From contig JAXDDX010000063.1 in the NCBI GenBank assembly GCA_034670405.1, positions 124,001 to 188,000 of the forward strand: a DNA stretch of 64,000 bases, given 5' to 3'. Shown here in pieces: positions 1 through 64,000 of the stretch. A program made the position numbers and the translations under genes. This DNA comes from Hoplostethus atlanticus (lineage: Eukaryota > Chordata > Actinopteri > Trachichthyiformes > Trachichthyidae). Each line of letters starts with the position of its first letter. The stretch's first letter is position 1. The notes under the pieces are model-generated. The model was not told the DNA's origin. It searched no databases and saw nothing but the letters and a program-made list of their open reading frames with translations.

Positions 1-724
1 GAGGTATGCAAAGAAAGTGTTCACGTAGTTTCTGTAACCATGGCCTGAGTTTCCACAGTTTATCTTGCTTTGCATCATTAGACACAGTGAGGTTGTCCTG
101 AAAGTGAATCAGGGTCAGCAATTTCAGGAATCGATCTCGGGACATCACATCACAAACTGGGGGGTACCTTGTCTCCATCTCCCAATAGGCTCGTACATTG
201 GACATGTTTACTAACCCCATGTGCATGTACATGCCCAGAATTTGCTCAATTTCCTTGGCAGTTGCGTTCACTGGCTTTCCATCTTTCTGCACACTGTACA
301 GGTTTGTTTGTTCTGCAATTTCCTGTAGCATTTCATCAGTTACAAAATGTTTGAAATACATGTATTGTGTCCAGTCAAGTCTCTCTTCTGAGTCCTCTTC
401 AACACATTCACCGAATTCAACAGCTGGAGGTTTAAATTGTTTTTTTTCCCACTGATACTCTTTCCTTTTCACTTTGCCCCTTGCTGACTGCTTTGTTGTG
501 TCCTGTGTTGTTGTTGGGCCCACATCTTCTGAGCTTGTCTGGTCGACAGTTTCATCTCGCAAGTCTTCCTCATCACTACTCTCTGAGTTTCCCTCAGTAC
601 ATGTTGCAGGAGGAGCCCAGTCCTCATCGTCATCATCATCATCTTCATCTAACTCCTCCATGTCACTTTTATTGCCGTCCAGTATCATGTCCAGGACATC
701 TTGCACGCTGTACTTTCTTGTCAT
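1..724 (-). CDS. piggyBac transposase-like (PGBD-like) protein, N-terminal part, runs off window
   Basis: Reading the minus strand from an ATG at 722-724 gives 241 uninterrupted residues to the window edge. The N-terminus (MTRKYSVQDVLDMILDG) is followed by an acidic run (about residues 22-31, mostly D/E), a Lys/Arg-rich patch and then the start of a piggyBac transposase fold (YFKHFVTDEMLQEIAEQTNLY, and later DRFLKLLTLIHFQDN). Family members are about 550-600 residues, so under half is present and the catalytic Asp residues lie outside the window. The ATG directly follows TTTTTTAG, which reads as a 3' splice site, and a good donor (AAG|GTAAGA) lies upstream near 1200, so a 5' untranslated exon is plausible. 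It may be a domesticated pgbd gene or a spliced transposon; the sequence here cannot decide. Confidence 0.75.
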   Translation of the reverse strand, partial: MTRKYSVQDVLDMILDGNKSDMEELDEDDDDDDEDWAPPATCTEGNSESSDEEDLRDETVDQTSSEDVGPTTTQDTTKQSARGKVKRKEYQWEKKQFKPPAVEFGECVEEDSEERLDWTQYMYFKHFVTDEMLQEIAEQTNLYSVQKDGKPVNATAKEIEQILGMYMHMGLVNMSNVRAYWEMETRYPPVCDVMSRDRFLKLLTLIHFQDNLTVSNDAKQDKLWKLRPWLQKLREHFLCIP

Positions 725-2360
725 CTAAAAAATACATACCAAAAAATAATTATTGCGTATTTCTTTTCTGAATTGGTCAGTTTTTAGTGAAAATCAATGA
801 GCAAAACACAATTATTAGCTAGTGAGCCATGGCAACATCCAACTAGTGATCGGTCATTGTGATACAGCAGGTTGCATACAAATACAATATAGTGCATGCT
901 ATAAATATCTCAATTTCTACTCTAAATGTATCTAATTATGTCATTTAAATCTTTAATTGCTTTACTTAAATAATCAAAAGAGTGTATGTTGCTTTATGGA
1001 ATGCATAATGGATGAAAATACAATTGACAGTTTTACGGAAAAATTACCTTATAGACCTGCTGTATCTAATTTGATACACACATGTTCAACACGATTTTAC
1101 TATAAAATATGTTACAACATTTTTAGTAATTATACATTGCATCAATCAAGTAAATGCTTTCCTTGAAGTATCAGTAAAAATTCTGAATGTTTTTCTTACC
1201 TTAACTTTTCCAAAATTGGCAAAATATCCAAGATAAATTACAGGTGGGTTAGAATTGAAAAGCAGCCATCTTGGATGTCTCAATTGAGGGTCCTCTGTTG
1301 CATGGGTTCTGACCCCTGGTGGATTATCCCTGTGTACTGCATGTATCTGATTGTATACATCAGGTTTTTCAGGAAAAAATTCTCACACTGATGTTGTAGA
1401 GGTCTCAAAAGTTAATGTATTAAATATGATACGTTTGGCGTTATACTGTAAAATTTATGAGAAAACTGACTTTGCAAACACGATTGCCCATGGTGCTTAT
1501 ATGAGGCTAATGAAACCTCAAATAACAATTAAACATTAAAAATCACCCCAAAAAAATATAGACTCCATTAAAGAACATAAAATAAAGAAATACAGAACAT
1601 AAAATAGGAAGTACAGTCCAGACATTGCATTGTATTTATTCTATAATATTTTCTTTTGGCTTACGAGTGTCTTTCCACTTGACTCCACCGAAAGAAACAC
1701 CATGAGTGAACACAATAGCCTATAGTCAGACAACCATCCCAACGTTGAAGGATGATTAGTCGACCAAAAGGCCTGCACAGTATCACCATTCATAGGTTTT
1801 TCCATTTCAATTCAATGTCAATGTCGAGAGCCCTGTAAACCTTGGCCTAGTTAGCAACTCCATTTCTTATTTGTCTTATTTGCTTTTGTGATTGTAGGTG
1901 TATGTTTTACAGTATTTGCGATTGTGGTGGGGAATGCTCCCCTAGTGCAAGTGAATACAGTATCATGTGTGGTGTTAGTGAACGCAGCCTCAGGCCTGAC
2001 TCCTCCCCCAACCAATTACCTAATCAGGGCCAGATTAGATAAGGCACCTGTTGGCCTATGCTCACTCTTCTGGCTCCTCACACCTGTCTCTGTTGTGGCT
2101 GGTGGTACAGGTATGTAGTTAAAGTGATCACTTAACTTGGCTAAGCCAGCCTTTTATACTGCATACTTAGTTAACTGCCTTCTGTTCTAGCCTTGATCTG
2201 ATGTGTTGGCTGAACATTGTTTGCTGGAACCCCATTGTTGTCCTGCCCACTTTTCTGAGTGATCCCGGGTGTCAATGTCCCATACCAGAGGTGGTGAGTA
2301 GGGTCATAACATCAAAATGTATAGTTTTAGTATGCAGCAATGCGAGCCCTGGTAATTCCT
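725..2360. other. no gene recognised; possible 5' UTR intron of the PGBD-like gene
   Basis: AT-rich sequence with only short, unconvincing ORFs. A donor-like site for the minus strand sits at 1195-1200 (reads AAG|GTAAG), which could pair with the acceptor at 725. I recognise no repeat family here. Confidence 0.4.
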
Positions 2361-3488
2361 GGGGGCTGTTCCACAAAGCAGGCTTAGAAAAGCGGCGATT
2401 AACCTCGCAAGCCTGGTTTGAGTTAACCTAACAAATCAATTGGGGCTAAAGCAGTTCCACGAAGCCCAAGTCAAGCTACTGTGATCTGGCTAAACCGAGC
2501 CAGGCTCAAGCAATCCAGATAATTGCACGTGCACATTTATACACTGTTTATTTAAGCAGCCCGAGAGGTCGATCATGGATCTGATCGATTCATCGTGGCG
2601 AAAAATGACGGTAAAGACAGAGCCGCAATGTCCACGGCCACTGAACAGCGACTTTTAGTGGAGGTCTATGGAGAATTCAGCCATATTACAATGGAAAGGG
2701 AAATACGGTTGCCATAAATAAAGGGAGAGAGAAAGATTGGTAACGAATTGCTGATAGATTGAATGCGTAAGTAATTGTTGATTGTTGTAATTGTTGAGTC
2801 TCATGCTCTACTGACTGAGCTGTTCGGGCTGGTTGTTTTATTATATTTGGAAATTGATCGGCTGAAAGTGTGTTCTACAGTGACTGTAAATCCCATACAG
2901 TAACAGTGAATGCGTCTCCTCGCAACCGTGGAAACATCTTGACATATATTCAAGATACTTTATTATTTCAATGAATTTGTTAAATAAAAATAATTTACAA
3001 AATAAAATGTGTCATCAAATAATTATTTCTATAAATTGTAACCGTTTTCTAAAAGCAATACGGCACTTGAGGTCTCGCTGGACACTCATGGTTAAATGGG
3101 GTTGCCTTACAACGCTCTGGACCGTGACTGTATCCCCGATACAGCCTACATCATTTTATATTTTTTATTTTATATTAACCTTACATTTTATGTCTGATAG
3201 TGTAGGGTAAAGGGTAATAGTGTTGAACAGTAGAATGGCGGAACCTTGTTTGAAAAACATTGCGTTTCAGTCGGATCAGTGTTACGGGAGTACCGATTAA
3301 GCTTCAACTGTGATTTAGTCTGATATCTAGCCTGCCCCGAGGCAGGCTAGTTTCGAAGGATAATTTGCCACAGCAACTTAGCTTGAACTATGCTGAGCTT
3401 GCGTTGTGGAACCGAATAAACCTGAAAATGAGCCAGACTAAGTGAAATAAGCCTGGATAAGTGGTAAACTCGCTTTGTGGAACACCCC
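2361..3488. mobile_element. Harbinger-like DNA transposon remnant with terminal inverted repeats
   Basis: Left end GGGGCTGTTCCACAAAGC (2362-2379) is matched in inverse by GCTTTGTGGAACACCCC (3472-3488). Between them lies a damaged Myb/SANT-like reading frame (separate entry), which is the accessory protein of PIF/Harbinger elements. No DDE transposase is visible, so the copy is internally deleted and non-autonomous. A clean target duplication could not be defined. Seen: TIRs and Myb-like frame; the family assignment is inference. Confidence 0.6.
2628..2767 (+). pseudogene. Myb/SANT-like DNA-binding protein fragment of a Harbinger element
   Basis: ATG at 2628 opens MSTATEQRLLVEVYGEFSHI, after which one frame shift is needed to read on into a frame containing NTVAINKGREKDW. 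A TAA then replaces an expected codon, followed by RIADRLNA and a splice donor (GC|GTAAGT at 2768). This is the N-terminal helix-turn-helix of the Myb/SANT protein that Harbinger transposons encode beside their transposase. Two disabling changes in 140 bases make it a pseudogene. Only the first exon is recognisable. Confidence 0.6.
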
Positions 3489-5097
3489 TCTGGTCTTCCT
3501 TCGTAGGTTCACCGGCTGCTGTTTTGCTCCTTATAGAGCTCAACAGTGTGGTTCCGGAAGTGAAAATCCCATTCATATTCTGCATAGGGATTTTGATTAT
3601 TAGCCTTAATGTCGTAACCATCCAATGTAGACTCACCATAAGCTAGTAGATTGTGAAACGATAGTGTATGCTCCTGTAGAAGCCACAAGTCCGTATGATA
3701 TCAACCTTGTTTTGAGAAAAACATGTTTTATTCGCGTCATGGAGACGTACTACACTACCCACAATCCTAAAGTGTAACAGCGACGTCTCTGATTGGTGGA
3801 GCTCGCTGTTACCATGGAAATGTTTACCGTGAACGTCTTGTCAGCTAACGTTAACGTTAGCTACTAATGTAACCTAGTTAGCTGCTTATCCTATGCAGCT
3901 GGAACGAATCACTGTACCATGTCGATGACAACACTTTACACTATACTATATAAAACACTATATACGCACACAAAACAACAATATCAACACTATACTATTG
4001 ACAAATGTTAAATTCAAGAAGAAGCGCGCTAAACTATCGTTAGTTTGGAAGTTTTTGGAAAAGTATCATTCGCAATGGTTTATGGGATGAGTAGTTCCTT
4101 CACTTCATAAAATAATTATGTACACAGTACTTGTACCTTTGCCTTTTCTTCCATTTTCCTATCTTTTTTTTGCTCAGAATCAAATGTTTTATGGTCACAA
4201 TTCATCGTCTAGCTGGTTGCCTTGGTTCCAGCCTTAAAACTCTTTTATATAAGGATTTTCTGAAATGTCTATGGAGTAAATGAATGGGAAATTTTACTTC
4301 TGGAACCAGAGCCGTAAAAAAAGTGGGCGGTCACTGTTGCGCTCTAGTTTCTTTGAGTTGTCTGTTCCTTGCCTGTAACCTATTGTTCAACCAACTGGGT
4401 TGTTTCTTTGTTTGATTCCTTTTTGTATTCGTTTCTTTCTAAGTGAAGCAGAGTGCCATATTGTTGAGAGGCTAGGCACCCATGGTGAGGCTCCTACACG
4501 TTATGCATGTGAGTAAAAGCACTGGGGCACAATTGTAGATTTCACCATTTAATGCTGTGAGGATTGCTGTGTTGCACCCAAGGTGATCGCAGAATGTAAG
4601 AATGTAAAGTACTGTTTAACAGCTCCAGTCCCTGTCTATTTGATTATTTCAATAAAACATTGGTTTATTTTGGAAACACGTCTGTCTGGTGTCAGTAATG
4701 AGTGTGTGCCTTATCAGTATTTTTCAGAACAATATTAAAGTTTCTTGAGACAGTATTTTCCTGGGCTGCAATTCCCCAGGTGGCATTGTCGGTCTTTCCC
4801 CATTCTCCCTTTTATTGCCCTTATCACATTCTGATTACATTGCTTGTTACAAAATGTTGACAACATATTTTGGAAAGTTTCAAGGTTTGTGGCCGAGTCC
4901 ATTGGCTCAAATCAGGCACAGTCCATTCACATTATTTACTTTACGCGTTAACATTAAAAGGCGCAAGGGTTCTCAGCCTTTTAATACACATGCAAATATC
5001 TGTGGAAAGCACAGCACATGAGCACATAGCTGCGTGTTTTGCACTCCCTTTGATAGACATGCGGGGTGCAACTCTTGAGATGTGCAAAAGCGCTTAA
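3489..5097. other. intergenic; promoter-like patch around 3730-3860, otherwise nothing recognised
   Basis: At 3750-3775 the sequence ACTACCCACAATCC resembles the vertebrate ZNF143/SBF element, and an inverted CCAAT box (GATTGG, near 3790) lies just downstream, an arrangement common in vertebrate promoters. No adjacent coding exon was found to support a promoter call; a repeat origin is equally possible. 4240-4350 resembles an interspersed fish repeat I cannot name. Confidence 0.25.
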
Positions 5098-5190
5098 TAT
5101 ACACCGATCAGCCACAACATTAAAACCACTGACAGGTGAAGTGAATAACATCGATTATCTCGTTACAATGGCACCTGTCAAGGGGTGGGA
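5098..5190. mobile_element. mariner/Tc1-type transposon terminal fragment
   Basis: The stretch beginning TATACACCGATCAGCCACAA and continuing through a CACCTGTCAAGGGGTGGGAC-type block is a widely repeated teleost transposon end that I recognise. The internal part and the opposite end are absent, so only about 90 bases survive. Family level (mariner versus another Tc1-superfamily member) is from memory and not proven here. Confidence 0.55.
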
Positions 5191-5480
5191 CTATGGCGGC
5201 ATATGAGTGACAAAATCCGCGAGCGCAATTGAGATCACCGCGCGCGTAATTCAAACAGCCGTGCACACATATTATTTTTGAGAGCGCTTTCACAGCACTC
5301 GCGCGCAGAATATATCTGCTCGCGCGAGCAATATTGTAACCTGCGAGGAGAAATCCATGCTTTGAGCGCGCGCGCAGAATCCGAAGCAGCACGCACAACT
5401 ATCATTGCTCTCCTTCTCGCGAAACTTTCACCTGCTCGCTCGCGAGTGTTTTTTCTTTTTGGCAGTAAGTGGGCGGACCC
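5191..5480. repeat. CpG-dense block with GCGCGC palindromes
   Basis: About 290 bases with many GCGCGC and TCGCGA words in an otherwise AT-rich region. It includes a 31-base imperfect palindrome at 5298-5328 (arms CTCGCGCG and CGCGCGAG enclosing CAGA...TCTG). It directly abuts the mariner-type end. It could be internal transposon sequence with subterminal repeats or a small CpG island. Confidence 0.45.
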
Positions 5481-6724
5481 AGTCACAATTGTATCCCTAA
5501 ATCTAATTGGTTACAGTCCTTGTCTTCAGTCCTCTCGCAACCAGAGACAGCTCGCCTTCAAAGTAAAAGTTGCGCGTTTTGAAGGGTGTTGGCTGCAGCA
5601 GCGGTCAGACATCTCAAATATTTTTGTTGCTTACTTATAAGCTGATATGCATAGTATAAATATACGTCAAACATACTTTCATGACTCAGTAGCCCAACAA
5701 CTGTGATTCTAAATCACAATCCATTGCTTTTGATTAATACATTTTATTTAGAGCTCGGAGCCATATAAAAAGAAAAAATGGATCACTCACCAAGCCTAGT
5801 CTTCGAGAAGGGCCCATTACTGCGTTAATCCCTGCGTTAAGTTATTCCATATCTCAATGGTTCGTGTCTGCTGGGTTGTGTTCTGTTTGCCGGGAGCGGA
5901 GTGGTTGCGCAACCCACTGAATCTTTAGCATAATGCTTGAAATCATACAGGGAGCACTATAGAGAGCACAACCAGTACTGTCAAATACAACTGTATTTGT
6001 ACAAGTATTTGTGCAATACATTTTATTAACTTCGTGACAAGAGTGTACCTGAGTAGAAAAATGTAAACGATAGGAACTGCAAGTGACATGAACTACAAGG
6101 AAGTCCCGCTCCATTTGTCCATTGAGCCTGTTTGGTTTACAATGCACATTATTCCCTATAAGCTAACATTGTAACATTTCCTAAAGGAATGAGACTGCCA
6201 GATGACCAACAGTGTCATCTAATAGGGCTAGTCTTGGACATCATACTCTTCTGATTAGTATCTATTATAACTATTTTATTATCATATCTGTTGGTTGGGA
6301 TTGAGACTAAGCATATTTGGTAGTTTCGAACTCTCTGGAAGATATAGTATGGTACAAAGTATAGAACTAAACTTATGAGGAAGCCACATTGCCATTGACC
6401 AATGTGTCCCACCAACATGACTCTCTTCATATTGTGCAGAATATGTGCATTGTAGCTAGAGGTTAAGGTGAAGAGTTAAAATCTTTTAGCAGTCATATGC
6501 ACATATCCTATCCACTGTCCCACCATCCACTATCCAATATCCCGATACAGCCACCCTAACCAGAATGCAATTACAGTGGAGCACTGGCACCGGAAAAATA
6601 TCCACTGCCATGATAATACATGATTTGTGAGTAGAAAGTGTCTGGTCTCAGGATGAGAACACAGCAGTAATTAGAGTCTTGAGCAAGCTGTTATACTGAA
6701 TTGTAGGCTATAGCCTAAAAACAT
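5481..6724. other. no feature recognised
   Basis: Ordinary AT-rich sequence with short, unconvincing ORFs on both strands. No domain, RNA gene or repeat family could be identified. Confidence 0.4.
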
Positions 6725-7195
6725 ATATTCAAGATTCAAGAACTTTATTCGTCACATACACACACAGGATGTATAGTGAAATGAAAAGTGGCAATGCTTT
6801 ACAGGAATGTGCAAAAAAAGTCACAGTATTTACAATAAAAAGCAGCAACAATATTTACAGTAAAAGAAGAAGCAACACTATTTACAATAGCTGCCTGAGG
6901 TGGTAAAGGCGCTGCCTTGCTTTTCTCACCAGAGTGTATATGTTGTCCATGTCAGATCCTCTGTGATGTGGACTCCCAGGTATTTATAGCTGCCCACCCT
7001 CTCCACAGTAGTCCCATTAATACCCAGTGGTGTGTATGCCTTCTGTTGTTGTGCCCTCCTCAAGTCCACAATCAGCTCCTTGGTTTGGGTCAGGTCTCAT
7101 CAGGTCAGCAACTTCCTCCAGGTAGGCCTTCTCGACGTTGTCGGAGATCAGGCCCACCACCACTGTGTCATCCGCAAACTTGATGATGGACCGTG
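6725..7195 (-). mobile_element. LINE-A (Rex1-like) fragment, internally deleted
   Basis: Minus strand carries the 3' tail ((TTGAATC)-type repeat at 6725-6745), part of the 3' UTR, then jumps into the RT C-terminal region (YHLRQL..., LGVHI...) and the catalytic FADDTVVVG segment. Compared with the copy at 54.9-57.0 kb it lacks the ORF end and a second internal block near 7090. It is a dead fragment with frame breaks. Confidence 0.8.
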
Positions 7196-7656
7196 TAAGG
7201 TAGTGTAGAGGTGTTGTAGGATGCAAACAAAAGAGAAAATGCCAACAAAACCACAATAGCAATGGAGCCAGTCAGCAGCAGGGGAAACAGTTGAGCTGTG
7301 TCTGAAATCGGTCACTCGTTCACTCATTCACTATTCACTATACAGTATAGTAAAATCCATGTAGCACGCTATTTTGGGAACAAGTGAGTGAATTCAGACA
7401 GTGCCGTTATTACTGTGCGCCGGAAATGCACAGCAATTAGCGACTATTGCTCTATTTTGAATTGGTCTTTGAATTGGTCTCTTGACAAACTATTAAAAAC
7501 TTTGTCAAGTAACACAATGATAAAAACGTTCCTACTTATGTGTGTAGCTAATGTTAGGGCTTGCCTGCCTCCACAATTCGTATTTTTTCCCCAGCAGCTG
7601 TCTCCGCATTGAATTATGGTTAATATAGGGCCCAGTAGTGTACATCGTTTGTACAC
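7196..7656. other. spacer with possible MITE end, no gene
   Basis: The segment around 7295-7420 (TGTGTCTGAAATCGGTCACT followed by repeated CACT/TTCA words) resembles a dispersed fish MITE terminus, but I could not find a paired end. Remaining sequence shows nothing recognisable. Confidence 0.3.
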
Positions 7657-7878
7657 TATAAATTGCAATAAGTTAGCTACCTACTTTTTACTTAAACAAA
7701 TGAGACAAATAAGTAAATCAAATAAACAAGAGCTAAGACAAATAAGTGAATCAGATAAACAAGAGCTAAGACAAATAAGTGAAGACAAATAGGCAAGTGC
7801 TAAGAGGAAGGGTCAGGGTAGTGTTTCTTGAAGAGGTGGGTTTTCAGCCTGCGGCAAAAGATGGGCAGCAATTCTGCT
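7657..7878 (-). mobile_element. L2-clade LINE 3' fragment, inverted relative to its neighbour
   Basis: Reverse-complement of the L2 ORF2 C-terminus (RRLKTHLF...) plus its 3' UTR with repeated CTTATTTGTCTTAGCTCTTGT units. It lacks the terminal AAAGCGTCTGC...TGTAA tail. It meets the next L2 fragment head to head at 7879. Confidence 0.8.
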
Positions 7879-7879
7879 C

Positions 7880-8581
7880 GCATCCAGTTCAAGACCCTGG
7901 TGCTAGCCTATAGAGCAGTGAAAGGAACAGCTTCTTCTAACCTCCAGGCTATGGTCAAGCCTTACACCCCCGCCCGACCACTTCGCTCTGCTGCCTCGAG
8001 GCGACTGGTTGCCCCATCGCTCAGAGGCCCCTGCGGCCAATCTACTCAGTCACAGCTTTTCCCTGTCCTGGCCCCACAGTGGTGGAATGAACTCCCCACT
8101 GATGTCAGGACAGCAGAATCGTTGCCCATCTTTCGCCGCAGGCTGAAAACCCACCTCTTCAACAAACACTACCCTGACCCTTCCTCTTAGCACATGCCTA
8201 TTTGTCTTCACTTATTTGTCTAAGCTCTTGTTTATTATCATTTGTTTATTTGCTGCACTTATTTGTCTTAGCTCTTGTTTATTTGATTTACTTATTTGTC
8301 TCATTTGTTTAAGTAAAGAAGGTAGCTAACATATTGCACTTATTTGTCTTAGGTCTTGTTTATTTGATTTACTTATTTGTCTCATTTGTTTAATTAAAAA
8401 GTAGGTAGCTAACTTATTGCACTTTTACCTTAGCACTGGTCATGCTCTTAGATGCTTGTTTAGGAAGGAAATGCACTTACGATTTCTGGTGACTGGTAGT
8501 TCTCTTGCCTACCTATGTTGAATGCACTTATTGTAAATCGCTTTGGATAAAAGCGTCTGCTAAATGACTGTAATGTAATGT
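7880..8581 (+). mobile_element. L2-clade LINE 3' fragment with intact tail
   Basis: Plus-strand frame from about 7882 encodes the ORF2 C-terminus (IQFKTLVLAYRAVKGTASSN..., PQWWNELPTDVRTAESLP, RRLKTHLFNKHYPDPSS then stop at 8188). The 3' UTR consists of repeated TTATTTGTCT(T)AG-CTCTTGTTTA units and ends with GCTTTGGATAAAAGCGTCTG and a TGTAA repeat tail at 8568-8580, the tail typical of the L2 clade. 5' truncated: no RT or endonuclease. Confidence 0.85.
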
Positions 8582-8665
8582 TAAAAGGAGTACGAAGTGT
8601 GCTTCCACTGCTTAGTATGTTAATTTTGTATATTCTGTGCTTAAAATGCCTGGATGGCAAGAAAA

Positions 8666-8850
8666 AAGGTGGTGGTTGCAAGGGTGTACTAGGTTGTTGC
8701 TAGGCTGTACTAGGTGGTTGCTAGGATGTTTCAATGTGGTTGCTATGGTTGACTAGGTGGTTGCTAGGGTTTTTCAATGTGGTTGATTAGGTAGTTGCTA
8801 GGGTGTTTCTAGATGGTTTTTAGGGTGTACTTAGGGGTGCTTTTTAATAG
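8666..8850. repeat. minisatellite of GGTTGCTAGGGTGT-type units
   Basis: Degenerate tandem repeat built of TGCTAGG(G/A)TGT and ACTAGGTGGT blocks, roughly 8-9 units, some alternating with TTTCAATGTGG. Non-coding. Confidence 0.75.
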
Positions 8851-9890
8851 GGTGTTACTCACGTAAGTGATAAGCAGCAAGGTTAAAAAAAAAAGTGGTG
8901 CTGAGTTAGTAGCTGATAACTAGACGATTTGTTTTGACGGTAAAAAAAAGGGTGAAAATGTGGAATAAAATGTACATACATAAAATGTACAAAGTGGGTG
9001 AGAACATCTCTATCACCTTAACAATACATTACAGTTCGTAATTATTTATTTTATTGAGTTTTATTATGAGTTTGGTGATGTCATCAGGAATGTCATGGAC
9101 TAGACCAAGTCTGGGGGAGGTTTTGCTTAGATCGTTGTGTTTATTTAGTATGCATTTGTTTAGTAAGAGATTGGTGAGGCACTTGGTACATTCACGTGAC
9201 ATGGTTAAAATGAGTACCTCGCAAAGAAAATCAAACTTTAAAGAAGATTGCTTATGGGATTACTGTGTGTATTTAAGCAATTGTTCTCTGTCTAGTGGGG
9301 GGGGGGGGGCAGGCTGTGCAGCCAGAACTTATGCCGTTAATTGGACTTGGCATAATTTTTGAGTTGAGTTGTCCTCAGTTGTTGTTTTTCTTATGTTATT
9401 TTTGATTTCCATGTTTTGTATTTTGTACTTTGGCAAGGCTATCTTACATGTACCCAAAATTACTAAGGCTTATAGAATTATAAATACAGACTGACAGAGG
9501 CTAATGTCTTAAGGAGGTGATGGCGAGCTATTTCTGTGGTGTTTCTGCACTTAGCAAGCAAGCAATCAATCAAGTGTGGCCAGTATTGTGACGTCTTTTT
9601 CCTTGGATTTGATGAAGTTTCAGTTTATTTATGTGGCACTCTTTTCTTTATCTGTTCAACCATGGTGGCTATTGCTGCTCGCGCTAACTACCCAGTTCTT
9701 CATTTATTCCAAATAAAAGTAAAACACATCACTTCCTCTGCCCCAGAGGATTTTTCCCAGGAAAGACCTACCCAGGTGTTTAGAACAGCAAATGTAAAAG
9801 CTGAACTGGGTATAGGTGTGTTATATCAAATTGCTTTACCAACGAATGTCTAATGTTAATGTAACATGATGAAATTGTCAATTCTTATGA
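8851..9890. other. no gene recognised; poly-G tract at 9297-9309
   Basis: Short ORFs only. A 13-base G run interrupts the sequence near 9300. No repeat family recognised. Confidence 0.35.
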
Positions 9891-9899
9891 TCCTGTAGA

Positions 9900-10316
9900 G
9901 AGTTTGCCTTATGGGCTATGCTTGTGCGCGAGCACTGAAAATTCAACGATGCACCTATCAGCTGCGGCTCCGCCCCCAAGCACCTGTATGTAATGCCGTG
10001 TCTCCTGGCATTCGTCCTCCTCTTTCTTTCAGCGAACACCTAAGCTAAAAGAGTATGAATTCCTTGATCAGCGAAACAACGGCCCTTTTCAGAGCCAAGA
10101 GTTGTAATTCCTGCCCGGCGGATCTTCTGCCGGAGGACGGCCACTCTTCATGCTTCCGCTGCCTCGAGACGGAGCATGCTAGAACCGCTGTGGAAAGAAC
10201 GGCGGACTGTGCCGCTTGCCTTTTCCCTTCCCAGGGATATGCTCACGGCTAGATACCGCCACTTCGTTCCCGATACCCCTCCGCAGGAGGCACTTGGCAT
10301 TTTTGATATTTTTTAT
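9900..10316 (+). mobile_element. DIRS retrotransposon, 5' part: inverted terminal repeat and gag start
   Basis: 9905-10010 is the inverse of 17313-17412 (shared words TTTTCAGTGCTCGCGC, GATAGGTGCATTG, CTTGGGGGCGGAG), as expected for DIRS terminal inverted repeats. An ATG at 10055 opens a gag-like frame with a Cys/His cluster (CNSCPADLLPEDGHSSCFRC) typical of DIRS Gag N-termini; a frame shift near 10225 breaks it. The element is split here by the insertion that carries the P2X7-like and THAP genes and resumes near 15.7 kb. Confidence 0.7.
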
Positions 10317-10451
10317 AGAGGCCCTGTACTTCTCAGTCCACATCTTGCCAGTACTTAGATACACCATTACATATGTATTACAACGTATGCCCTACATTGT
10401 TTGGTATACTGTAGTCATATTGAGTGAATTTTCTGCACTACTTCTCAACAG

Positions 10452-11466
10452 GTGTACTTGTAGAAATTGTGCCACAATGCCAAGTGAAAGAGAAAACGTG
10501 TGCTGCAGGGAGATCCAAACGGTGACTTGTGATAAAAGACATTCTATCTTCCGTGTAATCAATGTAGTGTTTATGAAGTTTGGAAAATCCCTGTAGACTT
10601 ACCGTTTCTCACTCAATAGGTTCTTCGGCGAATGAATGAAATCCGAGAACCACCTACATGTATGGTGGATCATAGGGGTTTCGGCAATGTTTGCTTGGAC
10701 ATGTTCGTCCTCCAAATGTCAGCTAACCGGTATAGAGCAGACTATGGGCGTTTACAGCATAGGCAAATGGCGAAGTAAGTATTTTATAAGTTATTCTATG
10801 CATGACACAATTTCTCTAATAATCATAACCAATGGATAATACTGTGCATGACAATAAAAATGAGGACAATAAGTGTTTGCATTCGGGGTTTATTTATTTC
10901 ACGTCAGCAGAAATTACATTGTAAACCGATCAATAGCAAACAAAACGTGTTAAGATGAAGTACTTCTCTAATTTTAGCTGTACTGTTTTAGCTGCATGTA
11001 GCCCATCATCAAAATTGAATATATGAAGTATTATAACTATCTAGTGTTCATGTGCTCACACATGTTCTCTCTTGATAAGTTCAGGGTAAAGACATCTGTC
11101 TTTAATAATTGGTTCCATTGATTATTACATTGTCTACAGGAGCATGACAATTTGTCCTCTTTGATATTTTGAAATAATTATTAGATTCCTATAACCCACC
11201 TAACTCCGACCAGACCACACTCACAAAGGTAGAAAAAAAAAACTTCCAACAGAAACAATACTCTAATCAGAATTTTTTTTTTTATTCACACGTACCCTCT
11301 TCTCAGTCGTTACAGGTTCATAGCATACAGATGCTTCGTCTGGTGGTGCTGGGGCTACCTAGGCCGCAGGGTCAGGGTTGTTTTACCGGCCTGTGTGGTG
11401 CAGCGGATACGCTGTGAATTCCCTGACACCAGGGGCGAGTACACGGGGTTCAGACCGGCCCTTTGA
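10452..11466 (+). CDS. P2X7 C-terminal ballast-domain (P2RX7_C-like) protein, three exons, 5' exon(s) not identified
   Basis: Exons 10452-10521, 10620-10774 and 11316-11466 join in frame across canonical AG/GT sites (CTCAACAG|, ACG|GTGACT; CAATAG|, GAA|GTAAGT; GTTACAG|) and end at TGA 11464-11466. The product of about 125 residues has the Zn-binding Cys pattern of the P2X7 receptor's cytoplasmic ballast: CTCRNC, then MPSERENVCC, PPTCMVDHRGFGNVCL, AYRCFVWWCWGYLGRR, RVRVVLPACVV and a closing GEYTGFRPAL. No P2X channel or transmembrane segment precedes it, so this is a stand-alone domain. Frames are open in all three exons. Polyadenylation and the first exon are unassigned; an in-frame ATG exists at 10389 but lies across the proposed acceptor. 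Its position tail to tail with a transposase suggests a transposon accessory protein; function unknown. Confidence 0.7.
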
Positions 11467-11876
11467 CTGAAGCAGGACACAAAGTAACCTGTAAAGTTTA
11501 AAAAATGTCACTACCTCAATTTTTCATTTGTTGTGTTTCAATTGTACTAGGAATTAAGAATAATAAATGGGTGTGTGTGTTAAATATATGGAAAGTTGTG
11601 TCTGTGTTCACTGGCTTGGATGTGCACTCTCCGTTCTTGGCCTTGGGAAACTTCCGCGTGAAGACCGGGTCACCAGCAGATGTTGTGGCTTGGGGATGGT
11701 CAGCATCTTCAACCCAACCCAACACATACAAAGCTGGGGTGCATAAAAGAAGAGAAATACATGTTATTTCTCACCACTCAAGGAAAAGTGTTAGCACTTG
11801 TGTGACGCTGCGTATATGCTGCAAATTACCTGATGCCGAAGGCATGTACATGGGGTTCAGACCGCGTCTTTATTGA
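11380..11876. repeat. diverged tandem duplicate of the overlapping 3' ends of the two convergent genes
   Basis: 11440-11815 repeats, with roughly one in five bases changed, material from 11857-12640 of the transposase gene: a copy of exon 9 (minus, about 11590-11710), a truncated copy of exon 10 and a piece of the intron/exon 8 start (TACAAAGCTGGGGTGC). The block for most of exon 8 is missing from the copy. Conversely, 11800-11876 on plus is a second copy of the P2RX7_C-like C-terminus (PDAEGMYMGFRPRLY, stop 11874-11876). Each unit keeps the same antisense overlap of the two stop codons. Confidence 0.7.
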
Positions 11877-14800
11877 AGCGGGACACGAAGGCTGCAATTA
11901 CATCCTCCTTTGCTGGTCTCTCGTACTGGGCACATAGGTCGTCTGGGACAGGGATCTTCAACAATTCATTAGAATATGGCTGAGGGTCCTGTAACACGTA
12001 CTCAAACAGGAGGTCCATCAGCTCATCTGTATAACCTGTATAGTAAAGTAAAGTTATGAAAATGCCACTACCTCAATTTTCCATATGTTGTTGCCTTTCA
12101 ATTGTTCTACATAGCAGTTGTGTATTTAGAATAATAAATAGGTGTGCGTTAAACATACGGAAAGTTGTGTCCGTCTTCACTGGCTTTGCCGTGCACTCTC
12201 CCTTCTTGAACTTGGGAAACTGCACTTTGAAGAGTGGGTCACCAGAACGTGTTGTGGCTTGGGGACGGTTAGCATTTTCATTGAAATGCATGGCAGACAG
12301 GTAAAGCCTAAAAAAATAATAATAATTAAAAAAAAGGAATAATTACAGTACTTGCATAGAGCACATATATAAAGATGTGTTGAGACAGTGTAATATCTTG
12401 TTTACCTGCACAGCATTCCCAGAAATGGAAAGACAACATTTTTTGGAGCAAAGCGCAGGATGACACTATGGTAAGACTCCAGCGCTGAGGTCTGATGGTG
12501 AGGGCTCAGCTTCTCCACATCCTTTAGGACTCTCTTGTTTGTTAGTGCCTTCTCAAGCTTATACAAAGCTGGGGTGCCTAAAAGAAGAAAAGTACATCTT
12601 ATTTCTTGCCACTTATGGAAAAGTGTTAGCAATTCTGTAAAAATTTTTCAACATACATCAACTATTATATCATAAATGTAAAACTCCTAATCAAAGAATA
12701 ACATAGGGTGTAATAAGGAAACCTGAACAAGCCCGTAAAACACGTTAGTGCAATGCTTGAGTACACACCTGCTGTCAACCATTTGCTCTTGTCTCTTGAA
12801 ATGCGTTCTGGATGCAGACACTTTGGGAAGATGGGGTCTTCATGGTTGTGGATATCTTGCACGTGGTTGACAATTGATGTCCACTTTGCCACCCTCTCTG
12901 GCCCAGTTGTAGAAGAAGCTACAGTCCAGTAGATGTGGTTTTTGATACTGCGCTGCCACTTCTTCAACTGCGCACAGTCCTTGTCTTTGGAAATCTTTTC
13001 CAGTCGCTTAGACAGGCCTAATAATGTAGAAAGTAAAATTTAGTGCAACTCCTTACCTATTTTAATAAGATGTTGAAGACTTACATGGTGGACAATGCAA
13101 AATTAGAAATCGTACCAAGTTCAACTATCAACTACAACCAAATGGCAAAGACCATTACAATACCTTTCTCCATATGCCAGACGTCGTAAAACTGTGTGAT
13201 CTTCAGCTCCCTTAGGAATTTCTGGATCTGCGGGTGACGATCGGTGACAATGCAGTCCAGGGTCACACCACCTGCCTCCAAGAGTGCAAGGCTTCTTTTC
13301 AGGCCCTCCTTCTCCATGTGGTAACTTCCACCCACCTCATTGCTCTGTTTGGAAGACAAGGATTTAAAAAATAAAAATGTAGCATTATGAACATATCATA
13401 ATCTACTGTAACCGATAATGACATTGTAATATGTTGTACTACTGACATTTGTTTTTAAACAAAGTTTCACTGGTTGAATTGGCAAGTGTTCATATGTACT
13501 CACTAACCTGCACAAGCTGGATATCAATGATGGTGTTACTCTTCAGGTCCATCATGGCTGCCAAACTTGGCAGAGTGGCCTGTGTATGGAGAAGGTTTGA
13601 CGACAAAACACATCATTCATAGTTTGTGTGTTTTTCAAGCTGGTACCAGCCCCCCGCATACAAAAACTAATAGATAATACTATATGATAAAACAATGTGA
13701 ATAGGTTGAGACAGGAAACTACCTGGTGAGTCAGCCCTCATGTCACCACCAACAATGACCTTCTCCTCCTGGCTGAGCCGCTGCAACATGGCCTCCTGTC
13801 CCTTCTTCCACTTATACACAATAGCCGGCTCGAGGTACGTCCTGGCATGCCTTCGGAATGTGTCGTACATTCACATGCATTGCCCTGAAAACCTGGTGGA
13901 CAGTAAGATAGATATTTAGAACAGTTGCCCACAAAATATGTCCGATACAAATATTTACGAGTGCAAAGTAACTTGCTTTCAACATACCTTCTCGAGTTTG
14001 CTATAAGAAGCACCACTGAAATATATGGCTGCGGAAAGTTGTAGGTTCCCAGCAGGTGTGCTGCCAACAATGGGCTGGCTCTTCCAATGTCTGGTAAACT
14101 GACAATGGGGGCACAGCTGATCAACTGCCAAGAATGTACCAAGCCTTCTTGAGCGGACCTGACATGCCCTCTGGCACACAGGGCACATGTCAAACAGCTC
14201 CATGAGGCAGGTCTCATACACAATGTATTTTGGGATGTTTTGGATGGGAGTTGAGTCTGGCCTGCTTTTCAAAAATATGGAAGAACAGAAAACGATAAGC
14301 AACAACACACAATCTACTTTATCTAATGTGCAGGGCTAATGGAAAATTACTCACGACAGATTTGATGACTCCGTAAAGGTAGTAATAGAATCAGCAGGGT
14401 TATATGTAGTCATGTGGCTCAGGAACCTCCATAGAGATGTCCTCATCCTCCTCGCTAAGGTCTAGACGAGGTCTCTTGGCTGGTCTCGTGATCTTAATAG
14501 GTGTTGAGGTAATGAAAGGTTGTGCAGTGAAGGGGTCGGTGGTGTTGCCAACTCCGAAGTCTCGGCAGGAAACTGTTGCCTGGGAACCTTTTATGCAGTC
14601 TTTCATTTCTACAAGCCATACTATAATGAAAACTGTAGGCTTTTGTTTAGCCACCCCCCTTTGTTAGAAGGCTTTACAGTTTACAACAGCCAAGTCGCCC
14701 CCACCCCCAAGCGCGATTGTACTAATGGTGGCTAAACTTTACCAAGCGGACACGACAGACTTATAAAACAGACACTGGTCCCAACAAATAACTTTAACAT

Positions 14801-15279
14801 GAGCCCTGACTCCAACCAATAACTTTAAAAGATGTGTCCTGACTCCAGCTTTAGTTTTCTTACTTCTTCTTACACACCCAACAAGCCTGTAGCTAACGTT
14901 AGCCCCGCTAGCTCGTTAGCTAACCAGCAGTCAAATATACTAACCAGACTAACTTGCAAATGATATCAAAACATGGTGACACTTACCGGTTCCAAGTTTG
15001 CAGATGGGTCACGTAGAGTGGGAACTGCTCCATCTTTAAGCTTCAATTACTTGATAGTCCTGTTGTGAACTGGCCATAGTTGCTGAAGCAGTCCGGCGTG
15101 AAGTGGTTATCACACACAAACAAAGCTGGGCTAACTGTAGCCGGGACGTCGCCGTTAAAAATAAAATTAATCCACTCTGTCCTGGCATTTTCGTGTGTTG
15201 GGATTCTGTGCAGGGATCTATGTTGCTGGCTGCATCCTAAAACAGAACAACTCTTGCGTTGGGCTCTTGCAGTAGACAT
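11857..15279 (-). pseudogene. THAP-DDE transposase (Kolobok-like), ten exons, frameshifted
   Basis: Minus-strand exons with canonical splice sites: 15279-14997, 14620-14355, 14271-13988, 13892-13733, 13579-13508, 13344-13164, 13017-12769, 12577-12406, 12307-12159 and 12035-11857, about 665 residues. Exon 1 (ATG 15277-15279) is a THAP zinc finger: CSVLGC ... CDNHF, followed by AVPT. Exon 3 has a CPVC...CPHC cluster (MCPVCQRACQ; LCPHCQ). The catalytic core reads GGDMRADSPG (end exon 4), CIVTDRHPQ (exon 6) and SALESYHSV (exon 8), candidate D, D and E. Single-base frame breaks occur near 15047 in exon 1, near 14400 in exon 2, near 13865 in exon 4 and in exon 5, so it is probably inactive, although exons 3, 6, 7, 8, 9 and 10 are open. 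Kolobok assignment rests on THAP plus this DDE type. Confidence 0.7.
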
Positions 15280-15630
15280 GTTGTTGTTGTAGCTCCAATG
15301 TTCGCAATGTAAAAACAGCGGCGCTGCCGAGAGCTGCATTTTGAGACGACGTAAATGGGAGTGGTTGTTCAACTGGGCGTGGACATGCTCTGAGAGGGGC
15401 TGGACTTGCACCTTATGATGTCCAAAGAAACCATTTTCTGAAACGGGCCGTTTTTCTCCTATCTTTGGCAACGTTTTGGGAAAAAGGAAAATACAGAAAA
15501 ACGGGTTGACTTCCAGATTTCAAATTTTCTCAGCTGCTTAGGGAAGTAATTTCCTGTGGAACATATATAAGCGCTAGGAATAAACGGCTTTCCATAATAT
15601 GGGCCCTTTAAAAAAAAAAAAAAAAAAAAG

Positions 15631-15704
15631 TGCGGTACCACCGCATACCGCGGTGATGAGCCAGATACACACCTGCGGTGGGAAAATTTCAAAACCGCGA
15701 CAGC
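15631..15704. mobile_element. hAT-like terminal fragment
   Basis: Read on minus, it starts AGGGCTGTCGCGGTTTTGAA and continues with ACCGC-rich inverted words, a terminal type I associate with hAT elements. It lies between the poly-A/T tract at 15610-15630 and the resumption of DIRS. The other end is not seen, so the assignment is weak. Confidence 0.35.
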
Positions 15705-16583
15705 CCTAGGCTAGGGGGATACCTTGCCTAGAGACTCCCCTGGCGGCACTTCTCTGTCCATGCGCTGGATGGCGTCCAGACGAGAAACTGCTGCCCCCTT
15801 CCGTCTCCATAGGCAGCTGGCCGTTCTGGCGGACAAGACATATATGTCTGTTCGGCCCAGAGCGCAGCCACTGTCAACAACATCTGCCCTGTCATCATTG
15901 ACAGTTGGGAAGGACCTGATGAGGTGGAGTCGGTGGCGAAGTTTACCGGCGCCAACTCTCACAGAGAGAGAGAGGCACAGAGAGCCATCTGGCTCTCCCA
16001 TGCTTCCATGATCCTTCCTGATCCATGGGCCTCTGTCGCCGGATGGCTTGTTCGGCCCCAGGCTAGACAAGGTTTTGGCCTCCATCCAGGCCATGGGGGA
16101 GGACTGCCCCTTCCCAGAGCGCCATTTTGGGGCAAAAGAGGCACATCGACCCTCAGGTTCCGAGAGCCTGGAGGAAGAGGTCCCGCGGCAGCGCGCCGCC
16201 GTCGAGCCATGAGATAGTCAACGCCCCACCCCCTCCAATGAGGAAACAACGACCCGCCAGTGACCGCCCAGCTGCCAGAGGAGCTCTGGGTCAGCCCAGG
16301 AAGCAGCGGAGGCTGGCTCCTTCCTGGGATCGCCCACCCAAATCATTCATTAAAAAAAAACGTTCAAACAAACGACCTTATATATTCCTAATAACAGCTA
16401 ATTCCTCTCGTCTACGGGTTCCTGATACTATGTCAGGAGAACCCGAGACTCCCCTAATGGTACGAAGGGCTCTACCCTCTCACTCTACCAAGCCATTGAT
16501 ACACTCAGGTCTACGCTTTTCTCCCGAACAGTCGAATGACTGTCTGGGGAAAAGTAAGAGGCTAGAGAAATGTGTGGTGCCCA

Positions 16584-16859
16584 AGTGGTTGAAGTGGTTG
16601 GTGTGAGCATGTCATGTTGGACACGATGACAAGCCTGTTTTCAGTCACCCCCTGGCCAGACGCTCTATCGTTTAAGACTGTGCTGGTACTCGTGCTAGTC
16701 TCATCCAAGCGTGTCAGTGAGATCGGTGCTTTGTCGGTGCACCCAAACTGTCTGTCTATCAATGGGGATGGCGCCTTTGCTTTGCTCAGGCCAAATCCCA
16801 CCTTCCTGCCCAAGAACATAAGGAGTTGTCATGCTGTTAGGTTAGCGCCAATATGCTAA
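16584..16859 (+). pseudogene. DIRS tyrosine recombinase fragment
   Basis: After a short frame ending in VPKWLKWLV and a stop at 16604-16606, a second open frame (from about 16614) reads SFKTVLVLVLVSSKRVSEIGALSVHPN and later LRPNPTFLPKN. SSKRVSEIGAL contains the Arg-x-x-Glu region of box I in DIRS tyrosine recombinases, the enzymes that integrate the circular DNA product. The C-terminal His-x-x-Arg and Tyr region is missing, and the frame ends at 16857-16859. Confidence 0.65.
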
Positions 16860-17212
16860 CACCTTTTTCATCAATATGAACGCCTTTGTTCGAATGAAGA
16901 AACAGCAGACTGTGTGCAGGGATAACTGACTGTCAGTTTATCCAGGCTCCCTCTTGGTGTCAACTGCATGGTTCAGTGAACACAAGATGGCAATGGTTTG
17001 ATTATCCTGTATTTTCATGTGATGCATGAACTTGAGTATGAATCAAACATGACCAGGCAGTACTGGATAACGTATGTTATTCAGAATATGCTTGTGTCTT
17101 TTTCCCCTCGGGCCTTTGGGTCCAGCAGGGGTACATCGATCGGGCTCCACTTGTGGCTTCGCCTTAGCCCATAAGGCGAAGCTTAAACGGTGAAGCCTAC
17201 GAGAAATAGAAC

Positions 17213-17477
17213 GATAGTTATGTACTATAACTCTAGTTCTATGATCGTAGGCAAAGCCGTTTAGTTTCATGCCTGCTGTCCCCTCAATGGTTTGCAGAAA
17301 GAAAATCGTGGAGGACAAATGCCGGGAGACACGACATTACATACAGGCACTTGGGGGCGGAGGCCTGGCTGATAGGTGCATTGTTTAATTTTCAGTGCTC
17401 GCGCTCTCACGCCCATAAGGCAAAGCCTAATCAGCTTTGCCTACGATCATAGAACTAGAGTTATAGTACATAACTAT
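17213..17477. repeat. perfect 45-bp inverted repeat, 175-bp spacer
   Basis: 17213-17257 and 17433-17477 are exact reverse complements (GATAGTTATGTACTATAACT... / ...GTTATAGTACATAACTATC). They lie in the DIRS terminal region and may be parts of its inverted repeat and internal complementary region. Confidence 0.85.
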
Positions 17478-17591
17478 CATTATACTAGTCTAGAAACTAG
17501 CAGACTTGGATTTGAGTCGGACTTGCAAGTCAATCACGACTTGCAACTTAACCTGGGCTCCTCTACTGTGAGACTTCAATTACTGGTGACC

Positions 17592-19083
17592 AGGGGCCTC
17601 ATTTATAAAACATTGCGTAGATTCCATCCTAAAACATTGCGTACGCACAAACCTCAGAATCTACTAACGCAAGAAAATATTCAGATCTATAAAACCGTGC
17701 GGCGCACACCTGTACGCAGTCTTCTCTTTATAAATACCCACCTGCGGTGAATTGTGCGCTCGTGTACTCCTCCCAGTGTCCTCCCACTACTCCTCCCAGT
17801 GTCGTCCCACAATCATCCATAAATGGTCAATGCTAAATAGGTCATGAATATGCCGACGTTGTTAAGGAGCCTTTGTTGGACTATCAATGAGGGAAAGACG
17901 GAGATACGCCAGCTGTAAGAAAGGCGAAATTTGCAGAGTGCGAGATCGAGGTCCTCATCACTGAGGTTGAGCGCCGTAAAGGTGTACTGTTTGGGGGCTC
18001 AGTAGAGGCATCTGTGCCACATTATGGAGAACCGCACAAGCCCTAATAATCCGGCACACCTTAATAATAATAAAAATAAACTTTAGTTTATGTTACAAAG
18101 TGCTTTAGAAGACAAAATAAAAATAGTAGACAAACTGACGATGAACAAAATGATAAAAACAATTTAAAAACAGTTTAAAAGTTATACAACATTGAGCATA
18201 AGGAGTTACATATGAGAGAGTAAAATATGCTTAGCCCCTCAGTTGTATTTTTGCCCCCTCAGTTTAAGCTTTATGTATCTATAGAAAATTATTTCCATAG
18301 GTGTATGCTAGGGCGTCCATAGTAGCCCACTGAAACGGAGATGAGGAGATCGATAGACAGACAGACACGTCACTTAGTTCGGTTTCTCAGCCTGCTTGCT
18401 TTTCGTGGTGGTAAATACAAATTTCGGCCCTAATTCCATTCCCCCCATTGTGGAGAGAGAGAGAGAGAGAGAGATGCAAGCCGCAAACTGCTGTTTCTAC
18501 GCGCCTCCCCCTGCTGATTTTGACAGAGAATCGTTATCGTTCATAAATTCTCTGCAGTGCTCCGTTCTTATGAGAGTCTCTGATTAATAAAGGTATTCTT
18601 TGATTTTGAACAGTAGCCTCATGTTGTTGTTATTTAACCTTTCTGAGGCTGTTGCATGGTTAAATCACTGAGTTTTATTTTATGAACAATTGCCCCTTCA
18701 GTCACTTCACCCTGGCGCCGGCCCGGTAAAATAATCAATAAAATAAGAGTTAAGAGAATGCCTTTGTATAAAAATAGGTTTTAAGTAGTGACTTAACAGA
18801 TACAACAGACCACAATCCCTGTGAAAGCACACTTATAAAACTATGTTTTTAAGAGGACTGAGCTTTATTTTGTGATCTCCCCATCGGGGTCGCTGATTCC
18901 CGTGTCTGCAAAACTTTGCGGTGAGCTCTACGCATGGGTGAAAGGATGCGTAGAACTGCGCACCTTTTACCGCATAGAATTTTTCTATAAATCCTGACGT
19001 TTGCGGTAAAATATGCGTACGCACATTTCACCCCCATTAACGCCACTTTTTTGTGCGTAGCAACCTTTATAAATGAGGCCCCT
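17592..19083. mobile_element. Harbinger-like DNA transposon with broken Myb/SANT frame
   Basis: Left end GGGGCCTCATTTATAAA (17592-17608) is matched in inverse by TTTATAAATGAGGCCCC (19066-19082), followed inward on both sides by TGCGTACGC-type words. At 17905-18045 the plus strand encodes RRYASCKK then AEIEVLITEVERRKGVLFGG-like sequence (written as it stands: ECEIEVLITEVERRKGVLFG), the Myb/SANT-like domain of Harbinger accessory proteins, ended by tandem stops. No transposase. The element sits inside a repeat of ACTTGACTTGGGACTTG-type words (17500-17590 and 19084-19130). Confidence 0.65.
18451..18474. repeat. (GA)n microsatellite
   Basis: About 12 GA units inside the Harbinger-like element. 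Confidence 0.9.
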
Positions 19084-19130
19084 GAATACTTGACATTTGA
19101 CTTGACTTGGGACTTGACAGTAGTATTGCC

Positions 19131-20322
19131 CTGGCAAAACCCTGAGCTGTTTTAACAGTAACATTTTTAACAGTAACTGTCAAACAGGCTATTTCCCAGT
19201 CACAAGCCCCGTTCACTGCTTTGTGCTCTGCTGTCTTTCTGCAGTGTTTGTGTGGGAGGTAACCATGGCAACAGGCTGTGTGGATGCGCCTAATGGACAA
19301 TGGAGATGGGTAATGATGAACTCTGATGGAAACAATCAATAAATAACTCTGGGATAACTGTTGAGTTTCCTCTGGCTAACTGAGCCTCTATCTAGGTTAA
19401 CACCTACGCTATAAGAGGTCAAATAACATCCTCAAACATGCTGAACAGTAAAAAAAGAATGAAAAACTGTTTAGCCACTCATTTTCTTTCATGAACTCAT
19501 TCATATTCTCTGTTGCACAGACAGAAGTTGGGAAAAGGAGGCTTCTCTGATTAGTTGTTTGCAGCTTTCCCCCAGTGCACCTAAATTCTTAATATAGATC
19601 GGCTAAAACAGCAGGTGGCCAAGCCTAGGCTACTCTTTGTATTGATAGAGTTGTTTTTCATTTCTGTAAATATTCACATTATTACTAAGGCCTCTTCGTA
19701 TGTATATTGTACCTGTAATTATGCAAACTTCTGAATCATATTAATTATGCAGCTATATGTGCAGAGATCTACAGTACACCCACAATTACTGGCAACCTTT
19801 GTAAACATGAGCCAAAAAGGCAGTAAAACACGTAATGAGCTATATTCTGTGTTCTGAAGATTCAAACAATTATCATTTTACTCAACTTAAACAACAAAAT
19901 ATATATATTTTCAATGTGTGCTTGCATTTATTCTGAATAGATGACTGATGTGATTATTGGCACCCAAAACTTATTATTATACGTATATACTTATATAGTA
20001 TATACTTGAGTATATACAACTCTGCTAACTAATTGGGGGGCACAACTCAGATATAGGTAACAAATACAGAAATAAAAACAAAACAAAATATAATAGGCTA
20101 TTATTAATATCAAAGGTTGATATTACAAGATTTTACTGGCGTTCAGCGAGACCTGCAAGACTTGTGGTCACAAATGACCTATAAACAGCTATGGAAATTA
20201 GTGTGAAAGGGTTGGGGTAATGAGCTAATGCAAACACTAAGAATCTAGACACTGAGTTCCAGCCCAACCAAACAAGGTAACTGGGAAAATGTGCAGAGCG
20301 CTTAACTCCCTACATGCCCTTG
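19131..20322. other. no gene recognised
   Basis: AT-rich. 19770-19970 contains ACCCACAATTACTGGCAACC and later ATTATTGGCACCC, words reminiscent of a dispersed fish DNA transposon, but no clear paired termini were found. Confidence 0.35.
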
Positions 20323-21173
20323 TTAACCCTTGTGTTGTGTTCGTTTCGTGTTACCTACTTTAGTGTTCCCGGTCAAAAATGACCGACCCATTATAACTGT
20401 TTATAAATCTATCATTATACATATATTATCACCTGATGTTGTACTAGATCTTTTTATCAACTTCATTTCTAGTATTTATGACATGTTTTGCACTTCTACT
20501 TGGAACTTATGGCCTGTAGGCCTCATTGACCTGATCTTATACAACTCGTTTTTGAGTAAAAATAGCATAATTTATGGATCATTTTGACTATAGTCAATAC
20601 CAGAGGAAACATACTGTACTATTTATCACAGACTACTTTGTGTCAAAGTTTAGACAGCACATTTGTATGTATGTCTCACCAATCCGGCAGAGGGTAGTGC
20701 TTTGGTTATTGTGCTGCCACAGAATAAATGGTGAGCAAGGCCCTACGGAAGCTTTATATACCTGAGCTGTGGGAAAGTTTCTGTATATTATTGAAACAAT
20801 GTTATAATATTTTGTCTGAAAGGTGTGGTTCCCATGGGGGAAAGAGTCTATTGGGGAAAGGTTTCCGTCAGATCAGGTCTGTGTGTGTGTGTGTGCGTGT
20901 GTGTGTGTGTGTGCACGCACACATGCACATGCATATAGGGGTCTGGGAGTGGCAGTGTGTCCATCTGATGGATGGACATGTTCCTGAACACTCACTTTCT
21001 CCTACTTGTAGTCTCAACCATGCATGCATGCATTTCTGACCGGGAACACCACAGAAAATGATCAAAATTTATTTTGTGTGTTCAGATGCCCTGAGTGGAC
21101 AAAGTCATGGAGATTTTAAATAAAGTAAAGATTTCAGACATAAAAGATGACCGGAACACAACAGAAGGTTTAA
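20323..21173. mobile_element. piggyBac-type MITE with TTAA duplication
   Basis: Bounded by TTAA at 20323-20326 and 21170-21173. Left terminus CCCTTGTGTTGTGTTCG and right terminus (inverse) ACCTTCTGTTGTGTTCCGG match imperfectly; TTAA plus CCCT-type ends are piggyBac hallmarks. Internal GGTCAAAAATGACC words and a (TG)n tract (20879-20913) are present. No transposase ORF, so non-autonomous. Confidence 0.7.
20879..20913. repeat. (TG)n microsatellite
   Basis: About 17 TG units with single interruptions, inside the piggyBac-type MITE. Confidence 0.9.
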
Positions 21174-21781
21174 TAATCCTTATCCTTACACATTGTAATG
21201 AACCTGTGTGACCACTAGATGGCGATAGAACAGTAAATATCACAACCTGCTGGTCCAGGTATTGACAACCATAATGGGACTACCAACTCACTATGTTTCA
21301 CTGTGTAAGTTCTACCACTGGGCTTTGTGTATTATAGCATTGCTTAAGAAAAGATGAAAATACATTTACAATAAAATTTACAAAATAGAGCATGTAGAAA
21401 CAAAAGTAAATTGTGATAAATTATAGTAATTTATGGTAAAGACAAACGTGATATACATGTAATATTTGTTGTATGGATAGTATTGATTGTATTTGTTGTT
21501 GTTTGATGATGTAAGTTGATGAATGCAAAGTCAATGCAGTGGTTTAAAGCTTGGAAACATACCAAACATCACACACACCATTTAACCGTATTACAAACCA
21601 CATACTTCCCATTTACCAGCATGCAACAGAACAATGCCGTGGCTCATTTAACTCAATTGCAAAAGTAGTGTATAAAGAAAGTCATGTATAATTTTCTTCT
21701 TTAATTGTCACAATGCTTCTGCTTAGCTTTTTACTGTTTAATTTGTATAGTGTTTTATTTATCATGGTTTTTTTTTTTCTT
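21174..21781. other. no feature recognised
   Basis: AT-rich sequence with no coding potential that I can support. Confidence 0.4.
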
Positions 21782-21784
21782 TAA

Positions 21785-23269
21785 GGGTGCTTTCACACCT
21801 ACCTTGTTTGGTCCAGACCTTCGGACTTTTCAGTTTGGTCCGAACCAAAATGGCAGGTGTGAAAGGTGCCTCGGACCATGGTCCGGACCAAAGGACCAGA
21901 ATTTGGTCCGACCAAAAGAGGTGGTCTCGGTCCAGATTAAACTGAACCAAGGTTTGGTTCGTTTACAGTGTGAAAACACTTTTTTGGATGGTTCGAACTT
22001 TCGGACCAATTACAGGAAGTTGAGGCAGGCTATCGTCGGCGACGATATAATTTTTGCATGACGAGGACGTTCATTTGGCGGATTCAAACTAGTCTAGAGT
22101 ACTGCGCTTGAAGTTGGTGCTGCTGGTAGTAATGCCATAATAATAATACTATAGTCAGTTTTTTTCTGATTATTGCAGCCCAAAGTGATTGAATTTGCAG
22201 CGGCTTTTACCAAAAATTGCGATGCAATTTGTGATATTTTTCGTGTTATCTTGTGGTAAAACAGCAGGAATTGATGAAAATTTCCTCCCCAAAACATTGT
22301 AAACTGCCCACTAGTAATCGTCACACATTAATACCTCCCGGGGCCGCCGGCTGAAAACTAGCTTTACTACACATGATCTCTGTCTAGTGCTTTTCTTTGT
22401 ATTTCATTCCTTTTTAATCCTAGTTTTCTTTACATTATTTTTGTTTGTTTTTTCCCTTTAGGCTGCAATGCAGCATATCTACAATTTGCCATCACATCAT
22501 TAGTTGACCTGTCACGTTCCTGTCCCGCTCTAATCTGTCAGGTCTGTCAGTGCTGCCAGTTTGACACAGAGAAAAGGAGAGAGATGTCCGGAGCTGAGAA
22601 CGCACATCTAACTAGTCACCGGCCTGTTAGCAGCAAATCAACTTGAACCGTTTATGAAATGATTAGGCTACACCGAGGCGCGGCCCGTCCCACCGGCCCA
22701 CCGGGATTTGTCCCAGTTGTCCCGATTGGCCACTCCGGCATTGTCCTATCAAAGACTCAGGATAACAAGAAAGAAAATGGTGCAAATTGCATATTTAAAT
22801 AAAAAAACAACCTCCCGAACATGTAGGAGTATTAATGTGGAAGCATTGTGCCAATTTGACCGTTTTATGCGGGGTATTTTTTGGCAAAATGGAAGCTCTT
22901 GCAAGTATTCAGGCAATTAGTTGAATTTGCGTTAATTATTGCGATCGCAACATTCTGGAGGGACTGTATAGTGGCAACGAAATGACTCTGTTCATTCATT
23001 TCATTCAAACGGAAAAGGCTATCCGCCGAATTGACAACACGCCAACGTCAGACGCACGCCCGTCTACAAACCGATCAATGTCAAGTATAGGGAGACGCAG
23101 CCCACGTAGGTGATGACGACAGGACGTAGGTATGTCATCCAAAGGTCTTTAGTGCACTCGCAAAATTGCAATGTGAAACCAAAACTAACCGGATCAAATG
23201 TATACAATGTAACAAAAACATGAACCTTGGTTCGGACCTTGTTCCGGACTTTCAGGTGTGAAAACGCCC
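21785..23269. mobile_element. Harbinger-type non-autonomous transposon, TAA target duplication
   Basis: Left end GGGTGCTTTCACACCT (21785-21800) pairs with the inverse of the right end AGGTGTGAAAACGCCC (23254-23269). TAA flanks both sides (21782-21784 and 23270-23272), the 3-bp TWA duplication of PIF/Harbinger. Many subterminal GGTCCGGACC-type short inverted words follow the left end. No transposase ORF is visible. Confidence 0.7.
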
Positions 23270-23272
23270 TAA

Positions 23273-23780
23273 AGCTCTTTGGAGCTTAGTTTTGGAAAGA
23301 CCTATACATTATTAGTACTATTATTATCTTGCACAGAATTTGACTATATAGAAAACAGAAACATTTTCACACAGACCCAATAAGTGTCCCAATACATGAC
23401 ACAGACTAAATTGTAAAATAAGTTGTCATGGGCTCATGAAATATCAACTTTTAACATTAAAACCTACTTGAAAACTGAAAATGAAATGCTTTGCTCTTAA
23501 CATGTGTTTAACATCAGCATTGCAGAGCTGGGCGGTATGTCAGGAAGCAGGATAATGCAGAGATCACTTCAGTCCTAATGGCTGACATTGCCACCATCAC
23601 TTGCATGAATGGATCCTTTCAATCAATGTTGACACTCTTCACCACTCACAGTAAAAATAACTTGATAGAGGCTTTATAGTTGTCTTACAAATCTCCTACA
23701 ACCACAGCTGAAACCATCTTGGAAGTCTAATAATGGCTAAATATATAACAACCAGGCTAAAATGGGAGATACCTGTAAAA
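23273..23780. other. no feature recognised; may include unrecognised Ty3 LTR
   Basis: The 5' LTR of the Ty3 element must lie immediately upstream of 23895, but its start could not be defined; TGTTGTGGTG at 23781 is only a candidate. Confidence 0.3.
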
Positions 23781-23894
23781 TTGTTGTGGTGTATGTGGAT
23801 GTATGAGGTATGAGGATGCTTTGCTAGTAGTTCTGAAATAAACCTTCACATTTAACATATACAATCGGACTTGCGTATACTCAATAACACGACA

Positions 23895-23908
23895 TGGTGT
23901 CAGAAGTC
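23895..23908 (+). promoter_or_regulatory. Ty3 primer-binding site, tRNA-Leu type
   Basis: TGGTGTCAGAAGTC directly follows a terminal CA of the presumed LTR. It fits the 3' end of a tRNA-Leu complement and is the start point for minus-strand DNA synthesis. Confidence 0.55.
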
Positions 23909-23995
23909 TTGTAGGTTAGTAATGCGTGAAGAAGTAAGGAAAAATTAGTATCATTTGGAGTTACTTTTATGGTGAAAGGGACCATTAGCGGAACA

Positions 23996-26480
23996 TGGCG
24001 GATGTCAACGCGAACGAGGAGGCAGCGGTTGTTGCACAGAGAGCAGCAGGATCGAGTGCTACGTTCAGCATTCAGTCACTGGAGTCCTTCAACTTCTTCA
24101 ACAGTGGGCCTAATGGATATGGAGGTTTGAAAGATTTTGTCTGGCAAGTAATTTGAATGCTAGCTCTGAGGAGAATCAAGTCAACACACTAATATACTGT
24201 ATGGGAGATTCAAGGATTCAAGATTCAAGATTCAAGAACTTTATTTGTCACATACACACACGGGGTGTGTAGTGAAATGAAAAGTGGCAATGCTCAACGG
24301 GAATGTGCAAAAGGCAACAGTACACAGTATTTACAATAAAAAAACAACACAATATTTACAGTATTACAGTAATTACAGTAAGAGCTCTTATATAAAAAAA
24401 ACAACACAATATATACAGTAAGAGCACTTTGGAAATGAAAATATAGTAGTAAGGGAAATTGTATGAATGTAATATACTATAAATTATGTGTAGTCTTTAC
24501 CTAAGTGTGTGTGTGCATAAGAGGGGCAGTGTGTGTGTCTTGGTGGGGGCCCTGGTGAGGTCAGAGTTCACAGTCCTGATGGCCTGAGGAAAGAAACTCC
24601 GTCTCAGTCTCTCTGTTTTGGCAGCGTGACTACGGAGGCGCTTGCCTGACCGCAGCAGCTGAAACAGTCCGTTGTTGGGGTGGTGAGGATCCTTCATGAT
24701 CCTGCAGGCTCTGGTTCTGCACCTCCTGGTGTATAAGTCCTGCAGGGTGGGGAGTGTAATTCCAATAGTGCGCTCGGCCGAACGCACTACTCTCTGCAGA
24801 GCCTTCCTGTCCTGAGCGGAGCTGCTGCCAAACCAGGCAGTGATGCTTCCTGTCAGGATGCTCTCCACAGCTCCAGAGTAGAAGGACTGAAGGATCCTCC
24901 TGGGAGACTTTGAATTTCCTCAGCTGCCTGAGGTGGTAAAGGCGCTGCCTCGCCTTTCTCACCAGAGTGTCAGTGTGTGTGGACCATGTCAGATCTTCGG
25001 TGATGTGGACTCCCAGGTATTTATACCTGCTCACCCTCTCCACAGTATTCCCATTAATCCCCAGTGGTGAGTACGTCCTCTGTTGTTGTGTCCTCCTAAA
25101 GTCCACAATCAGCTCCTTAGTTTTGGTGACATTCAGGAGGAGGCTGTTGTCCTGGCACCAGAGTGACAGATCAGCAACTTCCTCCAGGTAGGCCTTCTCG
25201 TCGTTGTTGGAGATCAGGCCCACCACCACTGTGTCATCCGCAAACTTAATGATGGTGTTGGAGCTGAACCTGGCCACACAGTCATGTGTGTACAGGGAGT
25301 ACAATAGGGGGCTGAGGACGCAACCCTGGGGGGATCCTGTGTTCAGGGTGAGGGGGTTGGAGGTGTGTCTACCCACCCTGACCACCTGGGGCCTGGCGGT
25401 CAGGAAGTCCAGGATCCAGGCACACAGGGGGGTGTTCAGTCCCAGCTCAATCAACTTGCCAGCCAGTCTGGTGGGGACTATGGTATTGAAAGCTGAACTA
25501 TAGTCAATGAACAGCAGTCTCACATAGCCCCCCTTCCGGCTGTCCAGATGAGAGAGTGTGGTGTGCAGTACCTGGGAGACAGCATCATCCGTGGATCTGT
25601 TGGGACGATAAGCAAACTGCAGCGGGTCCATGGAGCAAGGGAGGAAGGCGCAGATGTAGTCCTTAATCAGCCTCTCGAAGCATTTCATGACCACCGAGGT
25701 GAGGGCCACCGGTCGGTAGTCATTCAAGCATGCTGGAGAAGCATTCTTGGGCACAGGGACAATAGTGGATCTCTTGAAGCAGGCGGGGACCACAGACTCA
25801 GCCAGGGAGATGTTGAATATAGTGGTGAACACTGGAGCTAGCTGATTAGCACAGGTCTTCAGTACTCGTCCAGATATGCCATCTGGACCAGCAGATGGCA
25901 GCAGATGAGGCTGAGGATGTTTTGCGTGGGCTAACTCTGACGGAAGGACAAAGGAATACTTACCAAGGAGTGCGCGATGGCTTCCAGAACTTTTTCATTG
26001 TCAAGAAAAACATCATCTATGAGCGGGCTAAATTCAACATGTGCAAAGAAGGAGAAAATGAGACTGTGGACTCTTTTGTCACTGCACTCTATGCACTAGC
26101 AGAACACTGTAGCTACGGAGTGCTACATGATGAGGCTGGTCGTGGGGCTCGTGGACGTGAGGCTGTCAGAACGCATGCAGCTGGACAGAGATCTGACGCT
26201 GGAGAAGACACTAACAATGGCGCAGCAGAGTGAGGAGGTAAAGCGGCAGCAAACAACTCTGCGTGGTGGCACCGGGACAGAGGCAAGTGATCTGTTGATC
26301 TAGCTTCACTGTGTTTAAAGGCAGTAGCAAGAAAGCTAAAATCAAACCTCACCATGCTAATAGCTACCAAGCTAAGCCACACAATGCTCAATTCAGCAAG
26401 GGGAAAAGTGTTCAGTGCCATAAATGCGGCAGCTCTCCATCTCCAAAGCATGATTGCCCTGCCAATGATGCCGTCGCCGA
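23996..26480 (+). pseudogene. Ty3/gypsy Gag, interrupted by LINE-A
   Basis: ATG 23996 opens MADVNANEEAAVVAQRAAGS and continues FSIQSLESFNFF. The frame shifts near 24140 but a matching continuation (NASSEENQVNTLIYCMGD) runs to the LINE insertion at 24208. After 25893 the same protein resumes: [51 protein letters not shown] zinc knuckle (CHKCGSSPSPKHDC) is at about 26417-26460. This is the capsid/nucleocapsid of a Ty3 element. Frame shifts and stops (e.g. near 26235) and the 1.7 kb insertion make it non-functional. Confidence 0.75.
24208..25893 (-). mobile_element. LINE-A (Rex1-like) copy inserted in Ty3 gag
   Basis: 3' tail repeat (TTGAATC)n reads out at 24208-24240. The RT-encoding frame runs from 25832 down to about 24500, with one extra base near 24903 that splits it into two overlapping ORFs. 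RT motifs: [47 protein letters not shown] and the catalytic [10 protein letters not shown]. 5' truncated: the endonuclease and the first RT helices are absent. Very similar to the copies at 41.1-42.4 and 55.0-57.0 kb, which indicates recent spread. Confidence 0.85.
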
Positions 26481-26699
26481 GTTGTTGCTGAGAAGGGGAG
26501 AAAAAGAGGTGAAGGAGGATGTCTACGTCACCAGACACCTGCACACTGCGTTGCTGGGAAGGCCTGCTATCGGTAAGCTGGAGCTTGTGGCACGTCTAGA
26601 CAGCATCACCATGGAGACGCTGAAAACAAGTTATCCAAAGCTGTGCAGCGGTCTCGGAGAAGTGCGGCGCCATCAAGCTGAAACCAGGGGCTGAACCAT

Positions 26700-28014
26700 T
26701 CTCACTGAAGACACCCAGACTGATTCCATTGCCGCTGATGGACAAAGTCAAGCAAGAACTGTCCCACATGGAAGGCCTCGGAGTGATCAGTAGAGTCGAG
26801 GAGCCTACAGACTGGTATTCTGTGGTGGTGCCCAAGAAGAAGGCGCAGTATGAATATGTGTTGATCTCACAAAGCTCAACGAGTCAGTGTGTTGAGAAAA
26901 GTACATCCTGCCGTCTGTGGAAGAAACACTGGGAATGCTGGCTGGAGCCAGAATATTTAGCAAGTTGGACGCTAATATGGGGTTTTGGCAAATACCCCTG
27001 ACTGAAGATTCAGCTCAATACACAACATTCATCACACCTTTTGGCCAATATCATTTCAATCGGCTTCCTTTTGGCATTGCCTCTGCCCCAGAACACTGAT
27101 GGACTCGAGGGTGTTGTCTGCCACATGTGCTGGTGTGGGGCCGAACACAGGAGGAGCACGACGCTCGACTGCATGTTGTGCTAGGGAAGATCCAGAAGGC
27201 GCGCATCACCCTGAACGTCGACAAGTGTGACCTGTCGAAGCAAGAGGTGACCTTTTTGGGCCATGTGATCTCCGCTAGCGGCATTAGCCCCAACCCGAAA
27301 AAGTCAGAGGCCATAAAGAAAATGGAGGAGCTGACGAACTTGAGTTAGCTGAGGACCTTTCTCGGAATGGTCAATCAGCTGGGGAAGTTCATCCCGCAGC
27401 TCTCAGAGAAAGACAAGCCTCTCCGAGACCTGGCTCCGAGACCTGAAGAATTGCTGGCTGTGGGACTCGACCAGGCCAAAGCTTTTCAAGACCTGAAAGA
27501 TGTGCTGTCATCCCCACCTGTGTTAGCCAGGTACGATCCAAACAGGGAATGCAAAGTCTCTGCAGACGCGTCATCTTACGGCTTAGGAAGTGTGCTTCTT
27601 TAAAAATGCGAGGAAGAATGGAAGCCGGTAGCCTATATGTCGCGGTCTCTCACACAGACAAAGCAGAGATATGCACAAGTGTAAAAGGAGGCCTTGGGCC
27701 TGACCTGGGCTTGTGAGGGGTTCTGAAACTTTCTCATCGGCAAACACATTGGATGCTCTCCCCCCACGGTTCAGCGTTTTCAGATGCAGCTCATGCGCTA
27801 CTCCTACTCCATTGCTCATGTGCCAGGAAAGTGTCTGTGGACAACTGACACGCGCGCCTGTAAAAAAGAGTGCAACACCCGATGAAAATGAGCTCTTCGA
27901 GATCACAAACATCTACGTGGACATGATCATGGAGAACCTGCCAGCGAGCACTACCTACCTGGCTGAGCTGAGGAGAGTGATGCAGCTGTGTGAGGACGGC
28001 TGGCCAGCACACAG
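26700..28014 (+). pseudogene. Ty3/gypsy pol: RT and RNase H, 5' part of split pol
   Basis: RT landmarks are MPLMDKVKQELSHMEGLGVI, LDANMGFWQIPLTEDSAQY, TPFGQYHFNRLPFGIASAPE and VTFLGHVISASGISP. A deletion near 27115-27130 removes the expected YxDD catalytic loop, so polymerase activity is lost. RNase H follows (VLARYDPNRECKVSADASSYGLG, about 27515-27590), then a stop at 27601 and further frame breaks. The last codons (AELRRVMQLCEDGWPAH) belong to the RNase H-integrase linker and stop exactly at the ERV insertion. The same linker continues at 32580. Confidence 0.8.
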
Positions 28015-28514
28015 TGTTATGGAAAATCATGATGTAAGTGTGCTTTTGATATGCTTAAACTATAAATTGCAATAATATGTATGTATGTGTAGTCTTAGCC
28101 AGTGGAAAACCACTGAGCAAGGAATGTGTGTCTGTGTGTTAATTTCCTGTGGCCTGGCTGAAAGTTTGACCTAGGATCAAAGAAAGGTCAAGTCGTAAAG
28201 AGTTGGGCCAGAACTCTTATCAAAGGGGAGATAACCCCTTCACGGTCGAGTGATGGGGGATGGCCTTGCATATCTTTATTCATTAGCATTTTACTATGTG
28301 TGTCTGTAGAACTAGTCATTCATGTGTATAAATGTATCTGTGAAACTGAATTCCTGAGCTCATTCTGCATACACCTCGGTGTGTGTGGTTTGAGCTCTGC
28401 TTGCAAGCATTAAAGGCCTAAGAGACCAGAGTCTCTGACGAATATTGTGTTATAGCTTTATTGAGCTGATCTCACCAACTAGACAAAGTGCAATTGATTT
28501 AAATTGCCACGACA
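28015..28514 (+). repeat. ERV 5' LTR (500 bp)
   Basis: Starts TG, ends CA. A TATAAA box lies at 28327-28332 and an ATTAAA polyadenylation signal near 28411, consistent with U3-R-U5 order. A GAGACCAGAGTCTC hairpin sits near 28421. Differs from the 3' LTR by one base. Confidence 0.9.
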
Positions 28515-28517
28515 ATT

Positions 28518-28535
28518 TGGGGGCTCGTCCGGGAT
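28518..28535 (+). promoter_or_regulatory. ERV primer-binding site, tRNA-Pro
   Basis: TGGGGGCTCGTCCGGGAT, three bases after the LTR end, is the tRNA-Pro complement used by gammaretroviruses. Confidence 0.9.
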
Positions 28536-28784
28536 TCCTAACTTGAGTTTTTCCGTGAGTTGTTTCTGTGAGACGCTGCTGAGAGGTTAACCGTCCAGGG
28601 CAAGATACCCTGAGCTAGAATCCTCCCCCAGGTGGAGATCGTAGCCGACGCACCGGGGTGAGAAGAGCAGCGTCTAAACGGAGCGGATCACGGACTTCTC
28701 AATACGGAATCCCACGGAAAAAGAATCAGGTGAGACCACAATATTCGTAAAAAAAAAAGAAAAAAAAGAAAAAACAGCTGAAAG

Positions 28785-29061
28785 AAAAGAACGGGGTTCT
28801 TTTAAACAAACGGGGTTTGTTAAAAACAGAACGGGGTTCTGTAAAAAAAGGTTAGGGTTTGATGGCTGACGAGTCTACTTAACTTCTTGCGGTTGAACTG
28901 CAAGGGGACTTAAATCCATAAAAGAACGGGGTTCTTTTAAACAAACGGGGTTTGTTCTGGGGTTTGTCTCTAAAAAGAAAAGAACGGGGTTCTTTAAAGC
29001 AAACGGGGTTTGCGGCTCTAAAAACAAAAGAACGGGGTTCTTTTAAGCAAACGGGGTTTGC
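28785..29061 (+). promoter_or_regulatory. array of nine GGG-triloop hairpins in the ERV leader
   Basis: Nine perfect inverted repeats each close on the loop C-GGG-G: 28785-28803, 28805-28821, 28826-28842, 28920-28938, 28940-28956, 28979-28995, 28999-29013, 29026-29044 and 29047-29061. Stems are 6-8 bp and of four sequence types (AAAGAAC, ACAAAC, ACAGAAC, GCAAAC), each with matching partner strands. Location between primer-binding site and gag start is where retroviral packaging and dimerisation signals lie. Function is inferred from position only. Confidence 0.8.
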
Positions 29062-29200
29062 AGAGAGTTTATAACCGGTAAATTAGCGCTAATAATAATA
29101 ATAATAATAATAGTAATAATAATAATAATAAAGCGATTATAATATACAAATTGTGAAGGTATAATAACTAGAGCTCAATAAAAATAAAAATAAATAAAAA

Positions 29201-30040
29201 ATGGGAGGTGAGTGTAGTAAAGGAACCAAACAAGAGGCAAAACTTGTAGAGTGCTCAGGATGCGCGCAGATAATGAGTGGATACAGGGGGGAGCAGGACT
29301 GGACATGTGCACAATTGAAGTTATGGTGTGAACTGGGTTTCCCTGAAAATGGAAGTTTATTTAAGGAAACTTAAAAGAAAGGTTGGAAGAGTTTGAGGAA
29401 AGGGAGAAAAAGAAGAAAGTGGAAGAAAGTGTAGAAGTTGATTGAAAGCATATCTGGCATGGTTATGTGTGGCTCAAGAAAAACAAACATTTTATAGAAG
29501 TCAGGTAGGAAAAATAACTAATCAGTGTGCTCAAGTCTCATCCTGCAGAATAGATCCTGACCTGGACTGTCCGACCAGACCGATCCATCCCAATGCACCC
29601 CCAGCACCTCCACAGAGACCAGCACCACCACTACTGCTGCCTGGACTACCGCCCTATCAACAACAACGGAAGGTTGCTGCCATCCCTGCCATCTACCCCT
29701 CCCTGACAGATCTCAAAACCCTACCATGGGGTCACCAGTCTCCTCCAGGATGAGATGCAGCCAGTGATGGCCAGCAGACAAGCAGAGACAGAGGCTACCA
29801 AAGGGGAGGACAAGGAGTAAGGAGGGGGAGAGCAGAGCTCCAAGCAGATTGAGCAGACAGAAAAAGGACAATGTATGTTATATCTGTGGTTCCAAAGAAC
29901 GTTGGGCGCGCAAGTGTCCCCACAGATATGAAGATGATGACCAGCCAAGACAGCAGAAAAAGTTTTCTGTCTCCAAGCCAAGAGGTTTCTGAAAGGGGGG
30001 TGCAGCAGGAGAGGATTGGCTGTCTGGGGAGAAAAGGAAG
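29201..30040 (+). pseudogene. ERV gag remnant
   Basis: The ATG at 29201 gives MGGECSKG, an N-terminal Gly consistent with matrix myristoylation. The frame stops at 29371; coiled-coil-like Glu/Lys-rich sequence continues in another frame to 29444. A Pro-rich stretch (about 29545-29690; PNAPPAPPQRPAPP) resembles the segment between matrix and capsid; most of the capsid is missing. A nucleocapsid-type zinc knuckle occurs at about 29877-29920 (CYICGSKERWARKC), where Arg stands at the position usually held by the metal-binding His. Not functional. Confidence 0.7.
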
Positions 30041-30149
30041 GGTCACGGCAACAGGTGAGCATGAGCCTAAAAAATTAACTGATAAACCTGACCAAGCTAA
30101 AGCTAAGCCTAATATGATCCAACACATACCATTAGGTGTAATGTCAATG

Positions 30150-31290
30150 ACAAAATTGTAATAAATGGGGAAATATTAGATTTCCTAGTTGATCCTGAAA
30201 AAAATTAAGAAAAAGTCATAAGCATTCATTTCTGCTTTCAGAAGTGTGTCCTGATGGCTAGAGATTTGATGTGTGCTTTTGGTGTGAACCTAGAATGCAG
30301 CAATAAAATGGCATAAAAATTGTTAGGAATAGTGAAAGGAATGTTAGTGTGCAAGGAGTAGTGATGAGTAAAGGTTCTCCATTGTACTATTATTCTTGGG
30401 ACCTAGTCCCCACAGGCGGGGTCTGTGTCACAAGATTTGTTGAAACTAAGAGAGAAGAGAAAAAAAAATGAACCTGAAGCTATAGAGGGAAGCACACCAG
30501 TTTTTGAAGCACTGTTGAAAGAGGGAATAATTGTGCCATGCCCAGACTCACCTTGTTCCACTCCTATCTTTCCTGTTAAAAAGCACCAGTAGGGTAAGCC
30601 AGAAAAGAGCTTCTCCCCAGGAAAAGAAGGGGTGGAGAAAGAACAACTGTAAATATGTTGATAATGTTTGGAGTGGTCCAAATGGGAACCCGTGTCTCCC
30701 TAAATGTTTATTTCATTTCTATGCAGTGTTGACACATGGAAAGGATCATGTGTCAAAAGGGGGGATGGTGGAAGCTATGAACAGACAGTGGAAGCTATGA
30801 ACAGGCAGTGGAAGCTATGAACAGACAGTGGTATACACAAGGCTTCTTAAAATACTCACAAAAATTTTGTTTAAAATGCATAATTTGTACAAGAAACAAT
30901 GTTGGCAGAGGGCAACAGACACAGCAGTCTAGCCACCCAACACCAGATCAACCATTTGATCACCTAATGATGGATTTCATTGAGTTAAGCCCATGTGAAG
31001 GGAAAAAGTACTGTCTGGTCATAGTTGACATCATTTCTAAATGGACTGAAGTTTTTCGTGTTAATACTCAGACAGGGTTATCTCCCTTTGAGATAATCAC
31101 AGGAAGACCAATGGAGACTATGCTCAGTTTCATTTCATTTCATTTCATAGTAGTATGTTGGCCTACTGCACTAACTTCTCTAAGGGGTTAAGCCTCATAC
31201 ATTCACAGGTGAAGGCTGCTCTCCCTACACCAGCTGAAGGAACACTCCGTTCCATCAAACCAGGAGATTGTGTGGTGATCAAAGACTGCA
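30150..31290 (+). pseudogene. ERV pol remnant: short protease, RT and integrase pieces
   Basis: A protease-like scrap (ILDFLVDPEKN, near 30175) lacks the D-T/S-G active-site triad. RT fingers are represented by EALLKEGIIVPCPDSPCSTP (about 30510-30570); the palm with the catalytic Asp pair is deleted. Integrase begins with an HHCC zinc-binding module (HGKDHVSKGG ... CLKCIIC, 30733-30885) and the first catalytic-core Asp (LMMDFIEL), then jumps to the core end (TGLSPFEIITGRPME). A short C-terminal segment (LRSIKPGDCVVIKDC) follows at 31235-31285. A 21-base direct repeat (GTGGAAGCTATGAACAG-type) at 30769-30830 marks a local duplication. Confidence 0.7.
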
Positions 31291-31872
31291 GGAGAGTGTG
31301 GTGGATGGACAATGGAAAGATCACAACCATGGCATGATAAAAATCAAGGAAACAGCAGTGATACACCACCATCAGTCCTACAACTGGACTATAATAACAG
31401 CGGCTTTAACAATGACACACACCTCCACGAGAAAAGAGAACTACACCAGCTCGACACGTTATGGCTGATCGGAGCAGACTACAGCTTGTTTGAAAGTAAC
31501 GTGGTATCAATTCATGCACCTGTTACCTTGTTCCAATCTATCCTTGTGATACCTGCTGGTCCAGATTTTCTGGACTCTGATACCAATGGACACCACCGTG
31601 CCAAGAGATGGGCCTCTTGGGGAGAACGATCCCTCAGTGGATCACATTCCTGATGAATTCAGACTTTTTGGTAAAGCGGAACTGGTGTGTTTGGATGGGT
31701 TGGACCAAAGCTTGCTAAAGTTTTAATGCCAATAATAGTGATGTGTATTGTATTGTGCTGTTGTGTAACTTGTGTGGGACCTTTCTGTATTGTCATAATG
31801 AGATCTGTGATTGACAAAATGGTGAAAATTACTATGGGGACAATACATACAAATTCCTACAGAAGGAAATGA
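31290..31872 (+). pseudogene. ERV env remnant
   Basis: A surface-type frame (31312-31650) contains an RAKR furin-like cleavage motif at about 31594-31605 and then a stop. A separate frame at 31687-31870 carries the membrane anchor (GPKLAKVLMPIIVMCIVLCC and a hydrophobic continuation). The transmembrane subunit's ectodomain is missing between them, so no functional envelope can be made. Assignment rests on position before the polypurine tract, the cleavage motif and the anchor. Confidence 0.6.
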
Positions 31873-32065
31873 TTTGGATGATTTTTGACAAAGAAAGTAT
31901 CAACTCCAATGAAATTGAGAATTTAGCAATGTTAGTTGCCTTATGAGACATTTATGCAGATTTTACTGTTCTAACTGATGACTCTAATGTTTAATATGAT
32001 TGTTTAACATATCTGAGGAGTGTAGGACTTACATCATTATTCTTTATGTGATCATTTATATGATC

Positions 32066-32076
32066 AAAGGGGGGAA
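32066..32076 (+). promoter_or_regulatory. ERV polypurine tract
   Basis: AAAGGGGGGAA lies immediately before the 3' LTR, the plus-strand primer position in retroviruses. Confidence 0.85.
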
Positions 32077-32575
32077 TGTTATGGAAAATCATGATGTAAG
32101 TGTGCTTTTGATATGCTTAAACTATAAATTGCAATAATATGTATGTATGTGTAGTCTTAGCCAGTGGAAAACCACTGAGCAAGGAATGTGTGTCTGTGTG
32201 TTAATTTCCTGTGGCCTGGCTGAAAGTTTGACCTAGGATCAAAGAAAGTCAAGTCGTAAAGAGTTGGGCCAGAACTCTTATCAAAGGGGAGATAACCCCT
32301 TCACGGTCGAGTGATGGGGGATGGCCTTGCATATCTTTATTCATTAGCATTTTACTATGTGTGTCTGTAGAACTAGTCATTCATGTGTATAAATGTATCT
32401 GTGAAACTGAATTCCTGAGCTCATTCTGCATACACCTCGGTGTGTGTGGTTTGAGCTCTGCTTGCAAGCATTAAAGGCCTAAGAGACCAGAGTCTCTGAC
32501 GAATATTGTGTTATAGCTTTATTGAGCTGATCTCACCAACTAGACAAAGTGCAATTGATTTAAATTGCCACGACA
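32077..32575 (+). repeat. ERV 3' LTR (499 bp)
   Basis: Same sequence as the 5' LTR apart from one missing G in AAAGAAAG(G)TCAAG. Followed by the ACAG target duplication. Confidence 0.9.
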
Positions 32576-32579
32576 ACAG

Positions 32580-33545
32580 CAACAGTGAACCGACACTCAA
32601 GCTGTACTGGGCGGAACAGGCATTCCTCACAGTACAAGATGGACTTTTGTTGAAGGGAACCAGACTCATTATCCCCTCAACAATGAGAAACGACGTGCTC
32701 GCCAAACTGCACCAGGGCGTGGTGAAATGCAGGGTGCGCGCACGATGAGCAATATGGTGGCCTGGGCTGAGTTAGCAGCTAAATGAGTCAGTCCTCAACT
32801 GCCGAACATGCAGCAAAGAGAGACAGAACCACAAAGAGCCGCTGATGTCATCAGAATACCTAGACCGACCATGGCAGAAGTTGGGGGCAGATTTCTTCAT
32901 GCTGGGAAGCAAGACCTACCTGCTGGTAGTGGACTACGCATCAAGGTATGTGGAGATCGCCTAATTAACCCCCACGAGATCAACAGATGTAATTGTGAGC
33001 CAGACAATGGGCCGCAGTTCTCCGGAATGTCCTTTGCAACGTTTGCAGATTCTTATGGCTTCCGCCATATCACAAGCAGCCTGAAATTCCCCCAAAGTAA
33101 TGGTGAAGCTGAATGCGCAGTCAAGACCGTGAAAGATCTTCTGAAGAAGGCAGATGACCCATACCTTGCTCTGCTCGCATACAGAGCCACCCCACTGCAA
33201 AACGGGTACAGTCCAGCTCAACGTCTTATGGGGAGAAGACTTTGCACGGCAGTGCCGACGCTTACAGCTTTACTGGACCCTGCTCTTCCCGATGGAGAAG
33301 CTGTTGCCTTAAAGGAAAAGGAGAGGAGAAAGATGGACAAACGACAATATAACCGGCACCATCGAACAAGAGGCCTCAGCAAGCTCCCACCAGGACAGCA
33401 AGTATGGGTGAGCGACCAGAGAGCACCCGGAACACTGATTGGCAACCACTCGTATCTCGTGGATGGACCTCATGGGACAGTGAGATGCAAGCGTTATCAT
33501 CTCATCCCCATGCAGCTGTGGTGGTTAACAGGAGCAAACCCCAGA
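32580..33545 (+). pseudogene. Ty3/gypsy integrase, 3' part of split pol
   Basis: Starts with the RNase H-integrase linker and zinc-binding region (LYWAEQAFLTVQDGLLLKGT, RNDVLAKLHQG), stops at 32746, and continues in another frame. The catalytic core retains PDNGPQFSGMSFATFADSYG (second Asp) and QSNGEAECAVKTV (Glu), about 33000-33130. Then follow DDPYLALLAYRATPLQNGYSPA and a C-terminal region ending near 33540. The first Asp region is out of frame and a deletion sits near 32965. Not functional. Confidence 0.75.
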
Positions 33546-34446
33546 TCATGTTCCAGGGCAAACACACACACAGCATTACTGGTTTTTATACCAGTGTAAA
33601 GGAAGATACTATAGACTTAATACATTTTATAAACACATTCATCATTAGTGTGCTAGCTTCTGGTGATTTCAGTATTACTGATTATTGATCCACCAATCTA
33701 AATTGTCGCCATCAGACTGTTACTGTAAAGGTCTGGCAGTAATCGGATGCGTGTAAATAGTTTGGATGGAGTTTGACAGCACTTATTAATCAATTAAAAT
33801 AACTGTCTGGCATAGCAGGGATAGAGATTTATTAGTTTTTTAGTTATTTGCACAAAAAAAAGTATAGTTGTAGAAATAAAATGAAACATGATGTGCTGGA
33901 GGAACCAGGAAGCCCAGGGGCTTATAAAGGTGTTCCTCCTAGTAAAACATAACACATTTTAAATGTGAAAATAAAGACAAAAACACAAAAACATCATAGC
34001 CTGGATTGTGATGAAGGTGACTATGCCTCTGTGAGGGTGGGGACAAAAGCTTCCATTGCTCCAGTTCAGTTAGGTCTCCAACCCTGTCTGATATTTAAGA
34101 CTTGGACACAGTCCTGGAGTGTGAAGCTGGGACAGAAGCAACACTGTCATGCAGAGGACTGAGGGGATGCACAGGAATCCTTGTGCAGGGAGTGAGAAGG
34201 GTCCAGCTGCGGCCTTGCAGACCCTACAAACCATGCCTCCTACAAACCACGCCCATTATCATAATTTGTAAGTGGAGTAAAGCAGCTGCAGAGTCCACAC
34301 CACGCCTCCTCCAAAACATGCCCACTTGTACACGTTATAGAAGGTAGCAATTTTAGCAACTATTAAGCAAAGAAATAAGGTGAATGCGCTCATAATTGCG
34401 CTGAAAGTCATATATTGTTGTGGCTCAAACACACAGACTAGGTTAT
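33546..34446. other. no gene recognised
   Basis: The expected Ty3 polypurine tract and 3' LTR were looked for and not found. 34200-34330 holds several degenerate copies of ACAAACCA(C/T)GCC-type words. Confidence 0.35.
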
Positions 34447-34536
34447 TTATTTGCTTCTTTGCTTAATAGATTGTTGTTGCAAGAGATGGAAAATTGTAGT
34501 GTGTGGGCAATGGTCTGACACATGGGGCAAACTCAC

Positions 34537-34707
34537 TTGAGACATGAAATTGCTCCCCAGTTTCCCCCCCATCATGTCATCCACCTGGCTCAGGTGCCGC
34601 TTATATGTGAGGAGTGTCATCTTGGCAGTTCCCTCATGCTGAGATTCTGTAACTACTGAGGTTTGGGAAGAGCTTTGATACTCTGAGGGTGCAGTGGGGG
34701 TCGCCAT
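34537..34707 (-). CDS. possible first coding exon of an unrecognised gene
   Basis: The minus-strand ATG at 34705-34707 opens a Ser/Thr-rich 57-codon stretch (MATPTAPSEYQSSSQTSVVT ... YKRHLSQVDDMMGGKLGS). It ends at a good donor (TCAA|GTGAGT, 34537/34536) in phase 0. The composition looks protein-like, and the open frame continues past the donor to 34447. I do not recognise the family and found no second exon. It could be a TE-borne exon or chance. Confidence 0.3.
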
Positions 34708-34759
34708 GCATAATTTGGATACTACATCTAGGTAGGCTGGTGGATGAGTCAGACGTCTG

Positions 34760-37700
34760 GGGTTAACTGTTGGCTTTAACTGTTAACTATTTTAACTGTT
34801 TTTCCCCCATATCTACCGAGTTTTACCAGTCTGCTTTTACTTTATCCTCTGGCAGCGGCACCTCTCGATTTGAAAATTACAGTACAGTCCTTCCAATTAA
34901 GACTGTATCTTTCTCCCACCGCGCCCGTCAAATTTCCCTACCGACCCACAGTAAATTACAGCAACTTAATTGAAATTCGACCCACGCATACTGCCATTAA
35001 CATTGATAAAAACTCTAGCAGTATTGAACGCCTCACTGTGGGCTTCATCAATATAAGATCATTGTCAACAAAAGCGTTACTGATCAATGATTTGATTACT
35101 GAACATAGTCTAGACATGATGGGTCTCTGTGAAACCTGGCTAAAGCCAAATGAGTTTCTGTCTCTAATTGAAGCCTCTCCCCCAAACTTTCTTAGTTCTC
35201 AGGTTGCCCGGGAGACGAAAAAAGGAGGGGGTGTTGCCCTGATATTTAACCCTATCCTTAGTCTTACTCCCAACACAAACAACAAATTTACATCCTTCGA
35301 AGTCCTGATTCTGCCCCCTACAGCTACGAATCTCCCGTCATTCTACTTAGCAGTACTTTACCGCCCACCTGGGCCCTATTCGCTCTTCTTAGAAGAGTTC
35401 TTCAATTTCATTTCGGACTTAGTGACCCGAGCTGATAATATTCTCATTATCGGTGATTTTAACATTCACCTGAATAATTCCACCGATCCTCTCAGTAAGG
35501 CCTTCCTAGATCTTATTGATACTTGCGGCCTCACTCAATTTGTTAATGAACCAACCCACCATGGCGGCAACACCCTTGACCTGGTTCTGACCCGTGGCAT
35601 TCCTGTTTCTGCTTTAGTGGTCTCCTCTTATGTGCCCGCCCTATCTGATCACTATCTCATTAAATTTGAAATCAAATTGATCTTCCCACGCCAAAAATGT
35701 GAAGATACTTATATTAGCCGTCGTATTAATGCCACTACGGCCTCGTTACTATCTGAAAAACTGCCCAGTTTTCTCGCACCACTCTCTGGTCATGTTGGCT
35801 CACTCGACAATTTTGCCAACGAACTAAACGCTAGCCTTACCAACGCGCTTGACTCAATCGCCCCGTTAGTCACTAGAAAACACCACGCTAGGAAGTTTGC
35901 ACCGTGGTTTACCCATGACACTCGTGCACTTAAACAAGCCTGTAGAAAACTAGAACGTAAATGGCGATTGACCAAACTCGAAGTCTTCCGGCTTGCCTGG
36001 AATGATAGCTTGCTAAATTATAAATGTGCACTCTCGTCAGCCAAAACTGCACACTTCTCTAGGTTAATCAGTGCAAATAAAAACAACCCAAAGTTTCTAT
36101 TCGACACTGTTGCTAAGCTAACACGGAATCCCTCCCCCTCTGATAGCTTTCTGTTTTCTCCGAATGATTTCATGTCCTTTTTTAGTCAGAAAATCACGCT
36201 GATTAGAGATGAGATCACCAGTACACTCTCCACTGGTGGTGCCATCTCACACCTGAAAAGTCCACTTGGTGTTCCCCGGGCTGAATGTCTTTTCTCACAT
36301 TTTGATTTAGTTTCCTTAGACTCTCTCACCAAGCTAACTCTGTCTTCAAAACCCACGACCTGCATGCTTGACCCTCTACCTGCTAAACTGCTTAAAGAAG
36401 TATTCCCTATCCTAGGACCCTCCATTCTCTATATGATCAATCAGTCGCTCTCCACTGGCACGGTGCCCTCCGCCTTTAAAACGGCCGTGATCAAGCCACT
36501 ACTGAAAAAACCGAACCTTGACCCCGAAGTACTTCAGAACTATAGACCAATCTCAAATCTGCCGTTCCTCTCCAAATTACTTGAACGAACAGTAGCCAGT
36601 CAATTTACAGATTTTTTGTCAAAAAATAACCTGCTTGATCCCTTCCAATCTGGCTTTAGATCCCTTCACTCGACCGAAACTGCACTCACGAGAGTGGTAA
36701 ATGATCTTTTGTTAGCTATTGACTCCAATTCAACCTCAGCACTATTGCTACTTGACCTGAGTGCAGCCTTCGACACAATTGATCATGCGATACTCTTGAA
36801 CCGTCTTGAACATTATATTGGTATCCGGGGATCAGCCCTTTCTTGGTTTAGGTCTTACCTACTTGATAGATCACACCACGTCTTTTACAACAACATGACC
36901 TCAGAGTGTTGCAATATGGACTTTGGTGTCCCACAAGGCTCTGTCCTAGGACCACTGCTATTCTCTATATATATGCTACCACTTGGTGGCATCATTCGCA
37001 AATTTGGCATTAACTTCCATTACTACGCCGATGACACCCAAATTTACATACCAGTCAAACCAACCGATGACACCCAATTCCAAAAACTAGAGGCCTGCCT
37101 ATCAGAGGTCAAATATTGGATGTCCCTAAACTTCCTACTTCTTAATGGCAGCAAAACTGAGATGCTGATTGTGGGACCGGCTAGACATAGACACTTATTT
37201 GAGAATAGTACTCTTAACTTTGATAGTTGTGTAATCTCCCAGAGCCCATACGTTAAAAACCTTGGGGTAAAATTCGACCCTACCCTCTCATTCGAGTTGC
37301 ACATTAAGGAGATCACTAAATCAGCGTTTTATCATCTTCACAATATTGCCAAAATTCGACCTATGCTAACAGAGGCAGACGCAGAAATTTTAGTACATGC
37401 CTTTGTATCATCCAGAATCGATTATTGCAATGTCCTTTTCTCGGGCTTACCTACTGGGCGCACTAAAAAACTACAACTGGTCCAGAATGCTGCTGCCAGA
37501 ATCCTGACCAAAACTAGGAAATTCGACCATATAACTCCCATCCTGTCCTCATTACACTGGCTACCAATTCAGGCCAGGTGTGACTTTAAGGTGCTTTTAC
37601 TTACATATAAATCATTACATGGGATGGCACCGTCCTATTTATCCGATTTGATTAAACCTTATAAACCGCCACGCGCCCTCAGATCTCAGGACGCTGGCTA

Positions 37701-38556
37701 CCTGTCTATCCCAGCAGTCAAAAAGAAAACTGCAGGTAACAGAGCCTTTTCTTACCGGGCTCCCTATCTATGGAACAGTCTGCCTGCCTCAATCAGAGAG
37801 GCAGGCTCTATCGAAGTCTTTAAGTCAAGGCTAAAAACCCATTTATTCTCTCTGTCATTTGACCAGCCTTGAGGGAGTGGCTCAGTCTCTTCTCAGAGTA
37901 AGGCTAGACCAGTTAGCTCATCCTAGATCAGGGTCCTGCCGATGGATACTAGCATCCTGCCTACATGTCCTATTCTCCTGGTCTACCTGCTCCTGTCCAC
38001 TGACGCTGGTCATGTCTGTGTGAGTGAGAGTGTGTGTATGGGTGTGTGTGGGTGAGTCTCCTATCTGTTCCAGGCTGCAGCCCGGCAGAGTTGGCGTCTG
38101 GTTGGTCCCGCCTCCTAGGACGATGCTGACTGAGCGGACGTTGCGTTCTCCTATCTGGGCAGTGTTGGCGCCTGCATGGTCCCCTAGTCCTATGATGACG
38201 CTGACTGAGTTGCCGTTGCTGTGATGCCGCCCCATCAGATCTGGATGTCCCACCAAAATAAACCTTCATATATTGTGTATACGCTGCTTGCCCAAACTCG
38301 GCATCTATTGCACGCCCAACCGTCCTGGTAGGGGGATCCCTCTCTGAGTAGCCCCTCCCAAGGTTTCTCCCAATTTTCCCAGTGAGGGTTTGTGGGAGTT
38401 TTTCCTTGTCCTCTGTGAGGGTCTAAGGCTGGGGGATGTCGTGTACTAACCATTTATTATTTTCACATGTTGGGCACTGTGAAGCCCTAGAGACTGTAAC
38501 GGTGATTAAGGGCTATACAAATAAATGTGATTTGATTTGATTTGATTTAACTTTTC
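34760..38556 (+). mobile_element. L2-clade LINE with intact ORF2
   Basis: Contains one long uninterrupted ORF2 (34870-37872), a 0.68 kb 3' UTR and a (TTTGA)n tail at 38528-38550 preceded by GGGCTATACAAATAAATGTG. The 5' boundary is uncertain, placed where low-information TTAACTG repeats begin. No ORF1 is seen. Confidence 0.75.
34870..37872 (+). CDS. L2-clade LINE ORF2 protein: AP endonuclease + reverse transcriptase, 1000 aa
   Basis: Encodes target-primed reverse transcription. The N-terminal endonuclease (about residues 50-270) shows INIRSLSTKA, MGLCETWLKP (catalytic Glu), LYRPPGPYS, ILIIGDFNIH (Asp/Asn), THHGGNTLDL and LSDHYLIKFE (terminal Asp-His). The RT domain (about 520-800) shows QNYRPISNLPFLSKLLER, DLSAAFDTIDH, FGVPQGSVLGPLLFSIYM and the catalytic YYADDTQIYI. 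The C-terminal part has SSRIDYCNVLFSGLP, LHWLPIQARCDFKVLLLTYK and APYLWNSLPASIREA. No stop or frame shift in 3 kb is notable for this window. The start at 34870 is the first in-frame ATG; an overlapping short frame upstream (34770-34973) may be leader. Confidence 0.85.
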   Translation: MKITVQSFQLRLYLSPTAPVKFPYRPTVNYSNLIEIRPTHTAINIDKNSSSIERLTVGFINIRSLSTKALLINDLITEHSLDMMGLCETWLKPNEFLSLIEASPPNFLSSQVARETKKGGGVALIFNPILSLTPNTNNKFTSFEVLILPPTATNLPSFYLAVLYRPPGPYSLFLEEFFNFISDLVTRADNILIIGDFNIHLNNSTDPLSKAFLDLIDTCGLTQFVNEPTHHGGNTLDLVLTRGIPVSALVVSSYVPALSDHYLIKFEIKLIFPRQKCEDTYISRRINATTASLLSEKLPSFLAPLSGHVGSLDNFANELNASLTNALDSIAPLVTRKHHARKFAPWFTHDTRALKQACRKLERKWRLTKLEVFRLAWNDSLLNYKCALSSAKTAHFSRLISANKNNPKFLFDTVAKLTRNPSPSDSFLFSPNDFMSFFSQKITLIRDEITSTLSTGGAISHLKSPLGVPRAECLFSHFDLVSLDSLTKLTLSSKPTTCMLDPLPAKLLKEVFPILGPSILYMINQSLSTGTVPSAFKTAVIKPLLKKPNLDPEVLQNYRPISNLPFLSKLLERTVASQFTDFLSKNNLLDPFQSGFRSLHSTETALTRVVNDLLLAIDSNSTSALLLLDLSAAFDTIDHAILLNRLEHYIGIRGSALSWFRSYLLDRSHHVFYNNMTSECCNMDFGVPQGSVLGPLLFSIYMLPLGGIIRKFGINFHYYADDTQIYIPVKPTDDTQFQKLEACLSEVKYWMSLNFLLLNGSKTEMLIVGPARHRHLFENSTLNFDSCVISQSPYVKNLGVKFDPTLSFELHIKEITKSAFYHLHNIAKIRPMLTEADAEILVHAFVSSRIDYCNVLFSGLPTGRTKKLQLVQNAAARILTKTRKFDHITPILSSLHWLPIQARCDFKVLLLTYKSLHGMAPSYLSDLIKPYKPPRALRSQDAGYLSIPAVKKKTAGNRAFSYRAPYLWNSLPASIREAGSIEVFKSRLKTHLFSLSFDQP

Positions 38557-39262
38557 CACAGAGTGACTTCTAGACTTCCCATCCCATAGCAATCACCTTA
38601 TCTGGCTCAAAAAAAAAATGTGGAAGTTGATTAAAGGAATGTAGTTAGGTTAGTTGTGATCACTACAGGGGCATCTGGCAAGAATGCAATATGGCTGTCT
38701 CCACAATTCCACACATTCTTTCCTGTTTTAGACAATGCAGATTTGTGTGTGTGGTTGTACAAGGCAAATATTCAACACAATATTAAACCCTTTGGATACA
38801 AAATAGCATAAACATTAGCGACAAAGACTGAAACAATAATATAATACAGTCTCTAAAATATTGAAATACTTTTATTATTTAAACTATGTTGCCCTACAAG
38901 CTTTAGCTGCAAAATACAAGCACACATTGCCATGTGGTGAACACCATTTGAAATAATTAGATGGTTCACCAATTTGAACATACTATCTTAACAATGTCAC
39001 AAACGTAAACCTAACTAAATAGCACTTATAAATCAACACTTTGAAGGTGTCAAACTAGGATTGGCAGACAAGATAGGCATACAAATATTTCAAATCAGCA
39101 GAGACTAGATTTGTAACTTTGAACACAAGCTTTAATGGATAGTGAATATAAATTAGGTGAGCATTGGCGGTGACTCCAGTTGAAATCAATTTTATGGGTT
39201 AAAGGAGAACCCTGTGAATCTCAAATGAGCGGGAAACTCCCCCTTATGTAGACTGCACTTAA
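38557..39262. other. no feature recognised
   Basis: AT-rich spacer between two LINEs; no ORF of interest or repeat family recognised. Confidence 0.4.
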
Positions 39263-40391
39263 AGTGGAAGGAAGTACAGAGACAGAGTGGAGTCGCAGAT
39301 GGAGCAGCACGACACCAGACGCCTATGGCAGGGACTACGGACTATAACAGACTACCAGGGCAGTCCCCCCTCATCTGTGAGTGCCGATGCATCCCTAGCT
39401 GATGACCTGAACTCATTCTATGCACGGTTTGAGGCTAGTAATAACACCGCTAGCTCGCCAGCTAATAATAAATTTGTTATCGCAGCTGGAGTGAGTTGGG
39501 GATGAGCACCGCTGGGGATGAGCACACACTCTCTGTGACTGAGCACAACTTGAGGAGGGCTCTGACGAGTGTGGAAAGCTGCAGGTCCAGATGGCATATC
39601 TGGGCGAGTACTGAAGACCTGTGCTAATCAGGTAGCCCCAGTGTTCACCACAATATTCAACCTCTCCCTGGGTAAGTCTGTGGTCCCCACCTGCTTCAAG
39701 AGATCCACTATTGTCCCTGTGCCTAAGACTGCTGCTCCAGCCTGCTTGAATGACTAGCGACCGGTGGCCCTCACCTCGGTGGTCATGAAATGCTTCGAGA
39801 GGCTGATCACAGATTACATCTGTGCCTTCCTCCCTCGTACCATGGACCCACTGCAGTTTGCTTATTGGCCAAACAGATCCATGGATGATGCTGTACTGCA
39901 CACCACACTCTCTCATCTTGACAGCCAGAAAAAGGGGGATATGTGAGACTGCTGTTTCCCACCAGACTGGCTGGAAAGCTGATTGAGCTGGGACTGAACA
40001 CCCCCCTGTGTGCCTGGATCCTGGACTTCCTGACCGCCAGGCCCCAGGTGGTTAGGGTGGGCAGTCACACCTCCAATCCCCTCACCTTGAACACATGATC
40101 CCCCCAGGGTTGCGTCCTCAGCCCCCTACTGTACTCCCTGTACACACATGACTGTGTGGCCAGGTTCAGCTCCAACTCCATCATCAAGTTTGCGGATGAC
40201 ACAGTGGTGGTGGGCCTCATCTCCGACAACGACGAGAAGGCCTACCTGGAGGAAGTTGCTGATCTGTCACTCAGGTCAACAGCCTCCTCATAAATGTCAC
40301 CAGAACCAAGGAGCTGATTGTGGACTTTAGGAGGGCACAACAACAGAGGACGTACACACTACTGTGGACTACTGTGGAGAGGGTGTCCCCC

Positions 40392-42709
40392 TCTGACACA
40401 CAAGTGGAGGCACGCATTGCTGCATGTCTGGCAGACATCTCGGAGTGGATGTCGATGCACCACCTGAAGCTCAACCTGGACAAGACTACAACATCTACAA
40501 CATCAGGAGGATTCGCCCCTTCCTCACTGACAAGGCAGCGCAGGTGCTCATCCAGGCTCTTGTCATCTCCCGCCTGGACTACTGCAACTCCATCCTTGCT
40601 GGTGCCCCGGCGTCTGCCATCAGACCTCTGGAGCTTGTTCAGAAAGCTGCAGCTCGTCTGGTGTTCAACCGCCCCAGGTTCTCCCATACAACTACCCTTC
40701 TCCGTTCTCTACACTGGCTCCCTGTAGCAGCTTGCATCCAGTTCAAGACCCTGGTGCTAGCCTATAGGGCAGTGAAAGGAACAGCTCCTTCTTACCTCCA
40801 GGCTATGGTCAAGCCTTACACCCCCGCCCGACCACTTCGCTCTGCTGCCTCGAGGCGACTGGTTGCCCCGTCACTCAGAGGTCCCTGCGGCCGATCTACA
40901 CGGTCACGGCTCTTCTCTGTCCTGGCCCCGCAGTGGTGGAATGAACTCCCCACTGATGTCAGGACAGCAGAGTCGCTGCCCATCTTTCGCCGCAGGCTGA
41001 AAACCCACCTCTTCAGGAAACACTACCCTGACCCTTCCTCTTAGCCCACCACCTCCAGCACAACACACTCTCTCATCTGGACAGCCGGAAGGGGGGCTAT
41101 GTGAGACTGCTGTTCATTGATTATAGTTCAACTTGCCAGACTGGCTGGCAAGTTGATTGAGCTGGGACTGAACACCCCCCTGTGTGCCTGGATCCTGGAC
41201 TTCCTGACCGCCAGGCCCCAGGTGGTCAGGGTGGGCAGACACACCTCCAACCCCCTCACCCTGAACACAGGATCCCCCCAGGGTTGCGTCCTCAGCCCCC
41301 TACTGTACTCCCTGTACACACATGACTGTGTGGCCAGGTTCAGCTCCAACTCCATCATTAAGTTTGCGGATGACACAGTGGTGGTGGGCCTGATCTCCAA
41401 CAACGACGAGAAGGCCTACCTGGAGGAAGTTGCTGATCTGTCACTCTGGTGCCAGGACAACAGCCTCCTCCTGAATGTCACCAAAACTAAGGAGCTGATT
41501 GTGGACTTTAGGAGGACACAACAACAGAGGACGTACGCACCATTGGGGATTAATGGGACTACTGTGGAGAGGGTGAGCAGGTATAAATACCTGGGAGTCC
41601 ACATCTCCGAGGATCTTACATGGTCCTCACACACAGACACTCTGGTGAGAAAGGCAAGGCAGCGCCTTTACCACCTCAGGCAACTGAGGAAATTTAAAGT
41701 CTCCCGGAGGATCCTTCAGTCCTTCTACTCTGGAGCTGTAGAGAGCATCCTGACAGGAAGCATCACTGCCTGGTTTGGCAACAGCTCCGCTCAGGACAGG
41801 AAGGCTCTGCAGAGAGTAGTGCGTTCGGCTGAACGCACTATTGGAACTACACTCCCCACCCTGCAGGACTTATACACCAGGAGGTGCAGAACCAGAGCCT
41901 GCAGGATCATGAAGGATCCTCACCACCCCAACAACGGACTGTTTCAGCTGCTGTGGTCAGGCAAGCGCCTCCGTAGTCATGCTGCCAAAACAGAGAGACT
42001 GAGACGGAGTTTCTTTCCTCAGGCCATCAGGACTGTGAACTCTGACCTCACCAGGGCCCCCACCAAGACACACACACTGCCCCTCTTATGCACACACACA
42101 CTTAGGTAAAGACTACACATAATTTATAATTTATATTATATTATACATACAATTTCCCTTTTCCCCTGTGCTCTTATTGTAAATATTGTGTTGTTTTTTA
42201 TATAGAGCTCTTAAAACTGTGACATTGTAAATATTGTGTTGGTTTATTGTAAATAGTGTGAACCTGTTATTTTGCACATTTCTGCTGAGCATTGCCACTT
42301 TACATTTCACTGCACACCTCGTGTGTGTATGTGACAAATAAACTTCTTGAAATCTTGAAATCTTGCCTATTTGTCGTCAATTATGTGTCTGAGCTCTTGT
42401 TTATTGGCTCTTGTTTATTTGATACACTTATTTGTCTTAGCGCTTGTTTATTTGGTTCACTTATTTGTCTTAGCTCTTGTTTATTTGATTATCTTATTTG
42501 TCTCATTTGTTTAAGATAAAGTAGGTTGCTAACTTATTGCACTCTTAACTTAACACTAGTTATGCTCTTAGTTGCTTGTTTAGGAAGGAAATGCACTTAC
42601 GATTTCTGGTGACTAGTAGTTTTCTTGCCTACCTATGTTGAATGCACTCATTGTAAGTCGCTTTGGATAAAAGCGTCTGCTAAATGACTGTAATGTAATG
42701 TAATGTTAT
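40392..42709 (+). mobile_element. L2-clade LINE nested in LINE-A, itself split
   Basis: L2 sequence occupies 40392-41061 and 42365-42709. The first part encodes the RT thumb/C-terminus (VEARIAACLADISEWMS..., SRLDYCNSILAGAP, TPARPLRSAASRRLVAPS, RRLKTHLFRKHYPDPSS, stop near 41042). The second part is its 3' UTR and TGTAA-repeat tail (GCTTTGGATAAAAGCGTCTG at 42660-42680). It is 5' truncated, and the C-terminal ORF (40424-41044) is open. Confidence 0.8.
41062..42364 (+). mobile_element. LINE-A copy inserted into the nested L2's 3' UTR
   Basis: Open frame 41117-42109 (330 residues) encodes the second half of the [73 protein letters not shown] and HNPNNG-like ends as written ([16 protein letters not shown]). 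A short deletion near 41130 removes the SAFNT region seen in the 55 kb copy. Tail CTTCTTGAAATCTTGAAATC at 42345-42364. Nearly identical to the intact-RT copy at 55-57 kb, so recent. Innermost layer of the three-element nest. Confidence 0.85.
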
Positions 42710-43350
42710 AAATACCTGGGAGTCCACATCACAGAGGATCTGACATGGTCAATACATACAGACACTCTGGTGAGAAAGGCAAGGCAGCGCCTTTACCACC
42801 TCAGGCAGCTGAAGAAATCCTCACCACCCTAACAACGGACTGTTTCAGCTGCTGCGGTCAGGCAAGCGCCTCCGTAGTCATGCTGCCAAAACAGAGAGAC
42901 TGAGACGGAGTTTCTTTCCCTAGGCCATCAGAACTGTGAACTCTGATCTCACCAGGGCCCCCTCCAAGTTCCACACACTGTCCCTCTTATGTGCACACAC
43001 ACACAGACACACATAGATATACATATAGTGACAACACATATTTATATATTTTTCACATATTTTTCATACTTTTGTATTTATATTCTTAATATATTGTAAA
43101 TAGGGTTGCTTCGTTTTACTTTTTAATGCAAATATTGTTGATTCTTTATTGTATATACTGTTGTTGTTTTTTGCACAATCCCGTAAGCATTGCCACTTAC
43201 ATTTCACTATACATCCTGTATGTGTATGTGACAAATAAAGTTCTTGAATCTTGAAACTTGAATGGGCAGAATGGGTCTGCTGACGACCAACTGGAGCCTG
43301 GCACTGTTGGAAATGACAGCATGAAATGACAGAGACACATATAGGGCAGG

Positions 43351-43905
43351 CATACGCGCCGATCACATGGGTGCTCCGAAAAGGTTGAGCACCCACGGGG
43401 AAGGCCGATTAAAAAATAAATTAATAAATAAATGTAACTGCATCTTTTTAAAAACGTTTTAACTACAAATCGCATTATCCAATTAAACTTGTTACAGCTT
43501 TGTGCGCGTGTAGGCTACGTTAAGGGGCGTAGTCACGTAGCCAAGTGCCAATGTAACGTTAGAGTCGGCTAAACCAATGTTGTTCCATCACGTAGCTAGC
43601 GACACAGCAAATGTGAAACACGGGTGATGATCAGGTAAAAACGTACGAATTTGTAATTAAAAAACCGAGAGAGATACCGAATGTAAAGACAGTCAAAGTG
43701 AGGCATCCACCATCAGTGATGAATTTGTAGCAGAGCAGTGTTGCATTTCGTTTCGGTGTGTGTCTACGTCCGACAGATGACAGTAGCCTGCACCACGGTA
43801 ATTACTAAAGCAAGCGCAATAAAAGTGATTTTGTGACAATTTTCACCTTGGTGGTATTCACTTAATTTGAGCACCCACTGGCAAAAACATAAATCGGCGC
43901 CTATG
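43351..43905. mobile_element. hAT-type MITE, 8-bp target duplication
   Basis: Termini CATACGCGCCGAT (43351-43363) and ATCGGCGCCTATG (43893-43905) are imperfect inverted repeats, with GGGTGCTC/GAGCACCC words just inside both. Perfect 8-bp duplication AGGGCAGG at 43343-43350 and 43906-43913. An 8-bp duplication and CA...TG ends fit hAT. No transposase ORF. Confidence 0.8.
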
Positions 43906-44324
43906 AGGGCAGGTATCCGTATATATGGAGTGGAGCCTGCAAAGCTATTTCAGGCAGACACACTCGAGTGGTGCTACAGCTCAGTCAGCTGATGTGTCAG
44001 CTGAGTACGCATAGCCATTGCAAATTACGCGGTCTATTTAAGCCGTCAAACTCACTGCTCATTCTCTGCTGTCATTCTGCACACCGTGTTGCTCTGTTGC
44101 TGTTTAGGCGGATGCTGATGAAGCTCTCACCCCACACCGCCCCGGCATCCACCTGTGGGCTCTGTTCTTAGTCCCCCTAGGGGGGATTACTGCGGATCGC
44201 TCCCTGCCTCACTCGGCTGGCTGACGCCAAAATAAATCTGCATTTACATTTTATTCTCATAATCAATATGTGAGTTGGTTGTCTGAAATAGGGATGTGGC
44301 TGTTTGTATTTGGTTCCCCGAGAG

Positions 44325-44512
44325 CAGGGGTGTCAAACCATGTGCTATGGAGGGCCGAGAGTATGCAGGTTTTCGTTCCAACCGAACAATACACCAGGTG
44401 ATTCGACTGGTTATCACACCCTCATCCAGAGAGGAGGGACTAATCAGTGAAATCACCTGGTGTAGTCTTTGGTTGGAATGAAAACCTGCATACACATGGT
44501 TCGACACCCCTG
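44325..44512. mobile_element. hAT-type MITE (188 bp), palindromic
   Basis: Ends CAGGGGTGTC (44325-44334) and GACACCCCTG (44503-44512) are exact inverted repeats of the hAT-Charlie type, and much of the interior is also inverted (TATGCAGGTTTTCGTTCCAA versus TTGGAATGAAAACCTGCATA). Flanks CCCGAGAG and CCCTAGAG match 7 of 8. Confidence 0.8.
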
Positions 44513-46009
44513 CCCTAGAGGGAGGAAAGGGAGTGTCCTTTCTTAAGGGCTTATTGAATAACAAGCAAGGCCGATTGCTGTGAGAATACATGAAGTAGCA
44601 ATAAAGTAAAATGAGCTAGGTAGTCTTCCCAATTGAATTTACGCTAAACTTCATAACAACAGAAATGTACTTACAATTTACAAAGTACACACACCCACAA
44701 AAGTCTGTCATCAACACATTCATGTGCTCCCTTCCAAGTGTCCTTTCCAGGAAAACAGGGAAAATTAAACTCAACTGCGATGAGGGCATCGCGTGTCAGT
44801 CATAATTAGCTAACTGTGTGTGTGTGTGTGTGTGTGTGTGAAAACCTAGAGAACCTCACTGTGCCTCTGTCTCTTATGAAAGGGGGGGAGTTGAAAGATG
44901 GGAAGGGAAACTGTCTCTTTGACTCTTGAGTTTTTTTTCTCCTGAATTACAGAATTAATAACGAATTTGAATTATATCGCTGTGACATGTGACCTGGTGT
45001 GCATTAATTATTGATTACCTGTTTCTGCACGAGCAGGACATAATTACCTTCTGTAATGTGAACCCTTCATCAAATTTAAACATTGATATTGCTTATCTTT
45101 CTGCCTAACCCCTGGCTACGTTTTTTCTAATTACACTAATCAAATTGGGAATAGGAGAGTAATTCTTCTTTTTGCTTCAATTAAAAACCAGTGAAGACAA
45201 GCATATTTCACTGGGTTCCAAAATACTTCACCACCGACAAGGTTAAATAATGGGAAATGGCTGTTTTCTTCCTTGGCTTGTGTCTCTTGGCACAGGTTAA
45301 ATCCAGATGTACCTACAGGGAATCAGATGTACCTTGCTATAAATAACAAAAACTCACAACAAATATAATTAAAACGAACAACAAAATACTATTGGCAAGA
45401 AATAGATTTAATTAAAATACATCTAAATACAGAGAATCACCTTCAACAAAATTGGAGGAATTGAAAAGATGTGAGACAGAGAAGCTAAATGATTTTCTTA
45501 AATTACAACTGTCTTATTGTACAAAGAATGACCTTATTCATTGGACATATGCTCTTAAAAGATTTCACACCAATTTTCCAGATTTTTTTCTTCCAGAGCT
45601 TAGATTATCCATGTGTAAATTGTAGATGCTATCCGTGGAAGAGGCTGTGCTGTGGTGTTTCTTTTCCAATTTATATTGGTTCATAAATAGGCCTATCCTT
45701 GTCATGGTGGCCCGGTCCAATAGGCATTAGTCTAGCCTACAAGTGTGATCAGGTGGTTGATTAGCCTCATCAGACTTTTGGGTGCAGCATCACAGCACTG
45801 AGATGGTTTACAAAAACCCAGGAAGTCACACGTTAGTTGAACCACAAGTGACATCCAATTCCAGCAGTCAATAAATATATAAAATCCATATAAAATATCC
45901 ATAAAACGTGTGACATTACACACCAGGTCAAATACATATCAGACAAACTAAACTGTTGATAATGGCTGTAGATAAGATAATGACAATAGAAGACATCAGT
46001 TCATCACAC
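44513..46009. other. no gene recognised; (TG)n at 44816-44840
   Basis: AT-rich sequence with one TG microsatellite; no coding or repeat family evidence. Confidence 0.4.
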
Positions 46010-46870
46010 CCTTGACCATGCTATTTTATCCCATGTGCTTCCACAGCACCATTTGACTGGTTAGATCCATCTTGAGATGGTTTCAGTCTTACCTTCCTAG
46101 TAAGAGTGAGTGTCTCACTGGGAGGTTGCACATCCTGGAAGCCTTTGCAAAAGTCCTCGGCCCCATCCTGTTTGTTGTCTACATGATTCCTCTTAGCTGT
46201 GACATCACCCAGCATAGAATTGTATTCCACTGCTACACTGATGACATGGCATAAAAAGTGTCCCAAGTCCTGCTGTCTTTCCATGTTTCAACATCTGCCT
46301 CGAGGAAAGCAAAGCCTGGATGAAGCACAACTCCGTTTGGCTCAGCAAAACTCAGGCTGGCACCCAAGTTCACATCATAACCCATTTAACCTTTGCTGGA
46401 CAAACCATCCCCCTTGCCTCCTCAGTAATTAATCTGGGCATCAGATTTGACCCCCACCTGAGCTTTGATACCCACCTGAAACACTTCTGTAATGTCACTT
46501 TCACGTCATCATCAGAAGAAGCTGAAGAACTTGATGCTACAACTTGGTTCACGTATTTAACTCACTGAATTTAAAATCAACCATAAACTAATTGCAGCAG
46601 ATATTTCTTGCTTTTCATGAGTACTGTTGATTGTATTAGTGTGAATATTATTGATAATTTTGATTTGTATTACCTTGGACTGCATGGGAGATATATGTAA
46701 AGAAAACATCCATCCTTCCATCCTTCCATCTCAAGAATATTTCAAAGCTCCACCTTACTGTAACCCTGGCAGACTGAGAAATATTGGTTCAAGCCATTAT
46801 CTCCTCATGGCTGGACTACTGTAACACAGTCATTGGAATCCCTGGCAGGAGTCTCCAGGGCCCAGTTTTT
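46010..46870 (+). pseudogene. old L2-type LINE RT remnant
   Basis: RT landmarks scattered over several frames: WFQSYLPSKSECLTG, GPILFVVYMIPLS, FHCYTDDMA (the catalytic box, degraded from YADD), then LTFAGQTIPLASSVINLGIR, FDPHLSFDTHLKHF and finally WLDYCNTVIGIPGRSLQ near 46810-46855. Diverged and frameshifted, so clearly older than the other L2 copies. No 3' tail recognised. Confidence 0.7.
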
Positions 46871-47640
46871 CAAAACTTTTAATCTGGATCAGAATTGTCC
46901 AGATAATCAAATCCACTTTTTTTGCAACCCAGGATCAGAATGATCTCACTGATTTTGAGCCAGCTTTTCAAAACTGGCTCCAGGGAAATGCCCCCACTGT
47001 ACCTCAAGGTAGTTATTACCCAACAAACCTCTATTCAACACCCCTAAGCCAAGCACCGGTCTATGCCCCCCAGGACTAAGATTTGCACCATGGGGGACCT
47101 GGCGTTCTGCTCGACTTGCCAACTACCTGAGGGATTAAAATTTTACTCTTGAACTGCAAAGTGGTTAATCACAGTTTTCCCGCTTACTGTTTTATTTTTA
47201 CATTTCTGTTATAAGAAGTTCACACTGTTAAAGAAAAAAAGGAGATGGATAGAAAATAGAGAGTAGTGACTGCATAGCATGAGTGAGATGAACCAAGGCA
47301 GGCAAAGCACTCTGATAGACACTGATATAGTGGTAAATAAAAAGGTGAGTAAACTATGACCTTCCGTCAGTGATCATCATAAGGAAATAAGAAAATTAAT
47401 CCCCACTTTTCTTTCTTTGGGTGGAGTTGACCATTAACTCATAATACATTGCAATAAACAAATGTGATATTTGACAAAGCAAGATTAGCAAGTAACTGAA
47501 AAGCAACTGGCTATATCTTGATATCATTGATTTGAATGTATACAACACAATTTCAGAATACGCTCCATGGTGTTTTCTAAGTGTTCATTCGCTAACGCTG
47601 CTTTGTGAAACACCCCCAAAAGACAGAAAACTGACAAATG
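46871..47640. other. unclassified, possible decayed DNA transposon
   Basis: Begins GGCCCAGTTTTTCAAAACTT and ends near GCTTTGTGAAACACCCCC, termini that loosely resemble the Harbinger-like ends at 2.4-3.5 kb, but pairing is poor and there is no ORF. Confidence 0.3.
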
Positions 47641-47654
47641 ACGACAGCATCTCC

Positions 47655-49662
47655 ATGTCTTGAGAAAACCAAACTTTATTGATGGTTATTGTTAGGTGGA
47701 AGAACCATAGTGCATGCACATACAATGACGGGGTAGGAAGCCTTTTTTTGAACCACAACACCTAGTGGAAGCAGAGATTGTATAAAGTAGTTACGGAGTC
47801 GGACATTTTGCAAAGTGAGGGTTAAGTCCGCCATTTTTCGATTGATGGTCCGCACACACAGCACACAGACGAAGGCTTTAACCGCGGCGCCAGGAGCTCC
47901 GAAGGCTTTTGCCGCTGCCTATTTTTATAATGTGTTGCATCTGAATGTCTCTGTTTTATTTGTTATAAATACAAAAAGGGCGATATGTGACAACACCACT
48001 AATTGGGAATAGTTGTAAACAGAATGTGGCGAAGGAAGTGGCTAGCAGGCTAGCTTGCAATGTAGCCTTAGCCAGGCTCCTCTCACACGTGTAGCGCTTT
48101 TTCAAATTCACCACGGCTTTGTTTTAATAACTCCTATTTACATCATAGATTTATCCTATTCACAAATCATATTTGTCATATTTTAATATTCAAACAGTTA
48201 ACTTTCAAAGTGTAAAGGCTGAGTTCTAGAAAATAATGATAAAAAGGATGTCACATTAAGAATGCGGTGGGGAAAAAACAAAAACAAAAAAAGAAATAGA
48301 CAAATTGTGGCACTGACAAAATAAAGAAGTTGAGAAACAGTACAACATACAGCACTGATATGTCTCACAGGCTTATGAGGTGATGAAAAAATTACAGGTT
48401 GTGTGTGTGTGCAAAATAGCACAGTTGACAAAAAATTCAATGAGAATATCTACATTGTGATTGCATTACTTGTAAAGAGATAATATAAATCTGAATATGA
48501 TTCGATAGAAAATGAGATAGCTCTCCCTAACAATTGTTCTACTTGTCTAAATCTAAAACATTATACCGTTGTGTATTTCATATAAGAGAACATCTTCACT
48601 GCACAGTTCAAATATAATACACTGTTGGTTTGTTATACTTTTTTCCCCAACTTTCATTACAAATAATCATACTCGTATTATTTAAAAAAAAAAACAGAAC
48701 AAAGCAAAACAAAACTAAAACAAAAAAATAGAGACGGCGGCTTAGGACACCGCCGTTTTTTAAAGTTTTTTTTTTTTAAATCTCTCCCATAATATAAAAG
48801 TCATCAATTATACCAATCAATATACTGGACGTTAATATAAAAAACATCTGTTTTTGGATGGTCAACACTATTCAGGGTTTGGACTAAGCAATTAAATGGT
48901 GGAACAGTTAAACCTGCCGTTTTTTCTTTTCTCATAATTCATATCTATGTAAAATCTTGACTATACACATAAACACCCCAGATATGTCCACCAGACCCTT
49001 TGGCTTGGAGTGATGTAAGATATAAACACATTATCAAGTCGACAAATCAGCAGCCTGGATAACCCGCTGATGACTACACATCGCTTGCTAAATAACTACT
49101 CTTCACCCTTTCATTCCCCAACCTTTGTCTATCCCCATTTTTCCTACTACCCCCCGAACCCCGGCGACTGCCCAAAAACCTAACATTGCTATATTGACTG
49201 AGGAAGCGCCAAAGGAATCTGAGAAAGTTTTAAAAAACAAAACAAAACAAAAAAAAATACAACAACACTTGACTAGCATAGTCACTTAAAACACTCTTAC
49301 AAAATGACCCCAAAATGAAACTATGACCTATCTTACAGGGTTGGAATTCTATACAAGCCCTAACAATTTTAAATCCATTATGTTTTTCGTTGTGTCCTAA
49401 TCGTTAACTCTAGCAGCTCTCTATTAGTACCACGGAAAAAAACTCTACAGCCGACGATCTATGTTTAAATCTTTAGAAATTAAAAACCCACAATATCAAA
49501 ATACACAGCACAAAATATCTGAGGTATAAGATGAAAAATATCAGCTGTCATTTTATTCCTATTCATTTTTGTTTTTTTCTATACCTCTCGCTTAGGAGAT
49601 GCTAAAATGATGCACAACTGCATGTATTGCAATACCCAGGCCTTGGTAATGTCTCCTCTATG

Positions 49663-49693
<31 letters not shown>

Positions 49694-49777
49694 ATTGTTC
49701 TCATTCATTCACGCGCAGATACACACTCTTTCTTTCTTTCTGCCCTGTTGGAAGGTTGAGTATAGGTGGAGGTGTTG
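47655..49777 (-). other. probable rbfox 3' UTR
   Basis: The minus strand downstream of the rbfox stop has no coding potential for 2.1 kb and is AT-rich. An AATAAA signal (plus TTTATT, 47675-47680) would end a transcript near 47655. Other AATAAA/ATTAAA words occur closer to the stop, so the actual end is uncertain. A (CT)n tract lies at 49661-49688. Confidence 0.4.
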
Positions 49778-50071
<294 letters not shown>

Positions 50072-51500
50072 TTAGCCTCCCTCAGTCCTGCACCAACCAC
50101 AACTGGAGTTTTAACGTTACATTACCGTTATTCCGGTGCAAACCCATGGGCGATGAAATGACCCATGACCGGAGCAATCGTCATGCAGCAAGCACACCGA
50201 GATGCTTCATGCCAGGGGTACATGCCAACAGCTATGTGAAAGAAATCTGGTTAATAAACCAAGAAAAAAGAAGTGGAGAAGATGAATCAAAAACAGAAAA
50301 GAAATCAAGTCAAATTGGTGGTGATAAACAGAATGTGACCAAGGACAAGCGAAATTGTATGGGTTTCTGCAGTGTCACTGATGGATCGTGCTGGTATTCA
50401 CGGGTTGGAGGCGATGGTGGATTGGATGCTGACTGCCTCTGCCATTGAAAAGAAGATTAGCAGCCTGTACCGACCTCTACATTGCATTTAAGATTGTTTG
50501 TCACCTGGTTGGATTTGGAGGGAAATCAGAACAGGAACAGGGCGTTGTTCTTGCAGCGCTAATGAGAGTCAGAGTTTCTGAGTTTATATATTGATATATA
50601 TATTATATTGATGTTTAAAAATAACATCACCTAACAAGCAACTAACAAGACATATTGAATTATTGTATCAACACGTGATTAACATACAGTAGATGCCCAT
50701 TCGTGGATTAGCACCTTGAACCATGATTGCTGTAAGACGTTTTATTTTGTTAACACAATTTGGTAATTCATTCGTTGAGCCTGTTTTCCTGTCTGCTTTC
50801 TCTCCAGTTTGGAGGGCGGGGGTTGCCACTCATCAGAAAGCTCAGACAATCATAGCACAGTATTTGAAAATCAATTTGTCATATGTACATGCGGTACACC
50901 CCACCCATCTAAGAATTATTTGTGAATGCTATTTAACAAAGGCCTGCTGTTTAGCCTCTCTTGTTGTCTGTCTAACTACCAGCTTATCATTCTGCCTTGC
51001 ATCTTTCTGTTTGCCTATCTCTGTCTCTTATTTACTAGCTTGTGTGTTATTTGGCCCGCGGTCTCCGATCCCTCCAGTCCTCCCAGCTCTCTTGCTCAAT
51101 TCTTTCCCTCCCTCACTTCCTCCCCACGGCTGCCACACCACTTAGGTGAAGGGATTTAATTATCAAAATGACTAATTATTCCATTACCGGGGAGCGCGGG
51201 GCGAGGTGGTATCCACCAAATTAGAAATATAATAACTAACATGGACTGGGCTGCCAAGGCATGAAGACATTCATCACCTTTTACAGGCGGAATTAATGTG
51301 GCATTTGGACTGCCGTTAGCGCTGGAGACAAATTCAATTAAGTTTAAGTGAGGAGACGTCGGCACTGCAGAAAAACCCATGCAGAGCAACCGAAAGGGAG
51401 GGTGGTGGGATGGCGGGGGGGAGTTGAAGAGAGAGAGAACATGTGGAGATTGTAGAGAGCAGTTGGAGAAATAAATGAACAAAAAAAGGTTAAAAACAGA

Positions 51501-52321
51501 GGCCCTGTTTCCACCTGGCATTAACATAGCTGATTGTATTGTATTGATAAAGACCAAAAACATCCAGGTGTAAATGCAGATGCACTGAAGAGCGGATCAC
51601 CCAAATCAGCCCTGAAGCTGGTCAGAGACACAGTGTAAATGCATTGTGTCTCCAATTGACATCAACAACAAATGTAATGCATCTCCAATCCACATCCACA
51701 CAGTTTGAAGGCAGCTAGGATATTAAATTACTTCAAAAATGGATTGCCAGAATATTGGTGCATGGTGGAACAAGTGAGATGAGGTGTTTCACTGTTTTAA
51801 AGCTGCACTAGGCAATTCGTTTGGCGGCCCCAAGTGGCAGCAAGAGATAAATGTTTGTATTTTTGAAAGTTTGAAGGACTTCAGTACCTAGAAATCCTAT
51901 AAGGTGACGTCAGTAAAGAGGTTGAGCCATCATCGGTGAGTCCAGCCTTCTCTGGACGGAGCGCTCGCTGCTGTTTAGGAGACACTTTTGGATTTCGCTC
52001 TTTAAGTTTTGAATCGTCACTTCCTGTGTGGAGAAGATTTCACACCGGTGACCATAAGCGACACCAGCAAATAAGATGAATCTATGGTGTCGCGATTAGA
52101 GGGGGTGGATGTTTTCTTTACATACAAATCTTGCCTAATAAAGCTTATAAAAGACATGAATATCGCGAGATTAGCGACGTGCACAGCGAAAGAGAAATCC
52201 CAATTTAATGTGTATACCAGGGACACATTTTAATGTCGGGTGTAAATGTAATCCGAGCTAAATCAGATTTGGACATTATCCAGAAACGGGAGGCGCGTTA
52301 ATGGCATTTGGAAAGAGGGCC
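51501..52321. mobile_element. MITE-like element with inverted ends
   Basis: Left GGCCCTGTTTCCACCTGGCA and right end (inverse) GGCCCTCTTTCCAAATGCCA pair well over 20 bases. The interior near 51795-52020 holds another dispersed repeat beginning TTTAAAGCTGCACTAGGCAA. Superfamily not determined; AGA flanks both ends. Confidence 0.55.
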
Positions 52322-52374
52322 GGAGATAAAGGGGGATGGAAACAAGAGATGAATGGCTAGCGGGATGGTCTTAC

Positions 52375-52450
52375 CATGGCACCAACGCTGTATGTGGCTG
52401 CTGGAGTAAGTGTGTGGTTGTAGGGGTCGGCAGCATATACTCGTCCGTAA
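52375..52450 (-). CDS. rbfox: rbfox RNA-binding protein, penultimate coding exon
   Basis: Exon flanked by CCATAG| and |GTAAGA encodes [20 protein letters not shown] followed by SVGAM (one base plus 25 codons, 76 nt). This is the Tyr/Ala-rich C-terminal segment of RBFOX proteins that drives nuclear localisation and splicing activation. The segment [11 protein letters not shown] is closer, from memory, to RBFOX3-type sequence than RBFOX1, but that is a weak argument. The 2.47 kb intron to the last exon contains a MITE and (CA)n repeats. Earlier exons (RRM) lie beyond this window or were not recognised in 52.5-64 kb. Confidence 0.92.
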
Positions 52451-54966
52451 CTATGGAAACACAGGAGACAACAGAAGATGGCAAAGTCAGTGGATCCAAG
52501 AGTCCGGATGTAAATCTTTGTAGTGCTAACACCTAATTAACAATGAATTCATCATCATCTCTTCCTTAATTTCCTCCCCAGTGACCAGTGATGTAGTGTT
52601 AAATTAAAAGGTAGGTTAACTATGACCTCCACTTGATGATAATCAGAGGGCAAACAACCCCAAACAAAACTTGAGTATATATATATTTCCAGAAATGTTA
52701 ATTAAGGCTTTTTTTTAAAGGATATATTCATATAACTTACATGAGTTAATATGATGTATACAATTAATTTATATTATAAAGATTCATGTCAGCCTAAAAA
52801 TGTGCATAAAGTAAATATGAGTATGGGTATTCTCACTATCTTCAACATAATGAGAATATTAACATCACAGCTGGAGATTCAGTCCGTATGGAGCAGAATG
52901 ACTTCGTAAAGGATTATTTCAATCTAATTACGTCAAATGTGAACGAATATGAAACAGTGAGAAGGAAATAGCCTGTGTGCACAAAGAAACAGAGAACATA
53001 ACAAGGAAAAAAAAAATTAAAAAAAAAAAAAAGACAAGGCCTAGAGAATGTCATCCAGTTTTAGACAAAAAAAAAAATCAAATAGACACAGACAGATGGG
53101 CAGAGACAGTGTTTATTCCTAGTGTCCAGCCATATTGTGGCTGAGGCTGGCTAATCCACCCCCCAGCCTCCACCCCGAGTCCTGAGCCTATAAATTAGCT
53201 GATTTGCATAGCGGCCCAGTGGCTGAAGTGATTAGAAGTTAATCCCGATTAGTTTTGGACATTGTTATTCACTGTACAACCCCCACCCCCCCCCGCCCTT
53301 CGCTCAGCCCAGTGCTGCATTTGACCTATCTTATCTCACCACGCAGAGCCTAACCCATAATGAATGTGTGTGTGTGTGTGTGTGTCTGAGTGGGAGAGAG
53401 AAAGTGTGTGTGGTGAGGTGCAACCACACCACAAATTCAGAGTGAAATGCATTTTTTAATGTGACCCTGGAGTGGGAAGATAAACAAGGGAACAACATTT
53501 TCAACAGCTCTATAAAATGGTTGGTAATTTGGTCAAATACATTAGACTTTTTTTGCAAGAGTGAGTATGCAGGAAAGAAAGAAAATTCACATGCTTATGT
53601 GAAACTACAGAAATGCAAACTAATGACATCAAATTGCATTTTCCTTGATTTTGAGTGCTCATTACTGAAAACTCATAAAGCAACAGAATAAAACCTGCAA
53701 ATGTTAATTTCAGTAGAATTTCCCTTTAAGGCAAGCAGAGCATCTTGGGACTCTTGGGGAAAAAACAGGATTATCTCTCCTGTCTCACTAACTTTCTCTG
53801 CCATTTTCTAAGGAGGAGTAGATGGAGTAAGGGGAAAATGAACAGGGTCGACCCGGTTGCTACTCCTATTTAATTTCTCGATCTCCCTATTTCCTTCCCT
53901 CTCTAATCTCCCCATTACCTGAAGAAGCATTACAAGGTATTTGGATTGCCTGAGAGGAGAACCAACTGCTTTCTGTGACCAAAGATAAGATTCACAGCAC
54001 TGTCAACACTTGCTTTGGAGTGGCAATCTTTGAGGTGGTGTGTGTGTGTGTGTATAAAGGGTTGAAAGATGATGGAAGAGGGCTCAGCAAAGAGGAGATA
54101 GCTTATGGAGTAGTTTATGGCTGAATTGGGTGTGAGCCAGTGGCGAGGAATCATAAAGGATGGGGATTGGTGGCAGAAGTGGCCAAACACAAAGAATTTG
54201 TTCCCAATTAGGTCAATTAGGTCAATTAAAAATGTCAGGGCGCGAAAAAACAATTTAGTCTCAGGGTATACAATTCAGATTCAAGTGGAATGTCTTGAAT
54301 TAGACTGAAAATGAGAGCAATGCGCTTGTGCTACCTCCCATAAGTGCAAGTCTGCAGCATTTGCCACATTAGAGAATTAAGAAATTGGGCAACACTTTAT
54401 TTGAAGTAGTGCTCATAAGGGACTGAAAACCATCATAAGCACAATATGAGCACACTGTGAGTGCATGATAATCATTATAATCTTAGAATGATATAATAAA
54501 CACAATATGATAAAAAATGGAGGGGCTTGAATATTTTATGGGGCAACGGTATAGTTAATGACAAGATAAAGAAAAGTTTATCTCTGCTTCTAATGTGCTT
54601 ATAATCTGCTGGTAATGCATCGCAGTGCACTTCAGCTATATGATACCAGTTGGTCATACCTGTTGGTGCCACGTCTGTCAGACATTACAAATTGGTGATC
54701 TGATTTGTTATTTTTCTGTTAAAACCTGTGCCATTAATGATTAGATTGGATTCATTCATTCCTTTTCTCTACCCCACTTACTCCTTTTCAAAGTGGCAGG
54801 GGCCTGTCCCAGCATGCATTGGGTGGAAGGCAGGGAGACACACTGTCCATCACAGCCATCCAATGGCCATGTTGAATTCCTTCTCAGTCCAATGTGCGCG
54901 ACGGAAAATCTAAATTATTCATTAATGTTTTTACATACTGTATTTACAAATACAAAGTATTGCAAC
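52451..54966 (-). other. rbfox intron, upstream part; no exon found
   Basis: AT-rich with poly-A runs (52,990-53,080), (TG)n at 53363-53384 and 54038-54054. Searched on minus for Tyr/Ala-rich RBFOX exons; none seen. Confidence 0.5.
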
Positions 54967-56732
54967 ATGCATCCGGCAACATGGACGAGCACAAGGCAGC
55001 GTCCTATGGACTGAGAAGGGCGGTGAAGGAGGCCAAGAGGAGGTATAGGGACAGAGTGGAGTCGCAGATGGAGCAGCGCGACACCAGACGCCTATGGCAG
55101 GGGCTACGGACTATAACGGACTACCAGGGCAGACCCCCCGCAATTGTGAGTGCCGACGCATCCCTGAACTCATTTTATGCACGGTTTGAGGCTAGCAACT
55201 ACAGCGCTAGCTCGCCGGCTAACAACATCACCGTTAGCGCAGCCGGAGTGAGTTCTACCGCTGGGGATGAACACACACTCTCTGTGACTGAGCACAGTGT
55301 GAGGAGGGCTCTGACGAGGATGAACACCAGGAAAGCTGCTGGTCCAGATGGCATATCTGGGCGAGTACTGAAGACCTGTGCTAATCAGCTAGCTCCAGTG
55401 TTCACCACTATATTCAACATGTCCCTGGCTGAGTCTGTGGTCCCCGCCTGCTTCAAGAGATCCACTATTGTCCCTGTGCCCAAGAATGCTTCTCCAGCAT
55501 GCTTGAATGACTACCGACCGGTGGCCCTCACCTCGGTGGTCATGAAATGCTTCGAGAGGCTGATAAAGGATTACATCTGCGCCTTCCTCCCTTGCTCCAT
55601 GGACCCGCTGCAGTTTGCTTATCGTCCCAACAGATCCACGGATGATGCTGTCTCCCAGGTACTGCACACCACACTCTCTCATCTGGACAGCCGGAAGGGG
55701 GGCTATGTGAGACTGCTGTTCATTGATTATAGTTCAGCTTTCAATACCATAGTCCCCACCAGACTGGCTGGCAAGTTGATTGAGCTGGGACTGAACACCC
55801 CCCTGTGTGCCTGGATCCTGGACTTCCTGACCGCCAGGCCCCAGGTGGTCAGGGTGGGTAGACACACCTCCAACCCCCTCACCCTGAACACAGGATCCCC
55901 CCAGGGTTGCGTCCTCAGCCCCCTACTGTACTCCCTGTACACACATGACTGTGTGGCCAGGTTCAGCTCCAACTCCATCATTAAGTTTGCGGATGACACA
56001 GTGGTGGTGGGGCTGATCTCCGACAACGACGAGAAGGCCTACCTGGAGGAAGTTGCTGATCTGTCACTCTGGTGCCAGGACAACAGCCTCCTCTTGAATG
56101 TCACCAAAACTAAGGAGCTGATTGTGGACTTTAGGAGGACACAACAACAGAGGACGTACTCACCACTGGGGATTAATGGGACTACTGTGGAGAGGGTGAG
56201 CAGGTATAAATACCTGGGAGTCCACATCACAGAAGATCTGACATGGTCCTCACACACAGACACTCTGGTGAGAAAGGCAAGGCAGCGCCTTTACCACCTC
56301 AGGCAACTGAGGAAATTTAAAGTCTCCCGGAGGATCCTTCAGTCCTTCTACTCTGGAGCTGTAGAGAGCATCCTGACAGGAAGCATCACTGCCTGGTTTG
56401 GCAACAGCTCCGCTCAGGACAGGAAGGCTCTGCAGAGAGTAGTGCGTTCGGCTGAACGCACTATTGGAACTACACTCCCCACCCTGCAGGACTTATACAC
56501 CAGGAGGTGCAGAACCAGAGCCTGCAGGATCATGAAGGATCCTCACCACCCTAACAACGGACTGTTTCAGCTGCTGCGGTCAGGCAAGCGCCTCCGTAGT
56601 CATGCTGCCAAAACAGAGAGACTGAGACGGAGTTTCTTTCCTCAGGCCATCAGGACTGTGAACTCTGACCTCACCAGGGCCCCCACCAAGACACACACAC
56701 TGCCCCTCTTATGCACACACACACTTAGGTAA
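54894..56732 (+). CDS. LINE-A reverse transcriptase, open reading frame of 612 codons
   Basis: The first roughly 30 codons come from flanking sequence; LINE homology starts at [20 protein letters not shown]. The RT domain has [98 protein letters not shown] and the catalytic [12 protein letters not shown]. These are followed by [18 protein letters not shown] (thumb) and a C-terminus ending [11 protein letters not shown]. Motif order fits the CR1/L2/Rex1 (jockey) group; Rex1/Babar is my best guess for the clade. No frame break within 1.8 kb. Without endonuclease it cannot be an autonomous source. Confidence 0.8.
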
Positions 56733-57015
56733 AGACTACACATAATTTATAATTTATATTATATTACATACATACAATTTCCCTTTTTTACTATATTTTT
56801 ATAAAGTGCTCTTATTGTAAATATTGTGTTGGTTTTTATATAGAGCTCTTACTGTGACATTGTAAATATTGTGTTTTTTTTTTTATTGTAAATAGTGTGA
56901 ACCTGTTATTTTGCCCTTTGCACATTTCTGCTGAGCATTGCCACTTTACATTTCACTGCACACCTTGTGTGTGTATGTGACAAATAAACTTCTTTAATCT
57001 TGAATCTTGAATCTG
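54967..57015 (+). mobile_element. LINE-A (Rex1-like), 5'-truncated copy with intact RT, antisense in rbfox intron
   Basis: Sequence common to the other LINE-A copies begins at about 54,980 (ATGGACGAGCACAAGGCAGC) and ends in a (TTGAATC)-type tail at 56,995-57,015. TGCAT occurs just before the 5' end and just after the tail, a possible short target duplication. 5' truncation removes the endonuclease. It is the best-preserved LINE-A RT in the window. Confidence 0.85.
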
Positions 57016-57981
57016 CATTTAATTGTTCAATGTGTTTTAAACATGTATTTTGTCATGTGACATTTACTTTTGCTTCTTTTGAGACTGTTGGATCTCCATA
57101 GGAACCAGACATCCAATTCTGCCAGATTCTGGGCAACCTTAAAGGTGCAATATGTAAGATTTTTACTGTACAATTAGATTACTGTTAGGGGTGTACTCGG
57201 ACAAAAAAAACATATGGTGTTTTTTCCGAGTCTGAACGTCAACCAAGTATTTACATATATTCTGAAGAATATTTTACCATTATTTTCTTCATTTGTTTAA
57301 TTGGTTAAGTCCACTGTCAATCATTGATGAATCCGCATTGTAATGTGATTCCAGCAGCGCAATAGGACAGCCCCACACACCCATAAGACCGATACAACTC
57401 TTGTTGTCAGAGTTCACTCATAATGCATGTGTTGGCTGAGAGCACACTGTATTGGACCTGTTCTGTTTGAAACACCACTTATTTAATAGCCTGCCTTATT
57501 GTTCTCAGGCTTTGTATAATCTCTCAGAGCTTTACCCTTTCAGCAGCAGTGCTATCATTAATGGTTGGAAACTGCCTTGCTCCATCCACAGACATAAGAG
57601 CAGCTTTAGCTAACAATAGCTGCAATAACTGTACACTAAGCACATGCAACAAGCTAAGCTAAGTGAACATTAGCTTGCAGTCGAGAACTGTCTTTCTCTC
57701 TATCATTTTGTTGGTGCTGCTGCTTGTGCTAACAGTTGTTCCTAGCAGGTGTTAGCTTAGCTGATAGATATCGGCTAACTTGGCCTCCATTAGCTTAACT
57801 AGCATAGCCAAGGTAAGCTGCCAGCTTTCCCCATCTTGTTACCATTGCTACAGAAGCTACATGTATTTTTTTTTTTAAATAAATCAAAGAGCTGTTCTGT
57901 ATTAGTTTAATAGGCCATTACAAAAGCATGATTTTCAGGCTAAAAAGTGAAAAAACAAAGCAAAAATAACCACTTCCGGTT
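57016..57981. other. rbfox intron, no feature recognised except a possible MITE start
   Basis: CCTTAAAGGTGCAATATGTAAG at about 57137 resembles a common fish MITE terminus, but no matching end was found. Confidence 0.35.
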
Positions 57982-58531
57982 AAAGGAGAATTCCGGTATT
58001 TTTAAACCTGGGCTCTATATCTCCAAAATCGCCATTTATACCGCAAAATAGGTCCAAAAAGTTTCGGAATTGCTCCGGTAGATCGGCTCAGTCGGCAGTC
58101 GCGAAAGGGCTCAATGGCTACAACGTAATCTGTTGGGGCAAGTGCGCGCGATCAAAGTACGTCCACTAAAAGTGCTTGTTTTTGCCACTGACAGGCTCAG
58201 ATTGTTATTTGTGTGTCTGACAAGTGTCTGACAACATTACTGAAAGGATCGCTACAGAAATAGACCTTTTTTAACCAGAAAACACCTAGTCTCGCTCAAG
58301 GAGAAGTCTTGCTCTGAAATGGACAGTGGACAAAGGTAGTCTATAGCGAGAGGGTTCACTTGTTGCAGGAAGAGGACGGACACACGAATAACAATCTGAG
58401 CCTGTCAGTCGTGACTGCCGACTGAGCCGATCTACCAGAGCAATTCCGAAACTTTTTGGACCTATTTTGCGGTATAAATGGCGATTTTGGAGATATAGAG
58501 CCCAGGTTTAAAAATACTGGAATTCTCCTTT
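57982..58531. mobile_element. MITE with about 120-bp terminal inverted repeats
   Basis: 57982-58105 (AAAGGAGAATTCCGGTATTT...) is matched almost base for base in inverse by 58410-58531 (...AATACTGGAATTCTCCTTT). The interior of about 300 bases has no ORF. TA/TTA-type flanks are ambiguous, so the superfamily is open. Intact long arms suggest a fairly young insertion. Confidence 0.8.
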
Positions 58532-58689
58532 ATACCATGGCCAATGGTATAGGCTATGAGGCAGCCAATGTTAGGCTACTCTTAAATCCTATTGGATTGT
58601 AATAGGATTCTGTGATATTTTTCTGTATGCATTTATTCCAAATTCTACAAAAAAACTGCCCTTCATTAAAGTACAGTACATTCACAGTT

Positions 58690-60165
58690 TTTAATAATGA
58701 AAAGTATTGGGATTGGTATGGCTGGTATCGCCCAGCCATCTTCTGAGGAATTTGTTTGCTTTCCTCTCGAGTGCCTCCACTGACCTTGTTGATGAGCAGA
58801 GGCCAGAGGAGTCTGGGGAGTACCCCTTGTTGATAACTCCAGGCCTCAAACTTGCCAGGTAGGCCACTCCTCACCAAAAATGTCATCCAAGTATCAGCTT
58901 GTAGAAACCTCTCCTTCACACTCTGCCTGAGGTCTGGCCTATAATACCCAAGCTCTTTATTGGTTTCTCACTGACTGTGGGAGTCATGTCCTCCCCAATA
59001 CTGAACTTTAATCTGTCCTGAACTCTCCCACTTTTCAGGACTAGGCTTCTGGAATTTAAAGTTTGAACTCCATCCAAGTCCACCTTGTAAGTTCAACCAG
59101 GTCTTCCAAGATCCACCTTCCTCCTGGTACTGATTTGGCTGTGACTGTTAACTCATCCATAAAAGCTCTGATTGGAGCCTGCTTGGTGCCATATGCCAGT
59201 AGTGCCTACTCAGCTTCTCTGCATTTCACAAGGAGGTTCATTGTTGCAGAGATCAGGATGACTGAGATAAGGATCATCACTGGGTACACTACCTCCAGTC
59301 TCTGTCAGGTGGTGGTGAAGTCCTTGTTTGTAAAGCACATCTTGAAACTGTCAAAGTAGCCTTGGAGGAGCCCCTGGAAATGGACTGGGACATGGTAGGT
59401 CCTCAGCGTGGCAGATACCATCTTGTGAGGTATGGTTCCATAGGCGTTGGTTAAATCTAACCATATGACTGCAATGTCACCTTGGTTCCGCTTAGCATCT
59501 TCTATGATCTTTGAGATGATGCTTGTGTGCTCGAGGCAACTGGACACTCCTGGATACCAGCCTTTTGAACCAAGGTGTCAATGTAATTATTGTCTAGCAG
59601 GGACCCAGTCAGTATTGATTGATGTTTGCAGAATCCTTTTCTTTTGGAATGAAGCACCCCCAGCAACCAGCCAGCTTTCCACAAGGTAGTTGTTCCTCGA
59701 TGCTACTTTCAATAACTTTCAAAGCCTCCTCCTCAGCTTGTTGTAGCACTTGCAATCCTTGTATGGAATGCACAGAAGGACAATCTTGCTCTGGCCTTTC
59801 TCAGGAAGTCATTCACCTCCTGCCAAGAAGGTTCCGACTCTTCAAAAAGGACTGTGGGTTCATCTGGGTTCATGAGTTTAGCCATCACCTCCAGCGCCTC
59901 CTTGCATCTGGGGTCACTGTGGACTCCATGGAGGTGCTGTTCCACCTCATCCTTTGTTGCCTCCAGCTTTCCAGATCTTTTGTCTCCCAGGAGTTTTCAA
60001 ACATACTGGAAGGGGTTCTTTGTGAAGTCTGTCCTCGCCTTCATTCGCTTCCTCCCTTCTCTTTGATGGTACTCAGCTCAGGGCAAGGTTTTAATGTGCT
60101 CCCTAAGGTTGTCATGGATCTGGGTCAAAATGGGTTTCTCTTCACTTCAGCCTTCGTAGATCACC
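58690..60165 (-). pseudogene. non-LTR reverse transcriptase remnant, R2-group-like
   Basis: Minus-strand pieces in shifting frames: EPSWQEVNDFLRKARA (59,800s), then CLEHTSIISKIIEDAKRNQG, IAVIWLDLTNAYGTIPHKMV, YFDSFKMCFTNKDF and APIRAFMDELTVTAKSVPGG, where the catalytic box reads FMDE instead of an Asp pair. WLDLTNAYG plus F-M-D-x-L-T-V is a style I associate with R2-group LINEs, distinct from LINE-A and L2. Stops and frame breaks throughout. Confidence 0.6.
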
Positions 60166-60169
60166 TCTT

Positions 60170-61520
60170 AAGGTAGCAATTTCAGGCACCTGCTCTCTTT
60201 TGGCTTCTCTTCTGCAAAACTAGCCTGTGCTTGTTGTGTCACCGCTAGCTACATTTTTTAATGTCAAGTTTAAATGAATTGAATCAATGGATTGCACTCT
60301 GGACTTGAAACATGGCCCTCAAACACTTGTGATGCTAACTCTTAATCTACAACTTTCTTATTCAATTGACTAACTTCAAAAGACCTCTCTCTTATCATCT
60401 TGGTGGAGAGTTTATCTCCAAGGGAGATGGTGCCCAAATTCAGCAGGAGCGTCTGCACTTGCACATCACCAACCTGCTATCACCAACGGCCTATAGTGAA
60501 CTAATATCCCTGCCCATCGGAATTTCACCACTGAATCTGACCTCACCCAAACGAAAACTTGGGCTGAAAGGCCTGGGCTGACTAATTGTCAACCTCGTCT
60601 CATCTCTTTTTTTTTTTGACTAAACAACTTTAGGGGGACACTAAATTGCCAGTAGTGACACAAGCCCACACAAGGTGGGAAGCAGCTTGAGCATCACCCA
60701 CCATGGTGAACCCAACCAAAGAAATGCAGTAATCCTGAGGGACGCAGTCTGGGATTTAAGACACCTATTAGGCAGTTGCTGGGAGAAGGAAGACAAGCTG
60801 TTGAGCTTCCAAATTAATGTTTTTTGTTATCATGAAGGCAGTATATTATGTAGAATTTTCCTGGGCAGTTTTTATTTATTGTACAACTATACCTCTGAAG
60901 AACACCACACAGACATTAAAACAGCGTAGCGAATGAAATTATAATCATATCACAAACTCAAGGGAGCCTACTCTGCCTACTCTACAGATCATATCTAAAT
61001 TAGTGGAATGCCATTAACTGGCACTGATTGTCTGTGTGTGTGTGTGTGTCACATATATGTGCAATGAAGGTAGCAAGATAAAAGTCCATCTGGATTTCGG
61101 CACTTAAGGCCAAGGCCAGATGGGTCATGTGTGTGTGTCCATATTTGTTTCGGAGCAGTCAAATTCCTCTAAATGTACAGTTCCTTATGTGCTTATCTGT
61201 GTGTGTGCAGTATGTGTGAGTGCTTGCTCATAATGATGTGCATGCATGAGCATATCTGCATGAGTGACTGCATCACATTCGCATGGGCTTGTGTGTGTAT
61301 GCTACATGAGCAGTACAGAGGCTCCTCAGGCTTCAGCAGCTGTTGGTATTTTCCCTCTCTAAACCCCATCGCTCTACTATGACCTACAGTGGTGCTAGTT
61401 TGGCTCAACACAGATGGCCACATAAAAGCTACACAGGTCCAGAACCAAGCCCTTGACCCCATACCAGACGTAGTTGATACATTTTAATAGTCCTCTGGTA
61501 TTTCTTCGCTGAGGTCTGCC
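60170..61520. other. rbfox-side intron, no feature recognised
   Basis: Short ORFs only; (TG)n tract near 61032-61048. Confidence 0.4.
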
Positions 61521-62204
61521 TTAAAGGGATACACCAAGTTTTTGGGAGATTTTTTTGGGAAAACAGCTGTTAAAACAGCTATTGCTGATGTACTTTGCAT
61601 TCCTGGGTCCATTCTTTTATTTGATAGGTATTTTTCTTATTCCCACGGATAACTGGGCAAACATAAGCAACGAGGCGTTGAGATGTTCCCAGCGGAGCTA
61701 CAATTAAGTATAATAAGAAAAAATGTTCAACAATCTAAAGGTAAATATCAGGTTTTGGTATCAGCCCCTCACAATCAAAGAGCAAGGGCTTCTTTCTGGA
61801 GCCACTATTTTGCACCAACGTTCAACAATCATACAGAAATCCATCGTAGAAGAGGCACAGATATCAATTTCTCTGCTGACAATAGTCTCAATTGACCAGA
61901 ATGCAATGCAGCCACAAGATGTGTTGTGTTTTGAGACTGTCTCTCTCTTACTATCGCTATCGCTATCACTCTTTCCACCTTGACGTATAACCTAGCTGAA
62001 TACAGTAAGTACAGACGTGTTCTCTGGGGATTGTTGAAAGGCATTCTGGGAAATGTAGGAAATCTAATTTAAGAAGAGGTAGACAAGGTAGGTTGAGGCA
62101 AGGTGGGTACACCAAAAAAGTTAATTGCAACACATCACAAAATGCATTGAACGCCGCCAAGATCTAACAATGTAAGAGTATCCAAGGGTGTAATTTTCCT
62201 TTAA
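61521..62204. mobile_element. TTAA-flanked MITE
   Basis: TTAA at 61521-61524 and 62201-62204. Inward, left AGGGATACACC and right (inverse) AGGAAAATTACACCCTTGG share AGG...TACACC. TTAA targets indicate piggyBac or Kolobok mobilisation. No transposase. Confidence 0.6.
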
Positions 62205-62329
62205 GCAAACACTATGTTAAGTCATAGTAGGCCACTACTATTATCCAAAGTAAGAAGACAGACCTAAATAAATAATAACTAGTAAATACAGTAGTAACAG
62301 TAAATAAATACATATATTAAGACTCTTTC

Positions 62330-64000
62330 TCGTTCCTGCTCGTCGAACCTGGAACATCTGACTATCTCATGCGTCCATTCTACCTTCCCGGGAGTTCACG
62401 GTCATACCAGCTTATCCCACAAGCGACAGGGAACTACACTTTTGGGACCACATTGTTATTCGGCTAGAAAGCCCCGACGGCAGGTGGGTTTACTTAAAAG
62501 CAAACTAAAAAATCACCGACTTTACCAGAATTCGGGTCTCCAGGGGGAACAAGTTGGACCAGCATGGTTCAAGGAGGCTCTAGGCGGTCCCCCCCTCCGT
62601 TCGGCCAAACAACCCATCGCGGCCATTATTCCTGACTACCGGATAAAAAACAAGGTAGTACGGAAGCGTAGTGACAACAAGCGGTGGTCGGCTCGAGGCT
62701 GAGCACATTCTGCGTGCAGCTCGAGGGAAATGTTCCAATTGGCGCCAAAAAGTCACCCGATTTCACGAGAAGTACGGGTTTCATAGGGAAAACGTTGGCC
62801 CACCATGTCCGACGGTTAAAAGTTAGGCCCTTTCCTCCCGGGTTGGGATAAATCCATCGCCTTTAAACGCCCGCACTTTTTCCCGCTTTACCGGGTAAAC
62901 AGAGATAAAGGGCAGCGGTCTAGGGACTGAGAAGGGCGGGGGAGGACCAAGAATCAGAGGGACAAGTGGGTCGCGTGGGCAGGGACACCAAGCCTATGGG
63001 GCAGGGTTTACGGATATAACGATTTCAGGCACCCCGCTTTTTGTAAAGTGGCCCGACGAAAAGGGGGATGCCTATTCAAACCAGGGTGGGTTGATAAAAG
63101 CCACCCCCGGCTAAAACTCCCTGGCAGCGGAGGGTTTTACGCTGGGATAACCCATTCTTGTACCGGCACATGGAGGAGGGTCACAAGGGTTAAGGGCAGA
63201 AAGTGCTTGGGGCCGGAGGATATCGGGCGGGAGTATGAAGACGTGCTGCACCAGCCCTAGTCCAGGGGTTCGACACTATACAACACCAGGGCCCCCCCGG
63301 CTTTGGAGGGCCACGGGTCCCTGGCAAGGACCTCCAGCACTGTTTAAATCAACCAGCGTACTCGCGGCTAAAATTAGCTCCTGGGGCGCCAGAGTTCTAA
63401 AAACCCGGGGTTAAAACCACACTCCTTGACCGAAGCACGAGTGGGGGGCTCTGACGAGGTTTTTTAACACAGGAAACTGCTTGGCCGGAGGCTTCGCATC
63501 TAAAGATGGACTTAGCTATCCGGTTCACCCTATATTTAAATGTCGCGGCATCTGGCCCCGCCTTGCAGGATATATTTATCCCCGGGTGCCCAAGGAATGC
63601 TGTCTCCGGGATTGCTAACACTACTTCCCCGGACCGGGATTGCTCGGGGCCCTGGTGGCAGAACGCTGTCAGACTATTAGGACTCATCCGCTTCCCCTTG
63701 CCTCCAACCCCGCCTGAAAGTTGCATGGGCCTGGCAGACACGTGATCGACCCCAGTCTGACCACCGGGTCTTGGAAGCCGGGGGGGGGTATAGACTGCTG
63801 CGAGGGGCCGGGGGCCTGGGGCAGGGTGGGCGGGTGAACCCCCCTGGGGGGGGGGGGGGGAGGGGGGGCTTCCTGACCGCCGGGCCCCAGGTGGTCAGGG
63901 TGGGTAACACACCTCCAACCCCCTCACCCTGAACACAGGATCCCCCCAGGGTTCTTTCCCCCAGCCCCCCTACGTACTCCCTGTACACACATGACTGTGG
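62330..64000 (+). pseudogene. LINE-A copy with endonuclease part, very error-rich, runs off window
   Basis: The only LINE-A copy here reaching into the endonuclease. 62.34-62.75 kb matches the C-terminal endonuclease region in alternating frames (RPFYLP, LKSKLKNHR). 62.9-63.1 kb matches the pre-RT part (GGACTGAGAAGGGCGG; CGACACC-like). 63.87-64.0 kb matches the RT core DNA of other copies almost exactly (ACCCTGAACACAGGATCCCC). Between these the match is broken every few bases by indels and G/C homopolymers (e.g. 63841-63868). Either a decayed copy or poor consensus. Confidence 0.65.

Follow-up and report, generated by a model that had tools for sequence, protein, structure and literature searches.

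A decayed, probable Kol0-type Kolobok transposon with convergent genes for a THAP-DDE transposase and a P2X7 ballast-domain protein

Kolobok transposons were reportedly first described in Repbase Reports. They create TTAA duplications and have 5'-RR ends, and their DDE transposase, which inserts into TTAA, is marked by a C/DxxH motif and by a zinc-finger cluster of His and Cys that lies after the second Asp and before the Glu (Kojima and Bao, 2022; PMC9587614). The text of the same study describes Kol0 families of Kolobok as encoding KolX, a protein with the ballast fold, in addition to the transposase, and other Kolobok lineages as carrying other accessory proteins (nucleases or helicases). 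KolX is similar to residues 476-595 of human P2X7 and has seven conserved Cys around two zinc ions; P2X7 was proposed to have originated when KolX fused with a P2X4-like gene, and Nanor to be a likely domesticated KolX (PMC9587614). Stand-alone ballast proteins are reported across Metazoa in the text of Rump 2020 (PMC7016195), where the ballast of P2X7 is encoded in one exon.

We examined a window of 64,000 nucleotides, the whole stretch of DNA analysed here, from what looks like the genome of a ray-finned fish. It very probably holds a decayed, perhaps left-truncated Kol0-type Kolobok DNA transposon, in which a THAP-DDE transposase gene on the minus strand converges with a KolX gene on the plus strand. 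The combination of DDE transposase and THAP domain that typifies Kolobok was recovered (PF05485, E=2.3e-9; domains of the homologous protein P0009), as was the second gene that typifies Kol0 (P2RX7_C, PF20478: 42.6 bits against a cut-off of 23.5, E=7.9e-11; seven Cys aligned). The placement in Kol0 is probable, judging from this gene pair, and the right end would fit it. The features are as follows.

10452..10521, plus strand: KolX exon with the CxCxxC and CC motifs, upstream N-terminal exon missing (AG acceptor, GT donor, open joined frame; aligned to relatives).
10620..10774, plus strand: KolX middle exon (AG and GT at its borders; aligned to relatives).
11316..11466, plus strand: KolX last exon with the stop (AG acceptor, open to the stop, PF20478).
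11392..11803, no strand assigned: internal repeat unit 1, with the KolX tail, what is left of transposase exon 9 and of the border of exon 8, and no exon 10.
11799..12638, no strand assigned: internal repeat unit 2, with a degenerate KolX tail and transposase exons 10, 9 and 8.
11799..11876, plus strand: degenerate second KolX tail, overlapping the transposase end (11857) by 20 nt.
11857..12035, minus strand: transposase exon 10 with the stop (homologue mapping, splice sites).
12159..12307, minus strand: transposase exon 9 (mapping, splice sites).
12406..12577, minus strand: transposase exon 8, presumed catalytic Glu (mapping, splice sites; residue by eye).
12769..13017, minus strand: transposase exon 7, His/Cys cluster (mapping, splice sites; cluster by eye).
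13164..13344, minus strand: transposase exon 6, second presumed Asp and DxxH motif (mapping, splice sites; motifs by eye).
13508..13579, minus strand: transposase exon 5, frameshifted (frames, mapping, splice sites).
13723..13892, minus strand: transposase exon 4, first presumed catalytic Asp, frameshifted (frames, mapping, splice sites; residue by eye).
13988..14261, minus strand: transposase exon 3 (mapping, splice sites).
14355..14587, minus strand: transposase exon 2, frameshifted (frames, mapping, splice sites).
14987..15279, minus strand: transposase exon 1 with the THAP domain, frameshifted toward its 3' part (PF05485; frames, homologue mapping, splice sites).
15588..15611, minus strand: candidate right end, AGGGCCC reading inward from 15607 beside TTAA at 15608-15611; a second copy of this end is absent from the window.

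Like Kol0 elements as described in the text of Kojima and Bao (PMC9587614), the element pairs a THAP-type DDE transposase with a KolX ballast protein and has TTAA and AG at its candidate right end; unlike them, it is frameshifted, lacks the N-terminal KolX exon and a recognised left end, and contains an internal repeat. The XKol Kolobok elements of Xenopus (PMC6004289) share the THAP domain and, as recognised by eye, the DDE and His/Cys motifs, and the resemblance may extend to their TTAA target and short imperfect terminal repeats, whereas their transposases are long uninterrupted ORFs and that of the window is spread over ten exons. Nanor and other stand-alone ballast (ZCD) proteins resemble the KolX of the window in having a ballast and no channel, but are presented as host proteins (PMC7016195); the string 'transpos' does not occur in the searched text of Rump 2020. 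The P2X7 receptor shares the ballast domain with its seven zinc-site Cys, whereas the KolX of the window has no channel part and its ballast is split over three exons. RAG-like transposons also combine a convergent transposase and accessory gene within one element, although their transposase and accessory proteins are unrelated to those found here (PMC7204232).

The KolX gene consists of three spliceable exons (10452-11466), both introns of which are GT..AG, and the joined exons give an open frame of 124 residues with its stop at 11466. PF20478 was the only domain in the product; the P2X channel domain that a P2X7 receptor would also have is absent. These results bear out the earlier note, which had read the gene as a ballast without a channel and called for the P2RX7_C search. 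An earlier 135-aa model of the gene had matched all 8 of 8 candidate proteins at E<=0.001 (best 2.4e-36), and stand-alone relatives in fishes, named 'P2X purinoceptor 7-like', are up to 56% identical to the product. A profile of six sequences (this protein and five relatives) matched P2X7 chains in the PDB (best E=3.9e-13), in alignment with which CxCxxC, CC, C and C make up the seven zinc-site Cys. For a relative, P0005, an AlphaFold model from seven sequences had a mean pLDDT of 40.7, too low to use, and the assignment of the ballast fold therefore rests on sequence similarity. Searches of a viral contig collection with KolX confirmed no relative.

This KolX copy is incomplete, judging from its relatives: the N-terminal exon and the start are missing. 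The three exons do keep phase and stay open to the stop, as the earlier note had it, but they are not the whole gene. P0003 and P0005 carry 43 and 41 residues, respectively, ahead of CTCGNC, the final one being Trp, and a tblastn search across the window found no such exon. Given the split codon at 10452, the first Trp codon would be completed by the missing exon, so that of the 'full Cys/Trp pattern' once claimed the seven Cys are present and the first Trp is not encoded in full. A different first exon, ending at 10554, was rejected; it adds 11 residues absent from six of the seven alignable relatives, and P0002 has an insert at that place.

The transposase gene, on the minus strand, has ten exons and nine GT..AG introns between its ATG at 15279 and a stop ending at 11857, with the THAP domain in exon 1. 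Of 7989 candidate proteins scored against a query assembled from the in-frame pieces, 507 matched at E<=0.001, with 62% identity over 99% of the query for the best one; among the 120 matches listed, the organisms, where named, are fishes. Viral and genome contig collections yielded no confirmed relative for this query. The intact homologue P0009 combines a THAP domain with a Mutator-like transposase domain (30 bits, above the cut-off), which on the window's own pieces scores 16.4 bits, under the cut-off of 26.5. The presumed D, D, DxxH and E occur in the order of the Kolobok signature, with DVWH in exon 6 and the His/Cys cluster in exon 7, all recognised by eye. The ten-exon structure previously proposed is thus confirmed, but the gene is not intact: in exons 1, 2, 4 and 5 the frame switches where P0009 continues, and these four frameshifts make it a pseudogene. 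As the frame now reads, this copy could not yield an intact transposase, and it is probably inert.

A right end at 15607/15608, with an AG terminus by TTAA, plausibly fits Kolobok, whose termini follow the pattern 5'-RR ... YY-3' and carry terminal inverted repeats. No left-side target duplication was found, as there is no TTAA in 10200-10460, and of 42648 overlapping segments of the window, 2305 scored at least as well as the best candidate for a left terminus, which is chance level. Because this terminus was not found and the N-terminal KolX exon is gone too, we infer that the left end was deleted. The two flanks resembled a single retroelement ORF that the insertion had interrupted; when they were joined and used as a query, none of 904 candidates reached E<=0.001, and a host element is therefore unproven.

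The internal repeat (11392-11803 against 11799-12638) covers the ends of both genes and includes the second KolX tail at 11799-11876; its matching pieces are 75-87% identical by BLAST. At E<=1e-3 the window contains internal repeats only and no further copies of the element. Such identities, piece by piece, are low enough to make the repeat old for a duplication specific to this copy, and it might instead be the seam of a hybrid, with KolX from one related Kolobok copy and the transposase from another. We consider this rather unlikely in view of P0008, a protein predicted from a 742-base contig. P0008 has no repeat, its ballast tail resembles unit 1 and its antisense exon 10 resembles unit 2, as expected if both units derive from one element by tandem duplication.

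P0008 also bears on whether the two genes belong to one element at all. Its ballast tail, GFRPAL, runs on without a stop, and over 81 residues the continuation matches, at 92.6% (E=1.2e-47), what 11889-12131 encodes when read on the plus strand, opposite transposase exon 10 and the intron next to it. Since it has neither the internal repeat nor the complete ballast exon, P0008 represents another copy, also decayed. A second possible join, P0004, matches 11766-12047 at E=2e-9 when its ballast part is included; the tail by itself falls short of significance (E=0.46). In the window and the protein sequences covered, neither of the outcomes that the earlier note named as refuting, transposase copies devoid of the ballast exons or element ends lying between the two genes, was seen. 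A transposase remnant lying by chance beside a host ballast-domain (Nanor-like) gene would suit the missing left end and the fact that database matches to KolX and to the transposase are not shown adjacent in any named genome. The join of both 3' ends in a separate sequence argues, from sequence, for one element over chance neighbours; with the repeat spanning both gene ends and the pairing published for Kol0 (PMC9587614), chance adjacency is very improbable.

The proposal that a ballast-type zinc domain serves as an accessory protein of a transposon family, with a bearing on the origin of P2X7, agrees with the published Kol0/KolX system and with the P0008 join; it is right yet not new, because Kojima and Bao (2022; PMC9587614) had published it. 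The element of the window is a further copy of a known class, adding detail and no new idea. Given that other Kolobok lineages keep accessory proteins such as nucleases and helicases, we lean towards KolX serving the transposase in an accessory or regulatory role. In such a system, the THAP-DDE transposase would move the element into TTAA by cut-and-paste, KolX, a small zinc-stabilised protein, would be retained for helping or regulating transposition, and the convergent coding ends of intact elements would meet or overlap antisense; the window copy, frameshifted in its transposase, would since have lost its left end.

Transfer in the reverse direction, by which the transposon acquired its ballast from a host P2RX7 gene, is highly unlikely: the P2X7 ballast is reported as one exon, against introns within the ballast of the window gene, and stand-alone ballast proteins occur across Metazoa (Rump 2020; PMC7016195). 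Nor is it at all likely that the fish is retaining this KolX copy as an emerging host gene as the transposase degenerates, for although all three plus-strand exons are open, Nanor is proposed to be a domesticated KolX (PMC9587614) and Kolobok transposases are described as often domesticated in Xenopus (PMC6004289), the N-terminal KolX exon and the start are missing from the window.

Returning to the paired genes of a Kol0-type element, the earlier note had their 3' coding ends overlapping. In this copy they do not: the ballast frame closes at 11466 and that of the transposase at 11857, and only the degenerate second ballast tail reaches into the transposase end, over 20 nt. The register of that second tail allows antisense transposase C-termini to be predicted from ballast tails. 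A recognisable [RKQH]F tail is present in 46 of the 120 transposase homologues listed, and the comparison used the 39 of these with five residues after the Phe, leaving out 74 homologues with no such tail and 7 with tails of other lengths. The P0003 ballast tail, FRPPLD-stop, predicts F-[NS]-[LPQR]-[AEGKMRTV]-[AEGV]-[AV]-stop, which fits 31, 37, 37, 13 and 37 of the 39 at positions 1 to 5; at position 4, 23 of 39 fit instead the prediction from an Ala in the ballast tail (FRPA..). Other tails speak against an overlap. FRPPID (P0005) calls for stop, L, S or W at position 3 (2 of 39), FKLPPLD (P0001) for six residues (1 of 46), FRPAL-stop (window and P0002) for four residues (none seen), and FRPRLY, the second tail of the window, for I, K, R or T at position 2 (13 of 39); all these counts come from tails that are mutually related, and from ballast and transposase sets that belong to different copies.

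The results are mixed, and are suggestive of overlapping 3' coding ends in intact elements for part of the family. It is possible, though we hold this only tentatively, that in this fish Kolobok family the last codons of the transposase and KolX overlap antisense by about 20 nt, which would place the ballast tail (GFRP..) and the transposase tail (RFNQ..V) under mutual constraint. In the text consulted of Kojima and Bao (2022; PMC9587614) we found nothing on how the two Kol0 genes are oriented to one another or whether they overlap, and we do not claim novelty here.

The window thus adds a readable copy to the class of elements from which the P2X7 ballast is proposed to derive, and the mixed, suggestive evidence for a 3' overlap of the convergent genes in intact elements is a modest addition. 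If the overlap is general, it would explain in structural terms why transposase and KolX have remained a pair. Such a lock, if real, would hold the pair together through long evolution, and would explain how KolX persisted beside a DNA-cutting enzyme, available to fuse with a host gene such as a P2X4-like receptor.

The following features were noted around the Kolobok copy, a decayed DNA transposon probably of the Kol0 type.

9903-10037 and 17290-17424: inverted repeat enclosing the Kolobok copy, identical at 115 of 138 positions
15628-15710: candidate half of a hAT-type miniature element, read by eye, adjoining the candidate right end of the Kolobok copy

The inverted repeat perhaps represents the termini of a DIRS-like retroelement into which the Kolobok copy inserted. 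A protein search for such a host element with the flanks of the copy was negative (904 candidates, none at E<=0.001). For the hAT-like stretch, no other copy was found within the window at a convincing score.

Coding frames assigned to other elements, or resembling them, are also present in the window.

24630-25994, minus: reverse-transcriptase frame, LINE family
32787-33599, plus: Gypsy integrase-like open frame of 270 residues, read by eye
34780-37872, plus: uninterrupted LINE frame of 1030 residues with endonuclease and reverse transcriptase domains
41105-42109, plus: reverse-transcriptase frame, LINE family
54876-56732, plus: reverse-transcriptase frame, LINE family
2-724, minus: piggyBac-type transposase, N-terminal portion (DDE_Tnp_1_7, E=9.8e-23)

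The frames at 24630-25994, 41105-42109 and 54876-56732 are much alike and belong to one LINE family; the Pfam scan covered the first and third, giving RVT_1 and a match to ALKBH8_N, and the second was read by eye only. The same type of scan returned no matches at E<=0.001 for the integrase-like frame.

The predicted frame of P0002, a KolX relative (KolX being a small protein with the P2X7 ballast domain and no channel part), runs through the position of the first KolX intron, with about 20 extra residues. P0002 may be an unspliced form.

The piggyBac-type transposase continues beyond the window edge, and no KolX-like protein was seen in the window with the part lying inside it. Passages in Kojima and Bao (2022; PMC9587614) describe a KolX-like protein in a few piggyBac families as well.
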